A stretch of 64,000 bases of DNA, from NCBI RefSeq assembly GCF_002954225.1, contig NZ_PPTH01000016.1:1-64000 (forward strand). Reading direction: 5' to 3'. The notes beneath the pieces are model-generated. The model saw only the letters and a program-made list of their open reading frames with translations. It did no database searches and was not told the origin of the DNA. This document shows positions 1-64,000 of the stretch, piece after piece (position 1 is the first letter of the stretch; each line of letters begins with the position of its first letter). The stretch comes from Arthrobacter ruber (GTDB lineage: Bacteria; Actinomycetota; Actinomycetes; Actinomycetales; Micrococcaceae). The translations under genes were made by a program, and so were the position numbers.

Positions 1-109
1 CGCGTCGCGCCACCCCGGGCGCCCCGGCTCGACGCGGGCGGCTGACCGGCAGCGCGACCGCCGGGCCGGGCACTCCGGCTGGAGGCGGGCGGCCGACCCG
101 GCGGGGTGC

Positions 110-511
110 CTAGCGGTAGGTGGGCAGGTATGTCCCCGACGACGGGACGATCACCTTGCCGAGCGGGGCCAGCGACACCGGGATGAGCTTGAGGTTCGCG
201 ATGCCCAGGGGGATCCCGATGATGCTCGCGAACATCGGGATGGCCGTCAGCACGTGGCCGATGGCGATCCAGATACCGGCGACGAGCAGCCAGATGACAT
301 TGCCCACGGCGGTGAAGCCGTTCGCCGGCCCACCCCGGTTCACCACCGTCTGACCGAAGGGCCACAGCGCGTACAGGCCGATCCTGAACGAGGCGACCCC
401 GAACGGGATCGTGACGATCAGCAGGCAGCAGACGATGCCCGCCAGGAAGTACCCGAGGGCGAGCCAGATGCCGCCGAACAGAAGCCAGATGATGTTCAGG
501 AGTGCGCTCAT
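110..511 (-). CDS. YccF-family inner membrane protein
   Basis: Small hydrophobic protein of 133 residues made of two similar halves, each with a membrane hairpin and an IPFG or IPLG turn (residues about 5-55 and 68-115). This duplicated layout is typical of the YccF domain family, whose biochemical role is unknown. The start at 511 was chosen because the hydrophobic repeat begins there; the open frame continues upstream but only as Arg/Pro-rich shadow sequence across the terminator and the helicase gene. It is separated from the upstream helicase gene by a strong inverted repeat, so it is probably its own transcript or a read-through product. No motif suggests a substrate. Confidence 0.85.
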   Translation of the reverse strand: MSALLNIIWLLFGGIWLALGYFLAGIVCCLLIVTIPFGVASFRIGLYALWPFGQTVVNRGGPANGFTAVGNVIWLLVAGIWIAIGHVLTAIPMFASIIGIPLGIANLKLIPVSLAPLGKVIVPSSGTYLPTYR

Positions 512-557
512 GCCGCCATTGTTCCGCACACTCGACGACGCCGCATCCACCAGGACG

Positions 558-597
558 GGGAAAGGCCCCCTACCCGGACGGGCAGGGGGCCTTTCCC
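558..597. terminator. Perfect 14-bp stem intrinsic terminator
   Basis: The arms at 558-571 and 584-597 are exactly complementary (GGGAAAGGCCCCCT and its reverse complement) around a 12-nt loop. It lies 20 nt beyond the stop codon of the minus-strand helicase gene. The A and T tracts inside the arms allow termination in either direction. Confidence 0.85.
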
Positions 598-617
598 TTG
601 TGCTGCAACGGGTCGTG

Positions 618-2291
618 CTAGCGCGGGCGACGGTCGTTCGACGCCGGGGCGCCCGCCCTGCGGGAGCCGGGGGCGCGACGGGCGCCCTCGGTCCGGGGAG
701 CGGACGACGGCGCGTGGCTGCGCTGGCCGCCGGCAGCCGGGGCTCCCGCGGCCGTGCGACGGACGGCGTCGCCGACGCGCTGACCCGAGGCGGGTCGGCG
801 GCTGCGCGTCGACGTCTCCGAGGCCGTACGGGGCTCGTCGGCCCGTCGGCGTCCGCCGGTCTTCGCGGCAGCACCGGCATCCGACCCGAAGCGCGGTGCC
901 TGCGGCTGGTCCTTGCGGCGGTCGGCGCGGTTGCCCTGCGCGGACTGCGGTTCGGCGGAGACGCGGCCGCGTCCACCGCGTCCTCCACGGCCTCCGGCGG
1001 TCGGAGCAGCCGCGCCACGGCGGGCGCGCTTGCGCTCGGCGTTGGCACCGGTGGAGGTGCCCTCGCCGCGTGTCGCCTCACGGGTGGCGAGCAGTGCGGC
1101 ACGGGTGCGGGGATCGATCTTGTCCGCGACGTCGCCGGTCAGGGACAGCACGAGCGGCGAGGTCGCCTTGACGGTCTCGAACGCGACGTCGACCCCGGCG
1201 GCCTTCATCAGCTTCTGCACCTCGGACTTCTGCTCGGGCAGGGTGATCGTGACGACCGTTCCCGAGGATCCGGCGCGGGCCGTGCGGCCCGAGCGGTGCA
1301 GGTACGCCTTGTGCTCCGTGGGCGGGTCCACGTGGACCACGAGCTCGACGTCGTCCACGTGCACGCCACGGGCTGCGACGTCGGTGGCGACCAGGACGCG
1401 GACGTCACCGGAGGAGAACTCGGCCAGGTTCCTGTCCCGGGCGTTCTGGGAGAGGTTGCCGTGCAGGTCGACGGCGGGGATACCGGCATCCGTCAGGGTC
1501 TTCGCCAGCTTGCGGGCGTGGTGCTTGGTGCGCATGAAGAGCAGGCGGCGTCCGCTGCCGGAGGCGAGCTGCACGATGAGCTGCTTCTTCTGCGTCTGGT
1601 CGCCGATCATCAGCACGTGGTGCTCCATGGTGGTGACCGCGGCCTGGGGGTCGTCGACCGAGTGGGTGACGGGGTTGGTCATGTAGCGGTTGACCACCTT
1701 GTCCACACCGTTGTCGAGCGTGGCGGAGAACAGCAGGCGCTGGCCGTCGGCGGGGGTGGTGTCGAGCAGCTTCTTCACGACGGGCAGGAAGCCGAGGTCG
1801 GCCATGTGATCGGCCTCGTCCAGGATGGTGATCTCCACGGACTCGAGCGTGATGAGCTTCTGGCGCATCAGGTCCTCGAGACGCCCGGGGCAGGCGATGA
1901 CGATGTCGACGCCGGCACGCAGCGCCTTCTCCTGGCGCTGCTGGGACACACCGCCGTAGATCACGGTGGTGTTGAGTCCGAGCTGGTTCGCGAGCGGCTC
2001 GACGGTGGCGTTGATCTGTGTCGCGAGCTCGCGGGTCGGGGCGAGCACGAGGGCCAGGGGGCGTCCCGGCTTGCGCCGGTACGCCGCTTCCTGCTCGGCG
2101 AGGCGGGCGACCATGGGCAGCGCGAAGGCGAGGGTCTTACCCGAGCCGGTGCGGCCGCGGCCGAGGACGTCACGTCCTGCGAGGGAGTCCGGGAGGGACT
2201 TCACCTGGATGGGGAACGGTTCGGCGATCCCCTGCGCGGCGAGGTTCTCGACCAGCGCTTTGGGCACACCGAGGGCAGCAAAAGTAGTCAT
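618..2291 (-). CDS. DEAD-box ATP-dependent RNA helicase
   Basis: Cytosolic RNA helicase of 557 residues that would unwind short RNA duplexes, in rRNA maturation, mRNA turnover or cold adaptation. Motifs in order: Q motif with FPIQ (about residue 25), Walker A GRTGSGKT, PTRELA, DEAD within ILDEADHMADLGF, SAT, and HRSGRTARAG. The last 150 or so residues are a basic Arg/Gly/Ala-rich tail, common in actinobacterial RhlE/DeaD-like helicases for RNA binding. The ATG at 2291 places the Q motif at the usual distance from the N-terminus, and a purine-rich GAGAAGAAAG lies about 14 nt upstream. An in-frame TTG at 2408 would add an unlikely 39 residues. A 5' leader of about 200 nt precedes it. Confidence 0.93.
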   Translation of the reverse strand: MTTFAALGVPKALVENLAAQGIAEPFPIQVKSLPDSLAGRDVLGRGRTGSGKTLAFALPMVARLAEQEAAYRRKPGRPLALVLAPTRELATQINATVEPLANQLGLNTTVIYGGVSQQRQEKALRAGVDIVIACPGRLEDLMRQKLITLESVEITILDEADHMADLGFLPVVKKLLDTTPADGQRLLFSATLDNGVDKVVNRYMTNPVTHSVDDPQAAVTTMEHHVLMIGDQTQKKQLIVQLASGSGRRLLFMRTKHHARKLAKTLTDAGIPAVDLHGNLSQNARDRNLAEFSSGDVRVLVATDVAARGVHVDDVELVVHVDPPTEHKAYLHRSGRTARAGSSGTVVTITLPEQKSEVQKLMKAAGVDVAFETVKATSPLVLSLTGDVADKIDPRTRAALLATREATRGEGTSTGANAERKRARRGAAAPTAGGRGGRGGRGRVSAEPQSAQGNRADRRKDQPQAPRFGSDAGAAAKTGGRRRADEPRTASETSTRSRRPASGQRVGDAVRRTAAGAPAAGGQRSHAPSSAPRTEGARRAPGSRRAGAPASNDRRPR

Positions 2292-2631
2292 GGAAAGTAC
2301 ACGAACTTTCTTCTCATCTTCCCGGCACCGGGCGGTGCGGGGGTTCGCCGAAGAAAAGTCAGACAGTGTCCACCGCGCTTCCGGTCTCGGAAGCTGGATG
2401 CGGGACAAAAGAATGCGTTCTAGCGACGCAGGCTGCGCATCTCACTGGCGGAACCGATCCGCCCTGCGCAGGCAAGTATCCCCAGTTTACCAGCAGTGAC
2501 GCTCCTGGCCCGCATCGGCGGAGACGGCGCGCCCCCGCACCACGGGAACCGGGCTCCGGGGTCTCGCCCCGGCCCGGCGCATCTGCGAGGGTGGGACCAC
2601 CAGCGCCGGTACCGTGCCAGGAGGAACCCCC
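2292..2631. other. Divergent intergenic region with structured helicase leader
   Basis: There is no gene in these 340 bases between the helicase and peptidase starts. On the minus strand I see possible -10 boxes GATACT (2475-2480) and TAAACT (2484-2489), which would give a leader of about 180 nt. The leader holds a 6-bp hairpin (CTTCCG/CGGAAG, 2378-2393) and GC-rich complementary segments near 2320-2345. Long structured leaders are known for cold-regulated or autoregulated DEAD-box genes, but no known motif is recognised here. Confidence 0.4.
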
Positions 2632-3876
2632 ATGACTTCGTCCCCAGCCACCCTGCTCGAGGATGCCCGATCACTCGCGGGTGACATCACCGACCTGCGG
2701 CACCGTCTGCACCGCGAGCCGGAGCTGGGCCTGCAGCTGCCGCGCACCCAGGAGAAGGTGCTGGCGGCCCTCGACGGGCTCCCCTACGAGATCACCCTCG
2801 GAACGGACACCACCTCGGTCACCGCCGTCCTGCGCGGCGGCGCCGCGCGGGAGGGCGAGGCTCCCGTGGTGCTCCTCCGCGGCGACATGGATGCCCTGCC
2901 GGTCCAGGAGGCCGCCGGCGTCCCCTACTCCTCCGAGGTCGCCGGCGTGATGCACGCCTGCGGCCACGACCTGCACACCGCCATGCTCGCCGGGGCCGCC
3001 ACGCTCCTCGCCGAGCGCCGGGAGCAGCTGGCGGGCGATATCGTGCTCATGTTCCAGCCCGGCGAGGAGGGGCACGACGGCGCCGGCGTCATGATCCGCG
3101 AGGGCGTCCTGGATGCCGCAGGCAGGAGGCCCGACGCCGCCTACGGCCTGCACGTGGTGTCCTCGCTCATACCCACCGGGGTGTTCACCAGCCGGTCCGG
3201 GCCTCTGATGTCGGCGTCGGACGGGTTGACGATCACGGTCCGGGGCGCGGGCGGGCACGGGTCCTCGCCGCACTCCGCCAAGGACCCGGTGACGGTGGCC
3301 GCGGAGATCGTCACGCAGTTGCAGGTCGTGATCACCCGGCAGTTCGACATGTTCGACCCCGTGGTGCTGTCCGTCGGGGTGCTGCGCGCAGGCACGCAGC
3401 GCAACATCATCCCGGAGACGGCGCGGATCGAGGCGACCGTCCGCACGTTCTCGGCAGTGAACAGGGACAGGATGGCGGAGGCGGTCCCCCGCCTGGTGCG
3501 GCACCTCGTAGCCGCCCACGGGCTCGAGGCGGACGTCGAGTACGTCCACGAGTACCCCGTCACCGTCACCGACCCCGACGAGACGGCACACGCCGAGGCG
3601 CAGGTCGGCGCACTGCTCGGGACCGACCGGTACCTCACCATGCCCCGGCCCCTGAGCGGGTCCGAGGACTTCTCCCGCATCCTCGAGGCCGTGCCCGGCA
3701 GTTTCGTGTTCCTCTCGGCGGTGACCCCGGGCGTCGAGCCGGTCACGGCACCCTTCAACCACTCGCCGTACGCCGTCTTCGACGACAGCGTCCTCCCCGA
3801 CGGCGCGGCCCTCTACGCGCAGCTCGCGATCAGCCGCCTCGACGCCGCAGCCGGCGCTGGTCCACACCGGCGATAG
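2632..3876 (+). CDS. M20-family amidohydrolase (N-acyl amino acid or hippurate hydrolase type)
   Basis: Zinc metallohydrolase of 414 residues that would cleave N-acyl or N-benzoyl amino acids or a related amide. M20D landmarks: RGDMDALP (metal Asp), a metal Cys/His cluster in MHACGHDLHTAML, a catalytic Glu pair in QPGEEGHDGAG, GLHV, a GGHGSSPH dimerisation-domain motif, and the C-terminal metal His region SGSEDFS. ATG 2632 has an ideal AGGAGG seven bases upstream (2619-2624); an in-frame GTG at 2614 lacks one. It is monocistronic, divergent from the helicase and convergent with the GAF-ANTAR gene 15 bp away. The substrate cannot be told from sequence. Confidence 0.9.
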   Translation: MTSSPATLLEDARSLAGDITDLRHRLHREPELGLQLPRTQEKVLAALDGLPYEITLGTDTTSVTAVLRGGAAREGEAPVVLLRGDMDALPVQEAAGVPYSSEVAGVMHACGHDLHTAMLAGAATLLAERREQLAGDIVLMFQPGEEGHDGAGVMIREGVLDAAGRRPDAAYGLHVVSSLIPTGVFTSRSGPLMSASDGLTITVRGAGGHGSSPHSAKDPVTVAAEIVTQLQVVITRQFDMFDPVVLSVGVLRAGTQRNIIPETARIEATVRTFSAVNRDRMAEAVPRLVRHLVAAHGLEADVEYVHEYPVTVTDPDETAHAEAQVGALLGTDRYLTMPRPLSGSEDFSRILEAVPGSFVFLSAVTPGVEPVTAPFNHSPYAVFDDSVLPDGAALYAQLAISRLDAAAGAGPHRR

Positions 3877-3891
3877 GGCGGCGGTCCCCGC

Positions 3892-4641
3892 CTACTCCGC
3901 GATCCGGCGCCGTGTCGCCAGATCTCCGCGGACGGCGAGCTGCTCGGCGACCTCGATCAGCTTGGTGTTGGTCTTCGTGCTCGCGGAGGAGAGCACCAGG
4001 AACGCCTCGTGGGCGGTGAGCTTGTGGCGTTCCATGAGGATGCCCTTCGCCTGGCCGATGACGTCCCTGGTGATGAGCGCGGCGTTGAGGTCTGAGATCT
4101 CCTGCGCGTCGGAGAGGGCGATCGCGGCGTGGGCCGCGACCAGCAGGCCGACCTGCTCGTAGTCCTCACCGAACTCGCCCACCTCCGCGCCGTACAGGTT
4201 CAGCGCACCGAGGTTGTCGTCGTCGACGAAGAGCTGGAAGGAGAGCATGCTGCGCGCTCCGGCGTCCCAGGCACGCCGTGCGAAGTCTGGCCACCGGGGC
4301 TCGTCCCTCAGACTCGGTACCCGGACGATGCGTTCACGGAAGACCGCATCGAGACACGGACCCTGCCCGGTCCGGGTCTGCAGGTCGTCGATGATCCGGG
4401 GCAGGTCCCCCGACGCGGCCCGCGATTCCACGCGCCGCCGGGCCCGGACGAGGCTGATGGAGCCCTCCGCCGCGGGCGGGATGAGGGACAGGGCGGCGTG
4501 GACGATCTCGGCGAGGGTCGAATCCACGTCGGGTTGGCGACGGAGTCCGCGCGCGAGCTCACTCAACTGCAGGGCGAGACCGCCCGTGGCCTCGCCGCCT
4601 CCAGCTGCCGCCGGCGCCACCGCATCAGGACCCGTGTTCAT
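3892..4641 (-). CDS. GAF and ANTAR domain RNA-binding regulator
   Basis: Predicted transcription antitermination protein of 249 residues: an N-terminal GAF sensor (about 45-165) and a C-terminal ANTAR domain (about 175-235) with ALITRDVIGQAKGILMER and the Ala-rich helix that binds paired RNA hairpins. In characterised ANTAR proteins a sensor exposes the ANTAR domain, which stabilises an antiterminator in a target leader. No histidine kinase or obvious target is adjacent. ATG 4641 follows a good GAGGAGG with six-base spacing. A second protein of the same architecture lies at 31246-32028. Confidence 0.9.
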   Translation of the reverse strand: MNTGPDAVAPAAAGGGEATGGLALQLSELARGLRRQPDVDSTLAEIVHAALSLIPPAAEGSISLVRARRRVESRAASGDLPRIIDDLQTRTGQGPCLDAVFRERIVRVPSLRDEPRWPDFARRAWDAGARSMLSFQLFVDDDNLGALNLYGAEVGEFGEDYEQVGLLVAAHAAIALSDAQEISDLNAALITRDVIGQAKGILMERHKLTAHEAFLVLSSASTKTNTKLIEVAEQLAVRGDLATRRRIAE

Positions 4642-4901
4642 GTCGCGCCTCCTCGGGTTCGTCACATCACTCTGCCACTGTCCGCGTGGGCACACCAGTG
4701 CATCGCCCCGCGGCGGTGCACCCGATCGACGATGCACAGCGCCCCGATGCGATGACCACCCGGTCCGACGATGGGGTGCCCGGCGCAGCAGCGGATGCGC
4801 GGTTCACCCGTGGCGTAGGGATTCCCCGGGCGCTCCTCGCCGGCCGCAGGCCGTGCCCGGCGGCGGTACCGGCGGGCGTGCTGCCGGTAGCCTTGGAGGT
4901 G

Positions 4902-5780
4902 ATGGAGCCCTCAGCACAGACCCCCGACCAGCCGCACCGCGCCCAGCCCGTCTCCTTCGTCCGGCGGGGCTCACGCCTCCAGGGCCGGCGCCGCGAGGCC
5001 TGGGACGACCTCGCCGAGGACTTCCTCATCGACGTACCGCGCATCGAGAACGCCGACACGTCCGTGGCTCCGGGCTTCGTGTTCGACGCCGGAACCGCCT
5101 TCGGGCGGACCGCCCCGCTCGTCGTGGAGGTGGGCTCGGGACTCGGCGAGGCCATCACGCACGCCGCGGAACAGGACCCGGACCGCGACTACCTCGCCCT
5201 GGAGGTCTACCGGCCGGGGCTGGCCCAGACGATGCTCCGTATCAGCCAGAAGGACCTGACGAACGTGCGGACCGCTCAGGTCGACGCGGCGGAGGCCTTC
5301 GCCGGCATGATCCCGGCGTCCTCCGTCGCGGAACTGTGGACGTTCTTCCCCGACCCCTGGCACAAGGCGCGGCACCACAAGCGGCGGCTCGTCAAGGACG
5401 ACTACGTGGAGCTGGCCGCGCGCATCCTCGAGCCCGGCGGACTCTTCCGCCTGGCCACGGACTGGTCCAGCTATGCGGTGCAGATGCGCGAGGTCCTCGA
5501 TGCGAGCGGGCGCTTCGAGAATCTGCACGACGGCGAGCGCGCCGGAGCCGCGAGCCCCCTCACCCAGGTGTGGGAGAGCGGCGTGGAATCGGTGGTGGGC
5601 GGCGCCCCGGTGCGTGAGGGACGCGACCCGGTGAGCACCGGCAACACGGGCGTCAACGAGGGCGTCGACGAGCGCGGAGGCTGGGCGCCGCGTTTCGAGG
5701 GGCGGACCCTCACGAGCTTCGAGAACAAGGCGATCAAGGCCGGGCGGATGGTCTTCGACCTCACCTACCGGCGTCGCTGA
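4902..5780 (+). CDS. trmB: tRNA (guanine-N7-)-methyltransferase
   Basis: Methylates G46 of tRNA using S-adenosylmethionine. Of 292 residues, the core shows the SAM-binding motif VEVGSGLGEA (about 70-80) and the family hallmark FFPDPWHKARHHKRR (about 148-162), followed by ATDW. The frame is open far upstream, but family similarity begins only at EAWDDLAEDF, so the ATG at 4902 fits. A TAGCCT box ends eight bases before it and GGAGG is too close to act as a normal ribosome site, so the mRNA may be leaderless. A Gly/Thr/Asn-rich insertion (about residues 235-260) precedes the conserved TSFENKAIKAGR end. Confidence 0.92.
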   Translation: MEPSAQTPDQPHRAQPVSFVRRGSRLQGRRREAWDDLAEDFLIDVPRIENADTSVAPGFVFDAGTAFGRTAPLVVEVGSGLGEAITHAAEQDPDRDYLALEVYRPGLAQTMLRISQKDLTNVRTAQVDAAEAFAGMIPASSVAELWTFFPDPWHKARHHKRRLVKDDYVELAARILEPGGLFRLATDWSSYAVQMREVLDASGRFENLHDGERAGAASPLTQVWESGVESVVGGAPVREGRDPVSTGNTGVNEGVDERGGWAPRFEGRTLTSFENKAIKAGRMVFDLTYRRR

Positions 5781-5822
5781 CCGACGCCTCCCCGGACGCG
5801 TACACCGACAGAAGCAGGGACC

Positions 5823-6854
5823 ATGGGACTCTTCAGCCGCCGGGCACCATCCCGCCGCGGACACGGCAGGGACCCCGTCGCGGCGTTCTGGCAGTGGTGG
5901 GCCGAGGACGGCGAGGAACTGCTCACCACAGCCACGAGGGCCGGTGACTTCGACGCCTACGTGGACGTGATGACCCACAGGGTGAGGGCGATCGCCCGGG
6001 GCCTGGAGTGGGAGACGCGCACAGGTGTCGGTGCCGAGCACACCCTGTGCCTCTCCAGCGGAGGCGATGCCGCGCTGCGTCCCGTGGCCGAGCGCTGGTA
6101 CCGGGCGGCGCCGCCGCCGAGCAGGCGCTGGGAATTCATGCCCGCCCGCAGCGCGCGGCCCGACATGCTCGACTCCACCATCACGTACCGCGGCAGGACG
6201 TTCGACCTCCGCCGCACCAGGGTCCACGCGGCGGTGACCCGCAAGGGTGACGGGTTCATCGTCTCCGTGTACAACCCCGGGTTCACGGGTCGCTGGGACG
6301 ACGAGCACGGCCTGTGCGTCCTCGTCCTCGAGTGGCTGCTGGGCGAGGACGACGTCGAACGCTGGGTACGCCGCGTGGACTGCATCGCGACCGACGTCGT
6401 GGACAGCATCGCGGCCGTGGACCTGCCGGCGCGGGTGGCCGACCTGGCGGGCACGCTGCCCCCGCCGGCGTGGCTGCTGATGCAGGGGTCACTCGGCGCC
6501 GGCGACCCGATCCTGGTGCGGGTCCTGCGCCCGCTGCGGTGGATCGACCACCCGCGCTTCGATCTCCACACGGCGCTGCGGGTCCCCTTCGAGGCCGACG
6601 GGCAGGGCCTGCCCCTGCCGGCGGTGCTCGGCGTCCTCGACGATCTCGAGGACACCCTCGTGCGGTCCCTCGGTCACCGTGGGATGCTCGTCGCCGCCGA
6701 GACCTCCAGGGGCGTCAGGACCCTCCACTTCTACTCCGATTCGGAGGACCAGAACGGGCGTGACGTGCTCGACGCCGCCGCTCGCGACCGGCGTCCCGTC
6801 ACCGCCCGGCACTCGCTCGATCCCGGGTGGAGGAAGGTCCAGGACTTCGCGTGA
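5823..6854 (+). CDS. Uncharacterised protein, possibly DUF695-like
   Basis: Soluble protein of 343 residues with no signal peptide or membrane segment. It opens with a basic stretch then FWQWW (about 21-25). The C-terminal third (about 255-343), with HRGMLVAAETSRGVRTLHFY and a final GWRKVQDF, resembles the DUF695 type found at the ends of several uncharacterised proteins. I do not recognise a catalytic motif. It starts 42 bp after trmB on the same strand and may share its transcript; a purine-rich AGAAGCAGGG precedes the ATG. Confidence 0.7.
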   Translation: MGLFSRRAPSRRGHGRDPVAAFWQWWAEDGEELLTTATRAGDFDAYVDVMTHRVRAIARGLEWETRTGVGAEHTLCLSSGGDAALRPVAERWYRAAPPPSRRWEFMPARSARPDMLDSTITYRGRTFDLRRTRVHAAVTRKGDGFIVSVYNPGFTGRWDDEHGLCVLVLEWLLGEDDVERWVRRVDCIATDVVDSIAAVDLPARVADLAGTLPPPAWLLMQGSLGAGDPILVRVLRPLRWIDHPRFDLHTALRVPFEADGQGLPLPAVLGVLDDLEDTLVRSLGHRGMLVAAETSRGVRTLHFYSDSEDQNGRDVLDAAARDRRPVTARHSLDPGWRKVQDFA

Positions 6855-6872
6855 CCGGGCACCGGTCCCGGT
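6854..6872. terminator. Short hairpin between convergent genes
   Basis: ACCGGG (6854-6859) and CCCGGT (6867-6872) pair around a seven-base loop in the 22-bp gap between two convergent genes. It is short and lacks a T tract, so only a weak bidirectional terminator is suggested. Confidence 0.35.
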
Positions 6873-6876
6873 GGGC

Positions 6877-7470
6877 TCAGGGAGCCGCCGCCGGCGCTCC
6901 GGTGAAGGACTGCAGAGTGATGCTCGCGATGCGCCGCCCTTCGGTGGTGGCGGTATTCACGTCCGTCCCACGCAGGATCATCCCGAGGACCCCGGTGTAG
7001 ATCAGGACGAGGTGGCGTGCCAGGAGCGCGGCTCCGTCGGCGCCGACGAGGGGAGCCGACAGGTCTTCGAGCCGCCCCAGCAACAGCCGGGTGTCGTCGC
7101 CCAGGGTGGCCTCGAGGTCGGGACCCGGGTGCGGGGTCTCCGCGGTGACCCCGAGGAACACGCACCACCGGGAAGGTGTGACCCCCTGCCGATACCGTGC
7201 GAGGGCTGCGAAGAGCGCGAGCACCTTCTCCTCGGGGGTGGGCGCCTCGTCGACGCACTCCTGCCAGGTCGTGTCCCACCGGGACAGCCTGCGCTGCAGG
7301 GCGTGGGTGATCAGCCCCTCCTTGTTGCCGAAGTGCGCGTACAGCGTCGCCGGTGACACCTGGGCGCGCTCGAGGATCGCATCCACGGGGGTGGCGGTGA
7401 CACCTCGCGTCGCGGCCAGGTCCTCTGCCGCATCGAGGAGTCGATCTCGCGCTGTCGGTTGTCGTGCCAT
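6877..7470 (-). CDS. TetR-family transcriptional repressor
   Basis: DNA-binding repressor of 197 residues. The N-terminal helix-turn-helix spans about 10-55 with the TetR pattern AQVSPATLYAHFGNKEGLI; the remaining helical part would bind an unknown ligand and dimerise. It is transcribed divergently from the MFS exporter at 7497, with a 27-bp near-perfect palindrome between them, so it most likely represses both genes and is released by an exporter substrate. ATG 7470 is chosen because MARQPTARDRLLDAA is a typical TetR N-terminus. Confidence 0.9.
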   Translation of the reverse strand: MARQPTARDRLLDAAEDLAATRGVTATPVDAILERAQVSPATLYAHFGNKEGLITHALQRRLSRWDTTWQECVDEAPTPEEKVLALFAALARYRQGVTPSRWCVFLGVTAETPHPGPDLEATLGDDTRLLLGRLEDLSAPLVGADGAALLARHLVLIYTGVLGMILRGTDVNTATTEGRRIASITLQSFTGAPAAAP

Positions 7471-7480
7471 GGAACAAGGG

Positions 7481-7510
7481 TATAACGTTCGTTTCAATGA
7501 AACGATCGTT
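7481..7510. promoter_or_regulatory. TetR operator overlapping divergent promoters
   Basis: Half-sites AACGTTCGTTTCA (7484-7496) and TGAAACGATCGTT (7498-7510) form an inverted repeat with one mismatch and a single-base centre. A plus-strand -10 box TATAAC (7481-7486), with TTGTCG (7459-7464) as a possible -35, overlaps the left arm; a minus-strand TATACC (7479-7484) abuts it. The ATG of the MFS gene (7497-7499) lies at the operator centre, so bound repressor would cover promoter, transcription start and start codon. Confidence 0.75.
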
Positions 7511-8672
7511 ACAGTTCGCCACGTCCCGTCGGGACCTCCTCTTCGCCGCATCCGCGGTCTCGCTCATCGCGGTCACCTACGGTCTGGCCCGGCTCGGCTA
7601 CGGACTGTTCCTGCCCGCCTTCTCGGCGTCGTTCCCGCTGCCGCCCGCGGTGAGCGGCCTGCTGGCCGCGGGTGCGTCGGTCCTCTACTGCGTCTCCGCC
7701 GGGATCGGCTTCCGCTTCGCCCAGGGTCATCCGCGGGCGGTGACGCTGCTCGCGGGCCTCTCGGCGGCTCTCGGCAGCATCGGCATCGCCGGCGCCCAGA
7801 CCACCCCGATCTTCGCCGCAGGGGTCCTGCTCGCCGGCACCGGAGCAGGCTTCGCGTCTCCCGCACTGGTGGAGCTGGTGCAGCGGAACACCGCACCGGA
7901 GGCCCGCGGGCGCCTGCAATCGGTGGTCAATTCGGGGACGGGCTTCGGCGTGGTCCTGGCGGGCGCCCTGTCCCTGGTGCTCGGTGAGGCGTGGCGCATG
8001 GCATGGGCGCTCGTGGCAGTGCTCGCCGTGACGTCCATGCTCGCCGTCCTGCGGCTCGACGGAAGCGCCGCCGCACCGGCTGCACCACCTCGGCCCGCTC
8101 CGTCCCTCGTCGCACGATCGAGCAGGCGCGGGCTGGCCCGGCCGCTGTGTGGGGCCTTCGTCTTCGGGATCGGGTGCGCCGCCGTGTGGGTGTACGGCCG
8201 GTCCACGCTCGAGCAGTCGGGCGGTATGAGCGAGGAGTTGTCGGCCGGCGCCTGGATAGCGCTGGGGCTCGGGGGCGCCGGCGCCACCCTGGTGTCGCGT
8301 TGGCTCGCCGGCCGCTCCGTCCCAGCCGCCTGGTCGCTGACCACCCTGGCGACGGCGGCGGCCACCGCACTCCTCGGGACGGTACCGGACTCCCTGCTCC
8401 TGGCCTACGCGGCCTCCGCCCTGTTCGGACTGGCCTACACGGCGGCGACCTCCGTGCTCATCCTGTGGGCCTCCACCACCGACGCGGGCAGCGCTGCGGG
8501 CACGTCGCTGCTGTTCACCTCCCTCGTGCTGGGGCAGGCGGCCGGCGCACCCCTCACCGGATTCCTGCTCCAGCAGGGCGGCGCGACGCTCGCCTTCGCG
8601 GTGGCGGCTCTCGCGTGCGCGGCGAGCACCGCTGCCGCCGCGCCGATCCGGGTGAAGGTGCGGGTGGAGTGA
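7497..8672 (+). CDS. MFS transporter, TetR-controlled
   Basis: Major facilitator membrane protein of 391 residues with about 12 hydrophobic helices, an early GLARLGYGLFLPAF segment and a loop near 210 separating the halves. Its divergent TetR regulator suggests efflux of a toxic compound, although the YbfB/CynX-type N-terminus leaves other substrates open. Start 7497 (MKRSLQF) has no ribosome-binding site and follows the -10 box by only 10 bp, so translation is probably from a leaderless or near-leaderless mRNA; an in-frame ATG at 7464 would fall upstream of that promoter. Confidence 0.85.
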   Translation: MKRSLQFATSRRDLLFAASAVSLIAVTYGLARLGYGLFLPAFSASFPLPPAVSGLLAAGASVLYCVSAGIGFRFAQGHPRAVTLLAGLSAALGSIGIAGAQTTPIFAAGVLLAGTGAGFASPALVELVQRNTAPEARGRLQSVVNSGTGFGVVLAGALSLVLGEAWRMAWALVAVLAVTSMLAVLRLDGSAAAPAAPPRPAPSLVARSSRRGLARPLCGAFVFGIGCAAVWVYGRSTLEQSGGMSEELSAGAWIALGLGGAGATLVSRWLAGRSVPAAWSLTTLATAAATALLGTVPDSLLLAYAASALFGLAYTAATSVLILWASTTDAGSAAGTSLLFTSLVLGQAAGAPLTGFLLQQGGATLAFAVAALACAASTAAAAPIRVKVRVE

Positions 8673-8691
8673 GAGGCGAGGCGCCGTCGGT

Positions 8692-8826
8692 TCAGTCGTC
8701 GATGACGGCCAGGCCCCGGCACTGGAGGTCCCCCGCGAGGTCCCCCGCGAGGTCCGCCTTCGTCCCGTGCAGGAACGCTCCCGACTCGTGGAGTTCGAAG
8801 GGCTTCGGTCCGTCCGCCGAGGTCAC
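8692..8826 (-). pseudogene. arr: Internally deleted rifampin ADP-ribosyltransferase (arr) remnant
   Basis: This 44-codon frame begins near a GTG at 8826 and reads KPFELHESGAFLHGTKADLA, matching the N-terminus of Arr, which ADP-ribosylates rifamycins. After a duplicated DLAG it passes directly into LQCRGLAVIDD-stop, which resembles the very C-terminus of Arr (LxRRGLAVIxD). About 90-100 central residues, including the rest of the NAD-binding fold, are absent, yet frame and stop are kept. A 12-bp tandem duplication (8725-8736 and 8737-8748) sits at the joint. The product cannot be active. Homology is from memory of the family, not a search. Confidence 0.65.
8725..8748. repeat. 12-bp tandem duplication in arr remnant
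   Basis: GAGGTCCCCCGC occurs twice in direct succession and starts a third partial copy (GAGGTCC) at 8749. It encodes the repeated DLAG in the remnant and marks the junction where the middle of the gene is missing. Confidence 0.85.
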
Positions 8827-8860
8827 CTCCGATGAATGGCTGTGCCCGCCGGGCCCCTGC

Positions 8861-9544
8861 TCAGAATGCCGATGACGGCAGGTCGCGCTCGCCGTCCCGG
8901 ATGGCCGTCACGATGCGTGCGGCGACAGCCACCGGATCCTTGCCCTGCGGCAGCCTCGGCGCCTCCCCTGCGATGGGCCGGCTAGCCAGCCCGGTCTCGG
9001 TGTGGGGCGGGCGGGCGTCGAGCACCCGCACCCCCTGCCTGCGCAACTCCAGTGTCAGCGCCTTCCCGTAGGCGCTCAGTCCCGCCTTCGTCGCGGAGTA
9101 CGCGGCCATGCCCGCCGTCGGGCTCTCTGCGACGACGGCGCTGATCTGCGCGATGAACGAGTCCCGCGCGAGCCGGGGCGCGATCTCGCGCACGAGCCGC
9201 ATGTAGCCGAGCAGGTTCACGAGCACGAGTTCGTCGAGGGTGTCGTCGTCCACCTCGACGGCGGGACCGAACGCCACGACGCCGGAGGCGAACACCAGCC
9301 CGCTCAGTTCGCGCCCGTAGATGGCAGCGGCGATGTCCGCCGGGCCCGTGGGTCTGCCGAGATCGGCAGCGGCGCGGCCCAGGACGGCATCGCCGAGTTC
9401 GTCCGCGAGCGCCGCCAGTCTGTCCTCGGAACGGCCCGAGAGCGTGAGCTGGGCGCCCTGGGCCACGAGCTGGCGGGACAGCTCGGCCCCGAGGACTCCC
9501 GTCGCACCGACGACGAGGACGTGGGCACCGCTCAGCTCGGTCAT
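8861..9544 (-). CDS. Short-chain dehydrogenase/reductase (SDR)
   Basis: NAD(P)-dependent oxidoreductase of 227 residues with a Rossmann fold: the cofactor loop VVGATGVLGAE (about 10-20), a catalytic Ser in IAQISAV and the YSATK motif carrying Tyr and Lys (about 155). Substrate unknown. It is divergent from the DUF4287-type gene at 9623. The start at 9544 lies six bases after TACACT (9551-9556, minus strand) with no Shine-Dalgarno, the leaderless layout repeated across this window. Confidence 0.9.
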   Translation of the reverse strand: MTELSGAHVLVVGATGVLGAELSRQLVAQGAQLTLSGRSEDRLAALADELGDAVLGRAAADLGRPTGPADIAAAIYGRELSGLVFASGVVAFGPAVEVDDDTLDELVLVNLLGYMRLVREIAPRLARDSFIAQISAVVAESPTAGMAAYSATKAGLSAYGKALTLELRRQGVRVLDARPPHTETGLASRPIAGEAPRLPQGKDPVAVAARIVTAIRDGERDLPSSAF

Positions 9545-9622
9545 GGGCAGAGTGTAGCAACGGCCTTCGGCGTCCTTCCCTTCGCGCCCGGCGGGACGGC
9601 ACCGGAACGCTACAGTGTGGCC

Positions 9623-10198
9623 ATGGGCGAGATGCAGAGCTGGCAGTCGATGGTGCACGCCAACGCCGCGCGGCTGCTCCGCACCACCGGACGGACACCG
9701 GCGGACTGGGCTGCGGAGGCGCGTACTGCGGGGATCGGCACGCGGGAGGATCTCTCGCACTGGCTGAAGGAACAGGGAGTCACCGGATACAACCTGATGA
9801 GCGTCGACTGGGAGGTCTTCGGATTGCCGGAGTTCTTCGAGCGGTCGGCGGAGGAGCTCTACGCCGGCCAGTACGCGGACCGTCCGGCCCTCAGGCCCAT
9901 CGCGGACAGCATCGTGTCCTGGGCCACCGCGACACCGGAGGTCACCATCCAGCTACGCAAGACCTACGTGTCCCTGCAGTCGTCGCGACGGAAGTTCGCG
10001 CAGCTCACGCCCACCAGGACCGCCGTGGACCTGGTCTTCCGGCTCGCGATCCCCGGACTGCCCGGGCTCGAGCCGATCCGCACGAACGAACCGTTCGCCT
10101 GGCGCCTCCGGCTCAGGCAGCCGGGGGACGTCGATGCCGCCGTCCGGCAGGCGCTCAGCGTTGCACTGGAGGATAGCCTCGGCCGTTCCTCCGCTTGA
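9623..10198 (+). CDS. DUF4287/DUF5655-type uncharacterised protein
   Basis: Protein of 191 residues. The N-terminus (about 1-65, with MVHANAARLLRTTGRTPADW) matches the helical DUF4287 pattern, and the C-terminal half (about 85-190, with YVSLQSSRRKFAQLTPTRT) resembles DUF5655, a predicted nucleic-acid-associated domain whose function is not established. It is probably leaderless: TACAGT at 9611-9616 lies six bases before the ATG. The last 44 bp overlap the convergent PspA gene. No catalytic residues are recognised. Confidence 0.75.
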   Translation: MGEMQSWQSMVHANAARLLRTTGRTPADWAAEARTAGIGTREDLSHWLKEQGVTGYNLMSVDWEVFGLPEFFERSAEELYAGQYADRPALRPIADSIVSWATATPEVTIQLRKTYVSLQSSRRKFAQLTPTRTAVDLVFRLAIPGLPGLEPIRTNEPFAWRLRLRQPGDVDAAVRQALSVALEDSLGRSSA

Positions 10199-10856
10199 GC
10201 TCCTCGAGCTCCTGCTGGGCGGCGGCCTCCGCCTCGAGTTCCTCGAAGGCCTGCTGCAGGCGCGGTGACGACGGGTCCGTCCAGGACAGTTCCTCACGGG
10301 CCTGGGCCTGCGCCTCGAAGCGCCGCACCTCGAGTTCGGCGTTGCGCCGCGCCGCGTCCATCGCGGCCGCCTCCCGCGAGGACGACGCCAGTGCGTCATG
10401 AACACCGATCGCAGCCTGGGCCGCCGCGCGGCGGGCCAGCATGGCGTCGTACTCCATGGCGTTCTGCTGCACGCGCTGTTCCAGCCGCTGCACGTCGTCG
10501 TGGAGCCGGCGCGCCTGCTGCTCCGCCTCGTGCAACTGCCGGGTGAGGGTCTCGAGGCGACGCCGCGCCGTCATCGATTCGCGGATCGCGGCCCGGGCGG
10601 CGTCGTCGTCCCCGCGCTGCACCGCGGCTGCGGCAGCGGCCTCGACCCGGTTGACGTAGTCGGCGGCCTCGTTCGCGGCCAGGCCCACCCGGTGGTGGTG
10701 CGCCGCGACGTCCGCTGCCCCCCGGCGCGCCTGGTCGAGGAGGTTGCGCTGCGCCTGCTGGGCGCTCTGCACCTGGATCCGGGGATCCTGCTTGGACTCC
10801 TCCGCCGCGGAGCGGTTGGCCTGCACGATCCGCGTGATGCGGCGTTTGATCGACAC
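10155..10856 (-). CDS. pspA: PspA/IM30-family envelope stress protein
   Basis: Long coiled-coil protein of 233 residues, almost entirely helical and rich in Ala, Glu, Arg and Gln, with no membrane segment. This matches PspA/IM30/Vipp1 proteins, which assemble on the inner membrane face and preserve its integrity under stress. It starts with GTG at 10856 (SIKRRITRIVQ, an amphipathic membrane-binding helix). The membrane-protein gene ends 48 bp upstream on the same strand, and the pair likely forms one transcript; a phage-shock-like membrane partner is a reasonable inference. The 3' end overlaps the convergent gene by 44 bp. Confidence 0.82.
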   Translation of the reverse strand: MSIKRRITRIVQANRSAAEESKQDPRIQVQSAQQAQRNLLDQARRGAADVAAHHHRVGLAANEAADYVNRVEAAAAAAVQRGDDDAARAAIRESMTARRRLETLTRQLHEAEQQARRLHDDVQRLEQRVQQNAMEYDAMLARRAAAQAAIGVHDALASSSREAAAMDAARRNAELEVRRFEAQAQAREELSWTDPSSPRLQQAFEELEAEAAAQQELEELKRRNGRGYPPVQR

Positions 10857-10904
10857 TCTGGACCCCCGGGGTGATGGTTGGTTGCGGCTACCTGGACTGA
10901 CCCG

Positions 10905-11471
10905 TCACCAGGTCTGCCGGTTCCCGTAGCTGTCCCGCCAGGTGGCCATGGCGGAGATCTCGGTGCGGAGGCGGCTGGTGGCCTGCTCGAGCTGCAGCGT
11001 GTCGATGGACCGCGAGGTCTGCAGCAGGCTGCGGCGCAGGTCGGCGGACAGTTCATCGAGCGCCCGCGCCTGCGCGGCGAGATCCGCGGTCCACTCCTGC
11101 TTCAGTGCCCGGTTCGGCTCACGGTCGGCAGCGCGCAGCAGGGTCTCCAGGGAGGCCGCGGCCTGGTCGATCTCAGCGGCCGCCCGGGGAAGGTCCCCCA
11201 CGGGGCGTCGCTGCGCCGTCGCTTCGGCGAGGGCGAGGTGCGTGGCACGCGAGGACCGCGTCAGGTCACCGATGAGCCGCGCGGGTTCCCGCGTCAGCCG
11301 GTCCGGCGCGTACGCGCGGGCCGCCAGCACGCCGCGGTCCCTCGTGCGCTCGATGATGCGGGAGCGCTTGACCTTGCGGACCACGAGCCACCCGGCCACG
11401 CCGGTCCCCGCGCCCACGGCGGTGAGGACCCCGGCGCCGACGACGAGCGCCTGGACGAAGAGATCAAGCAT
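10905..11471 (-). CDS. Single-pass membrane protein paired with PspA
   Basis: Protein of 188 residues: one N-terminal transmembrane helix (about 5-28, LFVQALVVGAGVLTAVGAG), a basic stop-transfer KVKRSR, then a helical cytosolic region rich in Arg, Ala, Leu and Glu. I recognise no named domain. Its position directly upstream of pspA and its membrane-anchored coiled-coil layout suggest a PspA anchor or partner. It starts 104 bp downstream of hspR, so read-through from the heat-shock operon is possible. Confidence 0.65.
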   Translation of the reverse strand: MLDLFVQALVVGAGVLTAVGAGTGVAGWLVVRKVKRSRIIERTRDRGVLAARAYAPDRLTREPARLIGDLTRSSRATHLALAEATAQRRPVGDLPRAAAEIDQAAASLETLLRAADREPNRALKQEWTADLAAQARALDELSADLRRSLLQTSRSIDTLQLEQATSRLRTEISAMATWRDSYGNRQTW

Positions 11472-11575
11472 CGTGCAACCCCACGAGGTATTCCATCTCC
11501 TTAGTCTGCCCGCGTCCTCCGACATATTCCACCCGCGGCCGTGCGCGGCCGCGGGCGACCGCTCACCGGCGGCGG

Positions 11576-12004
11576 CTAGTTCGCCGTCCGCGCCGTGTCG
11601 GGGCGCCACACGACGAGCGCCTGGCTGCGCGGGCGGGGGCGCTGGCCGCGGGCCAGTGTGACGACGTCGCCCGCCAGCCCGGCGGCGAAGACCCGGCTCG
11701 ATTCGGCGTGGAGGCGGCGGGACGCCAGCTCGGAGGACAGCTCCGTGACGCGCGCCTGCAGTGCGGCTACCTGGTTCTCGAGTTCGAGGATGCGCCGGAT
11801 GCCCTCGAGGGACACCCCCTCCTGCGACAGGCGCTGGATCTCGCGCAGCGTCCCGACGTCCTTCTGCGAGTAGCGCCTGGCCCTGCCGGGTGCCCGGCTG
11901 GGCGTCACGAGGCCCAGCCGGTCGTACTGGCGCAGGGTCTGCGGGTGCATGTCGGCGAGTTCGGCGGCCACGGAGATCACATAGATCGGCAGCGTGTAGT
12001 CCAT
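11576..12004 (-). CDS. hspR: Heat-shock repressor HspR (MerR family)
   Basis: Autoregulatory repressor of the dnaK operon, 142 residues. It carries an N-terminal MerR-type winged helix (about 7-75; YVISVAAELADMHPQTLRQY, then RYSQKDV) followed by a coiled coil of ELENQVAALQARV type. In Streptomyces HspR binds HAIR sequences with DnaK as co-repressor; two such sites precede dnaK here. Fourth gene of dnaK-grpE-dnaJ-hspR, 52 bp after dnaJ, with a GGAGG-like site before the ATG at 12004. Confidence 0.95.
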   Translation of the reverse strand: MDYTLPIYVISVAAELADMHPQTLRQYDRLGLVTPSRAPGRARRYSQKDVGTLREIQRLSQEGVSLEGIRRILELENQVAALQARVTELSSELASRRLHAESSRVFAAGLAGDVVTLARGQRPRPRSQALVVWRPDTARTAN

Positions 12005-12056
12005 GGCGGGCCTCCTTCCGTCGCCGGGGCTCCCGGCGGTCGCTCAAATGTACTCT

Positions 12057-13043
12057 TTACAGGCGCGCCTTCGCGGCGAGGCCCGCCCGCGGATCCGCGT
12101 CCCGCGTAGCAGCCCGGAAGGCCTCGACGGCGGCCTCGGCCTCCTTGGACAGATTCTGCGGGACGACGACGTCGACGGTGACGAGCAGGTCCCCCGTGGC
12201 CTTGGCGGTCTTCACGCCCCTGCCCTTGAGGCGCAGGGTCCTGCCCGACGGCGTCCCGGCGGGGATCCTCATCTTCACCAACTCACCGGTGAGGGTCGGG
12301 ACGTCGATCTCGGCGCCGAGGGACGCCTCGGGGAAGCTGACGGGGACGTGCACGCGGATGTTGTCGCCGTCGCGCTTGAACAGCGGATGCTCCTTCACGG
12401 CGACGGTGACCATGAGGTCGCCGGGGCCGCTCTGCCCCGGCTGCCCCTTGCCCTTCACCCGGACCTTCTGTCCGTCGCGGATACCGGCCGGGATGCGGAC
12501 GTCGATCTGCTCGCCCGAGGGTTCACGCAGGCCGATGGTGGTCCCGTTGATGGAGCCCGCGAAGGAGATGGACGTGCTGGCCGTGCGGTCGGCGCCCTTC
12601 TGGGGGCGCGTGGACTGGAAGCCGCCCGGGAATCCGTTGCCACCGCCGCCGAACAGGTCGGCGAACTCGGGGGGAAGGTCGCTGTTGGAGAAGCCGGTGC
12701 GCTGACGGGTCCCGGTCCCCTGGCCGAAGAGGTTCCCGAAGATGTCCTCGAACCCCGCACTGCCGCCGGCACTTCCACCGGCACCGCCGGCGGAGAAGCG
12801 CGCTCCCCCGCCCATCGCGCGGATGGCGTCGTACTGCTGGCGCTGCTCGGCGTCGGACAGCACGGAGTAGGCCTCCGAGACGTCCTTGAACGTCTTCTCG
12901 GACGCGGCATCACCCTGGTTCTGGTCGGGGTGGTACTTGCGGGCGAGCTTCCGGTACGCCTTCTTGATGTCGGTGTCGGACGCGTCCTTGGAAACACCCA
13001 GGATCTTGTAGAAATCCTTGTCCACCCAATCCTGACTGGCCAA
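12057..13043 (-). CDS. dnaJ: DnaJ-type co-chaperone without zinc finger
   Basis: J-domain protein of 328 residues that stimulates DnaK ATPase and delivers clients. J domain at about 9-75 with YHPDQN (HPD), then a Gly/Phe-rich linker (about 80-150) and the two beta-barrel C-terminal domains (about 155-310). It contains no cysteine at all, so the four CxxCxGxG zinc modules of classical DnaJ are missing and the protein is CbpA-like (type II). It begins with TTG at 13043, preceded by AAAGGAGA with seven-base spacing, which decides the start. The gap to grpE is unusually structured. Confidence 0.93.
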
Positions 13044-13082
13044 CGGGCGTCTCCTTTCCTAGGTACTACTGAAACGTGGGGC

Positions 13083-13117
13083 CGGGTTGCACGATCCCGA
13101 AGGGATCACACAACCCG
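13083..13117. repeat. Interrupted hairpin between grpE and dnaJ
   Basis: CGGGTTG and CAACCCG (13083-13089, 13111-13117) pair, then a symmetric 3/3 internal loop (CAC/ACA), then GATCCC and GGGATC around GAA. It stands next to the larger hairpin at 13121-13219 in the dnaJ leader. Confidence 0.75.
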
Positions 13118-13120
13118 GGA

Positions 13121-13219
13121 GCGCTGCGCGGAGTGCCGAGGAAGGCGGCTTCAATCTTTCCCAGCGAGCTCTAGCGAGCCGGGAAATTTCGTTGCCGCCG
13201 TTCGGCATCCGCGCAGCGC
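13121..13219. repeat. Large nested hairpin in grpE-dnaJ gap
   Basis: The outer arms GCGCTGCGCGGA (13121-13132) and TCCGCGCAGCGC (13208-13219) are perfectly complementary. Inside, TGCCG pairs with CGGCA, GGCGGC with GCCGCC and TTTCCC with GGGAAA, with a core holding GCGAGC twice around TCTA. It spans 99 nt within the 184-nt intercistronic gap of the heat-shock operon and could be an mRNA processing or thermosensing element, or a relic of a small palindromic repeat. Confidence 0.75.
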
Positions 13220-13227
13220 GGTAAGAA

Positions 13228-13866
13228 CTACTCAGGCACCGCTACGATGACCTGCGCGGCCCGGAGGACGCGCTCGCCCTTGCGGTAGCCCGCGCGGAGG
13301 ATCTGGCTGACGCTATCAGCCTGGACGTCCGCACTCGGCTGCTGCATGAGCGCTTCGTGGATGTTCGGGTCGAAGGCGACGCCGACCTCGTCGATCCGGG
13401 TGAGCTCGTACGTCCGGAGGGCGTTCTCGAGCTTGCCCGCGATCGCCGCGAAGGGTCCCTCGGCGAGGTCGCCGTGCTGGCGCGCGGCGTCGATGTCGTC
13501 GAGGACGGGCATCAGCGTGTTGATGACGCCGATGACGGCCTGGTCGCGTGCAACATCCCGGTCGCGTTCAACACGGCGTCGGTAGTTCACGTACTCGGCC
13601 TGCAGGCGGAGCAGGTCGTTGCGGAGCTCCGCGACGACGTCCACGGCCGGATTGCTCGCCCCGTCGGCGCCGGCCTCGTTCAGGATCGCCTCGGCCTGAG
13701 CCAGGGCGTCGCCCTCCGTGCTGTCGCCGGTGGGACCTGCCTGCACTCCGGCCGCGGATTCCTCCGCGGCCGGAGTACCGGCGTCGTTCTGCTGCCCACG
13801 GACTTCGCCCGTCTCAGGGGCGATCGGCTCGGACTCGTGCTCTTCTTCGTTTCCGTGGTGCGGCAT
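13228..13866 (-). CDS. grpE: Nucleotide exchange factor GrpE
   Basis: Exchanges ADP for ATP on DnaK. The 212 residues comprise an acidic, disordered N-terminus (about 1-65), a long dimerising helix (about 70-135 with LQAEYVNYRRRVERDRD) and a C-terminal beta domain (about 145-210 with FDPNIHEALMQ and GYRKGERVLRAAQVIV). It starts 2 bp after the dnaK stop, so the two are translationally linked in the heat-shock operon. Confidence 0.97.
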   Translation of the reverse strand: MPHHGNEEEHESEPIAPETGEVRGQQNDAGTPAAEESAAGVQAGPTGDSTEGDALAQAEAILNEAGADGASNPAVDVVAELRNDLLRLQAEYVNYRRRVERDRDVARDQAVIGVINTLMPVLDDIDAARQHGDLAEGPFAAIAGKLENALRTYELTRIDEVGVAFDPNIHEALMQQPSADVQADSVSQILRAGYRKGERVLRAAQVIVAVPE

Positions 13867-13868
13867 GG

Positions 13869-15815
<1,947 letters not shown>

Positions 15816-15816
<1 letters not shown>

Positions 15817-15844
15817 CTATAGTCCTGCACAGCCGGAGATCAAA
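15816..15844 (-). promoter_or_regulatory. dnaK: dnaK operon promoter
   Basis: On the minus strand the -10 box TATAGT (15816-15821) lies 16-17 bp from TTGATC/TTTGAT (15838-15844) as -35. The two HAIR palindromes bracket this promoter, consistent with HspR repression of a vegetative-sigma promoter. Confidence 0.7.
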
Positions 15845-15847
15845 ATG

Positions 15848-15872
15848 AAGTTGAGCCATGAGGACTCAACTT
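15848..15872. promoter_or_regulatory. HAIR operator 2 (extended palindrome)
   Basis: AAGTTGAG (15848-15855) and CTCAACTT (15865-15872) form a perfect 8-bp inverted repeat with nine-base spacing, upstream of the dnaK -35 box and 3 bp from the stop codon of the DUF2252 gene. It contains the TTGAG-N9-CTCAA core of HAIR. Confidence 0.88.
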
Positions 15873-15875
15873 GCA

Positions 15876-17189
15876 CTATGCCGCCGGTACGGCGGTGATG
15901 AGTCCTTCGCGGAAAGCGTCGACGAAGAGGGCATGATCCCGCCGCACCGTCTCGGCGTAGGCCTCGCCGAATCCCACCAGGTCTGCGATGAACTCCTCGC
16001 GCGCGTCACCGACGGCGGCGAGGATCGCGGTCTCCGTGCGGAACGGCACGAGGTCGTGGTCGCTGTCCTCGTCGGTCGAGCAGTGGATCTTCGCGGTGGC
16101 CTGCCCGAGCGCTTCGAGCACGGGCACCATCTGCTCGGGTTCCGTGAGGTCCTCCCAGGAGAGATCCCGCTTGTAGGGGGACAGTTCCGACACCACGAAG
16201 GAGACGCCACGGATCGAGGTGTAGCCGAGGAACGGGTCCGTGTGGGTCTGCAGCGAGCGCTGGCTCACGACGGCGCGGTGCCCGTCGTCGTGGAAGAAAC
16301 CGCGGACGCGCTCGTCGTCCACGATCCGGCTGGGCGCGGCGATGTTCGACTGCTTCATCGTGAGGATGATGTCGTTCTCCTGCGCCTCGTCGAAGCCCTC
16401 GATCAGCACGTTGTAGGTGGGCAGCCCCGCACTCCCGATCCCGAAGCCCTTCTTCCCCACGATCCCCTTGACCCGGTAGAACACGCGACGGCGGGAGCGC
16501 TCGCCGTCGGGGATGGTGGCGAGGTAGCGCTCGAACGCGTCCGACACCTCCGCGGACTCCTCGCCTCCCAGCACCCGGATCGATCCGTCGTCGCGGAACT
16601 GGCGCTCGTCGTCCTCGATCAGCGTGAGGGAGTCGAGCAGGCGCGTCCGCCGCGCGGCGCGGGCCTGCTGCAGGACCCGGTGGATGGTGCCCTCGGTGTT
16701 GTCCAGCCCGAAGGCGAAGGCCGACTGCTCGTCGTCCACGTAGTCCCCGACCCGGCCCAGGTACGCCTCGAGGTAGGTGCGGGACAGGTCGCGCACCGCC
16801 CGCGACGGCAGCGCCTTCTGCCAGCACAGCAGCGTCAGCGATGCAACGAACCGGCGCAGGTCCCAGGAGAAGTGGCCCACGTACGCCTCGTCGAAGTCGT
16901 TGACGTCGAACGTGAGCCGTCCCTCGTTGCTCATGTAGGTGCCGAAGTTCTCGGCGTGCAGGTCGCCGTGGATCCACACGCGACCCGTGCGCCCGTCCGC
17001 CCACCTGTCGTCGAGCCCTGCCATGTCGGTGTAGAACAGCGACGCGCTGCCGCGGTAGAAGGCGTAGGGGTCCGCCGCCATCTTCCGGAACCGCGCCCGG
17101 AAGGCGAGGGGGTCGGCGACCATGAGGTCCTGGTGCGCCTCCACGAGGGTGTTCACGATGTGCTGCTGACGGGGCTCGGTGGCTGCCAT
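15876..17189 (-). CDS. DUF2252 kinase-like protein
   Basis: Soluble protein of 437 residues of the DUF2252 family. It contains phosphotransferase-like motifs: WIHGDLHAENFGTY (about 73-86; HxD catalytic-type loop) and FDVNDFDEA (about 95-103; metal-binding Asp type), with ILTMKQSNIAAPSR later. The fold resembles aminoglycoside/choline kinases, but no substrate is established. It lies upstream of the dnaK promoter on the same strand and ends within 4 bp of HAIR 2. The start follows TACCGT (17196-17201) by six bases, so it is probably leaderless. Confidence 0.85.
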   Translation of the reverse strand: MAATEPRQQHIVNTLVEAHQDLMVADPLAFRARFRKMAADPYAFYRGSASLFYTDMAGLDDRWADGRTGRVWIHGDLHAENFGTYMSNEGRLTFDVNDFDEAYVGHFSWDLRRFVASLTLLCWQKALPSRAVRDLSRTYLEAYLGRVGDYVDDEQSAFAFGLDNTEGTIHRVLQQARAARRTRLLDSLTLIEDDERQFRDDGSIRVLGGEESAEVSDAFERYLATIPDGERSRRRVFYRVKGIVGKKGFGIGSAGLPTYNVLIEGFDEAQENDIILTMKQSNIAAPSRIVDDERVRGFFHDDGHRAVVSQRSLQTHTDPFLGYTSIRGVSFVVSELSPYKRDLSWEDLTEPEQMVPVLEALGQATAKIHCSTDEDSDHDLVPFRTETAILAAVGDAREEFIADLVGFGEAYAETVRRDHALFVDAFREGLITAVPAA

Positions 17190-17236
17190 CAGACCACGGT
17201 ACGCGCGTCGCCCGGGCGGAGCGTGCCCGGGCAGGG

Positions 17237-18226
17237 TCAGCGGCCCACGAGGACGGGCTGCCGGGCTCCCGGGGCGGACGCACGCCGCGCCTTCAGGAAC
17301 CCGTCCACCACGTCCCAGGCGGTGATGAGGACCACGACCGCGGTCACGATGGAGCCGACCGTCCAGCCGCCGCCCGTCGCGACCGCGGGACCCCATCCGA
17401 CGGCGTCGACGAAGGCCGGGTTGAGCAGCCTTCCACCGGACCACAGGAGGACCGCGGGCACCGCGAAGGCGAGGGCGAGGGCGAGGTTCACGACGGCGGC
17501 CGGCCAGGACCAGTCCCGCAGGTACAGCCAGACCGCGAAACCCGCCTCGAGGACGATCAGCCCCAGGAACCACGGGAGCCAGAAGGACCACAGTGCCGGG
17601 TCGAGCAGGGGGATCGCACTGCCGTCGTCGGCGTTGACCACGGAGCGGACCTGCTGCCAGAGGATGGCGCCGGCGAAGACGGCGAGGAACACCAGTGACG
17701 CGACGAGCTCGGGCAGGCGCGCATGGCGCGAGCGGTCGGGCAGGGCGGGGAGGGTGTCGGGGGACCACCCCAGCCCCGTGCCGGGGACCCCCGTCCGCTC
17801 CAGGATGACGAACACGAGCGTGCTCCAGAACCCGATGTGCACCGTGACGTTCAGCGCCGTCGTGACAGCGCCGCCGATCGCCGCACCGACCTCACCCTGG
17901 CTCAGGAACTGCACGAGGAACACCGCGGCGGTGGAGATGGGGACGACGACGGCGAGGAGCGTCCTCAGGAGCCGGAGCCAGTCGAGGTAGTAGCGCGGCC
18001 CGATCAGCGTGAGGGGCCGGTCCACGTAGTCGGCCGCGAGGCGCTCCGGGTCCCCCAGCTGGAGCAGCGCCGAGCGCTCCGCGGCGGCGGGGTCCTCACC
18101 GGCGGCGAGGCGGGCGTCGACCGCGCCACCGATCATCTCCCTGATCTCGGGCTCGATATCGGCGCGGTGGGTATCGGGCACGGTGCGGACGGCGGCCCAG
18201 ACGTAGCGATCGGTCAACGTTGTCAT
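17237..18226 (-). CDS. Multipass membrane protein with permease-prefix (HAAS-like) N-terminus
   Basis: Protein of 329 residues. A soluble N-terminus (about 1-70, MTTLTDRYVWAAVRTVPDTH and a GDPERLAADY end) of the type found in PadR-linked membrane proteins precedes about seven hydrophobic segments (from about 85 onward). Function unknown; such proteins are often partners of a PadR regulator that senses envelope or drug stress. It overlaps the upstream PadR gene by ATGA, so the pair is one operon under the palindromic operator at 18576. Confidence 0.75.
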   Translation of the reverse strand: MTTLTDRYVWAAVRTVPDTHRADIEPEIREMIGGAVDARLAAGEDPAAAERSALLQLGDPERLAADYVDRPLTLIGPRYYLDWLRLLRTLLAVVVPISTAAVFLVQFLSQGEVGAAIGGAVTTALNVTVHIGFWSTLVFVILERTGVPGTGLGWSPDTLPALPDRSRHARLPELVASLVFLAVFAGAILWQQVRSVVNADDGSAIPLLDPALWSFWLPWFLGLIVLEAGFAVWLYLRDWSWPAAVVNLALALAFAVPAVLLWSGGRLLNPAFVDAVGWGPAVATGGGWTVGSIVTAVVVLITAWDVVDGFLKARRASAPGARQPVLVGR

Positions 18227-18567
18227 GGCAGTTCCCCTTCAGCGAGGCGGTGCAGCGATGCGGTCAGCCGATCCCAGTCGGCGGAGAGGGTGGCGGCGAG
18301 GTCGTCGCCGGCCGGGCTCGTCCGGTAGAACTTGCGGGGACGGGACTCGGCGGTGTTCCACTCGCTCGTCAGCAGGCCCTGCTTCTCGAGGCGCCGCAGG
18401 AGTGGATAGAGCGTGTTCGCGTCGACCTGGATGTCCAGGCCTTCGAGCGCTTCGAGGAGCGCGTACCCGTAGTCGGGGGTGCGCAGCCGGGTGAGGCAGG
18501 CCAGGACGACCGTCCCGCGCCGCAGCTCCTGCAGGTGTCCGGCAGTTCGGTCGTCATCGCTCGCCAT
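18223..18567 (-). CDS. PadR-family transcriptional regulator
   Basis: Winged-helix repressor of 114 residues in the short PadR class: TVVLACLTRLRTPDYGYALLE helix-turn-helix (about 15-40), the LYPLLRRLEKQGLLTSEW wing (about 57-75) and a dimerising C-terminal helix. It likely represses its own operon through the perfect palindrome covering its -10 box. The ATG at 18567 is seven bases from TATAGT with no Shine-Dalgarno, implying a leaderless mRNA. It overlaps the downstream membrane-protein gene by four bases. Confidence 0.9.
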   Translation of the reverse strand: MASDDDRTAGHLQELRRGTVVLACLTRLRTPDYGYALLEALEGLDIQVDANTLYPLLRRLEKQGLLTSEWNTAESRPRKFYRTSPAGDDLAATLSADWDRLTASLHRLAEGELP

Positions 18568-18574
18568 GGCTGGA

Positions 18575-18600
18575 ACTATAGTGTGCGTCGCACACTATAG
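18575..18600. promoter_or_regulatory. PadR operator: perfect 12-bp palindrome over -10 box
   Basis: CTATAGTGTGCG (18576-18587) and CGCACACTATAG (18589-18600) are exact reverse complements around one T. The outer part supplies TATAGT (18575-18580, minus strand), the -10 box of the PadR gene, so repressor and RNA polymerase would compete for the same bases. Confidence 0.85.
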
Positions 18601-18686
18601 CAAGAGGCACAATGGCGTCCTCACGCGCGATGAGAAAGAAGCCCCCACGCCGTCCACCCTGCATCCCAGCGACCTAGGAGGCACCC

Positions 18687-19304
18687 ATGCACCCCGACAC
18701 GACCAGGACCACCGGCGCCTCACCCGCGGCACGTGCGATCCCCGCGGCGGAACTCGCACTCCCCGGCAGCAGGACACGCCGCTTCGAGGGCGAGGCACAC
18801 GGCTCCGCCGTCTCCTACTTCGCGGTGGACAACGACCCCGGTCACACCGTCGCCCTGCACCGGCACCCGTACGTCGAGACGTGGGTGGTCCTCGAGGGGC
18901 ACGTGCGCTTCACGGTCGGGACGGCAGGGCTCTCGGGAGCGGCGGGCGACACCGTCGTGGCACCGGCCGGCGAATGGCACGGCTTCACGAACGACGGCGA
19001 CGGCCCGCTGCGGATGCTGTGCATCCATGCGTCCCCGCGCATCATCCAGGAATGGAAGGAGGGTGCCATACTGTCCGGCATGGACCTCGAACAGTGGTGG
19101 AACGGCGTCATGCCGCAGACCCGGGACTGGCTGACCGCCCACAACGGTGAGGCGCTGACCCCCGAGGTGGTGGCGGACATCAGCAGCGCGGGCGGCCTCG
19201 TGGCCGCCGACTCCTGGTGGATGGGTGAGCGCGGCCCCGACGGCATGTTCCTCTCGGACGCGGCGACGGACTGGATCGAGGAGCGCGCCAACACCGAGGA
19301 GTAG
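18687..19304 (+). CDS. Cupin protein fused to a small C-terminal module
   Basis: The 205 residues contain a cupin barrel at about 20-130 (HTVALHRHPYVETWVVLEGH and PAGEWHGF supply the His/Glu metal ligands). This is followed by a separate segment from about residue 132 (MDLEQWWNGVMPQTRDWL to DWIEERANTEE) that looks like a stand-alone small actinobacterial protein and begins with its own Met. TAGGAGG precedes the ATG. The fusion is in frame with no stop at the joint. Substrate and function are unknown; it is divergent from the PadR operon but 86 bp beyond the operator. Confidence 0.78.
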   Translation: MHPDTTRTTGASPAARAIPAAELALPGSRTRRFEGEAHGSAVSYFAVDNDPGHTVALHRHPYVETWVVLEGHVRFTVGTAGLSGAAGDTVVAPAGEWHGFTNDGDGPLRMLCIHASPRIIQEWKEGAILSGMDLEQWWNGVMPQTRDWLTAHNGEALTPEVVADISSAGGLVAADSWWMGERGPDGMFLSDAATDWIEERANTEE

Positions 19305-19363
19305 TCGCCGAGCACCTCCGCCACCGGCGGGAAGAGTCCAACGCATCGAGCGGGCCCGGGACC

Positions 19364-19384
19364 GTCGCTCCGGAGGAGAGCGAC
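19364..19384. terminator. Hairpin between convergent cupin and GNAT genes
   Basis: GTCGCTC (19364-19370) and GAGCGAC (19378-19384) pair perfectly around a seven-base loop in the 94-bp gap. No T tract follows, so this is a weak bidirectional terminator candidate. Confidence 0.45.
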
Positions 19385-19398
19385 ACCTTCCCTGTCCC

Positions 19399-19884
19399 CT
19401 AACCGGAGAGGTCCTTGAAGTAGCGGGCAACGGGCCACCGCTCGAAGCCTGCCGCCTCGTACGCCCGGCGGGCCGGTTCATGGCCCGGATCGTCGCCGGT
19501 CTCCACGAGGACCATGCGCATGCCGGCCTCCCGGCTCCTGGCGAAGGCATGATCCATGAGGTCGCGGGCCACGCCCCGCCGCTGGAACTCCGGGTCCACG
19601 CCCAGGACGTGGATCTCGCCCATGCTGTCGTCGGGATGGAGTCGCAGGCACACCCAGCCCACCACGCGCGCACCCTCCACGGCGACGGCGATGTTCCCGA
19701 GCTCGCCGTCGAGCACGGCCGCGAGGTCACGATACTGGCGTTCCCTCCACCCGTCCGGATAGAAGGACCCGTACACGAACGGCGCCACCGCCTCGCGGAC
19801 CAGCGGGAACACCGGCTCCCAGGCGCGCATCGACAGCTCGAGCACCTCCGCCCGATGGTCCGACCCGTACGGCACGATCCGCAT
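19399..19884 (-). CDS. GNAT-family N-acetyltransferase
   Basis: Acetyl-CoA-dependent transferase of 161 residues. The GNAT core shows VVGWVCLRLHPDD, then EIHVLGVDPEFQRRGVARDL (about 95-115; the Q/RxxGxG/A acetyl-CoA loop) and a C-terminal YEAAGFE. Acceptor unknown. The ATG at 19884 lies six bases after TACCGT (19891-19896, minus strand), another leaderless start. It lies downstream of, and on the same strand as, the LysE gene. Confidence 0.88.
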   Translation of the reverse strand: MRIVPYGSDHRAEVLELSMRAWEPVFPLVREAVAPFVYGSFYPDGWRERQYRDLAAVLDGELGNIAVAVEGARVVGWVCLRLHPDDSMGEIHVLGVDPEFQRRGVARDLMDHAFARSREAGMRMVLVETGDDPGHEPARRAYEAAGFERWPVARYFKDLSG

Positions 19885-19934
19885 GCAGTGACGGTAACTC
19901 CCCGGGCCGGGCGGCGCATCCGCGGCGCCGTCGG

Positions 19935-20540
19935 CTACCGCAGGACGAGCATCACGGCCAGCAGGAGCATCACGACGGCGATCAGCGCGTCGAGGATCCG
20001 CCAGGCGCGTGGACGGGCGAAGAGCGGCGCGAGGTAGCGGGCCCCGATGCCGAGGGCGGTGAACCACACGAGGCTGCCGAGAGCGGCTCCCCCGGCGAAC
20101 CACCACTTGCCCGGCACGCCGTGCGTGGTCGCCAGCGTACCCAGCAGCAGCACCGTGTCGAGGTACACGTGAGGGTTGAGCCAGGTCAGGGCGAGGCACG
20201 TCCCGAGCGCGGCCCGCCACGACATCGTGGCGGGTCCGCCGTCGGCGTCGAGGTGCTCGCCCCGGAGGGCGCGCCGTGCCGCCAGGACGGCGTAACCGGC
20301 CAGGAAGGCGGCCCCTGCCCAGCGCACCACCTCGAGGACCACGGGGGCCCGTTCGATGACCGCCCCCAGTCCCCCGACCCCCAGCAGGATCAGCACCAGG
20401 TCCGAGAGGGCGCACACCGCCACCACCAGCAGCACATGGGAACGCCTCAGGCCCTGGCGCAGCACGAAGGCGTTCTGCGATCCGATGGCGACGATCAGGG
20501 TCAGACCGGCAGCGAGTCCGGTGGCGGCGGTGGTGATCAC
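19935..20540 (-). CDS. lysE: LysE/ArgO-type basic amino acid exporter
   Basis: Membrane exporter of 201 residues with about five to six helices and the family signature IGSQNAFVLRQG (about 20-31), later ALTWLNPHVYLDTVLLLG. LysE/ArgO proteins export lysine and arginine. It is divergent from a LysR-type gene that is typical of its regulator LysG/ArgP. The GTG start at 20540 directly follows GAGGAG and lies six bases from TAGGTT, so it is probably leaderless. Confidence 0.9.
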   Translation of the reverse strand: MITTAATGLAAGLTLIVAIGSQNAFVLRQGLRRSHVLLVVAVCALSDLVLILLGVGGLGAVIERAPVVLEVVRWAGAAFLAGYAVLAARRALRGEHLDADGGPATMSWRAALGTCLALTWLNPHVYLDTVLLLGTLATTHGVPGKWWFAGGAALGSLVWFTALGIGARYLAPLFARPRAWRILDALIAVVMLLLAVMLVLR

Positions 20541-20609
20541 CTCCTCAACCTAGGAGGCGGTAACCGGTTCAGGCCAGCTAATGATTCTTCAGCATGGTAA
20601 GAATTGCTC

Positions 20610-21512
20610 ATGAGGCACGTCGACCCGGCACACGCCGAGGCACTCGCCGCGATCGTGAGCGCCGGAAGCTTCGAGGCAGCGGCAGCGGCCCTCGCGATCA
20701 CCCCTTCGGCGGTCAGCCAGCGTATCCGCGCACTGGAGGCCGCCGTCGGTCGTCCCGTCATCACCCGGACACGGCCCCTGCGCCCCACGCAGGCCGGTCA
20801 GGCCGTGGTCCGCTTCGCCCGGCAGTTCGACCTGCTGGCCGCGGACCTCGCGGCGGACCTCGAGCCGGGCGACCAGGGCGGGCGCCGGCGCATCACGATC
20901 GTCATCAATGGCGATTCGCTCCATACCTGGGCGCTGCCCGCCCTGGCCACGGTTGCCGGCACGCTGCAGATCGAGGTGTTGCGCGAGGACCAGGAGCACT
21001 CGCTCGACCTGCTCCGCAGCGGTGCGGCGGCGGCCGCCATCACGTCGGTCGCCGCCGCAGTCCGGGGGTGCTCGTCCCATCCGCTCGGGATCATGCGCTA
21101 CGTCCCGGTGTGCACACGGGAGTTCCGCCGGACCTGGTTCCGGGACGGTGCGACGACGGAGCAGCTCGGTGTCGCCCCCGTGATCGTCTTCGACCGGAAG
21201 GACGACCTGCAGGACCGGTACCTCCGCTCGCGCTCGCGTCGTACCCTCGACCCGCCGCGCCACTACGTCCCCGCGGCCCAGGAGTTCATCGACGCCATCC
21301 GGCTCGGCATGGGCTGGGGGCTCGTCTCCGAACTGGAGCTGAGGGGCGAGGCCGACCGCCGGGCCTTCGAGGCCCTCGAACCGGGCGGCCACGTGGACGT
21401 GCCGCTGTACTGGCAGCAGTGGCGTCACGGCTCGACAGCGCTGTCCGCCGTCAGTGACGCGGTACGCCATCATGCAGCCATCCTCCGGCAGCCCGATGCG
21501 GCGCCGCGGTGA
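20610..21512 (+). CDS. lysG: LysR-family regulator of LysE (LysG/ArgP type)
   Basis: Transcriptional activator of 300 residues with an N-terminal LysR winged helix (about 5-62; IVSAGSFEAAAAALAITPSAVSQRIRALE) and a C-terminal effector domain (about 95-290). In Corynebacterium, LysG activates lysE when basic amino acids accumulate; the divergent lysE 69 bp away supports the same role. ATG 20610 is preferred to the TTG at 20604; TAAGAAT lies about six bases upstream and there is no Shine-Dalgarno. Confidence 0.9.
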   Translation: MRHVDPAHAEALAAIVSAGSFEAAAAALAITPSAVSQRIRALEAAVGRPVITRTRPLRPTQAGQAVVRFARQFDLLAADLAADLEPGDQGGRRRITIVINGDSLHTWALPALATVAGTLQIEVLREDQEHSLDLLRSGAAAAAITSVAAAVRGCSSHPLGIMRYVPVCTREFRRTWFRDGATTEQLGVAPVIVFDRKDDLQDRYLRSRSRRTLDPPRHYVPAAQEFIDAIRLGMGWGLVSELELRGEADRRAFEALEPGGHVDVPLYWQQWRHGSTALSAVSDAVRHHAAILRQPDAAPR

Positions 21513-21586
21513 CCTCCGCAGCCGCGGAGGAACGCCACGCCGAACCGCGCCGGGCCGTTGGTCGCTGCGGTGTCACCGGGGGTTGC

Positions 21587-21592
21587 TAATAT
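21587..21592 (+). promoter_or_regulatory. Candidate -10 box for riboswitch transcript
   Basis: TAATAT stands 8-10 bases before the first paired part of the c-di-GMP aptamer, placing the transcript start near 21600. No convincing -35 is seen. Confidence 0.45.
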
Positions 21593-21599
21593 CGTCGGG

Positions 21600-21686
21600 C
21601 GGGCAACCGCTCGTCGACAAAGGCAAACCCGGTGCGAGCCGGGGACGCAAAGCCACGGGACCCATGCGGTCAGCCGGGCCGCCGAA
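21600..21686 (+). promoter_or_regulatory. Cyclic di-GMP-I (GEMM-I) riboswitch
   Basis: Contains the two conserved strands of GEMM-I: AGGCAAACC (from 21621) and GGGACGCAAAGCC (21642-21654). They enclose a stem CCCGGT/GCCGGG closed by a GNRA tetraloop GCGA, the usual P1 hairpin with its docking loop. A second stem (GACC/GGTC, about 21659-21671) and closing GC-rich bases follow. It is read in the direction of the response-regulator gene 120 bp downstream. I see no clear terminator after it, so control may act on translation of the uORF or of the regulator. Confidence 0.85.
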
Positions 21687-21705
21687 CAGAAGAGGTCCAC
21701 GCAGT

Positions 21706-21816
21706 ATGCCAAGGACGCCTCAATTCCATACAGCCCCCGCACCGGTCGGACGGATCGTCCTCGAGCAGGCCCCTGCGGGCACGCAGCACCATCACGGGGT
21801 AACACGCCATGAATAG
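21706..21816 (+). CDS. Possible 36-residue leader ORF under c-di-GMP riboswitch
   Basis: The ATG at 21706 follows AGAAGAGG by about 8-10 bases, 20 nt past the riboswitch. The frame encodes 36 residues with a His-rich end (QHHHGVTRHE) and stops with TAG inside the first codons of the response regulator (overlap ATGAATAG). This suggests translational coupling or a leader peptide. It has no recognised domain, and random occurrence in GC-rich DNA is possible. Confidence 0.4.
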   Translation: MPRTPQFHTAPAPVGRIVLEQAPAGTQHHHGVTRHE

Positions 21817-22624
21817 CCCTGCGCCCATGGACGTCCGGGCGGCCGTCGTGATCGAGGACGACCTCGACATCCGCAACCTGGTCTCCGCCATCCTGGAGCA
21901 GGGAGGCTTCCAGGTCACCGGCGCGGCCACCGGTCGCGAGGGCGTCGACGTCGTGCGTCGGGAACACCCGACCGTGGTGACCCTGGACATCGGGCTGCCC
22001 GACATCGACGGGTACGAGGTCCTGCGGAGGATCCGCTCGACCACGGACTGCTACGTGATCGTCCTGAGCGGCCGCGCGGACGAACTGGACATCCTGACCG
22101 CCCTCCAGGCCGGCGCGGACGACTACGTCCTGAAACCGTTCCGTCCCCGCGAGCTCCGGGCACGCATCGACGCGATGCTCCGCAGGCCCCGCGCCGGGCA
22201 GATGGCACAGCATCCGTCGGGCCGGTCCGCGGTGCCCGTGACGGTGGTCGCTCCGTCCGTCCCCGACCGTCGGCAGGCCTCCGACACCCTCCTGCGCAAC
22301 GGCGCTCTCGTGGTGGACGGCGAGGCGCGCACGGCGAGTTGTTCCGGTATCGAGTTGCCGCTCACTAAGACCGAGTTCAACCTGCTCCACGAACTCCTGC
22401 GCAGCAACGGCGCCGTCCGGACGAAGGAGGAGCTGGTACGCGTCTCGCGGGGCAAGGACTACCGCGGATACAACTTCGTGAGCCGCACCGACGAACGCGC
22501 CATCGAGGTGCACATCGCGAACCTCCGCCAGAAGCTGGCCCGCACCATGGGGGACCCGGATCTGATCATCACCGTGCGCGGGGTCGGATTCCGGATCATG
22601 CCGCAGGGCACCACCTCGCGCTGA
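21809..22624 (+). CDS. OmpR-type response regulator behind a c-di-GMP riboswitch
   Basis: Protein of 271 residues. The receiver domain (about 10-125) has acidic IEDDLDI, phosphoacceptor Asp in VVTLDIGLPD and the Lys of VLKPFRP; a 40-residue linker follows, then a winged-helix DNA-binding domain (about 165-265; LTKTEFNLLHELLRSNG and VRGVGFRI). No histidine kinase is adjacent. Its mRNA begins with a c-di-GMP aptamer, so second-messenger level should set its expression. Start 21809 has only a weak GGGG site and overlaps the leader ORF stop; ATG 21827 is an alternative. Confidence 0.9.
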   Translation: MNSPAPMDVRAAVVIEDDLDIRNLVSAILEQGGFQVTGAATGREGVDVVRREHPTVVTLDIGLPDIDGYEVLRRIRSTTDCYVIVLSGRADELDILTALQAGADDYVLKPFRPRELRARIDAMLRRPRAGQMAQHPSGRSAVPVTVVAPSVPDRRQASDTLLRNGALVVDGEARTASCSGIELPLTKTEFNLLHELLRSNGAVRTKEELVRVSRGKDYRGYNFVSRTDERAIEVHIANLRQKLARTMGDPDLIITVRGVGFRIMPQGTTSR

Positions 22625-22660
22625 GCCGCCCGCCCCCGGTCAGCGGTGTTCGGGGCGGCT
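22624..22660. terminator. Hairpin at convergent response regulator/HPt-like ends
   Basis: AGCCGCC (22624-22630) pairs with GGCGGCT (22654-22660), extended by C-rich and G-rich flanks, across the 15-bp gap between convergent genes. The right arm lies in the 3' end of the HPt-like gene. Confidence 0.4.
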
Positions 22661-23086
22661 GTCCTGGAACGCGGACACGGTGTCGGCTGCGCACGCGCGG
22701 AGACGCGCCACCGAGCGCCGGGCGTCCTCGAGGCTGCCGGCCCTGATCGATCGCTGCGTGGCACCTGCCGCCTGGGCGAGACGTACGGCGCCCACCATCG
22801 TGGCGGACGTCGTCACGCTGAGCACGGCGTCCTCGGCCCCCATCGCGTCGTCGTCCTGGAGCCGGCCGTCGAGCCGGTCGATCTTCCCCGCCAGCGAATC
22901 GCAGAAGTCGCGCGCGAAGCGCTCCACCACCGAGGGGTCCGAGAAATCGCGCCTCATGTCCCGGAGGACGTCCGGGTCGAGGAGCTGCGCCGCCCTTCCT
23001 GGCGCGTCCGGGACCCGGACGGCGTCGTGGAGGGGCACCGTACCGTGGTCCTGGTCAGGACGCGGCGGCGTGGATGGGGTGGGCAC
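22640..23086 (-). CDS. Degenerate HPt-like protein
   Basis: Helical protein of 148 residues. The C-terminal part (about 60-145, AVLSVTTSATMVGAVRLAQAAG) has the spacing of a histidine phosphotransfer domain (usually AHxLKGSxxxLGAxxL), but Ser/Thr replace the phosphorylated His and the Lys-Gly. No other domain is seen; the N-terminus is Pro/Asp-rich. It faces the response regulator convergently. It could be a phosphorelay decoy, or simply a helical protein unrelated to HPt. GTG start at 23086, six bases after TAATCT (leaderless). Confidence 0.55.
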   Translation of the reverse strand: MPTPSTPPRPDQDHGTVPLHDAVRVPDAPGRAAQLLDPDVLRDMRRDFSDPSVVERFARDFCDSLAGKIDRLDGRLQDDDAMGAEDAVLSVTTSATMVGAVRLAQAAGATQRSIRAGSLEDARRSVARLRACAADTVSAFQDSRPEHR

Positions 23087-23191
23087 AGTCCAAGATTAGT
23101 GACGGGTCCGCTGCCGGGCGCGGTACCCGGATGTTCTTGCGCAAAGCTTGCGGAAGGTCGGCGGTTCGTGCTCGACGGCGGGATGAGCGGG

Positions 23192-25342
23192 CTACCGCGG
23201 GGACGCCACTTTCCCGAGCGGTGACGGCCACCAGATCCCCGGCCCGATGTCGTAGGCCAGCGCGGGGATCAGCAGCGACCGCACCAGCACGGTGTCCAGC
23301 AGCACGCCGAACGCCACGATGAAGGCGATCTGCGCGAGGAACAGGATCGGGATGACCCCCAGCGCGGCGAAGGTCGCGGCCAGGACCACCCCCGCCGAGG
23401 TGATGACACCGCCGGTGACCCCGAGTCCGCGCAGGATCCCCGGCCGGGTGCCGATGCGCAGGGACTCCTCGCGCACCCGGGTCATCAGGAAGATGTTGTA
23501 GTCCACGCCCAGCGCCACGAGGAACACGAACGCGAAGAGCGGCACCGACGCATCCGCGCCCTCGAACCCGAAGACGTTGTTGAACACCAGCGCCGACACC
23601 CCGAGCGCGGTCGCGTTCGAGAGCGCCACGCTGGCCACGAGGAGCACCGGCGCCACGACCGAGCGCAGCAGGATGATGAGGACCACGAGGATGACGGCGA
23701 GGACGATGGGGATGATCTTCACCAGGTCGGCGAGCGCGGTGTCGTTCGTGTCCACCGCCACCGCCGTGACGCCGCCCACGAGCGAATCCGGGCTGGCGTC
23801 GTCGAGCGCGGCCCTCAGGTCGCGGACCACGTCCTCCGCCTGGCCGGAGTCGGCCTGGTACGCCAGCGTCCCGCTGATGAGCACGCGACCGTCCTCGACG
23901 ACGGCGGCGCCGGTGGGGTCGGCGGTCAGGGCCGCCTCCGAGATCCCCTCCTGCGCGGTGACGGTGTCAAATGCCGTCTCCCGGTCCGCCTCCGGCGCCA
24001 CGACGTAGACCGGGCTGCCGGATCCGGCGTCGAAGTGCCGGCCCAGTGCCTCCTGGCCGTCGACGGCGTTGGAGGGCGCGAGGATCAGGGCCGACTGCGG
24101 GACGCCGCTTGCCTGGAGCTGGGTCAGCCCGAGCGCCCCGGCCACGAGGACGAGCAGGGACACGACCCAGAGGACCCGCGGGCGACGGGCCACCAGCAGG
24201 GCCACGCTCCGCCAGATCCCCCTGAGCCGCTCGAGCCCGGTCTCCGGGCCGGACGCCGTCGGGGCGGCGTGCCTGCCGTGATGAGGAGGGACGACGGTGG
24301 CGAGTTCCGGGTTGTAGCGCGGGACCAGCGGCCAGAACGCTGCCCTGCCGAAGAGCAGCAGGAAGGCGGGCAGGAGGGAGAGCGCCGCTCCGAGCGAGAA
24401 GACGATGCCGATCGCGGCGATGGGCCCCAGGCTCTTGTTCGAGTTGAGGTCGGAGAAGAGCAGGCACAGCAGGCCGAGGATCACCGTGGCACCGGAGGCG
24501 ACGATCGGCTCCACGGCGCCGCGGTACGCCACGCGCATGGCCTCCCATCGGGTCCCGTGCTCGGCGAGCGCCTCCCGGAACCGGGCGACGAGCAGCAGCG
24601 CGTAGTCGGTCGCCGCACCGATCACGAGGATCGAGAGGATCCCCTGGCTCTGCCCGCTGAGCTGGATCCAGTCGAGCTTCGCGAGCCAGAAGACGAGCAG
24701 GATCGACGTCGAGAGTGCGAACACCGAGGTCAGGAGGACGAGGAACGGCAGCACGACGGAGCGGTAGACCGCGAGCAGGATCAGGAACACCGCGCCGAGT
24801 GCCACACCGAGCAGGATGCCGTCGATCCCACCGAACGCGTCCACGAGGTCGTTGGTGAATCCGGCGGGTCCTGTGACGTACCCGCTCACGCCGTCGGGGA
24901 GCTCGTCCGTCAGCACCGTGCGCAGTTCGCCGACCACCTCGGCGAGTTCGGCGTCCGAGGAGACGAAGGCGATGTACTGCACCGCGAAGCCGTCCTCGGA
25001 GGGGATGGGCCCTGCGACGGCCGGCGCACCCTCGGCGGGTGGCTCGAGCCCCTCGACCTGCCCGAGCGTCGCACCGAGGTCGGCGTAGGGACCGAGGTCC
25101 CGCGGGTCGATGGCCGCGTCCGACTCGGCTACGATCACCGCCGGGATGGCGTCGGAGTCGCTGAAGCGCTGCTGCAACTCGCCCGCCGCCGTCGACTCGG
25201 CGCTCCTGGGCAGGAACGATGCCTGGTCGTTGCTCGAGACCTCCTCGAGCCGACCGAAGGTGGGACCGCCCACCGCGGCACCGACCAGCCAGACCAGCAC
25301 GACGACCGCGGGCAGCAACACCCTCAACCATCTGTTCCTCAT
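23192..25342 (-). CDS. MMPL/RND-family membrane exporter
   Basis: Protein of 716 residues with the two-fold RND plan: one N-terminal helix (about 8-28), a large extracytoplasmic domain (30-185), helices 2-6 (185-345), helix 7 (about 375-395), a second outer domain, and helices 8-12 (535-700). The conserved Asp-Tyr pairs GAATDYALLL and GVDYNIFL of MmpL-type proton relays are present. It likely exports a lipid or drug. ATG 25342 follows GGCAGGA. A MarR gene is divergent, with candidate operator repeats between. Confidence 0.9.
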   Translation of the reverse strand: MRNRWLRVLLPAVVVLVWLVGAAVGGPTFGRLEEVSSNDQASFLPRSAESTAAGELQQRFSDSDAIPAVIVAESDAAIDPRDLGPYADLGATLGQVEGLEPPAEGAPAVAGPIPSEDGFAVQYIAFVSSDAELAEVVGELRTVLTDELPDGVSGYVTGPAGFTNDLVDAFGGIDGILLGVALGAVFLILLAVYRSVVLPFLVLLTSVFALSTSILLVFWLAKLDWIQLSGQSQGILSILVIGAATDYALLLVARFREALAEHGTRWEAMRVAYRGAVEPIVASGATVILGLLCLLFSDLNSNKSLGPIAAIGIVFSLGAALSLLPAFLLLFGRAAFWPLVPRYNPELATVVPPHHGRHAAPTASGPETGLERLRGIWRSVALLVARRPRVLWVVSLLVLVAGALGLTQLQASGVPQSALILAPSNAVDGQEALGRHFDAGSGSPVYVVAPEADRETAFDTVTAQEGISEAALTADPTGAAVVEDGRVLISGTLAYQADSGQAEDVVRDLRAALDDASPDSLVGGVTAVAVDTNDTALADLVKIIPIVLAVILVVLIILLRSVVAPVLLVASVALSNATALGVSALVFNNVFGFEGADASVPLFAFVFLVALGVDYNIFLMTRVREESLRIGTRPGILRGLGVTGGVITSAGVVLAATFAALGVIPILFLAQIAFIVAFGVLLDTVLVRSLLIPALAYDIGPGIWWPSPLGKVASPR

Positions 25343-25364
25343 GACGTTCCTGCCCTCTCGAAGG

Positions 25365-25399
25365 TATCTCTGCAATAAAGTATATCTATGGTGGAGATA
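25365..25399. promoter_or_regulatory. Candidate MarR operator
   Basis: AT-rich segment, unusual for this DNA, between the MmpL and MarR genes. TATCT (25383-25387) and AGATA (25395-25399) form an inverted repeat with a seven-base centre, and a further TATCTC (25365-25370) matches GAGATA (25394-25399). Likely the shared control region. Confidence 0.45.
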
Positions 25400-25442
25400 A
25401 TCATAACCGGCCTAAACTGGAGGGGAAAGAAGGCGAGGACCC

Positions 25443-25913
25443 ATGGCCGCGAGGGAAGAACTCATGGCACTGCTGCGGCAGTTCACGGTCGAGACGGACC
25501 GCTACGTCGACACCGTCAGCGAGCGGGACAGCCTCTACCGCACCGATCTCCATGCGCTGAGCATCATGATGGGCGCCGCCCGCGCGGGTCTCACCGTCAC
25601 TCCGGGCCTGCTGCGGGAGGAACTGAACCTCAGCTCACCGGCCACCACCGCGCTCGTGGACCGTCTCGGTTCGGCCGGCCACGTCACGAGGCGTCGCAGC
25701 GACGTCGACCGGCGGCAGGTGCACCTCGAGATGACGGAGAAGGCACGCTCCACGGGGGCGATGCTGTTCGCCCCTCTCGCCCGGCACATCGACGCCGTCT
25801 TCGACCGGTACTCCGAGGAGCAGCTGGCGCTCCTGCGGGACATGCTGCAGGACGTCACCGACGCCACCGTGGCCGCCCGTGATGTGGCGCTGGACGACGT
25901 GGATGCTGGCTGA
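25443..25913 (+). CDS. MarR-family transcriptional regulator
   Basis: Winged-helix regulator of 156 residues. DNA-binding core about 50-110: VTPGLLREELNLSSPATTALVDRL, then HVTRRRSDVDRRQVHLEMT, the MarR wing with its Asp-Arg. A C-terminal helix completes the dimer interface. Divergent from the MmpL exporter, which it most likely represses until a ligand binds. GGAGG about 20 nt and GGCGAGGA about 8 nt upstream support ATG 25443. Confidence 0.92.
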   Translation: MAAREELMALLRQFTVETDRYVDTVSERDSLYRTDLHALSIMMGAARAGLTVTPGLLREELNLSSPATTALVDRLGSAGHVTRRRSDVDRRQVHLEMTEKARSTGAMLFAPLARHIDAVFDRYSEEQLALLRDMLQDVTDATVAARDVALDDVDAG

Positions 25914-25942
25914 GGACGACGCCGCCGGTTAGCCTTCGGAGC

Positions 25943-26740
25943 ATGAACAGCGAGGTCTACTCCCACGGACACCACCCGAGCGTCACGACGGCGCACGCGG
26001 CGCGCACCGTCGCGTCGTCGGCCGCCTACCTCGAGCCTCTCCTCGAAGCCGGCCTCGACGTGCTCGACGTCGGCTGTGGCCCCGGGAGCATCACCGCCGG
26101 ATTCGCCGACCTCGTGGCCCCGGGCTCGGTGGTGGGGATCGACAGTTCGGCGGACGTCATCGCGCAGGCGGCGGAGACCCATGCGGACCTCGCCAACGCC
26201 GCGTTCCGCGTGGGCAACGTCTACGACCTCGACGCACCGGACGAGTCCTTCGACGTCGTGCATGCGCACCAGCTCCTGCAGCACCTGGCGGACCCGGTGG
26301 CCGCGCTGCGCGAGATGCGCCGCGTCGTGCGCCCCGGCGGGATCGTCGCGGCCCGCGAGGCGGACTTCGGCGCCATGACGTGGTTTCCCGCGGTCGACGA
26401 GCTCGACGAGTGGCGGGAGCTCTACGGGACGCTTGCACGGGGCAACGGCGGCGAGCCCGACGCCGGGCGCAGGCTTCCCGGCTGGGCGGCGGCTGCGGGG
26501 TTCGCGGACATCGAGGTGTCCTCGACCAGCTGGGTCTACGCCACGGCCGAGGACCGCCGCGTCCATGCCGAGTCCTGGGCCCAGCGCGTGCTGCACTCGG
26601 CCTTCGCCGGACAGACCCTGGAGCGCGGCCTCGCCGACCAGCAGACCCTGGACCGCCTCGCCGAGGGGTGGCGCAGGTGGTCGCGGATGGACGACGGCGT
26701 GTTCCTGGTGCCGAGCGTGGAGATCCTCGCGCGAGCCTGA
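25943..26740 (+). CDS. Class I SAM-dependent methyltransferase
   Basis: Soluble methyltransferase of 265 residues: motif I VLDVGCGPGSITAGFADL (about 40-57), the acidic motif II VVGIDSS, and FDVVHAHQLLQHLADP typical of UbiE/MenG-like enzymes; MRRVVRPGGIV follows. The acceptor is unknown. Starts six to seven bases after TAGCCT (25930-25935) with no Shine-Dalgarno, so it is independent of the MarR gene ending 29 bp earlier. Confidence 0.9.
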   Translation: MNSEVYSHGHHPSVTTAHAARTVASSAAYLEPLLEAGLDVLDVGCGPGSITAGFADLVAPGSVVGIDSSADVIAQAAETHADLANAAFRVGNVYDLDAPDESFDVVHAHQLLQHLADPVAALREMRRVVRPGGIVAAREADFGAMTWFPAVDELDEWRELYGTLARGNGGEPDAGRRLPGWAAAAGFADIEVSSTSWVYATAEDRRVHAESWAQRVLHSAFAGQTLERGLADQQTLDRLAEGWRRWSRMDDGVFLVPSVEILARA

Positions 26741-26806
26741 CCCTTCGACCGGCAGCCCGACGGCGTCCACCCGACCCCGGACGGGCACCGCAGCTAGGCT
26801 GGCGTG

Positions 26807-27316
26807 ATGTACCGCATCGTCACCGTCTGCACCGGGAACATCTGCCGCTCCCCCATGGCCGAACTCATGCTGGCCCGCGCCTTCGCGGACGCGGGCATGG
26901 GCGGCGACGTCGCCGTCGACTCCGCGGGCACCACGGACTGGGAGGCCGGGCGGCCGATCGACGAGCGGGCCGCCGCGAAACTGACCGAACTCGGCATCGA
27001 CAGCCACGGACACCGTGCACGCCGGTTCGAGCAGGAGTGGTACGGCGAGCGTGACCTCATCCTCGCCCTCGACCTGGACCACTACGGATTCCTGCGCACG
27101 AACGCGCCCGACGACGACGCCCGCGAGAAGATCCACCTCCTGCGCGAGTTCGACCCCACGACCACGGACACGGACCTCGAGCACCTCGGCATCTACGACC
27201 CCTGGTACGGCGACGCCAGCGATTTCGAGGCGACCTGGGCGATGGTGGACGGCGCGGTGGACGGCGTCGTCAAGTACGTCCGCAACGAGCTCGATGCCGA
27301 CGGTTCGGAGCCCTGA
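26807..27316 (+). CDS. Low-molecular-weight protein-tyrosine phosphatase
   Basis: Phosphatase of 169 residues. The P-loop VCTGNICRSPMAE (about 6-18) carries the C(x)5R-S signature with nucleophilic Cys, and the general-acid Asp lies in YDPWYGD (about 128-134). Such enzymes dephosphorylate tyrosine kinases or sugar-synthesis regulators. ATG 26807 lies exactly six bases after TAGGCT (26795-26800), pointing to a leaderless message; GTG 26804 is in frame just before it. Confidence 0.93.
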   Translation: MYRIVTVCTGNICRSPMAELMLARAFADAGMGGDVAVDSAGTTDWEAGRPIDERAAAKLTELGIDSHGHRARRFEQEWYGERDLILALDLDHYGFLRTNAPDDDAREKIHLLREFDPTTTDTDLEHLGIYDPWYGDASDFEATWAMVDGAVDGVVKYVRNELDADGSEP

Positions 27317-27339
27317 CCCACGGCGCATACCATGAACGG

Positions 27340-27957
27340 GTGAATCCCTCCCTCTGGCTTGCGCTGCTCGGCGCACAGACGCTCATCAGCTTCATGCCGG
27401 GTGCAGGAGCCGTGAACACCATGAGCAACGCGCTGACGGTCGGGTTCCGCCGCTCCATCTGGGGCATCCTGGGGCAGCAGGCGGCACTGCTGGTCCACAT
27501 CGGCATCGCCGGGGCGGGCGTGGGCCTCCTCGTCGCGAACTCGCCCCTCGCCTTCGACCTCATCCGCTACACCGGCGCCGCCTACCTCGTGTACCTCGGG
27601 GTGCGGAAGTTCCTCGCGAAGCCCGAGCACAGCGAGGTCCGCGCCCTGCAGGTCAGCGAGGGAGCCTCGTCGATGTTCCGCCGGGGTGTCTGGGTGAACC
27701 TGCTCAACCCGAAGGCGATCGTGTTCTTCCTCGCGCTCATCCCCCAGTTCATCCGTCCCGAGGATCCCCTGCTGAGCCAGTACGGCGTGCTGGCCGCGAC
27801 CGTGATCGTGATCGACGTCCTCGTCATGTGGTTCTTCTACGCGGGTACGGCACGCTCGTTCCGCCGCTTCACCGAGGACGAGCGCGGACAGACCATCCTC
27901 AACCGCACCTTCGGTTCGCTGTTCGTGGGCGTCGGCGCCCTGCTCGCCCTGGGCTGA
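27340..27957 (+). CDS. LysE-family amino acid/metabolite exporter
   Basis: Membrane protein of 205 residues of the RhtB/LysE superfamily with about six helices and FMPGAGAVNTMSNALTVGFR (about 19-38), the RhtB-type PGP/PGA N-terminal motif, and GVWVNLLNPKAIVFFLALIPQF (in the middle). Likely exports an amino acid or homoserine-like compound. GTG 27340 lies six bases after TACCAT (27328-27333). Only 3 bp separate it from the downstream kinase-PabB gene, so they form one transcript. Confidence 0.88.
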   Translation: MNPSLWLALLGAQTLISFMPGAGAVNTMSNALTVGFRRSIWGILGQQAALLVHIGIAGAGVGLLVANSPLAFDLIRYTGAAYLVYLGVRKFLAKPEHSEVRALQVSEGASSMFRRGVWVNLLNPKAIVFFLALIPQFIRPEDPLLSQYGVLAATVIVIDVLVMWFFYAGTARSFRRFTEDERGQTILNRTFGSLFVGVGALLALG

Positions 27958-27960
27958 CCC

Positions 27961-30072
27961 GTGCCCGACGCTCCCGGCATCTCCTCCACCACCGCACCCG
28001 ACGCCGCATCGCGCGGGGCTCCCCTGCTCATCGCGATCGACGGCCGCTCCGGCGCCGGGAAGACGACCCTCGCCGTCGAGCTCGCGGCCCTCCTGCGCGA
28101 ACACCACAGCGTGGGCCTCTTCCACCTCGAGGACATCTACCCGGGGTGGGACGGGCTCGACGCCGGCATCGCCCGCTACGTGGAGCGGGTCCTCACCCCT
28201 TTGCGGGCAGGGCGCACGGCGCACTGGAACGCCTGGGACTGGGGTCGGGAACACGACGGCCCGGCGCGCACGACGCCGGTGACGGAGATCGTGCTCCTGG
28301 AAGGGGTGGGGGCGGCCGCGGCAGCAGCGCGCGCCTCGCTCGACGCCGTCATCTGGGTCGAGGCCGACGCCGGGATCAGGCGGCGGACGGCGATCGAGCG
28401 CGACGGCGACGCCTATGCGCCGTTCTGGCAGCGCTGGGCGGCACAGGAGGAGCGCTGGCTGGCAGGGGACCATCCCGGTGCCGCCGCCGACGTCGTGGTG
28501 CAGGGCCACCGCGGACCCCCGTCACCCCAGGCCGTGCGCCTCGCCCTCACCGGGCTGCCCTCCTGCGCGGTCCTGCTGGCTCCTGAGCGCGCGGGGCGGC
28601 GCGGACTCGCGCTGGACTGCGAGCGTGTCGAGGCCGTCCCGGATCCGGCCGCGCTGTTCTCCTCGCTGTACGGGGAGGCACCGGCGGCCGCCTGGCTCGA
28701 CAGCTCCGACGCCCCGACGAACCCGCCCACCGGCCTGCTCGCCGACGGGCGCAACCGTTTCAGCATCATGGCCGATGCCGGCGGCGCCTTCGGGCAGGTG
28801 GCGCTCTACCGGGGCGGCGTGCTGGAGGTCGGTGCGGGGCCCGTGACCACGAGGATCCGCGAGCCCTTCTTCCGCTGGCTCGACGACGTCTGGGGGCGGC
28901 GGGCCGTGCGTGTACCCGACGGCCTGGCGTGCGGGTTCGGCCTGGGCTGGCTGGGCTACCTCGGCTACGAACTGAAACGCGAGACGGGCGGCTCGGACAC
29001 CCCTGCGGGCCGCCTGCCCGAGGCCGCCCTCATCTTCGCGGGCCGCGCCGTGGTCCTCGACCACCTCGAGGGCGCCGCCTTCCTGCTGACGCTCTCGGAC
29101 GGCAGGCCCGACCCCGAGCGCGACGCCTGGCTGGTTCGGGCCCGTGAGGCCGTCGTGGCGCCCGGTCCCGTCCCGCCGTCGCCCCCGCTGCCCGTACCGC
29201 ACTTCGCAGTGCGGGACACACGTGCCGGGTACCTGGCGAAGATCCGGCGCGCCCAGGCGGAGATCGCCGACGGCAACACCTACGAGGTGTGCCTGACGAC
29301 GTCGCTGTCGGCGCGCACCGGGCGCGGGGACCGGCTCGATCCGCTGGCCGCGTACCTGCGCCTGCGCGCGGGCAGTCCCGCACCGTTCGCGCACTTCCTG
29401 CGCTTCCCGGGGTTCGCGGTCGCGAGCAGCTCACCCGAGCGCTTCCTGAGGATCACCGCCGACGGGCGCATGCGGGCCGAACCGATCAAGGGGACGCGGG
29501 GCCGTTCGGCGGACCCGGCTGCGGACGCAGCCCTGCGCGAGGACCTCAGGACGTCGGCGAAGGACCGCGCGGAGAACATCATGATCGTGGACCTCCTGCG
29601 CAACGACCTCTCCCACCACGCCGTACCCGGCTCGGTCACGGTCAGCCGCCTGTGCGCCATCGAGACGTACGCCACGGTGCACCAGATGGTCAGCACCATC
29701 GACGCCCGGCTCCGCCCCGGAAGCGCGCGGGCGGGCGTCGTCGCGTCCGCGTTCCCCGCCGGCTCGATGACCGGAGCGCCGAAGATCAGCACCATGGCCA
29801 TCCTCGACGGCCTGGAGCGGGCTCCGCGCGGACCCTACTCGGGCGCCGCGGGCTACCTCGCCCTCACGGGCGCCAGCGACCTCGCCGTCGTCATCCGCAC
29901 CCTCGTGCTCGAGGACGACGACGACGGCACCCGCCTGACCCTCGGCGTGGGCGGCGCGATCACGGCCGATTCCGTGCCCGAGGAGGAGTGGGACGAGGTA
30001 CGCACGAAGGCGCGCGGCGTCCTCACGGCGCTGGGTGCCGCGTTCCCGGCCGACATCCGAGTCGGCTCCTGA
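27961..30072 (+). CDS. pabB: P-loop kinase-like domain fused to aminodeoxychorismate synthase component I
   Basis: Fusion of 703 residues. Residues about 20-185 form a P-loop nucleotide-binding domain of uridine-kinase type (IDGRSGAGKTTLAVEL Walker A; EDIYPGWDGL; IVLLEGVGA). Residues about 240-700 form a chorismate-binding enzyme: EPIKGTRG with the PabB-type Lys, DLLRNDLSHH, HQMVSTI, and GSMTGAPK. The latter converts chorismate with an amidotransferase-supplied ammonia to aminodeoxychorismate for folate synthesis. The kinase partner substrate is unknown. GTG start three bases after the LysE gene. The matching lyase PabC is at 39103; a PabA amidotransferase is not seen in the window. Confidence 0.9.
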   Translation: MPDAPGISSTTAPDAASRGAPLLIAIDGRSGAGKTTLAVELAALLREHHSVGLFHLEDIYPGWDGLDAGIARYVERVLTPLRAGRTAHWNAWDWGREHDGPARTTPVTEIVLLEGVGAAAAAARASLDAVIWVEADAGIRRRTAIERDGDAYAPFWQRWAAQEERWLAGDHPGAAADVVVQGHRGPPSPQAVRLALTGLPSCAVLLAPERAGRRGLALDCERVEAVPDPAALFSSLYGEAPAAAWLDSSDAPTNPPTGLLADGRNRFSIMADAGGAFGQVALYRGGVLEVGAGPVTTRIREPFFRWLDDVWGRRAVRVPDGLACGFGLGWLGYLGYELKRETGGSDTPAGRLPEAALIFAGRAVVLDHLEGAAFLLTLSDGRPDPERDAWLVRAREAVVAPGPVPPSPPLPVPHFAVRDTRAGYLAKIRRAQAEIADGNTYEVCLTTSLSARTGRGDRLDPLAAYLRLRAGSPAPFAHFLRFPGFAVASSSPERFLRITADGRMRAEPIKGTRGRSADPAADAALREDLRTSAKDRAENIMIVDLLRNDLSHHAVPGSVTVSRLCAIETYATVHQMVSTIDARLRPGSARAGVVASAFPAGSMTGAPKISTMAILDGLERAPRGPYSGAAGYLALTGASDLAVVIRTLVLEDDDDGTRLTLGVGGAITADSVPEEEWDEVRTKARGVLTALGAAFPADIRVGS

Positions 30073-30087
30073 ACCGGCAGGCCCGCG

Positions 30088-30981
30088 TCAGCTGATCGAG
30101 CCCCGCCACATCTCGTCCTGGACGAGCCGCGCGAGGGTCCGCAGGTCCGCGGCGTCCTCCTCCGTGAACCGTCGCGGCCTGTCATCCATGACGCACAGCG
30201 AGCCGATGCGCCATCCGTCCATGGTGGACAGCGGGTGCCCGGCATACATGCGCACTTTCGGGCCCCCGGTGACAAGGGGATGGTCCCGGTACAAGGGGTC
30301 CCGGGTCGCATCGGGGATCACCAGGGTGCGCTCCGCCTTCACCGTCACCGCGCACAGGGAGAGCTCGAGGGGCAGATCCTGACCGATGGGGCCGGCCAGG
30401 GACTTGATCACCTGCCGGTCCTCGGCGATGAAGGCGATCGAGGACGAACTGACGCCGAACCGGTCCCGGGTCCGGACGGTGAGCGCATCGAACCGTTCCT
30501 CGGCACCGAAATCCAGCATGCCCGACAGGTACAGGGCCTGCAGACGCCGGACCTCCGCGTTGTCCGTGATGTCGGTACCGTCCCTCGGTCCGGACGACGT
30601 GCGCGCCAGCTGCGTCCCCGTCCCGCCCACCGTCTGGGCATCGGGGCGCAGCGCGCGCCGATCGAAGCCGTAGCCGTCGGGATTCGTGGTCAGCGGCCGG
30701 AGGTACTCCTCGAACCCGGACGCGAACGCCGCCTCGTCGGTGCTGTAGTGCGCGCCGTCGGCCATGGAACCGGTGGCGTCGATGAGTTCGTTGATGGCGT
30801 CGGCGATCAGATTGCGGTCCTGCGCCGGCAGGCGGGTCAGCCCGCGCAGGTACCCCGTGACGTCGAAGACGTCGTGGCTGCCGCCCAACGCGGTGTAGCC
30901 GGCCAGCACCTGTTCGGAGCGCAGACCCGCCACCCTCACCGCTTCCAGGGCGGTCCATTGCTGGAGGTACGCATCAGTCAC
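30088..30981 (-). CDS. GAF-domain sensory protein
   Basis: Protein of 297 residues. The N-terminus (about 1-115) is helical and unrecognised. From about 130 there is a GAF domain of the small-molecule or light-sensor class (ALYLSGMLDFGAEERFDALT, then LCAVTVKAERTLVIPDATRD and GSLCVMDDRPRRF), ending without an output domain. It is probably a signalling component whose partner is elsewhere. GTG 30981 has GATGAGGA about ten bases upstream; ATG 31029 in frame is the alternative. Divergent from the GAF-ANTAR unit. Confidence 0.8.
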   Translation of the reverse strand: MTDAYLQQWTALEAVRVAGLRSEQVLAGYTALGGSHDVFDVTGYLRGLTRLPAQDRNLIADAINELIDATGSMADGAHYSTDEAAFASGFEEYLRPLTTNPDGYGFDRRALRPDAQTVGGTGTQLARTSSGPRDGTDITDNAEVRRLQALYLSGMLDFGAEERFDALTVRTRDRFGVSSSSIAFIAEDRQVIKSLAGPIGQDLPLELSLCAVTVKAERTLVIPDATRDPLYRDHPLVTGGPKVRMYAGHPLSTMDGWRIGSLCVMDDRPRRFTEEDAADLRTLARLVQDEMWRGSIS

Positions 30982-31175
30982 TGCTGGTTCCTCATCCCGT
31001 TCACTTGCTGTCTCGGGACGATCCACCATCAGCTGCCCCGGCTGCCGTCCATCGTAGGACCTGCAGGGTACTTCCCGTACGCGGACCACGCGGACACGGG
31101 AGGGGTGGACAGGGGGCGGCGACTGGGCATGGTCCGCGACTGCCCCGCGAACAGGCGGGTGGCGATACCCGGCCG

Positions 31176-31181
31176 TATAGT
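31176..31181 (+). promoter_or_regulatory. -10 box of leaderless uORF/GAF-ANTAR transcript
   Basis: TATAGT lies eight bases before the ATG at 31190, so transcription should start at or next to that codon. No clear -35 sequence is seen. Confidence 0.6.
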
Positions 31182-31189
31182 TCTAGGAC

Positions 31190-31246
31190 ATGGTCCCGCC
31201 CTCGCGGTGCCGCTTCCCGTGGTTCAACAGTGAGCCCTCCCTCTGA
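31190..31246 (+). CDS. Leaderless 18-residue ORF coupled to GAF-ANTAR gene
   Basis: A short frame (MVPPSRCRFPWFNSEPSL) starts just after a TATAGT -10 box and ends in TGATG, where the stop overlaps the ATG of the GAF-ANTAR gene. That gene has no Shine-Dalgarno, so termination-reinitiation from this uORF would supply its ribosomes. Peptide function is unknown; it may be purely regulatory. Confidence 0.5.
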   Translation: MVPPSRCRFPWFNSEPSL

Positions 31247-32028
31247 TGTGCGATGAACGGACAGGTGCTCCCATGCCGGACGAGAACGAACTGGCCTCCG
31301 AGAAGGAGCGGGACCCTGTCACGGCCCTACTGCAGGACATGGTCCTCGAGAGCGAGGACGTCCAGGACTTCCTCGCCGGACTGGCCACGGTCGCCTCCCG
31401 GGCCTTCACCGGACCCTACGGCGAGGTGTTCTGCGGGGTGACCCTCCTGCGCCCACGCTCGATGGTCACGGTGGCCAGCAGCAGCGACCGCGCCCGCGAG
31501 GTCGACGAGGTGCAGTACGGGTTCGACGACGGCCCCTGCCTGCGCGCCGCGCGCACCGGCGAGACCGTGCACATCCGTGACTTCCTCACGGAGGAGCGCT
31601 TCCCGGAGTACCGCGAGGCGATCGCGTCCTACGGCCTGCGCTCGGCCCTCGGCATCCCGATCCGGCTCCAGGACGGAGCCAGCGCAGGACTCGACTTCTA
31701 CTCCACCACCCCGGACATCTTCGACGACAAGGGCATCGCCGTGGCCGAGGGCCTGGCCCGCGACGCCTCGCGGTCCCTGAGGCTGGCCGTGCGGATCGCG
31801 AAACTCACCGAGGACACCCAGAACCTCCAGGCCGCGATGACCGCCCGCACCACGATCGACACCGCCGTCGGCGCGATCATGGCCCAGAACAGGTGCACCC
31901 AGAAGGAGGCGTTCGCCATCCTCCGGCGGGCGTCGTCGACCCGCAACACGAAGCTGCGGCTCCTGGCCGCCGACATACTCGAGTCGGTCGGCCAGACCGA
32001 GCCCGTCGCCACCCACTTCGACTACTGA
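31246..32028 (+). CDS. GAF and ANTAR domain RNA-binding regulator
   Basis: Protein of 260 residues with a GAF domain (about 40-175) and ANTAR domain (about 190-250; IDTAVGAIMAQNRCTQKEAFAILRRASSTRN). Predicted to bind paired hairpins in nascent mRNA and prevent termination in response to a signal at the GAF domain. Start 31246 is chosen because it overlaps the upstream uORF stop (TGATG); 31273 is the alternative ATG. It is divergent from another GAF protein, suggesting a joint sensory unit. Confidence 0.88.
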   Translation: MCDERTGAPMPDENELASEKERDPVTALLQDMVLESEDVQDFLAGLATVASRAFTGPYGEVFCGVTLLRPRSMVTVASSSDRAREVDEVQYGFDDGPCLRAARTGETVHIRDFLTEERFPEYREAIASYGLRSALGIPIRLQDGASAGLDFYSTTPDIFDDKGIAVAEGLARDASRSLRLAVRIAKLTEDTQNLQAAMTARTTIDTAVGAIMAQNRCTQKEAFAILRRASSTRNTKLRLLAADILESVGQTEPVATHFDY

Positions 32029-32149
32029 CGCCGGACCCCCGGCCGGCTCGACGGACGGGCACCCCTCCCTCCCGTTCGCGGATCGGTCGGGTGTCCGCTC
32101 GTAAGCTCCACCAGGACGGCCGGCGAAGGAATCGTGAAGGAGTGCCGCT

Positions 32150-33283
32150 ATGACGAGCATCGCCGTGATCGGCGCCGGTCTTGCCGGGTCCTCCGCTGCC
32201 TGGCGGCTGGCGCAGGCCGGGCACGACGTCGCCGTCCTGGAGCAGGACACCCCGGCCCACCCCCGCGGCAGCTCGCACGGCTCGGCGCGCATCTTCCGCT
32301 ACGCCTACGCCGAGCGACTGTACGTCGACCTGGTCCGTGAGGCGGCACGGGGATGGGCCGAGCTGGAGAGCGCCTGCGGCGCCGCCCTCCTCACGCGCAC
32401 CGGTGCGCTCGACCACGGCGAGGGCCACGATCCGGAGGGTTTCGCGCGCATCCTCGCGGCGGCGGGCATCGACCACGAACTCCTCGGCGCCGCCGGAGCG
32501 ACTGCCCGCTGGGGCCGGGAGTTCGAGACCTCGGTGCTGTGGCACCCCGGCGCCGGGGTGCTCGACGCCGAATCCGCGGTGCTAGCCATGCTCGACCGGG
32601 CGGCGTCCCACGGAGCCATGCTCGAGAAGGGGTGGCGCGTCGTCGCGGTGCAGCGCAGCGGCACCCGGGGCTACCGCGTCCGGGGCGCGGACGGTCGCCA
32701 CGTGGACGTGGAGGAGGTCGTCGTGGCCGCGGGCGGCTGGCTCCCCGACCTCCTGAGGACCATGGACCTGCCCCGGGCCTTCGTCGGGGCACTGCCTCCC
32801 CTGGAGGTCAGGCAGGAGCAGGCCTACCACTTCCCGTATGCGGACGAAGGCGATGGATGGCCTACCTTCATTCACAAGACGAAGGACATGGTGGTGTACG
32901 GCCTGCCGGGCGGTCGCGACGCCGGCTGGTCGGGCCAGAAGGTGGCGGAGTACAACGGTGGCCGACGGCTCCGTTCGGCCTCGGGGCAGGACGGCGTGAT
33001 CGCGCAGGAGAACCGGCAGCGCGTGGTCTCCCATGTGGAGCGCTACCTCCCGGGCCTCGTGCCCGAGCCGTACGCCGAGACGACCTGCCTGTTCACCAAC
33101 ACCCCCACCGAGGACTTCGTCGTCGACCGCGAGGACGGCCTCACGATCGTGTCCGCCTGCTCCGGCCACGGCGCGAAGTTCGCGCCGCTGCTCGGCGAAC
33201 TCGTCCTCGCGCTCGTGGAGGGCCGGGAGTCGGTCCCCGGGCGTTTCCGCCCCAGCCGGTCGGACGGCCGCGTCGGGCAGTAG
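32150..33283 (+). CDS. FAD-dependent amine oxidase, sarcosine/N-methyltryptophan oxidase type
   Basis: Flavoprotein of 377 residues. Dinucleotide fold IAVIGAGLAGSSAAWRLAQAG at the N-terminus with GSSHGSARIFR (about 40-50) as in monomeric sarcosine oxidase. TCLFTNTPTEDFVVD (about 308) carries the Cys expected to hold FAD covalently, and SGHGAKFAPLLGE is the closing FAD motif. It would oxidise a secondary amine such as an N-methyl amino acid to imine with release of peroxide. Start preceded by GAAGGAG at good spacing. Confidence 0.9.
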   Translation: MTSIAVIGAGLAGSSAAWRLAQAGHDVAVLEQDTPAHPRGSSHGSARIFRYAYAERLYVDLVREAARGWAELESACGAALLTRTGALDHGEGHDPEGFARILAAAGIDHELLGAAGATARWGREFETSVLWHPGAGVLDAESAVLAMLDRAASHGAMLEKGWRVVAVQRSGTRGYRVRGADGRHVDVEEVVVAAGGWLPDLLRTMDLPRAFVGALPPLEVRQEQAYHFPYADEGDGWPTFIHKTKDMVVYGLPGGRDAGWSGQKVAEYNGGRRLRSASGQDGVIAQENRQRVVSHVERYLPGLVPEPYAETTCLFTNTPTEDFVVDREDGLTIVSACSGHGAKFAPLLGELVLALVEGRESVPGRFRPSRSDGRVGQ

Positions 33284-33312
33284 TGCCCGCCGTCCGCGGC
33301 TAGGGTCGGTGC

Positions 33313-33918
33313 ATGACCGCCCTGCGACCTACGACCCTGCGGGGCGACCGCGTCCTCCTCGAGCCCCTCTCACCCGCACACCACGACGGCCTCGTGGCCG
33401 CCGCACGCGACGGCGAGCTGTGGAACCTCTGGTACACGTCCGTGCCGACGCCCGAGGGCATGCGACAGGAGATCGACCGCCGGATGGGCCTGCAGGAGAA
33501 AGGCTCGATGCTGCCCTTCACCACGCGCCTGGTCGACGCCGACGGCGGGCCCGGCAGGATCATCGGCATGACGACGTACATGAACATCGACCAGGACACC
33601 CCGCGGGTCGAGATCGGCTCCACGTGGAACGCCGCCTCCGCCCAGCGGACGGGTACCAACACGGAGTCCAAGTTCCTCCTGCTGCGCCATGCCTTCGACG
33701 TGTTCGCGTGCCCGGCGGTGGAGTTCCGCACGCACTGGCTGAACCACCAGTCGCGCGAGGCCATCGAGCGACTCGGCGCGAAGCAGGACGGGGTGCTCAG
33801 GAGCCACAGCCGCACCAGGAGCGGGGAACTGCGCGACACCGTCGTCTACTCGATCCTCGCCCACGAGTGGCCGATGGTGCGCGAGAACCTCCTCCACAGG
33901 ATGAGGATCCACTCCTGA
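33313..33918 (+). CDS. GNAT-family N-acetyltransferase (RimJ/RimL type)
   Basis: Acetyltransferase of 201 residues resembling the RimJ/RimL group: LRPTTLRGDRVLLEPL at the N-terminus, IGMTTYMNI and VEIGSTWN in the core, then TESKFLLLRHAFDV and EFRTHWLNHQSREAIERLGA. Acceptor unknown. ATG 33313 lies six bases after TAGGGT (33301-33306), so the gene has its own leaderless promoter despite following the oxidase by 29 bp. Confidence 0.9.
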   Translation: MTALRPTTLRGDRVLLEPLSPAHHDGLVAAARDGELWNLWYTSVPTPEGMRQEIDRRMGLQEKGSMLPFTTRLVDADGGPGRIIGMTTYMNIDQDTPRVEIGSTWNAASAQRTGTNTESKFLLLRHAFDVFACPAVEFRTHWLNHQSREAIERLGAKQDGVLRSHSRTRSGELRDTVVYSILAHEWPMVRENLLHRMRIHS

Positions 33919-34108
33919 GCGGACCCTCCCCCACAGGCGGGTGCAGCACCCGGCGGGGCCCGCACGGGGATCCGGTCGGATGCGTTTGTCAACCTCCCGC
34001 TCCGCCGTCCTCCCACGTTCCCCGCATTCCCGGGCGGGTGGAGCATGGAGGGGTCAGAGCGCGGCAGCCACGGCGGGCCGCGGACCGGTTCGACGGAAAG
34101 AAGTCTTC

Positions 34109-34231
34109 ATGGCGGACATTGGTGGAATGGCCGACAAGGCCAAGGATGCTGCACAGGACCATCCGGAGAAGGTGGACCAGGCCAAGGACAAGGCCAAGGA
34201 CGCCGTCGACGGCAAGGACGACCAGAAGTAA
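34109..34231 (+). CDS. Small Lys/Asp-rich antitoxin-like protein
   Basis: Highly charged peptide of 40 residues (MADKAKDAAQDHPEKVDQAK and a KDAVDGKDDQK end) of the MT0933/Rv0909-like antitoxin class, though such small CsbD-like helical proteins also occur alone as stress proteins. GGAAAGAAG precedes the ATG. No toxin gene is next to it, so a toxin-antitoxin role is not supported by context. The 190-bp upstream region holds no other gene. Confidence 0.65.
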   Translation: MADIGGMADKAKDAAQDHPEKVDQAKDKAKDAVDGKDDQK

Positions 34232-34242
34232 CCGATCCCCAC

Positions 34243-34272
34243 GGAGGCCGGGCCCGCCGCGGTCCGGCCTCC
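34243..34272. terminator. Intrinsic terminator after small antitoxin-like gene
   Basis: GGAGGCCGG (34243-34251) and CCGGCCTCC (34264-34272) pair perfectly around a 12-base loop, 11 bp past the stop codon at 34229-34231. Confidence 0.7.
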
Positions 34273-34280
34273 CCCATGTC

Positions 34281-34341
34281 TTCCGGGGTACTACCGGAAT
34301 GACGCGATTCCCTTGACCAACCATTTGTTACCGTTCACAAT
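34281..34341 (+). promoter_or_regulatory. Promoter and operator of ytfQRT-yjfF operon
   Basis: -35 TTGACC (34313-34318) and -10 CACAAT (34336-34341) are 17 bp apart. Upstream, TTCCGG (34281-34286) and CCGGAA (34294-34299) form an inverted repeat with a seven-base centre, a possible regulator site. The transcript leader is about 70 nt. Confidence 0.6.
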
Positions 34342-34419
34342 TGCCGCAGGGCTCCCCGCCCCTGCAGCAACGACGGTGCAGATACCCCTTGCTGTGGTTC
34401 CGTTTCCAAGGAGGCAGCA

Positions 34420-35409
34420 GTGTTCAGGAAATCCCTCGTGGCGGTCGTCGCCGCCACCACCCTCGCCCTCACCGCCTGCGGCGGAGGGTCCGATTCCGGT
34501 GGCGGTTCCGACGCCGGTGGCGCTTCCGACGGCACCATCACCATGGGCTTCGCCCAGGTCGGCGCGGAGAGCGGGTGGCGCACCGCCAACACCAAGTCGG
34601 TCCAGGAAGCGGCGGAGGCCGCGGGCGTGGACCTCAAGTTCTCGGATGCGCAGCAGAAGCAGGAGAACCAGATCAAGGCGATCCGCTCCTACATCCAGCA
34701 GCAGGTGGACGTCATCGCGTTCTCACCCGTGGTCGAGTCCGGCTGGGACACCGTGCTGAAGGAGGCCAAGGACGCGGAGATCCCCGTCATCCTCACCGAC
34801 CGCGCCGTCGACTCCGCCGACACCTCCCTCTACAAGACGTTCCTCGGCTCGGACTTCATCGAGGAGGGCAAGAAGGCCGGCGACTGGCTCGTCGAGGACT
34901 CGGCCTCCACCGAGGGCCCGGTGAACATCGTCGAACTGCAGGGGACCACGGGAGCCGCTCCGGCCATCGACCGCAAGGAGGGCTTCGAGACCGCCATCGC
35001 CGCGGACCCCGACCTGAAGATCGTGCAGTCGCAGACCGGCGACTTCACCCGCAGCGGCGGCAAGCAGGTGATGGAGGCGTTCCTGAAGAACACCCCGGAC
35101 ATCGACGTGGTCTACGCGCACAACGACGACATGGGCCTCGGTGCCATCGAGGCCATCGAGGCGGCGGGCAAGGTGCCGGGCAAGGACATCAAGATCATCA
35201 CCGTCGACGCCGTCAAGGACGGCATGACGGCCCTCGCGGACGGCAAGATCAACTTCATCGTGGAGTGCAACCCGCTCCTGGGCGAGCAGCTCATGGACCT
35301 GGCGGCCAAGGTGGTGGCGGGCGAGGAGGTCCCGGCCCGCGTGGTCACCGAGGAGACCACCTTCACCCCCGAGCAGGCCAAGGAAGTCCTCGCGAGCCGC
35401 GAGTACTAG
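34420..35409 (+). CDS. ytfQ: Galactofuranose-type ABC transporter substrate-binding lipoprotein
   Basis: Periplasmic-binding family 4 protein of 329 residues, anchored as a lipoprotein: signal peptide about 1-18 with lipobox ALTAC. GFAQVGAESGWRTANTKS (about 40), IILTDRAVD region and TVDAVKDGMTALADGKIN are typical of YtfQ, which binds galactofuranose or related furanose sugars. GTG 34420 is fixed by AAGGAGG (34408-34414). First gene of the importer; a 15-bp perfect hairpin separates it from the ATPase gene, presumably allowing higher binding-protein expression. Confidence 0.9.
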   Translation: MFRKSLVAVVAATTLALTACGGGSDSGGGSDAGGASDGTITMGFAQVGAESGWRTANTKSVQEAAEAAGVDLKFSDAQQKQENQIKAIRSYIQQQVDVIAFSPVVESGWDTVLKEAKDAEIPVILTDRAVDSADTSLYKTFLGSDFIEEGKKAGDWLVEDSASTEGPVNIVELQGTTGAAPAIDRKEGFETAIAADPDLKIVQSQTGDFTRSGGKQVMEAFLKNTPDIDVVYAHNDDMGLGAIEAIEAAGKVPGKDIKIITVDAVKDGMTALADGKINFIVECNPLLGEQLMDLAAKVVAGEEVPARVVTEETTFTPEQAKEVLASREY

Positions 35410-35452
35410 GAACCGGATCCGGCCCCGCGAGGGTGGCCGGGTCACCAGGAGA

Positions 35453-35487
35453 GCCGGATGCGGCGGGGACGACCCGCCGCATCCGGC
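35453..35487. repeat. Perfect 15-bp hairpin between ytfQ and ytfR
   Basis: GCCGGATGCGGCGGG (35453-35467) and its exact complement (35473-35487) flank a five-base loop in the 94-bp intercistronic gap. No T tract follows. Such hairpins protect upstream binding-protein mRNA or attenuate read-through. Confidence 0.85.
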
Positions 35488-35503
35488 CACAGGAGGGCAG
35501 GGC

Positions 35504-37027
35504 ATGAGCGAGAGCACCCCCGTAGTGGACATGAAAGGCATCTCCATCGCCTTCCCGGGCGTGAAGGCGCTCGACGGCGTCGACTTCCGGCTGTTCCCGG
35601 GAGAGGTGCACGCCCTGCTGGGTGAGAACGGCGCCGGGAAGTCCACCCTCATCAAGGCGCTCACGGGCGTCTACGCGGTCGACGACGGCACCATCACCGT
35701 GCTGGGGGCCCGCCAGAGCTTCGGCACGCCGGCCGAGGCGCAGGCTGCCGGGATCAGCACCGTCTACCAGGAGGTGAATCTCTGCCCCAACCTCTCGGTC
35801 GAGGAGAACATCCTGCTCGGTCGCGAACCGCGCAGGCGCGGCGGCATCCACTGGCGGAACGTCCGCCGGAAGGCGGAGGAGGTCCTCGATCAGCTCCAGC
35901 TGGGCCACATCGACCCGCGGTCCGTGCTGTCGTCCCACTCGATCGCCGTCCAGCAGCTCATCGCCATCGCCCGCGCCATGCAGGTCGAGGCCCGGGTGCT
36001 CATCCTCGACGAACCCACCTCGAGCCTCGACGCGGACGAGGTCCAGCAGCTGTTCTCGGTGATCCGGACATTGCGGGACCGGGGCGTGGCGATCCTGTTC
36101 GTGTCCCACTTCCTCGAGCAGGTGTACGAGGTCTCGGACCGCATGACGGTCCTGCGCAACGGCAGGCTCGTGGGCGAGTACCTGACCGCCGACCTCCCTC
36201 GCATGGGCCTGATCTCCAAGATGATCGGCAAGGAACTGGACGCGCTGGCCGAACTCGAGGAGGCCGAGAGCCGGCGCCAGCCCGACCGCGCGGAGCGGAC
36301 GCCGTTCCTGCAGGCGGAGGGCCTGGGCAGGAAGGGCTCGGTCAGGGACGTGACCATCACCGTGCACGCCGGCGAGATCCTCGGCCTCGCCGGCCTCCTC
36401 GGATCCGGCCGCACCGAGACGGCCCGGCTGCTCTTCGGCGCCGACCGCGCGGACCAGGGACGGCTGAGCATCAACGGGTCCGTCCGGACGCTCCGCACGC
36501 CCCGCTCGGCCATCGACCGGGACATCGCATTCTCCTCGGAGAACCGGAAGGAGGAGGGTCTGATCAGCGACCTCTCGGTGCGCGACAACCTGATCCTGGC
36601 CATGCAGGCCGGCAAGGGCTGGTGGCGGCGCGTGCCCCGCAGCACCCAGGACCAGCTGGCCGAGCAGTTCATCGAGACCCTCGACATCCGCCCGGCCAAC
36701 AAGGACGCCCTCATCCGCGACCTCAGCGGAGGCAACCAGCAGAAGGTGCTCCTGGCGCGCTGGCTCATCACCGAACCGAAGCTGCTGATCCTCGACGAAC
36801 CGACCCGGGGCATCGACATCGGCGCCAAGACCCAGATCCAGAAACTCATCAGCGGCCTCGCCTCCGGCGGGATGTCGATCGTCTTCATCTCGGCCGAGCT
36901 CGAGGAAGTGCTGCGCCTCAGCGACACCATCGCCGTCCTCAAGGACCGGCACATGGTGGCCGACATCCCGAACGACGGAGTCACCATGGAGGACGTCATG
37001 ACGGTCATCGCGGGGACCGGCGCATGA
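35504..37027 (+). CDS. ytfR: Sugar ABC transporter ATP-binding protein (two ABC domains)
   Basis: Duplicated ATPase of 507 residues powering the importer. Domain 1 (about 8-240): Walker A GENGAGKSTLIK and Walker B VLILDEPTSSLD. Domain 2 (about 260-505): degenerate Walker A GLLGSGRTETARLLFG, signature LSGGNQQKVLLARWL and ILDEPTRGIDIGAK. This asymmetry is normal for the RbsA/MglA/YtfR group. It overlaps the permease start by ATGA. Confidence 0.95.
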   Translation: MSESTPVVDMKGISIAFPGVKALDGVDFRLFPGEVHALLGENGAGKSTLIKALTGVYAVDDGTITVLGARQSFGTPAEAQAAGISTVYQEVNLCPNLSVEENILLGREPRRRGGIHWRNVRRKAEEVLDQLQLGHIDPRSVLSSHSIAVQQLIAIARAMQVEARVLILDEPTSSLDADEVQQLFSVIRTLRDRGVAILFVSHFLEQVYEVSDRMTVLRNGRLVGEYLTADLPRMGLISKMIGKELDALAELEEAESRRQPDRAERTPFLQAEGLGRKGSVRDVTITVHAGEILGLAGLLGSGRTETARLLFGADRADQGRLSINGSVRTLRTPRSAIDRDIAFSSENRKEEGLISDLSVRDNLILAMQAGKGWWRRVPRSTQDQLAEQFIETLDIRPANKDALIRDLSGGNQQKVLLARWLITEPKLLILDEPTRGIDIGAKTQIQKLISGLASGGMSIVFISAELEEVLRLSDTIAVLKDRHMVADIPNDGVTMEDVMTVIAGTGA

Positions 37028-38055
37028 GCGCCCTGCTGAGGCACCGCCTGACCTGGCCCGTGCTCGCGCTGGTCCTCCTGCTGCTGCTCAACCAGCTCTT
37101 CCGCGCGGACTTCCTGTCGGTCCGCATCCAGGACGGCCACCTGTACGGGAGCCTGATCGACATCCTACGCAACGGGGCGCCGACCATCCTGATCGCCCTC
37201 GGCATGACGCTCGTCATCGCCTCCCGCGGCATCGACCTCTCGGTGGGAGCGGTCGCGGCCATCGCCGGTGCCATCTCCTGCATGTACATCTACAGCTCAC
37301 CGGACCCCTCCTCCTGGCAGACCGCCGCCATGGGGGTGACGATCGCCGTCGTGGCTGGCCTGGCCCTCGGGCTCTGGAACGGTTTCCTGGTCTCCGTCAT
37401 CGGCATCCAGCCGATCATCGCCACGCTGGTGCTGATGACCGCGGGGCGGGGCCTGGCCCAACTGGTCACCGACGGGCAGATCATCTCCGTCTCGAACGAC
37501 TCCTACCAGGCGATCGGCGCCGGATTCTTCCTCGGCCTGCCCATCGCGATCCTCATCGCGGCAGGCGCCTTCGGCGTCGCCGGCCTGCTGACGCGCCGCA
37601 CGGCCCTCGGGACGCTCATCGAGGCCGTGGGCATCAACCCCGTGGCCAGCAGGCTCGCGGGGATCGACGCACGCACCATCACCTGGACGGTGTACGTCTT
37701 CAGCGGGCTGTGCGCGGCCGTCGCCGGCCTCATGATCAGTTCGAACGTGACGGCGGCGGACGCCAACAACGCGGGTCTCTACATCGAGATGGACGCGATC
37801 CTCGCCGTCGTCATCGGCGGCACATCGCTCGCCGGCGGCCGGTACAGCCTCGTGGGAACCCTCGTGGGGGCACTCATCATCCAGACCCTGACCACCACTG
37901 TGTACACGCTGGGCGTCCCGCCCGAGGCCACCCTGGTGTTCAAGGCGCTGGTGGTCATCATCGTGTGCCTCCTGCAGTCCAGCAGGGCCCGCACCCTCTT
38001 CAGGCAACGCAGGCGTCCCGTGACCGAGCAGTCCCAAGTGAAGGTGGCCATCTGA
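37024..38055 (+). CDS. ytfT: Sugar ABC transporter permease
   Basis: Membrane permease of 343 residues with about nine to ten helices and the RbsC-type motifs MTLVIASRGIDLSVGAVAAIAG (about 60) and AVVIGGTSLAGG (about 260; EAA-like loop). Forms a heterodimer with YjfF below. Starts inside the ytfR stop and overlaps yjfF by TGATG, so all three are co-translated. Confidence 0.93.
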   Translation: MSALLRHRLTWPVLALVLLLLLNQLFRADFLSVRIQDGHLYGSLIDILRNGAPTILIALGMTLVIASRGIDLSVGAVAAIAGAISCMYIYSSPDPSSWQTAAMGVTIAVVAGLALGLWNGFLVSVIGIQPIIATLVLMTAGRGLAQLVTDGQIISVSNDSYQAIGAGFFLGLPIAILIAAGAFGVAGLLTRRTALGTLIEAVGINPVASRLAGIDARTITWTVYVFSGLCAAVAGLMISSNVTAADANNAGLYIEMDAILAVVIGGTSLAGGRYSLVGTLVGALIIQTLTTTVYTLGVPPEATLVFKALVVIIVCLLQSSRARTLFRQRRRPVTEQSQVKVAI

Positions 38056-39068
38056 TGTCGGTCCTCACCCGCACCCCGGCACCCCTCGACCGCCGCCGCA
38101 TCAGCCGGCTGCAGGGCAAGGCACGCTACGCCCCCTCGCTGGCGACCGTGGGCCTGTTCCTCGCGATGTTCGCCGTCGGTGCCGCCATGTACCCCGGGTT
38201 CCTGTCCGGGCAGGTGTTCCTCAACCTCCTGATCGACAACACCTTCCTGATCGTCCTCGCCGTCGGCATGACCTTCGTGATCCTCACCGGCGGGATCGAT
38301 CTGTCGGTCGGCTCCGTGGTCGCGCTGTCCATGATGATCGCCGCCGCCCTCCTGCAGGCCGGCTGGAACCCGTTCGCCGTGATTCTCCTCGTGCTCCTGA
38401 CCGGCGCGGTCTTCGGCCTGGCCATGGGCGCCGTGATCCAGGTCTTCGAGATCCAGCCGTTCATCGTGACCCTCGCTGGGCTGTTCCTGGCGCGCGGACT
38501 CTGCTATGTCATCAGCGTCGACTCCATCACCGTGACCGACCCCTTCTTCACCTCCATGGCCCAGGCGAGGATCCCGCTGGCGGACAAGCTGTTCGTCTCC
38601 CCCGGCGTCGTGATCGCCCTCCTCGTCGTCGCCGTCGCGTTCTACGTGCTGCACCAGACCCGGTTCGGCCGCACCGTGTACGCGATCGGCGGCGGGGAGT
38701 CCTCGGCACTGCTCATGGGCCTGGCCGTCCCGCGGACCAAGATCCTCGTGTACGGGATCAGCGGGCTGTGCTCCGCGATCGCCGGGATCCTGTTCTCGTT
38801 CTACAGCCTCTCCGGGTACAGCCTGGCGGCCACCGGGCTGGAACTGGACGCCATCGCGGCGGTCGTCGTCGGCGGGACGCTGCTGACCGGCGGGTACGGC
38901 TACGTGCTCGGATCCCTCGCCGGGGTGCTCGTCCTCGGCATCGTGCAGACGTTCATCTCCTACGAGGGGACGCTGAGCTCGTGGTGGACGCGCATCGTGA
39001 TCGGGGCCCTGCTCCTGGCCTTCATTCTGCTGCAGAAGCTGTTCACCCGGAAGGTGCGCCTGACCTGA
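38055..39068 (+). CDS. yjfF: Sugar ABC transporter permease
   Basis: Second permease, 337 residues, with GMTFVILTGGIDLSVGSVVALS (about 75) and AVVVGGTLLTGGYG (about 270), the same motifs as its partner. Positioned last in ytfQ-ytfR-ytfT-yjfF as in the enterobacterial galactofuranose operon. Its stop is 34 bp before pabC, which has its own leaderless promoter. Confidence 0.93.
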   Translation: MSVLTRTPAPLDRRRISRLQGKARYAPSLATVGLFLAMFAVGAAMYPGFLSGQVFLNLLIDNTFLIVLAVGMTFVILTGGIDLSVGSVVALSMMIAAALLQAGWNPFAVILLVLLTGAVFGLAMGAVIQVFEIQPFIVTLAGLFLARGLCYVISVDSITVTDPFFTSMAQARIPLADKLFVSPGVVIALLVVAVAFYVLHQTRFGRTVYAIGGGESSALLMGLAVPRTKILVYGISGLCSAIAGILFSFYSLSGYSLAATGLELDAIAAVVVGGTLLTGGYGYVLGSLAGVLVLGIVQTFISYEGTLSSWWTRIVIGALLLAFILLQKLFTRKVRLT

Positions 39069-39102
39069 GGGCTCCGGCGCCCCGGGCCGATACGCTGGGG
39101 CC

Positions 39103-39981
39103 ATGACTGTTCTCGTGTTCCTCGACCCGGCCCACGACGACGGCAGGATCGCCGACGCGTCGCAGCCGCAGCTCATGATCTCCGACCTCGGGGCCACCCG
39201 CGGTGACGGCGTCTTCGAGTCGATGCTGGCCGTGGACGGGACACCCCGCAAGGAGCAGGCGCACCTGGCGCGGCTCGCGTCCTCGGCCGCGGCCCTCGAC
39301 CTTCAGGTGCCCGACGCCGAGGCGTGGAGCCGTGCCATCCGCACCGCCCTGCGCGCGTTCGCCGCGGCCGAGCCCGGCCGGAGCGACGCCGTCGTGAAGC
39401 TGATCGCCACCCGCGGCGTCGAGGGCGCCGGACGGGCGACGGCGTGGGTGCAGGCAGCGCCGGTCCCGGCGTCGACCCTGGCCCAGCGCGAGGCGGGCCT
39501 GAAGGTCCTCTTCCTCGAACGCGGCTACGACAGCACGGTGGCGCAGCGCGCGCCGTGGCTGCTGATGGGCGCGAAGACCCTCTCCTACGCCGTCAACATG
39601 GCCGCGATCCGCTACGCCAAGGCGCACGGCGCCGACGACGTCATCTTCACCTCCTCCGACGGCAAGGTTCTCGAGGGCCCCACCTCCACCGTGCTGCTCG
39701 CCCGCGAGCGCGACGGGCGGAAGACCCTCCTCACGCCGCAGCTGGAGAGCGGCATCCTGGCGGGCACCTCGCAGGCCGCGCTGTTCGCGGCGGCGAAGGA
39801 GCAGGGGTGGGAGCTCGGCTACGGTCCGCTCGAGCCGCACCACCTCCTGGAGGCCGACGCCGTATGGCTCATCTCGAGCATCCGGCTCCTCGCCCCCGTC
39901 CTCTCGCTCGACGGGCAGGAGCTCCGCACGTCGGCCCCGCTGACCGCCGAACTCACGGAGCTCGTGCACCGCTTCGTGTGA
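39103..39981 (+). CDS. pabC: Aminodeoxychorismate lyase / class IV aminotransferase
   Basis: PLP enzyme of 292 residues that would convert aminodeoxychorismate to p-aminobenzoate and pyruvate. Fold-type IV features: SDLGATRGDGVFES (about 28-41), the PLP Lys in GAKTLSYAVN (about 165), and DDVIFTSSDGKVLEGPTST with SGILAGTSQ. A D-amino acid or branched-chain aminotransferase cannot be excluded by sequence, but PabB at 27961 supports folate synthesis. TACGCT (39091-39096) lies six bases before the ATG (leaderless). Confidence 0.82.
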   Translation: MTVLVFLDPAHDDGRIADASQPQLMISDLGATRGDGVFESMLAVDGTPRKEQAHLARLASSAAALDLQVPDAEAWSRAIRTALRAFAAAEPGRSDAVVKLIATRGVEGAGRATAWVQAAPVPASTLAQREAGLKVLFLERGYDSTVAQRAPWLLMGAKTLSYAVNMAAIRYAKAHGADDVIFTSSDGKVLEGPTSTVLLARERDGRKTLLTPQLESGILAGTSQAALFAAAKEQGWELGYGPLEPHHLLEADAVWLISSIRLLAPVLSLDGQELRTSAPLTAELTELVHRFV

Positions 39982-40083
39982 AGTCCGCCACACCACCTGC
40001 CTGAACGGGCGTGATTGCGCGTCAAGCGGCGCAATGTCCGCGGTCCCGTTTTGACCCGGCACTCCGTCCTGCCCTAGCGTTTT

Positions 40084-40200
40084 GCTGAAATCAAGAGTTC
40101 CAGCCTTCAGGCCCTGGCCGGCTGGACAGCAACCCTCTCCCGTAGTGGGGTGCTCCAGGTGAAGATTCGGTCGCCGGGCCCAGTCCCCCGGTTGGCAAGT
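40084..40200 (+). promoter_or_regulatory. SAM riboswitch, SAM-IV type
   Basis: The conserved block GCTGGACAGCAACCCTC (from 40121) followed by GTGGGGTGCTCC and GGTGAAGATT resembles the SAM-I/SAM-IV aptamer core; the short basal pair AATC/GATT brackets it (about 40089 and 40164), and a further hairpin with the CCGGG/CCCGG stem follows, as in the actinobacterial SAM-IV arrangement. It occupies the 384-bp gap after pabC and precedes a polar amino acid importer, implying control by S-adenosylmethionine and a sulfur amino acid substrate. Confidence 0.8.
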
Positions 40201-40365
40201 ACGGCGTCGTGCGGTCATGTCCCGGCTTTCGTCGGCACCTCCCGCCACAGCGCGCACAGCCCAGAACAGCGAGCGTGTCACCGAGCAGCATCTCCTCCCC
40301 CGCCGGTACCGGCGAACGATCTCACCCAGTGCGCCCTCCCCGGGCCCGCCTCCAAGAAGGACACC

Positions 40366-41283
40366 ATGAATCTTTCCCGCAAGCTCCTCGCGGCACTCGC
40401 CGTACCCATGCTCGCCCTGACCGTCTCCTGCGGCAGCAGCTCCAGCAGCGAACCCGCCGAGACCACGGACGCCCTGGCCGGCAGCGACCAGCAGTCGCTG
40501 GACAAGTACACCACCGAGACCACCACCCCGATCGAGGAGATCGACACGGCGGACCTCGGCCTCATCACCGACGGCACGCTGCGCGTTGGCACGCTGTCGG
40601 ACGCCCCGCCGAACATCTTCCTCGAGGACGGCGTCTTCACCGGCTACGACAACGAGCTGCTGCGCGCCATCGGCGACAAGCTGGGCCTCGAGGTGGAGTT
40701 CGCGTCCACTGACTTCTCGGCGCTCCTCGCCCAGGTGCAGAACAAGCAGTACGACGTCGGATCCTCCTCGATCTCCACCACGGAGGCCCGTCGCGAGAAC
40801 GTCGGCTTCACCAACGGCTACGACTTCGGCTACATGGCCGTCGTCGCCAAGAACGGCTCCCCGGTCACCGGTTTCGACTCCCTCTCGGAGAGCACCCGCA
40901 TCGGCGTGGTCCAGGGCACCGTCCAGGACGACTACGTCTCCAACACCCTGGGTCTGGAGCCCGTGCGCTTCCCGGACTACAACACCGTCTACGCGAACGT
41001 GAAGAACGGCCAGGTCGACGCCTGGGTGGCGCCGTCGCAGCAGGCCACCGGCCAGGTCAAGGAAGGCGACGACACCACCATCGCCGAGACGATCATCAAC
41101 ACCGAGAACTTCACCGCGTACGCCGTGAACAGCGACAACCAGCCCCTCATCGACGCCCTGAACGCTGGCCTCGACGCCGTCGTCGCCGACGGCACGTGGA
41201 CCGAGCTCACCAAGGAGTGGTACCCCGACCGCGAGATGCCCTCCGACTGGAAGCCCGGCAGCAAAGCCGTGGAAGTAAAGTAG
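40366..41283 (+). CDS. Polar amino acid ABC transporter substrate-binding lipoprotein
   Basis: Solute-binding family 3 protein of 305 residues. Signal peptide with lipobox LTVSC (Cys about 21); ligand domain from about 60 (LRVGTLSDAPPNIFLEDGVFTGYDNE, cut at typical family start), SSISTTEARRENVGFTNGYD, and IGVVQGTVQDDYV. AGAAGG precedes the ATG. The upstream SAM riboswitch makes methionine, cystine or another sulfur compound the likeliest ligand, although the residues alone do not show it. Confidence 0.9.
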   Translation: MNLSRKLLAALAVPMLALTVSCGSSSSSEPAETTDALAGSDQQSLDKYTTETTTPIEEIDTADLGLITDGTLRVGTLSDAPPNIFLEDGVFTGYDNELLRAIGDKLGLEVEFASTDFSALLAQVQNKQYDVGSSSISTTEARRENVGFTNGYDFGYMAVVAKNGSPVTGFDSLSESTRIGVVQGTVQDDYVSNTLGLEPVRFPDYNTVYANVKNGQVDAWVAPSQQATGQVKEGDDTTIAETIINTENFTAYAVNSDNQPLIDALNAGLDAVVADGTWTELTKEWYPDREMPSDWKPGSKAVEVK

Positions 41284-41293
41284 CGGTCCCTGC

Positions 41294-42058
41294 ATGGACG
41301 CCCTCGAACAGCTCGGCAAGACCTTCTTCGACTGGGAGGCGATGGCAGCCGTCCTGCCGGACCTCCTGACCGTCGGCCTGCCGAATACCCTCATGCTCGC
41401 CCTGGCCTCGGGGATCATCGGAACGGTCGTCGGCATGCTCCTCGCGATCATGGGGATCTCCCGCAACCGCGTTTTCCGGTGGATCGCCCGTATCTACACG
41501 GACATCTTCCGGGGACTGCCCGCCGTCGTGATCATCCTGCTCATCGGCCTGGGGCTCGGTCCGATCCTCCGGCAGATTACGGGCAGCACCAGTCCGTACC
41601 CCCTGGGCATCCTCGCCCTCTCGCTGATCGCCTCGGCGTACATCGGCGAGATCTTCCGCTCCGGCATCCAGAGCGTGGAGAAGGGACAGCTGGAGGCCTC
41701 GCGCGCCCTGGGCTTCAGCTACAGCGCGTCCATGCAGCTCGTAGTGGTCCCCCAGGGCGTGCGGCGCGTGCTGCCCGCCCTGGTGAACCAGTTCATCTCG
41801 CTCATCAAGGAGTCCTCGCTGGTCTACTTCATCGGCCTCGTGGCCAGTGAGCGGGAGCTCTTCCGGGTCGGTAACGACGCCGCGAGCAACACCGGCAACC
41901 TGTCGCCGCTCATCGCGGCCGGGCTGTTCTACCTGTGCCTGACCATCCCGCTGACGCACCTCGTGAACTTCATCGACAACCGGCTCCGCGTGGGCAAGAA
42001 GCAGAAGCCCGAGCCGGATGAACTGGCCGCGAGGATCGGCGAAGGAGCAAAGGCGTGA
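41294..42058 (+). CDS. Amino acid ABC transporter permease
   Basis: HisM/GlnP-type permease of 254 residues with five to six helices; [20 protein letters not shown] and the EAA loop [20 protein letters not shown] (about 135). It starts 10 bp after the binding protein and overlaps the ATPase gene by GTGA. One permease suffices as homodimer in this transporter class. Confidence 0.93.
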
Positions 42059-42792
42059 CGACCATCGAATCGGGAACCCTGACGGGGCGGAACCTGCACC
42101 TGTCCTTCGGCACCAACCACGTGCTGCGCGGTATCGACCTGCACGTGGACCAGGGCACGACGGCGTCCGTCATCGGCCCGTCCGGCTCCGGGAAGTCGAC
42201 CCTGCTGCGTGTCCTGAACCGGCTCATCGAACCGGACCAGGGTGACATCCTGCTCGACGGCCGGTCCGTCCTGAAGGACAACCCGGACGAGCTGCGCCGG
42301 CGCATCGGCATGGTGTTCCAGCAGTTCAACCTCTTCCCCCACAAGACGGTGCTGGACAACGTCTCGCTGGCGCTGCGCAAGCTCCGGAAGATGTCCGCCG
42401 ACGAGGCCCGTGAGAAGGCCCTCGCGCAGCTCGACCTCGTGGGCCTGAAGCACAAGGCCGACGTCCGTCCGGGCAACCTCTCGGGTGGGCAGCAGCAGCG
42501 CGTCGCGATCGCCCGGGCGCTGGCCATGGATCCCGAGGTGATGTTCTTCGACGAGGCCACGTCCGCCCTGGACCCGGAGCTCGTCAAGGGCGTCCTGGCG
42601 CTCATGGCGGACCTCGCCTCGGCGGGCATGACCATGGTGGTCGTCACGCACGAGATGGGTTTCTCGCGCAACGTCTCGGACACCGTGACCTTCATGGACG
42701 GCGGCGTGGTGGTGGAGACCGGACCTCCGGCCGCGATCTTCGACGACCCGCGGACGCCGCGCCTGAAGTCGTTCCTTTCGGACGTCCTCTAG
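42055..42792 (+). CDS. Amino acid ABC transporter ATP-binding protein
   Basis: ATPase of 245 residues with Walker [14 protein letters not shown] (about 42), Q-loop FQQFNLFPH, signature [16 protein letters not shown] and Walker [15 protein letters not shown], the GlnQ/HisP pattern. GTG start inside the permease stop. Third and last gene of the SAM-riboswitch operon, ended by a strong hairpin. Confidence 0.95.
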
Positions 42793-42810
42793 GTACTGCG
42801 TCGGCCCGTC

Positions 42811-42842
42811 GAACGGGGGTCCGCCTGGGCGGGCCCCCGTTC
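42811..42842. terminator. Strong terminator between convergent transport operons
   Basis: GAACGGGGG (42811-42819) and CCCCCGTTC (42834-42842) pair perfectly; an inner CCGC/GCGG segment extends the stem with one T-G pair. It serves the amino acid ABC operon and the convergent ykoEDC operon. Confidence 0.85.
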
Positions 42843-42868
42843 CGTTCCCCCACGATCCGCGGGCGCCG

Positions 42869-43666
42869 TCAGGACAGGATGAAGTTCCAGGTCCCGGCCA
42901 GGACGGCCGCCGTCACCGCGCCCGCGGCGACGAGGAGTCCGACGGCGGCCACGACGGCGTCGAGGGGCAAGAAGGTGCTCTCCCGCGCCCACGTGCGACT
43001 GCCGCTGCCGAACCCACGGGCCTCCATCGCCGTCGCCAGGCGCGTGGCCCGCCGGATGGCCTGCACGATCAGCCCGAAGGACTGCCCCAGCAGGTTCCGG
43101 GCACGGGCGACGGGGGACCCGTCGGAGCCGATCCCGCGTGCATGCCGGGCGAGCCCGAGCATCTCCCACTGCTCCACCAGCAGTCCCACGAGCCGCAGCG
43201 ACGCCAGCCCCCCGAGGACGAACCGGTGCGGCAGGTGCAGCTTCTGTGCGAGCGCGTCGGCGAGGTCCGTGGGATCCGTGCTGAGCAGGATGAAGATGCC
43301 CGGCAGCGCGAGTGCCAGTCCCCTCAGCCCCACAGCGATCCCGGCGGCCACCGACCCCTCGGTGAACAGGAACGGCCCGATGTCGAGCAGCACCGCCCCC
43401 GTCTTCTCCGCGAGCAGCGCCGTGCCGTAGGCACCGACCCCCGCGGCGATCAGCAGTGGCCAGATCCGCCGGACGAGGCCCCGTACGCTGATGCCGAGCA
43501 GCGGCATCAGCGCGAGCTCGCAGGCCAGGACGACGGCGGCGCTCACCCAGTCGATGCTGGCCATCAGTGCCAGGGTGATCACGACGGCGGCGAACAGCTT
43601 GGACACCGGGTTGGCCCGCATGAGCGTCGTCCCGGTGAGCACGGGCGTCAGGTAGTCGGTGCTCAC
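42869..43666 (-). CDS. ykoC: ECF transporter T component (YkoC type)
   Basis: Membrane coupling protein of 265 residues with about five to six helices. The two Ala-Arg-Gly coupling motifs, in GLARHARGIGS and AMEARGFGSGS, are the marks of EcfT/CbiQ proteins. It joins the YkoE substrate component to the ATPase. GTG 43666 overlaps the ATPase stop (GTGA). Last gene of ykoEDC. Confidence 0.9.
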   Translation of the reverse strand: MSTDYLTPVLTGTTLMRANPVSKLFAAVVITLALMASIDWVSAAVVLACELALMPLLGISVRGLVRRIWPLLIAAGVGAYGTALLAEKTGAVLLDIGPFLFTEGSVAAGIAVGLRGLALALPGIFILLSTDPTDLADALAQKLHLPHRFVLGGLASLRLVGLLVEQWEMLGLARHARGIGSDGSPVARARNLLGQSFGLIVQAIRRATRLATAMEARGFGSGSRTWARESTFLPLDAVVAAVGLLVAAGAVTAAVLAGTWNFILS

Positions 43667-45165
43667 CGGGACACCAGCCGTCCCGCCCCGCCGGAGATGT
43701 GCAGGGTGGTGCCGCCGAGGGCGGCGATGAACTCGGCGTCGTGCGTCACCGACAGCACGGCCACGCCGTCGTCGACCAGTTCGCGGAGCAGGGTGACGAG
43801 CTCCGCCCAGGTCCCGGCGTCCTGGCCGAACGTCGGCTCGTCGAGGACGAGGACGCGCGGCGCGGTGGCGAGCATCGTCGCCACCGACAGGCGCCGTTTC
43901 TCCCCGCCGGAGAGCGTGAACGGGTTGGCCTGCAGCAGGTGCGTGAGGCGCAGCCGCTCGGCGACGCTCGCGGTGCGCGTCGCCTCGGCGGTGCCGGCCT
44001 GCCGCGGCCCGAACGCGAGCTCGTCCGCGACGGTCGCGGTGAGGAACTGGTGCTCGGGTTCCTGGAAGACGGTTCCGATGCGCCGCACCAGCTGGGCCGA
44101 GCGCCAGCGGAACGGATCGCTCCCGGCCGTTCCCGCCAGGAGCGGTGAGGCGTCGAGCCGCCCGGCGCGCGGGCGCAGCAGGCCCCCGAGCGTCAGCGCG
44201 GCCGTGGACTTCCCGGCGCCGTTGGGCCCGGTGATGCCCAGGGCCTCCCCGGCCCGCACCGTCAGGTCGAGATCCTCGACGGCGGCAGGGCCGCGCCGCG
44301 TCCGGGCGACGCCCAGGCCGTGCGCTGACAGGAGCACGCCGTCGCCGTAGCCGGATCCCGAGCTCCCGGGCATCGTCCCGCCGACAGCGGGCTGCCACCC
44401 CGGCACCCAGACCCCTGCCGCGGCGAGGCGCGTGCGGGTGCCCTCCTGGACGAGGACGGTGGCGGGGGGACCGTCGGCGAGGACCCCACCGGTGGCGTCG
44501 AGCACGATCACGCGGTCGACGACGTCCGCCCAGACGGCCACGCGGTGCTCGACGACCACGAGCGTGGCGCCCGTGCGCTCGAGGACGCGCACCACGGCGT
44601 CGCGGACCTCCAGGACGCCGTCGGGGTCCAGGTTCGCGGTGGGCTCGTCCAGCAGGAGCAGTCCGGGTTCCATCGCGAGGACCGCGGCGAGCGCGAGGCG
44701 CTGTTTCTGCCCGCCGGACAGGGCGGTGGTGGGGTGGTCGAGCGGGAGGCCGAGGCCCACGTCGTCGAGCGCGCGTCCCACGCGCCGCCAGATCTCCTCA
44801 CGGGGCACGGCGAGATTCTCGGCGGCGAAGGCCACCTCGTCGCCCACGCGGGCGAGGACCACCTGCGTCTCGGGATCCTGCAGAACCAGCCCGGCCCTCC
44901 CCCGCGCCGCGGCGGGGTGCGCGCCGTCGAGCAGGAGCTCGCCCTCCTGCTCTCCCTCGTCCTGGCTTCCGAGCAGGCCCGCCAGGCCGTGCAGGACGGT
45001 GGACTTGCCCGCACCGGAGGCGCCGAGGAGCAGCACGCGCTCGCCGGGCTGGATCTCGAGGTCGAGGTGGCGCGCGGCGAAGGCCCTGCGACCGGCGTGA
45101 CGCCACCCCCATCCCCGGGTGCGGATGTGCACCGCGCCCGGGGACGGCGCATTCGCTGGTGTCAC
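43663..45165 (-). CDS. ykoD: ECF transporter ATPase, two ABC domains (YkoD type)
   Basis: Fused EcfA1/A2-type ATPase of 500 residues. Domain 1 (about 10-235): GASGAGKSTVLHGL, signature LSGGQKQRLALAAVL, LLLDEPTANLDPD. Domain 2 (about 270-490): GPNGAGKSTAALTLGG, LSGGEKRRLSVATML, VLDEPTFGQDAG. Overlaps both neighbours by four bases, so expression is coupled. The GTG start at 45165 lies within the ykoE stop. Confidence 0.92.
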   Translation of the reverse strand: MTPANAPSPGAVHIRTRGWGWRHAGRRAFAARHLDLEIQPGERVLLLGASGAGKSTVLHGLAGLLGSQDEGEQEGELLLDGAHPAAARGRAGLVLQDPETQVVLARVGDEVAFAAENLAVPREEIWRRVGRALDDVGLGLPLDHPTTALSGGQKQRLALAAVLAMEPGLLLLDEPTANLDPDGVLEVRDAVVRVLERTGATLVVVEHRVAVWADVVDRVIVLDATGGVLADGPPATVLVQEGTRTRLAAAGVWVPGWQPAVGGTMPGSSGSGYGDGVLLSAHGLGVARTRRGPAAVEDLDLTVRAGEALGITGPNGAGKSTAALTLGGLLRPRAGRLDASPLLAGTAGSDPFRWRSAQLVRRIGTVFQEPEHQFLTATVADELAFGPRQAGTAEATRTASVAERLRLTHLLQANPFTLSGGEKRRLSVATMLATAPRVLVLDEPTFGQDAGTWAELVTLLRELVDDGVAVLSVTHDAEFIAALGGTTLHISGGAGRLVSR

Positions 45166-45770
45166 ACGTCCGCCGTACGCCCGGCCGCGAAGGCGGACAG
45201 CACGCCCGTCCTCGCGAGGCCGCGCATGGCCAGCCATGAGAGCAGGCCCGCGATGACGACGCCGGAGATGCTCGCGAACAGCGTGTAGAGGAGCTTGAAC
45301 TCGATGCTCCACAGCGCGTTGTAGAGGATGTTCTCGCTGATGGCGAGCGCCAGGCCCGCACCGAGCCCGGCGAGGAGCGCGACCGGGAGGTTCCACTTCC
45401 GGTAGAGGAAGAGCAGGAAGACCAGTTCCGCCCCGATGCCCTGGATGGCCCCGGAGAGCAGCACGCTCACCCCCCACTGGGTCCCGATGAGCGCGGAGAC
45501 CACCGAGGCGAGCACCTCGCAGTAGATGGCCGCGCCGGGCTTCCGGATGATCAGCCCGCCGAGCACGCCCGCGATGAGCCAGCCGCCCGAGTACAGGCCT
45601 GCGAGCGGCGGGAAACCGGCGGTGAGGACGCTGATGCCGGAGTAGCCGGCGGACCACGCGAAGAACAGGACGCCGACGGCGACCGCGATGACCGAGGCCA
45701 CCACGATGTCGACGACGCGCCACTGCCGCGTCGACGCCGGGGCGCCCCTGAGGGATGTTGACGATGCCAT
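45162..45770 (-). CDS. ykoE: ECF transporter substrate component for thiamine precursor (YkoE)
   Basis: Membrane substrate-capture protein of 202 residues with about six helices; GFPPLAGLYSGGWLIAGVLGG and IQGIGAELVFLLFLYRKWN match the YkoE family, linked to hydroxymethylpyrimidine/thiamine uptake. The TPP riboswitch 75 bp upstream confirms the thiamine regulon. ATG 45770 follows a GGAGGAA site. Confidence 0.93.
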   Translation of the reverse strand: MASSTSLRGAPASTRQWRVVDIVVASVIAVAVGVLFFAWSAGYSGISVLTAGFPPLAGLYSGGWLIAGVLGGLIIRKPGAAIYCEVLASVVSALIGTQWGVSVLLSGAIQGIGAELVFLLFLYRKWNLPVALLAGLGAGLALAISENILYNALWSIEFKLLYTLFASISGVVIAGLLSWLAMRGLARTGVLSAFAAGRTADV

Positions 45771-45844
45771 GGGAATTCCTCCTGGGATACAGGAGGGGAG
45801 AGTGTCGGGCGTCGACGCAGCGATACCCGTGCACTCTGAGAACT

Positions 45845-45946
45845 CGACTCCCTTCGCCGGTACTAGCCGGATCAGGTTCGAGGGTCTGCGGCGGTCCGCA
45901 CTCTCAGCGCCCGGCCCGGCAGCATGCTGCCGATCGGCGCTCCCCT
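45845..45946 (-). promoter_or_regulatory. TPP riboswitch (THI element)
   Basis: Read on the minus strand it shows the conserved GGGGAGC 5' arm, CTGAGAG, and the block ACCTGATCCGGCTAGTACCG with GAAGGGA, the canonical thiamine pyrophosphate aptamer core. It lies in the 302-bp gap before ykoE and would repress the transporter when thiamine pyrophosphate is plentiful. Confidence 0.95.
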
Positions 45947-46072
45947 GTCGTGTGTTGCTTGAGCGTTCCCGATCCTACACCGGCGCAGCGGTGTCCCGCC
46001 GATCGTGCCTGCGATCGGGTGCGGAGCACGACTAGGCTAGGCGCAGGACTATTCGGACCAGAAGGAGAAACC

Positions 46073-46333
46073 ATGAACGTGGTGTTCAAACTGCTCGGCG
46101 TCGGCCTCAGCGCGGGTGCGGGCTTCGTCGGGACCAAGCTCGTCGACTTCCTGTGGGAGAAGATCACGGGCGAGGCCCCGCCGAAGAGCAAGGACGGGCT
46201 GGAGAACACCCTGCGCTCGGCGCTCGTGTTCGCCATCATCTCGGGGGCCGTGAGCACCACCATCCAGGTGCTCACCAACCGCTCCACGCAGAAGGCGATC
46301 GCCCGGTACTCGAAGACCCGCGACCTGACCTGA
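46073..46333 (+). CDS. DUF4235 small membrane protein
   Basis: Protein of 86 residues with two hydrophobic segments (about 3-25 and 47-68) and a charged loop (WEKITGEAPPKSK) between, the pattern of DUF4235 proteins. Function unknown. AAGGAG precedes the ATG and TAGGCT (46033 region) is a candidate -10. A classic intrinsic terminator follows. Confidence 0.85.
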   Translation: MNVVFKLLGVGLSAGAGFVGTKLVDFLWEKITGEAPPKSKDGLENTLRSALVFAIISGAVSTTIQVLTNRSTQKAIARYSKTRDLT

Positions 46334-46367
46334 CCCGGTCCGGCCTTCCGCCGGTCGGAGGAGGTCG

Positions 46368-46398
46368 AAGGGAGGAGGGGCGTCCCTCCTCCCTTTTT
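46368..46398. terminator. Textbook intrinsic terminator
   Basis: AAGGGAGGAGGG (46368-46379) and its exact complement (46384-46395) enclose a four-base loop and run into a T tract (46394-46398) in the plus direction; it also lies just beyond the stop of the convergent FUSC gene. Confidence 0.93.
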
Positions 46399-46425
46399 CG
46401 TGGCATCCCGCGGCCGGTCCCCCGA

Positions 46426-47553
46426 TCAGTCCGCGCCCTCGATGCGCAGCCCGGGTGTCACGGCCTGCAGGATGCGGTGCAGGCTCATGGCGATGGCGGC
46501 CGCGGCGCCGAAGGGCACGTCCGGGGTGGAGGAGTCGTACGCCGCGGCCGCGAGGGCCCGCAGGCTGTCCTCAGCGGCCTGGAGCGTGGCGGCGTCGTCC
46601 TCCTCCACGGTCCACAGGTCGAGCACGTCACCGACGGCGGTGAACGAGCGCTGGAGGGCCGGCCGGACGGCCCGCGGGATGGGGTGCTCCCTGGACGTCC
46701 CGTGCAGGGCGTCCTGCAGCATGTTCGTGATGTTCAGCGTGTGGGCGGCGACCACCTCGAGGACCTCCACGTGCTGGTGGTCGCGGCGGACGTCGCGCGG
46801 GTGGAAGCGGCGCCGGACGTTGCCCTTCCGGCTCTCGTCCGCGTACTGCAGGGCGTCGCGCGCGTTCCGGGCGGACGCCATGAGGTCGTCCCGGCGCTCC
46901 GACCAGCGGGGGTCGTCCGCGGCCCAGTCCGTCTCGAGGGCCTCGCCCATCTCCTGCAGCTGCCGGGCCGCCGTCCTGCGGAGCCGGCTCATCTGCCCCA
47001 CGGCGTCATTCAGGTTCAGTGGCGGCAGGATCAGCGCGCTCACCGCGACCCCCACGCCCACCCCCACCACGGTCTGCACGAGGTAGCCGAGCGAGTACCC
47101 GAGGTTGTCGTTGCCGATGACGAGAACGAACAGCCCGGCGGAGGCGATGCCGGAGCCACCGCCCGCCGTCCTCCGCAGGGCGCCTCCCAGGAGCACGCCC
47201 GCTCCGACGACGAAGGCGATCGTCGCCCAGTTCGGATCCCCTGCCCAGACCGCCACGTAGGCCAGGACGATCCCGATCGTGAGACCGACGACCGTCTGCA
47301 GTCCCGACTTCAGCGACCCGGCGACGGTGGGGTAGATGGCGAGCAGGGCGCCCAGCGGTGCGTAGTACGGGTACCGGGAGGCCTCCCCGGGGATGGCCAG
47401 CGCAAGGGTCCAGGCGACGGCCGCGGCAAGCGCGGCCTTGGCGGCGAGGAGGAACTGGGGACTGACCGCCGCGGAGCGCAGGCGGTCCTTCAGGTCGTCG
47501 TCGAAACGGGCGGCGAGGACACCCCGGCCGGATGTGCTCCTGTTCTTGGCCAT
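46426..47553 (-). CDS. FUSC-family membrane protein
   Basis: Protein of 375 residues with about six N-terminal helices (about 30-190; AAVAWTLALAIPG, YYAPLGALLAIYPTV) followed by a cytosolic helical part (about 195-375), the layout of fusaric acid/aromatic acid exporters. A role in efflux of aromatic compounds is inferred. ATG 47553 lies six bases after CATACT (47560-47565, minus strand), again leaderless. Confidence 0.85.
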   Translation of the reverse strand: MAKNRSTSGRGVLAARFDDDLKDRLRSAAVSPQFLLAAKAALAAAVAWTLALAIPGEASRYPYYAPLGALLAIYPTVAGSLKSGLQTVVGLTIGIVLAYVAVWAGDPNWATIAFVVGAGVLLGGALRRTAGGGSGIASAGLFVLVIGNDNLGYSLGYLVQTVVGVGVGVAVSALILPPLNLNDAVGQMSRLRRTAARQLQEMGEALETDWAADDPRWSERRDDLMASARNARDALQYADESRKGNVRRRFHPRDVRRDHQHVEVLEVVAAHTLNITNMLQDALHGTSREHPIPRAVRPALQRSFTAVGDVLDLWTVEEDDAATLQAAEDSLRALAAAAYDSSTPDVPFGAAAAIAMSLHRILQAVTPGLRIEGAD

Positions 47554-47718
47554 CCCCGCAGTATGGCAGCCGGACCTGAGAACGCCCCTGCCGCAGCGAC
47601 CCCGGGAACGGAGTCGCCTCCCGGTGACGACCGGCCCCTTACTACTCAGGGATGACGCGCGGGGGCGTCTTCCTTCCTAGGCTTGGAGGGTCGTAAACCG
47701 TCGGCCGAAGGAGGAGAC

Positions 47719-48012
47719 ATGCACTTCGTCCACAGCAGGGCCCTCTGGTTCCTGGCCACCCTGCTCGTGCTGATGCCGGTCCTCGTGATCGCGCACACCG
47801 AGACCGGGCGCGCCCTGGACGCCGCCGTCCTCTACAGCCTCATCACCGCCGCTGCCATCGGGGGTCTCAACGCAGCCCTCGTCAGCCGGCGCCGGCACTC
47901 CGGCCACTCCGGAGAGCCGCCCGCGCACGGCCGGGGGACAGCCTCGCCCGGACCGATGGCGCAGGCCGGACGCACGAAGGACCGCCCCCGGACGGGACGG
48001 TCCTTCGTCTGA
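47719..48012 (+). CDS. Small two-helix membrane protein, unknown
   Basis: Protein of 97 residues: hydrophobic helices at about 8-26 and 35-55 followed by a basic, Gly/Pro-rich tail. No family recognised. AAGGAGGAG precedes the ATG; TAGGCT is at about 47681. The 3' end of the frame forms a 10-bp terminator-like hairpin with the downstream cycA end, so the tail sequence is constrained by that structure. Confidence 0.7.
   Translation: MHFVHSRALWFLATLLVLMPVLVIAHTETGRALDAAVLYSLITAAAIGGLNAALVSRRRHSGHSGEPPAHGRGTASPGPMAQAGRTKDRPRTGRSFV
47975..48007. terminator. 10-bp hairpin over stop-proximal coding sequence
   Basis: CGAAGGACCG (47975-47984) and its complement (47998-48007) are perfect with a 13-base loop. 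It lies inside the last codons of the plus-strand gene and 21 bp from the convergent cycA stop, so it likely terminates both. Confidence 0.65.
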
Positions 48013-48027
48013 ACGGGAGGGCAGGAC

Positions 48028-49503
48028 CTACGCGGTGCGGGCCCGTTCGGACCGCACCAGGGCTTTGTGCTCCTCGATGCGGGCCTGCTGGAGCGGTGTC
48101 CTGCGGTTCAGGAGCCAGGCACCGCCGAGCAGCGCGAACCACAGGGGCGCGATGACCAGTGCCAGGCGCGTGTCCTCAGCCTGTGCGAGGGCCACGAGCA
48201 TGAAGAGGAAGAACGCGAGGACCACGTACGGCATGAACGAGGAGCCGGGCATCCGGAAGGCCGATGCCTCGTGCAGCTCGGGCCGACGGCGGCGGAACGC
48301 GACGTAGCTGATGAGGATCATGGACCAGACGAACATCGTCAGGACCGAGGCCACCGAGGTGACGATGGTGAAGGCACCGATCACGGAGTCGCCCGAGTAG
48401 AGCAGGATCAGCCCGGCGAGCAGGAAGATGCAGGAGAACAGCAGGGCGTTCTGCGGGACCTTGCGGGAACTGAGCTTGCCGAACGACTGCGGCGCGTTGC
48501 CGTCCTGCGCCAGCCCGTAGACCATGCGTGAGGTCGAGTAGATGCCGGAGTTCGCGCTGGAGGCGGCCGAGGTCAGCACCACGAGGTTCACCACGACGGC
48601 GGCGATGCCGAGGCCTGCGAGCGTGAACATGCCGATGAACGGGCTGTTCGCGGCGTCGATGGTCCGCCACGGGTTGACGGCCATGATCACGATCAGCGCA
48701 CCCACGTAGAAGAGCAGGATGCGGATGGGGATGGAGTTCACGGCACGGGGCAGCGTCTTCTCGGGGTCCTTCGTCTCCGCGGCGGCGGTGCCCACCAGTT
48801 CGATGCCGGCGAACGCGAAGATCGCGATCTGGAAGCCGAGGATGAAGCCGAAGAGACCGTGCGGGAACATGCCGCCGTCGTTCCAGATGTTCGCGAGATC
48901 GGCGACCTGCCCGCCGGGCGACTGGAAGCGGGTGGCGATCATGACAATGCCCGTGACGATCAGCGCGAGGATGGCGACCACCTTGATGATGGCGAACCAG
49001 AACTCCGCCTCGCCGAACGCCTTCACGGTGGGGAGGTTCAGGAGCAGCAGCACCACGGGGGTGGCGAGCGCCGGGATCCACAGCGGGGTGCCGGGCGCGA
49101 GGATGTCGACGTAACCGGCGATGGCGACGATGTCCGCGACACCGGTGACCACCCAGAAGAACCAGTAGGACCAGCCGGTAAAGAAGCCCGCCCAGGGGCC
49201 GAGCAGGTCGCCGGCGAAGTCGCTGAAGGACTTGTACTCGAGGTTGGAGAGCAGGATCTCGCCCATGGCGCGCATGACGAAGAACAGCATGAAGCCGATG
49301 ATCATGTACACGAAGATCACGGAGGGGCCGGCGAGCGAGATGGTCTTGCCGGAGCCCATGAACAGGCCGGTGCCGATTGCACCACCGATGGCGAGCAGTT
49401 GGATGTGGCGGTTGCTGAGCGCCCGGGTGAGGTGCGGGGACTGGTGCTGGTCGCCGGCGGCGTGGGCCGTGGAGACCATCGCCGAGGAAGCGGATTCGGG
49501 CAT
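48028..49503 (-). CDS. cycA: D-serine/D-alanine/glycine permease-like APC transporter
   Basis: Amino acid-proton symporter of 491 residues with 12 helices. LSNRHIQLLAIGGAIGTGLF at about 27-46 is the APC signature and SGKTISLAGPS follows; GILYTSRMVY-type loop SGIYSTSRMVYGLAQDGNAP in the middle matches CycA. ATG 49503 has AAGGAATT about ten bases upstream. Monocistronic. Confidence 0.88.
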   Translation of the reverse strand: MPESASSAMVSTAHAAGDQHQSPHLTRALSNRHIQLLAIGGAIGTGLFMGSGKTISLAGPSVIFVYMIIGFMLFFVMRAMGEILLSNLEYKSFSDFAGDLLGPWAGFFTGWSYWFFWVVTGVADIVAIAGYVDILAPGTPLWIPALATPVVLLLLNLPTVKAFGEAEFWFAIIKVVAILALIVTGIVMIATRFQSPGGQVADLANIWNDGGMFPHGLFGFILGFQIAIFAFAGIELVGTAAAETKDPEKTLPRAVNSIPIRILLFYVGALIVIMAVNPWRTIDAANSPFIGMFTLAGLGIAAVVVNLVVLTSAASSANSGIYSTSRMVYGLAQDGNAPQSFGKLSSRKVPQNALLFSCIFLLAGLILLYSGDSVIGAFTIVTSVASVLTMFVWSMILISYVAFRRRRPELHEASAFRMPGSSFMPYVVLAFFLFMLVALAQAEDTRLALVIAPLWFALLGGAWLLNRRTPLQQARIEEHKALVRSERARTA

Positions 49504-49712
49504 GGGGTAGGAATTCCTTCTGCGGCTGCAGGGCATGCGGGCATGACTGCGAGCGGGTGGGTCGGGATGAGGACAGACCTAAAACCCTGAACCGTCCGCG
49601 GGCGTGAGTCAAATCACGGCGCCGGGAATCGTCGGTCGACATCCGTCGCGGGCGGCCGTTCCACCCGCCCCGGGGCCTTCTCTGTCCCCCGGGACTTCGA
49701 CATACTGGCCGC

Positions 49713-50360
49713 ATGACGATCCTCAGCACCCAGGACATCCTCGACGCCGGGCTGGACGACTGGCGGAAGCTGGCGCAGGCACTGCATGCCCGCTTCCTGA
49801 CGCGCGACTTCGCCACGGGCCTCGCGTTCGTCTCCGCCATCGGGGAACTCGCGGAGGAGGCGGGCCACCACCCCGATGTGACGCTCACCTACCCGCATGT
49901 CGACGTGAGGCTCCTCAGCCACGACGCGTCCGGCGTGACCGGGCGCGACGTCGAGCTCGCCCGACGGATCAGTCGGGTCGCCGCCGGCCAGGGCGTCCCG
50001 GCCGATCCCGCCGCGCCCGCCGTCGTCGAACTCGCCCTCGACACCGCGGACGTGGCCGCCATCGGTCCGTTCTGGGCCGCCCTGCTGACCGGCGACGCCG
50101 GCGCGCGGGACGGGGACGACATCGAGGATCCCGGCGGGCGGGTGCCGCTGCTGTGGTTCCAGCACACCGACGCCCACGAGACCCCGCGGCAGCGCTTCCA
50201 CCTGGACGTGTGGGTGCCGCACGACGCGGCGGAGGGGCGCATCGCGGCCGCCGTCGCCGCCGGGGGCAGAGTGGTCGACGACGCCGCGGCGCCGTCCTTC
50301 ACGGTGCTGGCGGACGCCGAGGGCAACCGCGCCTGCGTCTGCACCATCCTCGACCGCTGA
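49713..50360 (+). CDS. Pterin-4a-carbinolamine dehydratase fused to VOC domain
   Basis: Fusion of 215 residues. Residues about 1-95 form a PCD/DCoH domain with GHHPDVTLTYPHVDVRLLSH (catalytic His residues) that would recycle tetrahydrobiopterin. Residues about 105-215 form a glyoxalase/bleomycin-resistance (VOC) fold (LDTADVAAIGPFWAALL, HLDVWVP). The VOC part may bind a related small ligand; its function is unknown. ATG 49713 is six bases from CATACT. The FAD monooxygenase starts 12 bp later. Confidence 0.88.
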   Translation: MTILSTQDILDAGLDDWRKLAQALHARFLTRDFATGLAFVSAIGELAEEAGHHPDVTLTYPHVDVRLLSHDASGVTGRDVELARRISRVAAGQGVPADPAAPAVVELALDTADVAAIGPFWAALLTGDAGARDGDDIEDPGGRVPLLWFQHTDAHETPRQRFHLDVWVPHDAAEGRIAAAVAAGGRVVDDAAAPSFTVLADAEGNRACVCTILDR

Positions 50361-50372
50361 CCCCCGGAGCCG

Positions 50373-51947
50373 ATGATGACCCCTGAAGGTGCGGCGGACG
50401 ACGTCGAGGTGCTCGTGGTCGGGGCCGGCCCCACGGGCCTGATGCTGGCGAACTGGCTGGTGAAACTGGGCGTGCCCGTCGCGGTCATCGACGGCAAGGA
50501 CGGGCCGACGGTGGAGTCGCGCGCCCTGGGCGTGCACTCGCGCTCCATGGAGATCTACGACCAGCTCGGCGTCGTGGACGGCGTGCTGGCCGAGGCCCAG
50601 CACGCCGAGTCGCTGCGCCAGGGGTACGGGCGGAAGGCCTTCACCCCCATCCCGCTGACCCGGCTCGGGCAGGGCCTCACGCCCTACCCCGGGATGTACA
50701 TGCTGGAGCAGAGCGCCAACGAGCGGATCCTTGCCGCCAACCTGCAGGCAACCGGCGGATCCGTGCGCTGGCGGCACCGGCTGGCCACCCTGGAGCAGCA
50801 CGACGGCGCCGTCTCCGCCGTCGTCGAGGGCCCCGCCGGGACCTCGACCATCCGTGCGCGCTTCGCCGTCGGCTGCGACGGTGCGTCCTCGGCCGTCCGG
50901 TCCCTGTGCGGCACGCCCTTCGAGGGCACGACCAGCCGGCAGAGCTTCTACCTCGTGGACGCGCTGGGCGTCCGGGGGCTCAGCCCCGCCTCCGTGAACA
51001 TCCGCCAGGGCGCCACCGAGTTCCTGCTCGCGTTCCCCATGCGCCCGGCGGAGGACGGCCGGAGCGGGCAGCGCCTCATCGGCATCGCCGGCGACGACAC
51101 CCCGCCGATCACGGAGGACGTCGCGCGCCGCCGCCTGGCCGAGGGCTTCGGCGTCACGTACGAGGACCACCGCTGGTTCTCCACGTACCGCGTCCACCAC
51201 CGGATCGCCGCTCGGTTCCGGACCGGCTCCGTGTTCCTCGCCGGCGACGCCGCCCACGTCCACTCACCCGTCGGCGCGCAGGGCATGAACACCGGACTCC
51301 AGGACGCCCACAACCTCGCGTTCAAACTCGCGGACGTGGTCGCGGCTCGTGCCCCGGAGTCGCTCCTGGACCGCTACGAGGCCGAGCGCCGACCCGTGGC
51401 CGTGCGCCTGCTGAGGACGACGGACACCGTGTTCCGCGGGGTCACCTCCCGCAGGAGGACCGCGGTCCTGGTACGCCGCTACGTGCCGCAGGTGGTGCTG
51501 CCCGTCGCCATGGCCGTGCTGCCCCGCCTGCCGGTGGGCCGCCGTCTGGCCGGATACCTGGGCCAGCTGAGGATCCACTACCGCATGCCCGGCTCGCCCC
51601 CGGGGCGGCGCCGCGACGCCGTCGTCGGCCGCCGCCTGCCCTGGACGGGGGAGAACTTCGCGGCACTCCGCACCGCGGTGTGGCAGCTGCACCTGTATGC
51701 GGGGGACGACGCCGCGGCACGCCTGGCAGGTGTGGTCGCCGGCGAGCTCGGACTTCCCCTCTCCACCTTCGCGACGACCGGGTCGACCCCGCTCGAGGCC
51801 GGCGTGCTGTACCTCGTACGGCCCGACGGCTTCGTGGCGGCGGCGGCCACGCCTGCCAAGGCGCTCCCCGCCTTCGACGCCGCGCGGCGCGCCTCGCCCA
51901 CAACGGGATCCCCTGCTCACCCCGCCGAGACGAAAGGACTGCCATGA
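50373..51947 (+). CDS. FAD-dependent aromatic hydroxylase-type monooxygenase
   Basis: Flavoprotein of 524 residues of the PHBH/PheA class: VLVVGAGPTGLMLANWLVKLG (ADP fold, about 11-31), the DG-type FAFPM region, VFLAGDAAHVHSPVGAQGMN (about 288; GD motif) and a C-terminal thioredoxin-like module (about 420-520). It would hydroxylate an aromatic or polyketide substrate with NAD(P)H and O2. Overlaps the UBP zinc-finger gene by ATGA; the PCD-VOC gene precedes it. Confidence 0.88.
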   Translation: MMTPEGAADDVEVLVVGAGPTGLMLANWLVKLGVPVAVIDGKDGPTVESRALGVHSRSMEIYDQLGVVDGVLAEAQHAESLRQGYGRKAFTPIPLTRLGQGLTPYPGMYMLEQSANERILAANLQATGGSVRWRHRLATLEQHDGAVSAVVEGPAGTSTIRARFAVGCDGASSAVRSLCGTPFEGTTSRQSFYLVDALGVRGLSPASVNIRQGATEFLLAFPMRPAEDGRSGQRLIGIAGDDTPPITEDVARRRLAEGFGVTYEDHRWFSTYRVHHRIAARFRTGSVFLAGDAAHVHSPVGAQGMNTGLQDAHNLAFKLADVVAARAPESLLDRYEAERRPVAVRLLRTTDTVFRGVTSRRRTAVLVRRYVPQVVLPVAMAVLPRLPVGRRLAGYLGQLRIHYRMPGSPPGRRRDAVVGRRLPWTGENFAALRTAVWQLHLYAGDDAAARLAGVVAGELGLPLSTFATTGSTPLEAGVLYLVRPDGFVAAAATPAKALPAFDAARRASPTTGSPAHPAETKGLP

Positions 51948-52285
51948 CGGACGCCATCGATACGGGCGTCGCCCCCTCGGGCACCGGCTGCAAGGAGTGC
52001 GACGCCTCCGGAGGCTGGTGGGTGCACCTGCGCCGGTGCGCCGCGTGCGGTCAGGTGGGGTGCTGCGACAGCTCCCCGTCCCGCCACGCCTCCGCGCACG
52101 CGGCGTCGGCCGGTCATCCGGTGGCGATGTCCTTCGAGCCGGGCGAGGACTGGTTCTGGGACTACCGCACGCACCAGTTCACGGACGGTCCTGCCCTCGC
52201 CGAGCCGACCAGCCGCCCGGCCGACCAGCCCGTCCCCGGCCCGGCCGGGCGCGTGCCCGCCGACTGGCGACGCCGCATCCACTGA
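51944..52285 (+). CDS. UBP-type zinc-finger protein
   Basis: Protein of 113 residues with a zf-UBP core: C16-C19, C32-C35, C40 and His residues at about 48, 52 and 58 (CKECDASGG, RRCAACGQVGCC). In eukaryotes this fold binds ubiquitin C-termini; small bacterial copies are of unknown function and may bind a C-terminal tail or flavoprotein partner. AAAGGA before the ATG; translationally coupled to the monooxygenase. Confidence 0.9.
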   Translation: MTDAIDTGVAPSGTGCKECDASGGWWVHLRRCAACGQVGCCDSSPSRHASAHAASAGHPVAMSFEPGEDWFWDYRTHQFTDGPALAEPTSRPADQPVPGPAGRVPADWRRRIH

Positions 52286-52409
52286 CCCGGGCAGCGACAC
52301 CACGGCGCGCCCCCCTGTCGTCGTGCTCCGGGCGTCGGTGGCAGCGTCTAGGCTTCGAAGGCCGGCACCGGGACGAGGAGCCGGCACCACGGGGAGACGG
52401 GGTGTGAGG

Positions 52410-52835
52410 ATGGACGGTTCCGGTGCGTCCGGTGCGGCGCCGCGCCGGCCGATGGGCTCGACCGAAGGCGGCTCGCTCCTGCCGTCGGGGTACGCCTCCC
52501 CCGCTCAGGACTGGTTCGAGGACCGCATCGACCTCAACCGCCACCTCATCAAGGACATCACGAGCACCTTCATCGTCCGGGTCTCCGGGGATGCCATGGA
52601 GGGAGCGGGCATCTCCGACGGCGACGAGCTGATCGTCGATCGCGCCCTGCGCCCGCGCGACGGGTCCGTGGTGATCGCGGTGCTCGACGGCGAGCTCGTC
52701 ATCCGCAGGCTCCGGATCGCACCGTCGGGAGTTCTGCTCGTCGCCGCCCACACCGCCTACGAGCCCATCCCCGTCCCCGATCCGGACCACCTGGTGATCT
52801 GGGGGGTCGCCACCCGGTGCCTGCACCATGTCTGA
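52410..52835 (+). CDS. umuD: UmuD-like S24 protein lacking the protease dyad
   Basis: Protein of 141 residues aligning with UmuD over [10 protein letters not shown] (cleavage region) through GVATR. In E. coli UmuD, Cys24-Gly25 is the cleavage site, Ser60 the nucleophile and Lys97 the base. Here these become Ser26-Gly27, Ala62 (codon GCC at 52593) and Arg99 (CGC at 52704), so self-cleavage should be impossible. The N-terminus (Gly/Ser/Ala-rich) is also unlike UmuD. It may act as a constitutive UmuD'-like partner of UmuC, or be a decaying gene. I see no GAAC-N4-GTTC SOS box upstream. Confidence 0.85.
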
Positions 52836-52849
52836 GCACCATGTCTGAG
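52824..52849 (+). repeat. 13-bp tandem duplication at umuD-umuC junction
   Basis: CACCATGTCTGAG occurs at 52824-52836 and again at 52837-52849. The first copy holds the umuD stop and an ATG that would open umuC in an overlapping arrangement, but now ends after six codons; the second copy supplies the functional umuC start. Confidence 0.9.
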
Positions 52850-54115
52850 CACCGCAGCAGCATCGCGCTGGTGGACGTCAACAATTTCTACGTCTCCTCC
52901 GAGCGCGCCTTCGACCCGTCGCTCGAGGGCCGGCCGCTCGTGGTGCTCTCCAACAACGACGGCTGCGTGATCACCCGCAGCCCCGAAGCGAAGGCCCTCG
53001 GCATCAGCATGGGCACGCCGTGGTTCCGCATCGCCGGGCAGGCGCGGGACTGGGGGCTGGAGGTGCGTTCGAGCAACTACGAGCTCTACGGCGACCTCAG
53101 CGCCCGCGTCATGGAACTCCTCGGCCGGTACACCGGGAACCTCGAGATCTACAGCATCGACGAGGCCTTCCTCACCCTCTCGGGCCCCCTGGACGCCCAG
53201 CACCGCACCGGAACCGAGATACGGGCCGTGGTGCGCCGCCACGTCGGCCTGCCCGTCTGCGTGGGGATCGCGCCCACCAAGACCCTCGCCAAGCTCGCCA
53301 ACCGCTGGGCGAAGGGCAACCCGGGCTTCGACGGCGTGTGCCACTGGGACCTGGTGCCCGAGGAGCACCGGCGGTCCCTGCTGCAGCGCCTCGCTGTCTC
53401 GGACATCTGGGGTGTCGGGGCGAGGAACGCCCAGCGGCTCAACGCGATCGGGATCGACTCGGCATGGGACCTCGCCGCCGCCGACCCCGTCGGCATCCGC
53501 AAGCGCTTCTCGGTGGTGCTCATGAGGACGGTGCTCGAGCTGCAGGGCACTTCCTGCATCACCGGACACGAATCCACCGGCAACGAGCAGGTGCTCTACT
53601 CCCGCTCCTTCGCCACACCGGTGACCACGCGGGATGCGATGCACCAGGCGCTCAGCACCTACGCGCAGGGCGCCGCCTCCCGCCTGGCCCGGAAGTCACT
53701 GCAGGGGCGGGTGATCACGGCCTTCGCCGCCACCTCACCCTTCAGCACCGGACCCAGGAGCGCGCCGACCGTCTGCGTCCCGCTGCCCGCCCACACGGCG
53801 AACCCCCTAGAACTGACGCGCGCCGCGGATCGGCTCCTCCCCCTCGTCGAGGAGGGTGTGCCGTACATCCGCGCGGGCGTGGTCGTCACCGACCTGCGAC
53901 CCGCCGGCGCCCAGGCCCTGCTGCCGGTCGACGGCTCGGCGCCGAAGGACACAGGTCTTCTCCTACACGACGTGGGCCGGCGGTTCGGACGGTCGGCCAT
54001 CGGGCTCGGCCACGCGGGGCTGAAGGCGGGCTCCGACTGGACGATGAAACGGGACATGCTCTCGCCCCACTACACGACCAAGTGGTCGGAGCTACCCGTC
54101 GTGAAGGCCCGGTAG
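52841..54115 (+). CDS. umuC: Y-family DNA polymerase V catalytic subunit UmuC
   Basis: Translesion polymerase of 424 residues. The catalytic N-terminus has [19 protein letters not shown] (metal Asp) and [12 protein letters not shown] (metal Asp-Glu); [22 protein letters not shown] is the finger region. A little-finger/C-terminal part follows from about 240. The active residues are intact, unlike those of its UmuD-like partner. Start at 52841 is in the second copy of the 13-bp repeat. Confidence 0.95.
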
Positions 54116-54126
54116 GCGCACGCGCG

Positions 54127-54507
54127 TCAGGCGGCAGCCCTCATCGGCAGGACGGCGTCGAGGTGGGCTGCGAGCGCGCGCGGGCTGAACGGCTTGGCCA
54201 GGAAGTGGTCGGATCCGGCCGCGAGGCACTGTTCCTCGGTGAGCTGCGGGGGCCGGGCGGAGATCGTGAGGATATGTGCCGTCGATCCGGCGCGCAACCG
54301 GGGGCACAGGTCGAGTCCGTCCATGTCCGGGAGGTTGAGGTCCAGCGTGACGAGCTGGGGGTCCACCGTGTCGACGAGGCGCTGCCCCTCGGCTCCCGTG
54401 ACCGCCTCGTGCACCGTGAAACCCCGGCCGGACAACACGATGCCGAGCAGCCGGCGGATGTCGCCGTCGTCCTCGATGATCACCGCGTTGCGCTGCAGCC
54501 CTACCAT
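54127..54507 (-). CDS. Receiver-only response regulator
   Basis: CheY-like protein of 126 residues, a single receiver domain: acidic IIEDDGDIRR (about 10), phosphoacceptor Asp in LVTLDLNLPDMDG, and FLAKPFSPRAL with Lys. No output domain and no kinase nearby. Its start region resembles the OmpR-type protein at 21809. The start follows TCAGGA closely. Convergent with umuC, 11 bp apart. Confidence 0.88.
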   Translation of the reverse strand: MVGLQRNAVIIEDDGDIRRLLGIVLSGRGFTVHEAVTGAEGQRLVDTVDPQLVTLDLNLPDMDGLDLCPRLRAGSTAHILTISARPPQLTEEQCLAAGSDHFLAKPFSPRALAAHLDAVLPMRAAA

Positions 54508-54676
54508 TCCTGAACCCGATTTCCTTGACGTCGCCCCATGATCAGCAGCCACCTTACCTTCTCCTGCCGGCCCTGCGGCTCTCCACCGGTGGTCCCGGGG
54601 GCTGCTTGACAGGCCGGTGACGCACCCTTCCGCGCGCCGTCCGGCCCGTGGAGGTCCGTCGCGCCGCCGTCTGCGC

Positions 54677-55171
54677 TCAGGCGCGATCCCTGCGCGCCCG
54701 CCGGCCGGTGCCACCGGGTGCGCGGGGCGCTGCCGGGTCGACGACGGCGGGATCCACCGGTACCGGGCCGCCGATGGCCGGGGTGCCGGCTGCCGGGTCG
54801 GGTTGCGGTGACTCGTGGGCCTCCGCCTCCCCGGCCGCCGCCCGCGCCACGACGTCATCGAGCTCGTCGAGGGTGAGCAGGTCGCGTCGCAGGTGCCGTG
54901 TGCGGTAGCCTGCCCGGCCCACCATGTGCGCGGACACCGGACTGGTGAGCAGCTGGAACACCCAGCACAGCACGAGCACGGGTACCAGGAGCCAGGTCCC
55001 GTTCTCGACGGCGAGCGCCAGCAGGAAGAGCAGCAGTCCGAGGACCTGCGGCTTCGTGGCGGCATGCATGCGCGAGAGGAGGTCCGGGAAACGTGCGAGG
55101 CCGATCCCGGCGGCGAGGGACATGAGGGCCCCGCCGATCATCAGGACGGCGACGACGACGTCGGTGGCCAT
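54677..55171 (-). CDS. mnhG: Na+/H+ antiporter subunit G (MnhG/MrpG)
   Basis: Membrane subunit of 164 residues with three helices in the first 110 (VVVAVLMIGGALMSLAAGIG, FPDLLSRMHAATKPQVLG), plus a 50-residue Pro/Ala/Glu-rich cytosolic tail longer than usual. Last gene of the Mrp operon. Starts 4 bp after mnhF. Confidence 0.92.
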   Translation of the reverse strand: MATDVVVAVLMIGGALMSLAAGIGLARFPDLLSRMHAATKPQVLGLLLFLLALAVENGTWLLVPVLVLCWVFQLLTSPVSAHMVGRAGYRTRHLRRDLLTLDELDDVVARAAAGEAEAHESPQPDPAAGTPAIGGPVPVDPAVVDPAAPRAPGGTGRRARRDRA

Positions 55172-55175
55172 GGCG

Positions 55176-55433
55176 CTACTTCCTGTCCGTGACGAAGCGG
55201 GCCACCGTGACGGAGCCGATGAAACCGATCAGGGAGATCGTGACGAGCAGGACCAGGTTGTCGAGGTGCCGGTTCGCCACCATGTTCACGACGAGCGCGG
55301 CGCCGATGATGGCGAGGACGACGTCGAGCGCCAGCACGCGGTCGAGGATGGACGGGCCCCGGACCGCCCGGAAGAGCGCGAAGGCGAGAGCCACCGCGAG
55401 TATTCCTCCTACGACATACATAACGACGGTCAT
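55176..55433 (-). CDS. mnhF: Na+/H+ antiporter subunit F (MnhF/MrpF)
   Basis: Three-helix subunit of 85 residues; VRGPSILDRVLALDVVLAIIG (about 24-44) is the MrpF signature. Overlaps mnhE by four bases. Confidence 0.93.
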   Translation of the reverse strand: MTVVMYVVGGILAVALAFALFRAVRGPSILDRVLALDVVLAIIGAALVVNMVANRHLDNLVLLVTISLIGFIGSVTVARFVTDRK

Positions 55434-55978
55434 CGGCGCACCCCCTCGGCCCGCAGTGCTGCGAGGTCGTCGCGGCTACCCATGATCCGGATGAGCCATG
55501 CCTCCGTGGCGCGGACGTCACGGCGGATCGCGGCGGCGTCGTCGGCCGAGGCGACGTTGAGGCAGTGCAGGTAGAGGGTCGACGTGGAGCGGTCCACCTC
55601 CAGGACGAGCGATCCCGGGATGAGGGAGATGGCGTGGCCGGTGGCCGTGACCAGGAAGTCCGAGTGGCTGCGCAGTGTCACGGCGACGACGGCATTGCGG
55701 AGTCGCGACCCCCGGGTGAGAGCCAGCCAGAACACCTCGGCGCTGGCCGTGACGAGTTTGAGGAAGAAGCGCCCGAGGAAGGGGATCAGCCACAGGACGT
55801 TGAACCGGCCCGTCAGTTCGACGGGCGGCAGGTAGAAGAAGTTCACGACGACGTAGGCGAGGATCGCCCCGAACGCCAGGTTCCCCACCCCGAAGTCCTG
55901 CCAGAGGGCGCCCCAGACGAGGACGAGCCAGACGACCAGGGGCAGTTCGGTGATGAGGGGGATGCGCTGGCGGCTCAT
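55430..55978 (-). CDS. mnhE: Na+/H+ antiporter subunit E (MnhE/MrpE)
   Basis: Membrane subunit of 182 residues with N-terminal helices (LPLVVWLVLVWGALWQDFG) and a cytosolic domain ending with SLIPGSLVLEVD and MGSRDDL. Required for assembly or stability of the complex. Overlaps mnhD and mnhF by four bases. Confidence 0.92.
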   Translation of the reverse strand: MSRQRIPLITELPLVVWLVLVWGALWQDFGVGNLAFGAILAYVVVNFFYLPPVELTGRFNVLWLIPFLGRFFLKLVTASAEVFWLALTRGSRLRNAVVAVTLRSHSDFLVTATGHAISLIPGSLVLEVDRSTSTLYLHCLNVASADDAAAIRRDVRATEAWLIRIMGSRDDLAALRAEGVRR

Positions 55979-57585
55979 CGGTCGGCTCCCGGTCCGAGGA
56001 CTGCCTCGATGTAGGGGGTGCGGTCGAGCATCTCCTGGGCCGCGTCGTCACTGAGGGCGAAGAGCGGGCCGGCAAGGACCGTCAGGGCGAGTCCGAGGAC
56101 CACCAGGCCGATCGTGGGACCGGTCATGGTGCGGGGCAGCAGGGTGACCGGGTCCTTGCCGGCGAACTTCCCGGTGTCCTCGCCGGTCACGTGGCGGGAC
56201 GTGCCGATGCTGGTGCCGTCGGCCTTGCTGGCGAGCAGGATGGGGTCCGGGTCGTCGGCATCGGCGGGGCTGCGCCAGAACGCGCGGTTCCAGACGCGCG
56301 CCATGACCAGGAGCGTCAGCAGGCTCGTGGCCACCCCACCCGCGACGAGGAGGTAGGCCAGTGGTGTGCCGAGGTCCACGCCGGCCTGGATGAGCCCGAG
56401 CTTGCCGAGGAAGCCCGAGAAGGGCGGGATCCCGGCGAGGTTCATGGCGGGCAGGAAGAACAGCACGCCGAGCAGCGGGGAGAGCCGCGCGAGTCCGCCG
56501 AGCCGGTCCATGTTCGCGGTCCCACCCCGACGCTCGATGAGTCCCGTGACGAGGAACAGGCTGGTCTGCACGGTGATGTGGTGCGCCACGTAGTAGACGG
56601 CCGCCCCGAGCCCGATCCGCGTGGAGATGGCCAGACCGAAGACCATGTACCCGATATGGCTGACGAGCGTGAAGGACAGCAGCCTCTTGATCTCCGACTG
56701 CGCGAGGGCGCCGAGGATGCCCACCACCATGGTCAGCAGGGCCACGACCATCAGGAGGGAGTTGATGCGGTCACCGGGGAAGAGCAGCGTCTCGACCCGG
56801 ACCATCGCGTACACGCCCACCTTGGTCAGCAGGCCCGCGAACACGGCGGTCACCGGCGCCGGCGCCGTCGGGTAGGAGTCCGGGAGCCAGAAGGAGAGCG
56901 GGAACACGGCGGCCTTGATGCCGAACGCCACGAGCAGCATCAGGTGGAGCACCATCTGCGTGGCAGGATCGACGTCCTCGAGCTTCACCGCGAGGTCCGC
57001 CATGTTGACGGTGCCCGTGGCTCCGTAGATCATCGCGATCGCGATGAGGAACAGCATCGAGGACACCACGCTCACGACGACGTAGGTGACACCCGCGCGG
57101 ATGCGCGGCGCGGTCCCCCCGAGCGTCATCAGCACGTAGCTCGCGGTCAGGAGGATCTCGAAGCCCACGTACAGGTTGAAGAGGTCGCCGGTGAGGAAGG
57201 CGTTGGACACCCCGGCGACCAGGATCAGGTAGGTGGGGTGGAAGATCGAGACCGGGCCGTCCTCGTCACCGTCGGCCATGCCCTGCCCCGCCGCATAGAT
57301 CAGCACCGAGAGGCTGACGGCGGACGAGACCACGAGCATGAGCGCCGAGAACTGGTCCACCACGAGCACGATCCCGAACGGCGGTTCCCAGCCGCCGAGC
57401 TTCACGGCGTGCGTCCCGGCGGCCGGCGCGGCGAGGAGCATGACGACCTCGATCAGCAGGGTGACGCTGAGCGTCGTGATGCTGACGGCCCGCTGGGCGC
57501 GCGAATGCCGGATGAGGAGGAAGGTGACGGCGGCCCCGAGGAACGGCAGGACGACGGCGAGCGGCGCGAGGTCGGCGGCGATCAC
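55975..57585 (-). CDS. mnhD: Na+/H+ antiporter subunit D (MnhD/MrpD)
   Basis: Proton-translocating subunit of 536 residues with about 14 helices, homologous to NADH dehydrogenase NuoN/L/M; KAAVFPLSFWLPDSYPTAPAPVTAVFAG (broken in 20s: KAAVFPLSFWLP then DSYPTAPAPVTAVFAG) is the characteristic Lys/Pro helix. GTG start within the mnhC stop. Confidence 0.94.
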   Translation of the reverse strand: MIAADLAPLAVVLPFLGAAVTFLLIRHSRAQRAVSITTLSVTLLIEVVMLLAAPAAGTHAVKLGGWEPPFGIVLVVDQFSALMLVVSSAVSLSVLIYAAGQGMADGDEDGPVSIFHPTYLILVAGVSNAFLTGDLFNLYVGFEILLTASYVLMTLGGTAPRIRAGVTYVVVSVVSSMLFLIAIAMIYGATGTVNMADLAVKLEDVDPATQMVLHLMLLVAFGIKAAVFPLSFWLPDSYPTAPAPVTAVFAGLLTKVGVYAMVRVETLLFPGDRINSLLMVVALLTMVVGILGALAQSEIKRLLSFTLVSHIGYMVFGLAISTRIGLGAAVYYVAHHITVQTSLFLVTGLIERRGGTANMDRLGGLARLSPLLGVLFFLPAMNLAGIPPFSGFLGKLGLIQAGVDLGTPLAYLLVAGGVATSLLTLLVMARVWNRAFWRSPADADDPDPILLASKADGTSIGTSRHVTGEDTGKFAGKDPVTLLPRTMTGPTIGLVVLGLALTVLAGPLFALSDDAAQEMLDRTPYIEAVLGPGADR

Positions 57586-58076
57586 CGGGCGTCCCCGGAC
57601 CGGTCGGCGGAAACCGCCCCGGAAGAGGGCGCGTCCGATGCGTCAGAGGTGTCCGACCCGTCGTCGGAGAATTCGGTGGTGTCTGCGGCGATGTCGGCGT
57701 CGTCCTCGTAGTCGTAGCTGGGCTGGTCCGCGACGCGGCGGTCCTCGGGGTCGTCCTGGACGACGTCCTGCCGCCCGAGCACCCACGACCGGTAGATGAT
57801 GCCGAGCATGAACGCCGTGACGGCGAACGTGATGACGATCGCCGTCAGGATGAGCGCCTGCGGCAGGCTGTCGGTGTAGTCCTCCGCCGCAATCCCGGAG
57901 ACGTACAGGGGGGATCTGCCCCCGCCTCCGCTCATCGCGAGCAGGAGGATGTTCGCGCCGTTGCCGAGGAGGATCAGACCGAGCAGCACCCGGGTGAGGC
58001 TGCGCTCCAGCAGGAGGTAGATCCCGGCCGCGAAGAAGACGGCCATGAGCACGATCAGGGTGATGTCGACGGTCAT
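57582..58076 (-). CDS. mnhC: Na+/H+ antiporter subunit C (MnhC/MrpC)
   Basis: NuoK-like subunit of 164 residues: three helices (about 5-105; GLILLGNGANILLLAM) and an acidic cytosolic tail (about 115-164, Asp/Ser-rich) longer than normal. It overlaps both neighbours by four bases. Confidence 0.93.
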   Translation of the reverse strand: MTVDITLIVLMAVFFAAGIYLLLERSLTRVLLGLILLGNGANILLLAMSGGGGRSPLYVSGIAAEDYTDSLPQALILTAIVITFAVTAFMLGIIYRSWVLGRQDVVQDDPEDRRVADQPSYDYEDDADIAADTTEFSDDGSDTSDASDAPSSGAVSADRSGDAR

Positions 58077-61069
58077 GGCCTGACCCCCTCGGTGGCGGGC
58101 GGGACGAGGGCATCCGCCCCGGCGTCCTCCTCGACGGGATCGTCCGCCTCGCTGCGCTCGTCGATCTCTGAGCCGAGGCTCCGGAGCACGTCGAGCACCA
58201 GGCCGACCACGATGATGTACACGCCGATGTCGAAGATCGTGGACGTCACGAACTTCACGTCCCCGAACACCGGCAGCCAGAACTCGAGGATGTAGCTCTC
58301 GAGGACCGCCCCGCCGAGCAGCAGCGGCGCCGCGGCGGTCAGGGACACGATCGCGAGCCCGGCGCCCAGCAGGGCGCCGGCGCTGACGGGGCTCGCCTCG
58401 GCGAGTTCGAAGCGGCCTCCCGCGAGGTAGCGGATGGCCAGGGCGATCCCGGCGGTGAGACCTCCGGCGAAGCCTCCACCCGGCAGGTTGTGGCCTGCGA
58501 CGAGCAGGTAGATCGAGAGCACGATCATGGTGTGGAAGATCAGCCTCGTGACCACCTCGAAGACGATCGAGCGGCGTTCGGGCGCGAGGGTCCGCCCGGC
58601 GACGAGCCACGGGTCGCGCGGGACGTCGGCGAAGCGGGCCGCCAGTGCCAGCGCGGCGCCCGACCGCCCGCGGGCGTCGAGGAGTTCCTGTCCCCTGTCC
58701 ACCGACCCGTCCTCGACGCCGTCGGCCCGGCGCCGGTGGTCGCTGCGCCCGCGGATGAAGATGAGGCTGGCGATGCCGGTCGCGGCGAGGGCCAGGACCG
58801 TGATCTCGCCGAAGGTGTCCCAGGCGCGGATGTCCACGAGCAGCACGTTGACGGCGTTCGCGCCACCGCCATCGTCGTAGGCCATCTGCGGGTAGGCGAG
58901 CGAGATGGGCGCGGCGTTGCGGGAGGCCATCGCCGACATCGCGATGACGGCCATGATCCCGCCGAACGCGATGCCGAGGACGGCACGCAGCAGGCGGTGC
59001 CGGCTCTCGGCCCGGTTCCAGAGGCGGGCCGGCAGCGAGCGCAGCGCGAGCACGAACGCCACCAGCACGATCGTCTCGACGAGCATCTGCGTGAGCGCGA
59101 GGTCGGGCGCCCCGTGCAGGGCGAAGACGGCAGCCATACCGTAGCCGGTGATCCCGACCATGAGCACCGCCATGAAGCGCTTGTTCGAGCGCAGCGCGGC
59201 GATGATCCCTACGATGATGGCACCCACCACCACGACCTGCGCCGGGGACTGCGCGATCCGGAAGCTCGTGGGCAGCGGGGCGTCGAAGATGATGAGCGCG
59301 GTCAGCGGGGTGACGACCGCGGTGGCCAGTATGACGAAGAGGTAGAACGCCAGGGAACCGCGCTGCGTCCGTCCGGTGATCCAGACCGCGACGTCGTCGA
59401 GCACACCGATCACCGACCGGTACACCACCTCCGCCTCACGCATCGACGGCAGGCGCTCCTGGAACTGCTCGAAGGGGCGGCGGAGGAGATAGAGCGCCCC
59501 TCCCGCCGCCAGCGTGACGCCCGAGAGCAGCAGCGGGAGTCCGAAACCGTGCCACAGGGCCAGGTGCGGGGCGGCGTCGTCGGACGCGAAGAGGGCGGCG
59601 TACGGCTGGACGAGTGCATCCAGCGGCCCCGGCCAGACACCGAACACCACGGAGGCGACGGCGAGCACGGCCGGTGCCAGCAGGAACGAGGTCCGCACGC
59701 GCGGGAAGGCGGTCCGCGGCCCGCCGTGCTTGAGTGCGAAGGCCCCCCAGACGAACCGGGCGCTGTAGGCGAAGGTGAGGACGGAGCCGACCACGATCCC
59801 ACCGAGCAGGAGTGTCCCGGCCGCGCCGTCCTCGGCACGATGCGCGAAGGCCTCGAAGACGGATTCCTTGGCGACGAAACCCAGCAGCGGCGGCACGCCG
59901 CCCATGGACCCCGCGGCCACGAGGGCGACGGCGAAGAGCACCGGCGACGTGGCTCCCACACCGGACAGGACCCGGAGGTCGCGGGTGCCGGCCTGGTGGT
60001 CGATGATGCCGACCACCAGGAAGAGCGTCGCCTTGAAGAAGCCGTGCGCGAGGAGCAGGCCCAGACCGGCCACCGCGCCGTCGCGTCCGCCGAGCCCCAC
60101 CACCATGGTGAGGAAGCCGAGCTGGCTCACGGTGCCGTAGGCGAGGACGAGCTTGAGATCGAACTGCCGGAGCGCCCGCCACCCTCCGAGCAGCATCGTG
60201 GCCATTCCGAGGACGAAGATCACCGGGTGCCAGAAGGCCGTCTCGCTGAAACCGGGGGCGAAGCGCGCCACGAGGAACACCCCGGCCTTCACCATCGCCG
60301 CAGCATGGAGGTAGGCGCTGACCGGGGTCGGCGCCGCCATCGCGGCGGGCAGCCAGAAGTGGAAGGGTACGAGCGCCGATTTGGTAACGGCTCCCACCAG
60401 CACCAGGGCGATGGCGACGTCGACCAGCGTCCCCCGTGCCGCGAGCGCGTCGGCATCCGCGAGGATCTCCGAGAGGCGGTAGGTCCCGGCCTCCTGCCCG
60501 AGCATCACCAGTCCCACGAGCATGGCCAGGCCGCCGAAGGTGGTGATGATGAGGGCCTGCAGCGCGGAACGGCGGGCGGAGAGCCGGTGCCGCGAGTAGC
60601 CGATGAGCAGGTAGGACAGGATCGTGGTCAGTTCCCAGAAGATGAACATCAGGATCAGGTCATCGGCGAGGACGAGCCCGAACATCGCGGCGGCGAAGGC
60701 GAGGAGCTGCGCCCCGAAGGCCCCGACGTCGGGGTCGTCGTTCTTGAAGTAGCGCGCGCAGTAGAAGAGCACGAGGGCCCCGACGCCGAGGATCAGGATG
60801 CAGAGGACGGCTGCCAGGGCATCGAGCCGGAAGGCGAGCTCGAGCTGCAGGCTGGGGATCCAGGGGATGACGAGCGACGGCGGCGCACCGGGCGCACCGT
60901 TCGGCGCGGCCTGATCGGCGGCGAGGACGCCGGGGAGTTCGACGAGGAGCCACACGAAGGCCGCCGCCGGGGCTGCGGCGAGGACGAAGAAGGCGGACCT
61001 GCCGAGCCGGGAGAAGAGAACGGGCGCCACTAGTGCCAGCGCGAACATCGCGATCAGCACGGTGAGCAT
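58073..61069 (-). CDS. mnhA: Na+/H+ antiporter fused subunits A and B (MnhAB/MrpAB)
   Basis: Large subunit of 998 residues with about 20-24 helices: an NuoL-like part (about 1-680; LVLADDLILMFIFWELTTIL, KSALVPFHFWLPAAMAAPTPVSA split as KSALVPFHFWLP and AAMAAPTPVSA) and a C-terminal MrpB-type portion (about 830-960; RLIFHTMIVLSIYLLVAGHN, PGGGFAGGLTAG). First gene of the six-gene operon, which exchanges Na+ for several H+ in alkaline or salt stress. A TAGACT box (61112-61117, minus) is a candidate -10; there is no overlap with the divergent MFS gene. Confidence 0.95.
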   Translation of the reverse strand: MLTVLIAMFALALVAPVLFSRLGRSAFFVLAAAPAAAFVWLLVELPGVLAADQAAPNGAPGAPPSLVIPWIPSLQLELAFRLDALAAVLCILILGVGALVLFYCARYFKNDDPDVGAFGAQLLAFAAAMFGLVLADDLILMFIFWELTTILSYLLIGYSRHRLSARRSALQALIITTFGGLAMLVGLVMLGQEAGTYRLSEILADADALAARGTLVDVAIALVLVGAVTKSALVPFHFWLPAAMAAPTPVSAYLHAAAMVKAGVFLVARFAPGFSETAFWHPVIFVLGMATMLLGGWRALRQFDLKLVLAYGTVSQLGFLTMVVGLGGRDGAVAGLGLLLAHGFFKATLFLVVGIIDHQAGTRDLRVLSGVGATSPVLFAVALVAAGSMGGVPPLLGFVAKESVFEAFAHRAEDGAAGTLLLGGIVVGSVLTFAYSARFVWGAFALKHGGPRTAFPRVRTSFLLAPAVLAVASVVFGVWPGPLDALVQPYAALFASDDAAPHLALWHGFGLPLLLSGVTLAAGGALYLLRRPFEQFQERLPSMREAEVVYRSVIGVLDDVAVWITGRTQRGSLAFYLFVILATAVVTPLTALIIFDAPLPTSFRIAQSPAQVVVVGAIIVGIIAALRSNKRFMAVLMVGITGYGMAAVFALHGAPDLALTQMLVETIVLVAFVLALRSLPARLWNRAESRHRLLRAVLGIAFGGIMAVIAMSAMASRNAAPISLAYPQMAYDDGGGANAVNVLLVDIRAWDTFGEITVLALAATGIASLIFIRGRSDHRRRADGVEDGSVDRGQELLDARGRSGAALALAARFADVPRDPWLVAGRTLAPERRSIVFEVVTRLIFHTMIVLSIYLLVAGHNLPGGGFAGGLTAGIALAIRYLAGGRFELAEASPVSAGALLGAGLAIVSLTAAAPLLLGGAVLESYILEFWLPVFGDVKFVTSTIFDIGVYIIVVGLVLDVLRSLGSEIDERSEADDPVEEDAGADALVPPATEGVRP

Positions 61070-61224
61070 GGGAGTCTCGATCTTCCACTGGGGGATGGTC
61101 GGGCTCCATCCAGTCTACCGAAGGAATTACTTCAACCTTCCACCGATACGGAGCCGGTCGTCGACCCGACGCTGCCGGAGCGGCCCGGACGTGACGTGCG
61201 TCATGCGGCGTTAGCATTTCCCCT

Positions 61225-62613
61225 ATGAGTACGCACCAGCAGCTACCTCCGCCCGCGGAGGCCCCTGCACCGCTGCCGACCGCGGGCTCCGGCCGCATCT
61301 TCAGCAAGCCCGTCCTCGCGTGGGCCTCCTGGGACTGGGGCTCGGCTGCGTTCAACGCCATCATGACCACGTTCGTCTTCACGGTCTACCTCACGTCGGA
61401 GGCCTTCGGCGGAGAGGAACGGACGTCGCAGGTGCTCGGCTGGGGGCTCGCCGCCGCGGGCCTGCTGATCGCCCTCCTCGCGCCCGTCACCGGCCAGCGT
61501 TCGGACAGCGGTGGGCGGCGGAAGCTCTGGCTCGGCGTGAACACCCTCATCGTCGCCGTCCTCACGGCCCTGTGCTTCTTCGTCTTCCCGAGCCCGGGGA
61601 TGCTGATCCTCGGTGTCGCACTGATCGCCGCCGCGAACATCTTCTTCGAGTTCGCCGGGGTCAACTACAACGCGATGCTGACCCAGATCTCGACGCCGGC
61701 GACCATCGGCCGGGTCAGCGGCTTCGGCTGGGCCATGGGCTACGTGGGCGGGATCGCGGCGCTCGTGGTGGTCCTCGTGGTGTTCATCCAGCCCGTGGTC
61801 GACTGGGCCGGTGCCTCGAGCGAGGACGGGCTGAACATCCGCCTGGTGGCCGTCTTCTCGGCGCTGTGGTTCGCCGCCTTCGCGCTGCCGGTGATGTTCG
61901 CGGTGCCCGAGGTGCCGCGGCGCGCCAGGGCCGCGCAGCTGAACTTCCTGGCCTCCTACGGCCTGCTGGCGCGCCGCGTGAAAACCATCTACCGCGAGAG
62001 CCCGCACACCATCTTCTTCCTGCTCGCGAGCGCCATCTTCCGCGACGGACTCGCCGCCGTGTTCACCTTCGGCGGCATCCTCGCGGCGGGCGCCTTCGGC
62101 TTCTCGGCGAGCATGGTGATCGTCTTCGCGATCGCCGCCAACGTGGTCGCGGCGATCGGCGCGGTGATCGGCGGCTTCCTGGACGACCGCATCGGGCCGA
62201 AGCGCGTCATCATCGCCGCCCTCGTGGGCCTGCTGGTGGCCGGGACGGCGATCCTCCTGCTCGGCACCCGAACGCATTCCTTCTTCGGCATGGAATGGAC
62301 CTCGGACACCACGTTCTGGGTCTTCGGCCTGCTGCTGACCCTGTTCGTCGGTCCGGCCCAGGCGTCGTCGCGCGCCTACCTCGCGCGCCTCGCCCCGGTG
62401 GGGGACGAGGGCGAGCTGTTCGGGCTGTACGCGACGACGGGCCGGGCCGTGAGCTTCCTGGCCCCGACCCTCTTCGCGCTGTGCATCGGGATCTTCGGGT
62501 CCCAGCTCTACGGCGTGATCGGCATCCTCGTGGTCCTGCTCGCCGGGCTCCTGGTCCTGCTGCCGGTCAAGCCGCCCGCGCGCGTGACGCGCGCCGTCGT
62601 GCCGGAAGCCTGA
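61225..62613 (+). CDS. UMF1/Atg22-type MFS transporter
   Basis: Transporter of 462 residues with about 12 helices. WASWDWGSAAFNAIMTTFVF (about 32) is the UMF1 family mark, as in YxiO/Atg22-related proteins, and a DDRIGPKRVIIAALVG loop follows. Substrate unknown, perhaps amino acids or sugars. ATG 61225 lies seven bases from TAGCAT (61212-61217). It ends 4 bp before the convergent dcd. Confidence 0.9.
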   Translation: MSTHQQLPPPAEAPAPLPTAGSGRIFSKPVLAWASWDWGSAAFNAIMTTFVFTVYLTSEAFGGEERTSQVLGWGLAAAGLLIALLAPVTGQRSDSGGRRKLWLGVNTLIVAVLTALCFFVFPSPGMLILGVALIAAANIFFEFAGVNYNAMLTQISTPATIGRVSGFGWAMGYVGGIAALVVVLVVFIQPVVDWAGASSEDGLNIRLVAVFSALWFAAFALPVMFAVPEVPRRARAAQLNFLASYGLLARRVKTIYRESPHTIFFLLASAIFRDGLAAVFTFGGILAAGAFGFSASMVIVFAIAANVVAAIGAVIGGFLDDRIGPKRVIIAALVGLLVAGTAILLLGTRTHSFFGMEWTSDTTFWVFGLLLTLFVGPAQASSRAYLARLAPVGDEGELFGLYATTGRAVSFLAPTLFALCIGIFGSQLYGVIGILVVLLAGLLVLLPVKPPARVTRAVVPEA

Positions 62614-62617
62614 TCCC

Positions 62618-63193
62618 CTAGATCTCGGTGCGGTGGAAGTTCAGGTGGCTGCGCGACGCCGTCGGCCCCCGCTGGCCCTGGTAGCGGTTCCCGTACTCGC
62701 CCGAGCCGTAGGGGTGCACGGCGGGCGAGGTGAGCTTGAAGAAGCACAGCTGCCCGATCTTCGAGCCGGGCCAGAGCTTGATCGGCAGCGTGGCCATGTT
62801 GGACAGCTCGAGCGTCACGTGGCCGGAGAACCCCGGGTCGATGAACCCGGCCGTCGAGTGGGTGAGGAGCCCGAGGCGGCCGAGCGAGGACTTGCCCTCG
62901 AGGCGCGCTGCGATGTCGTCGGGCAGCGTCACCGTCTCGTAGGTGGAGCCGAGCACGAACTCGCCGGGGTGCAGGATGAACGGCTCGTCGGGGGCCACCT
63001 CGACCAGGCGCGTGAGGTCCGGCTGGTCCTCGGCGGGGTCGATGTGCGCGTACTTGTGGTTGTCGAAGAGCCGGAAGTAGCGATCGATGCGCACGTCGAC
63101 GCTGGAGGGCTGCACCATCGCGGGATCGTGCGGGTCGAGGACGATCCGCTGGGCGTCGAGTTCTGCTCGGATATCGCGGTCTGAGATCAGCAC
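62618..63193 (-). CDS. dcd: dCTP deaminase (Mycobacterium-type, probably bifunctional)
   Basis: Trimeric enzyme of 191 residues that makes dUMP or dUTP from d[23 protein letters not shown] (about 112) and [15 protein letters not shown] form the catalytic region and [19 protein letters not shown] the C-terminal lid. The close match to the M. tuberculosis type suggests combined deaminase and dUTPase activity. GTG start at 63193, six bases after TAGCTT. Confidence 0.95.
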
Positions 63194-63225
63194 CGTCCCA
63201 AGCTACCAGCCCTGCTGGACCCGCC

Positions 63226-64000
63226 TCAGCGCCCGATCTCGGTGCGCACGGCGAAGAGTTCGGGGAAGAAGGTCAGCTCGAGGGCTCGCTGGAGGAAACC
63301 GACGCCGGACGAACCGCCCGTGCCCGCCTTGAACCCGATGGTCCGCGCGACCGTCTTGAGGTGCCGGAACCGCCAGAGCTGGAAGTTGTCCTCGAGGTCC
63401 ACGAGCTCCTCGCACGCCTCGTAGATGTCCCAGTTCCCCGCGGCGTCCTCGTACACCTGCTTATACACGGCGACCAGCGCGGGCGTGAACTCGTGGGCCA
63501 CGCCGACATCGCGCCCGAGGAGGTCCGCCGGCACGGCATAGCCGCGCCTCGCCAGCAGAGCGATGAACTCGTCGTACACGCTGCTCTGCCCCAGGAGTTC
63601 GATGAGCAGCGCCCGCGCCACCGGATCGGCGTCGAACACCTCGATCATGGCCGCGTTCTTGTTGCCGAGCAGGAACTCCACAGCCCGGTACTGGTAGGAC
63701 TGGAAACCGCTCGCGGAACCGAGGTCACCGCGGAACTCCGCGTACTCGGACGGCGTGAGGGTGGCCAGCACGGACCACTGCTCCGTCAGCGAGCGCTGGA
63801 TGTGCTTGATCCGGGCGATCCCCTTCATCGCGGCCCGGAGGTCGTCCGCGCGCAGGTGCAGGCGGACGGCGCGCAGCTCGTGCAGCACGAGCTTCAGCCA
63901 CAGCTCGGAGGTCTGGTGCTGGATGATGAAGAGCATCTCGTCGTGGTGTTCCGGCGAGCTCACCGGGTGCTGCGCGTCGAGCAGCCTGTCCAGGTCCAGG
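63226..64000 (-). CDS. kynA: Tryptophan 2,3-dioxygenase (partial)
   Basis: Heme enzyme opening the kynurenine pathway by oxidising tryptophan to N-formylkynurenine. The last 258 residues are present and the 5' end lies beyond the window. [20 protein letters not shown] and [20 protein letters not shown] (about 20 and 30) contain the heme-proximal and substrate-binding residues; [18 protein letters not shown] closes it. The frame continues to the edge ([12 protein letters not shown]). Confidence 0.95.

Follow-up and report, generated by a model that had tools for sequence, protein, structure and literature searches.

In the textbook view, cleavage of UmuD is a timer by which mutagenic repair is held back to the late SOS response, and the HumD protein of phage P1 is a natural UmuD' form that lacks the N-terminal arm. 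In E. coli, docking of this arm is described as necessary for UmuD cleavage, and UmuD 3A, a full-length protein in which three arm residues are changed to Ala, is reported to be non-cleavable and is considered a UmuD' mimic (PMC5342242). Elsewhere in the superfamily, SipA of Streptococcus and CI of phage 186 are described as members without the usual dyad that have kept a binding role (PMC12984324). At the level of transcription, PafBC, an activator that works independently of RecA, has the RecA-NDp promoter motif as its target (PMC6789036, PMC8223512), and some genes of the PafBC regulon are reported to carry both RecA-NDp and an SOS box (PMC8223512). Among the open-licence papers listed in our searches, we found no description of a dyad-less UmuD clade or of a PafBC-controlled umuDC operon. 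Here we analyse a umuDC operon of Arthrobacter ruber, located in a stretch of 64,000 nucleotides (the window), that differs from the E. coli operon in the residues of UmuD as well as in the promoter.

A UmuD homologue without the catalytic dyad

The operon comprises the following features:

52404..52406, + strand: alternative GTG start, in frame, two codons 5' of the ATG
52410..52835, + strand: umuD homologue, 141 aa, S24/UmuD' fold without the dyad, the ORF being confirmed at this place
52410..52487, + strand: N-terminal arm, 26 aa, hydrophobic-poor and predicted to be disordered (pLDDT, arm composition)
52485..52490, + strand: degenerate cleavage position S26-G27, the equivalent of C24-G25 in E. 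coli UmuD
52593..52595, + strand: A62, at the position of the nucleophile Ser60 in E. coli UmuD (alignment)
52704..52706, + strand: R99, at the position of the general base Lys97 in E. coli UmuD (alignment)
52841..54115, + strand: umuC, 424 aa, polymerase residues intact (IMS, IMS_C and DUF4113 domains; alignment with E. coli UmuC)

Aligned with E. coli UmuD, the window protein reads SGDAM for SGDSM, has Arg for Lys in VIRRL and carries Ser-Gly at the cleavage point, just as the initial annotation had read from the letters. Its further statements that the fold is kept and that umuC is intact alongside hold as well: the protein belongs to the UmuD' fold, matching Peptidase_S24 (73.4 bits, cut-off 23.3) and the NCBIfam model NF007621 for the autoproteolytic subunit of Pol V (135.1 bits, cut-off 110), and the window UmuC aligns over its whole length with E. 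coli UmuC, with DVN and SIDE kept. The Ser-Lys catalytic dyad is absent (A62 and R99), and instead of a Cys/Ala-Gly site with a hydrophobic arm there is Ser-Gly with a hydrophobic-poor arm; judged from these residues, the proposal of a UmuD free of autoproteolysis is supported as an expectation. The protein is not an armless HumD, as it falls below the cut-off of the HumD model (70.1 bits against 120) and has an arm of 26 residues with an SD energy of -10.8 at its ATG (ATG-26), compared with -7.9 at GTG-28. The genome encodes this one UmuD only, plus a LexA with intact SGDSM and Lys.

The umuC start lies 5 nt past the umuD stop codon, as in an operon. The clamp motif of UmuC reads QALLPV in the window and QLNLF in E. 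coli, and we put no weight on it because it is degenerate in many relatives too. Directly 5' of umuD (window 51944-52285) lies a gene for a zf-UBP protein, a zinc finger of the ubiquitin-hydrolase type. In the clade to which the window gene belongs (the window clade), a group of soil Arthrobacter that includes Arthrobacter agilis with its complete chromosome, umuC is full length in 9/10 members; in the tenth, L032 of Arthrobacter sp. SX1312, it is broken after codon ~104 and the dyad-less umuD is open. Four further loci (L053, L054, L059 and L161) have umuC interrupted near a point common to the four, after codon ~92, by an insert whose first ORF resembles a tyrosine recombinase by eye. On Arthrobacter plasmids, recombinase elements inserted between umuC and umuD have been reported (PMC6305408).

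Arg at the base position among Micrococcaceae

Within the genus, a UmuD-like hit beyond LexA was found in 13 of 38 genomes, our own included, nine of them Ala+Arg and four Ser+Lys at the nucleophile and base positions. Among named genomes, 80 of 99 relatives were kept; a family search gave a hit at 1e-15 in 229 of 395 genomes and added 22 new loci; and 40 more loci were fetched from the matches listed, hand-picked from several groups with a preference for suspected Arg types. With E. coli added, these made 156 usable loci, from which 28 duplicates were removed to leave 128 distinct ones. The set is biased to close relatives of the window protein because both searches started from it, and Arg types were sought within Micrococcaceae only.

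The base is Lys in 71 of the 128 loci (Lys types) and Arg in 57 (Arg types), a split that is no frequency because loci were hand-picked toward suspected Arg types. Judged by record title or family code, all 57 Arg types are Micrococcaceae, and in this sample Arg is the only replacement of the base Lys. The nucleophile is Ser in 71/71 Lys types and Ser in 34, Ala in 20 and Gly in 3 of the Arg types; with Ser intact in every Lys type, Ser is therefore never lost in the sample while Lys is present. The changes seen in the window are thus widely shared among related Micrococcaceae, 23 of the 57 Arg types being without Ser as well, and a change peculiar to the window genome is ruled out. So is a sequencing error behind Ala or Arg, because all 10 distinct members of the window clade have both.

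At the cleavage point, P1 in Lys types is Ala in 63, Cys in 7 (E. coli among them) and Val in 1 (n=71), which rules out Cys as the usual residue. The initial annotation was thus correct that the site has changed, to Ser-Gly in the window, but the residue usual in Lys-type relatives is Ala and not the Cys of its E. coli comparison. Arg types are far more varied at P1 (S23, A17, M8, R4, T2, I1, V1 and H1, n=57): 17 keep Ala-Gly and 40 have something else. The eight with Met are Paeniglutamicibacter-like (L086, L087, L088, L090, L092, L093, L094 and L097); a start at this Met would give UmuD', and its SD energy is weaker than that of the upstream start in 8/8. One genome, G330, carries an Arg-type umuD (L112, contig C1) and a Lys-type umuD (L152, contig C2, 374,851 bases), and the two types seem to live together in one cell.

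A hydrophobic-poor arm on a conserved core

In the predicted structure, made for the window UmuD alone, pLDDT is under 50 for residues 1-25. As a measure of the arm we took the fraction of ILVFMYW over the 21 positions N-terminal to the cleavage point, which averages 0.35 in Lys types (n=70, E. coli omitted) but 0.11 in Arg types (n=57). The fraction is under 0.22 in 53/57 Arg types (L053, L087, L088 and L093 being the exceptions) against 2/70 Lys types, and Val occupies P3 in 66/70 Lys types but in 0/57 Arg types. Start codons were examined in 37 Arg types: for most, an arm start of good SD energy lies 22-30 codons upstream of the Gly, and in L053, L099 and L171 the start is shorter or unclear. 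By these counts, loss of the dyad therefore pairs with a hydrophobic-poor arm and, in 40/57, with an altered cut site, while most of the core stays. As the arm statistics come from related sequences, we also took independent contrasts on supported branches: Arg went with a hydrophobic-poor arm in 2.9 of 3 on average and none went the opposite way, three being too few for a sign test.

The core is under purifying selection beside an intact umuC, with dN/dS of 0.148 in the window clade, 0.05 and 0.12 in two other Arg groups and 0.07 in a Lys-type group; the arm values for the same groups are 0.25, 0.37 and 0.53, and 0.096. Eleven core columns in which Lys types are fixed to 85 percent or more (29, 33, 62, 66, 70, 93, 97, 99, 114, 117 and 118) are altered or relaxed in Arg types. 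At the UmuD' N-terminus, G27, S30 and P31 are invariant in 57/57 Arg types, P29 is replaced by Ala in 21/57, the window included, and Q33 by Arg in 33/57.

Lys was probably lost more than once

A downstream umuC hit was found for 125 of the 128 loci, 108 of them complete enough for a quick tree; for the careful umuC tree (76 rows), 30 far or near-identical rows and two odd long ones were dropped. On this tree there are 4 Lys/Arg changes, at least 3 of them on supported branches, and a single Arg clade is rejected (log-likelihood 108 lower, p-AU 0.00013), the Arg label having been fixed before the test and the quick umuC tree having already been looked at. Two Gly+Arg types form a group with the window clade (96/100), and a branch that is not strong (91/90) unites this group with L063 and with Lys-type rows from the Pseudarthrobacter group. 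For UmuD itself, a first quick tree put all 57 Arg types in one clade with weak support (84), and a careful tree of 91 rows has 3 changes and rejects neither of the arrangements tested (p-AU 0.37 for a single Arg clade, 0.47 for the other arrangement); because the UmuD alignment is too short, these data leave the number of origins undecided. Since a single origin of the Arg types does not hold on the umuC tree, Lys was probably lost more than once, and repeated loss is the simplest reading of these trees; exchange of umuD between operons, or a return to Lys, may be the alternative.

A PafBC-type motif in place of the LexA box

We scored as a LexA box any site in the 120 bases upstream with 9 or more of 12 positions, a threshold set after the first scan. 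None was found upstream of the window umuD or in any of the 10 window-clade members, the wider scan included. The remark in the initial annotation that no LexA-like box precedes the gene, and that SOS control may have been lost, thus extends to the whole clade. The box is present in 34/34 Ser+Arg, 2/3 Gly+Arg, 9/20 Ala+Arg and 42/71 Lys types, and in 0/128 in-gene controls; the wider scan gave 34/34, 3/3, 9/20 and 43/71. The 11 Ala+Arg loci without a box are the 10 window-clade members and that of Micrococcus terreus (L099). Elsewhere in our genome, the scan gave two box-like sites on the upstream side of the C-terminal match of LexA, at a distance of 0.6-0.7 kb from it.

Upstream of the window umuD lies a different element:

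52332..52354, + strand: putative RecA-NDp (PafBC-type) promoter motif, GCGTCGGTG-N8-TAGGCT, score 10/12

The transcript start inferred from it is ~45 nt 5' of the umuD start codon, and in an alignment of the window-clade upstream regions the clearest conserved block is GTGTCGGYG-N8-TAGGCT-like. Scored against the letters that we take to be the RecA-NDp consensus, with exact spacing, all 10 members reach 9-11 of 12. Scrambled motifs matched the clade result in 0/1000 trials, and in 0/2000 when the test was run on four representatives with 48-54 percent identity between their upstream regions; in single sequences, 0 to 14 percent of the shuffles score as high. Ser+Arg types score only 7-9. With a spacer of 7-9 allowed, a score of 10 or more is found in 19/71 Lys types against 6/128 in-gene controls, and in 10 of 12 Lys-type genes chosen for the motif an SOS box begins 5-7 nt past the -10 element (L172 has a weaker box at 7, and L170 has none there). 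The Lys-type arrangement would thus be a composite promoter, and by its letters that of the window clade looks like the same promoter without the LexA operator.

The genome encodes the activator that such a promoter would need, a fused PafBC of 662 aa with two WYL domains and the PafC HTH, which matches the Arthrobacter PafBC 6sj9 (E 4.3e-112). Genome-wide, the pattern with one mismatch allowed occurs at 41 sites, the umuD site among them, against 10 for the reversed pattern. For 16 of the 41 we examined the downstream ORF, and nine of these ORFs were scanned with Pfam: six gave UvrB, a RecQ-type helicase, a RadA-like ATPase (by eye), a Y-family polymerase (DinB by eye), a photolyase and a gyrase B-type protein, and the remaining three DUF3072, an oxygenase and no hit. 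By eye, the seven unscanned sites include one FtsH-like and one epimerase-like gene and some without a convincing gene, and therefore not every motif site precedes a repair gene. Because others do precede DNA-repair genes, umuD would be in plausible company. At four sites of our genome (L180, L183, L191 and L204) the distance from the -10 element to the start of the ORF (UvrB, RadA-like, DinB-like and photolyase) is 6 nt, which suggests leaderless PafBC-type transcripts.

Discussion

The reading we favour, with fair but not firm confidence, is that the window UmuD is a pseudo-protease born in a UmuD'-like state, the dose of which would be set by PafBC-driven transcription and not by RecA-triggered cleavage or by LexA. 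An arm unable to dock would leave the dimer in the UmuD' conformation without a cut, such a dimer would join UmuC at once, and the amount of Pol V would be set by PafBC-activated transcription after DNA damage. Both RecA-dependent switches, cleavage of LexA and cleavage of UmuD, would thereby be bypassed, and control would have moved to transcription, under LexA in most Arg lineages and under PafBC in that of the window. The active polymerase complex may itself still require RecA, which is described as part of the working polymerase (PMC12926913, PMC11791011). The initial annotation had suggested an always-active partner; this stands in so far as no cleavage is expected, but is too strong for expression because the PafBC-type motif implies RecA-independent, damage-inducible transcription. 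We propose more tentatively, as something that could well prove otherwise, that bacteria have repeatedly dropped RecA-triggered cleavage in Pol V, with dyad and docking residues gone and UmuD active as made, and that in one lineage PafBC has taken over the operon from LexA, which would free both activation steps of this mutagenic polymerase from RecA.

Loss of the dyad can be read in the opposite sense, with UmuD locked in the uncut form and serving as a checkpoint factor or a brake on replication and UmuC instead of a mutagenesis subunit. In E. coli, mutagenesis is strongly reduced with UmuD 8 S60A, derived from a variant with an arm that docks and is cleaved, and the contact between alpha and the beta clamp is reported to be disrupted by UmuD at full length but not by UmuD' (PMC5342242); the retention of 22-30 arm residues in most Arg types with examined starts (n=37) fits such a role too. 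UmuD 18, in turn, stays uncut with a more mobile arm, and its mutagenesis is low but detectable (PMC5342242). From this E. coli comparison, the UmuD'-like reading therefore rests on the arm changes: in Arg types the arm has lost most of its hydrophobic residues, and an E. coli variant with an unbound arm is described as resembling UmuD' (PMC5342242). The invariance of G27, S30 and P31 of the UmuD' N-terminus in Arg types likewise speaks against a locked form. An arm seemingly unable to dock, combined with a damaged active site, looks, by analogy, like what a UmuD' mimic needs, and we regard a locked, uncut UmuD as unlikely though deserving of weight. A cost of the UmuD'-like state is that, because in a published Pol V model the N-terminus of UmuD' comes close to the active site of UmuC (PMC11791011), the 26 extra residues must be accommodated in the UmuC cleft. 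Also counting against it are the 17/57 Arg types with Ala-Gly still at the cleavage point and the replacements of P29 and Q33 in the UmuD' N-terminal motif.

The arm might also be removed by other means, if an internal translation start or another protease yielded a short form. An ATG stands directly before the Gly in 8/8 Paeniglutamicibacter-like members (P1 = Met) and three codons before it in 9/10 of the window clade; in the window gene no start codon follows ATG-12 before the Gly is reached, the SD energy at ATG-12 is weak (-1.7), and the upstream start has the stronger SD energy in 17 of 18 members (L009 being the exception, -6.4 against -6.2). With arm dN/dS below 1, as expected if the arm is translated, we consider such a short form improbable. 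Still less credit goes to decay, in which the operon would be heading for loss and the residue changes be neutral. It would fit the presence of umuD in 13/38 genus genomes and the broken umuC of L032, but it sits badly with a core dN/dS of 0.148, with full-length umuC in 9/10 clade members, with a promoter motif conserved in 10/10 and with loss of Lys in separate umuC lineages whose operons are intact. Least probable of all, and scarcely to be expected, is that Arg still acts as a base with a different nucleophile and that cleavage persists. LexA with Arg at the base Lys keeps a little activity at high pH, which we count in favour of this idea, together with Arg being the sole replacement in 57/57, 34 of which keep Ser and 17 Ala-Gly. 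The window UmuD has neither Ser nor Cys at the nucleophile position, and columns 97, 114, 117 and 118, fixed in Lys types, are variable in Arg types.

Lineages that seemingly lack the cleavage timer amount to a natural experiment on its purpose, most of them keeping a LexA box and one having a RecA-independent motif instead. In them one could also ask directly if Pol V is activated by undocking of the arm and not by its removal.

UmuD and Pol V are a known kind of system; what appears to be new is this variant, together with its likely repeated origin and the exchange of promoter. Compared with UmuD/UmuD' of E. coli, the window UmuD is without the dyad and the Cys/Ala-Gly site and has an arm poor in hydrophobic residues, and compared with E. 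coli umuD its gene has a PafBC-type promoter motif and no LexA box that we could find. It is like E. coli UmuD 3A (T14A L17A F18A; PMC5342242) in its full-length arm and changed docking residues and, by its sequence, in being presumably not cleavable; unlike that laboratory variant, the window type is natural, common to whole lineages and has also lost the catalytic residues. As with HumD of phage P1, the window UmuD would act without cleavage, but unlike HumD it has kept its arm. SipA and 186 CI serve in pilin assembly and gene repression, not in the management of a polymerase. In having a RecA-NDp motif together with PafBC, the window genome resembles mycobacteria and other actinobacteria with a PafBC regulon. 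The Lys-type umuDC of the Pseudarthrobacter group are close relatives in both subunits and part of them carry the RecA-NDp motif, but they differ from the window in an intact dyad, an Ala-Gly site and, for 10 of the 12 Lys-type genes chosen for the motif, an SOS box after the -10 element.
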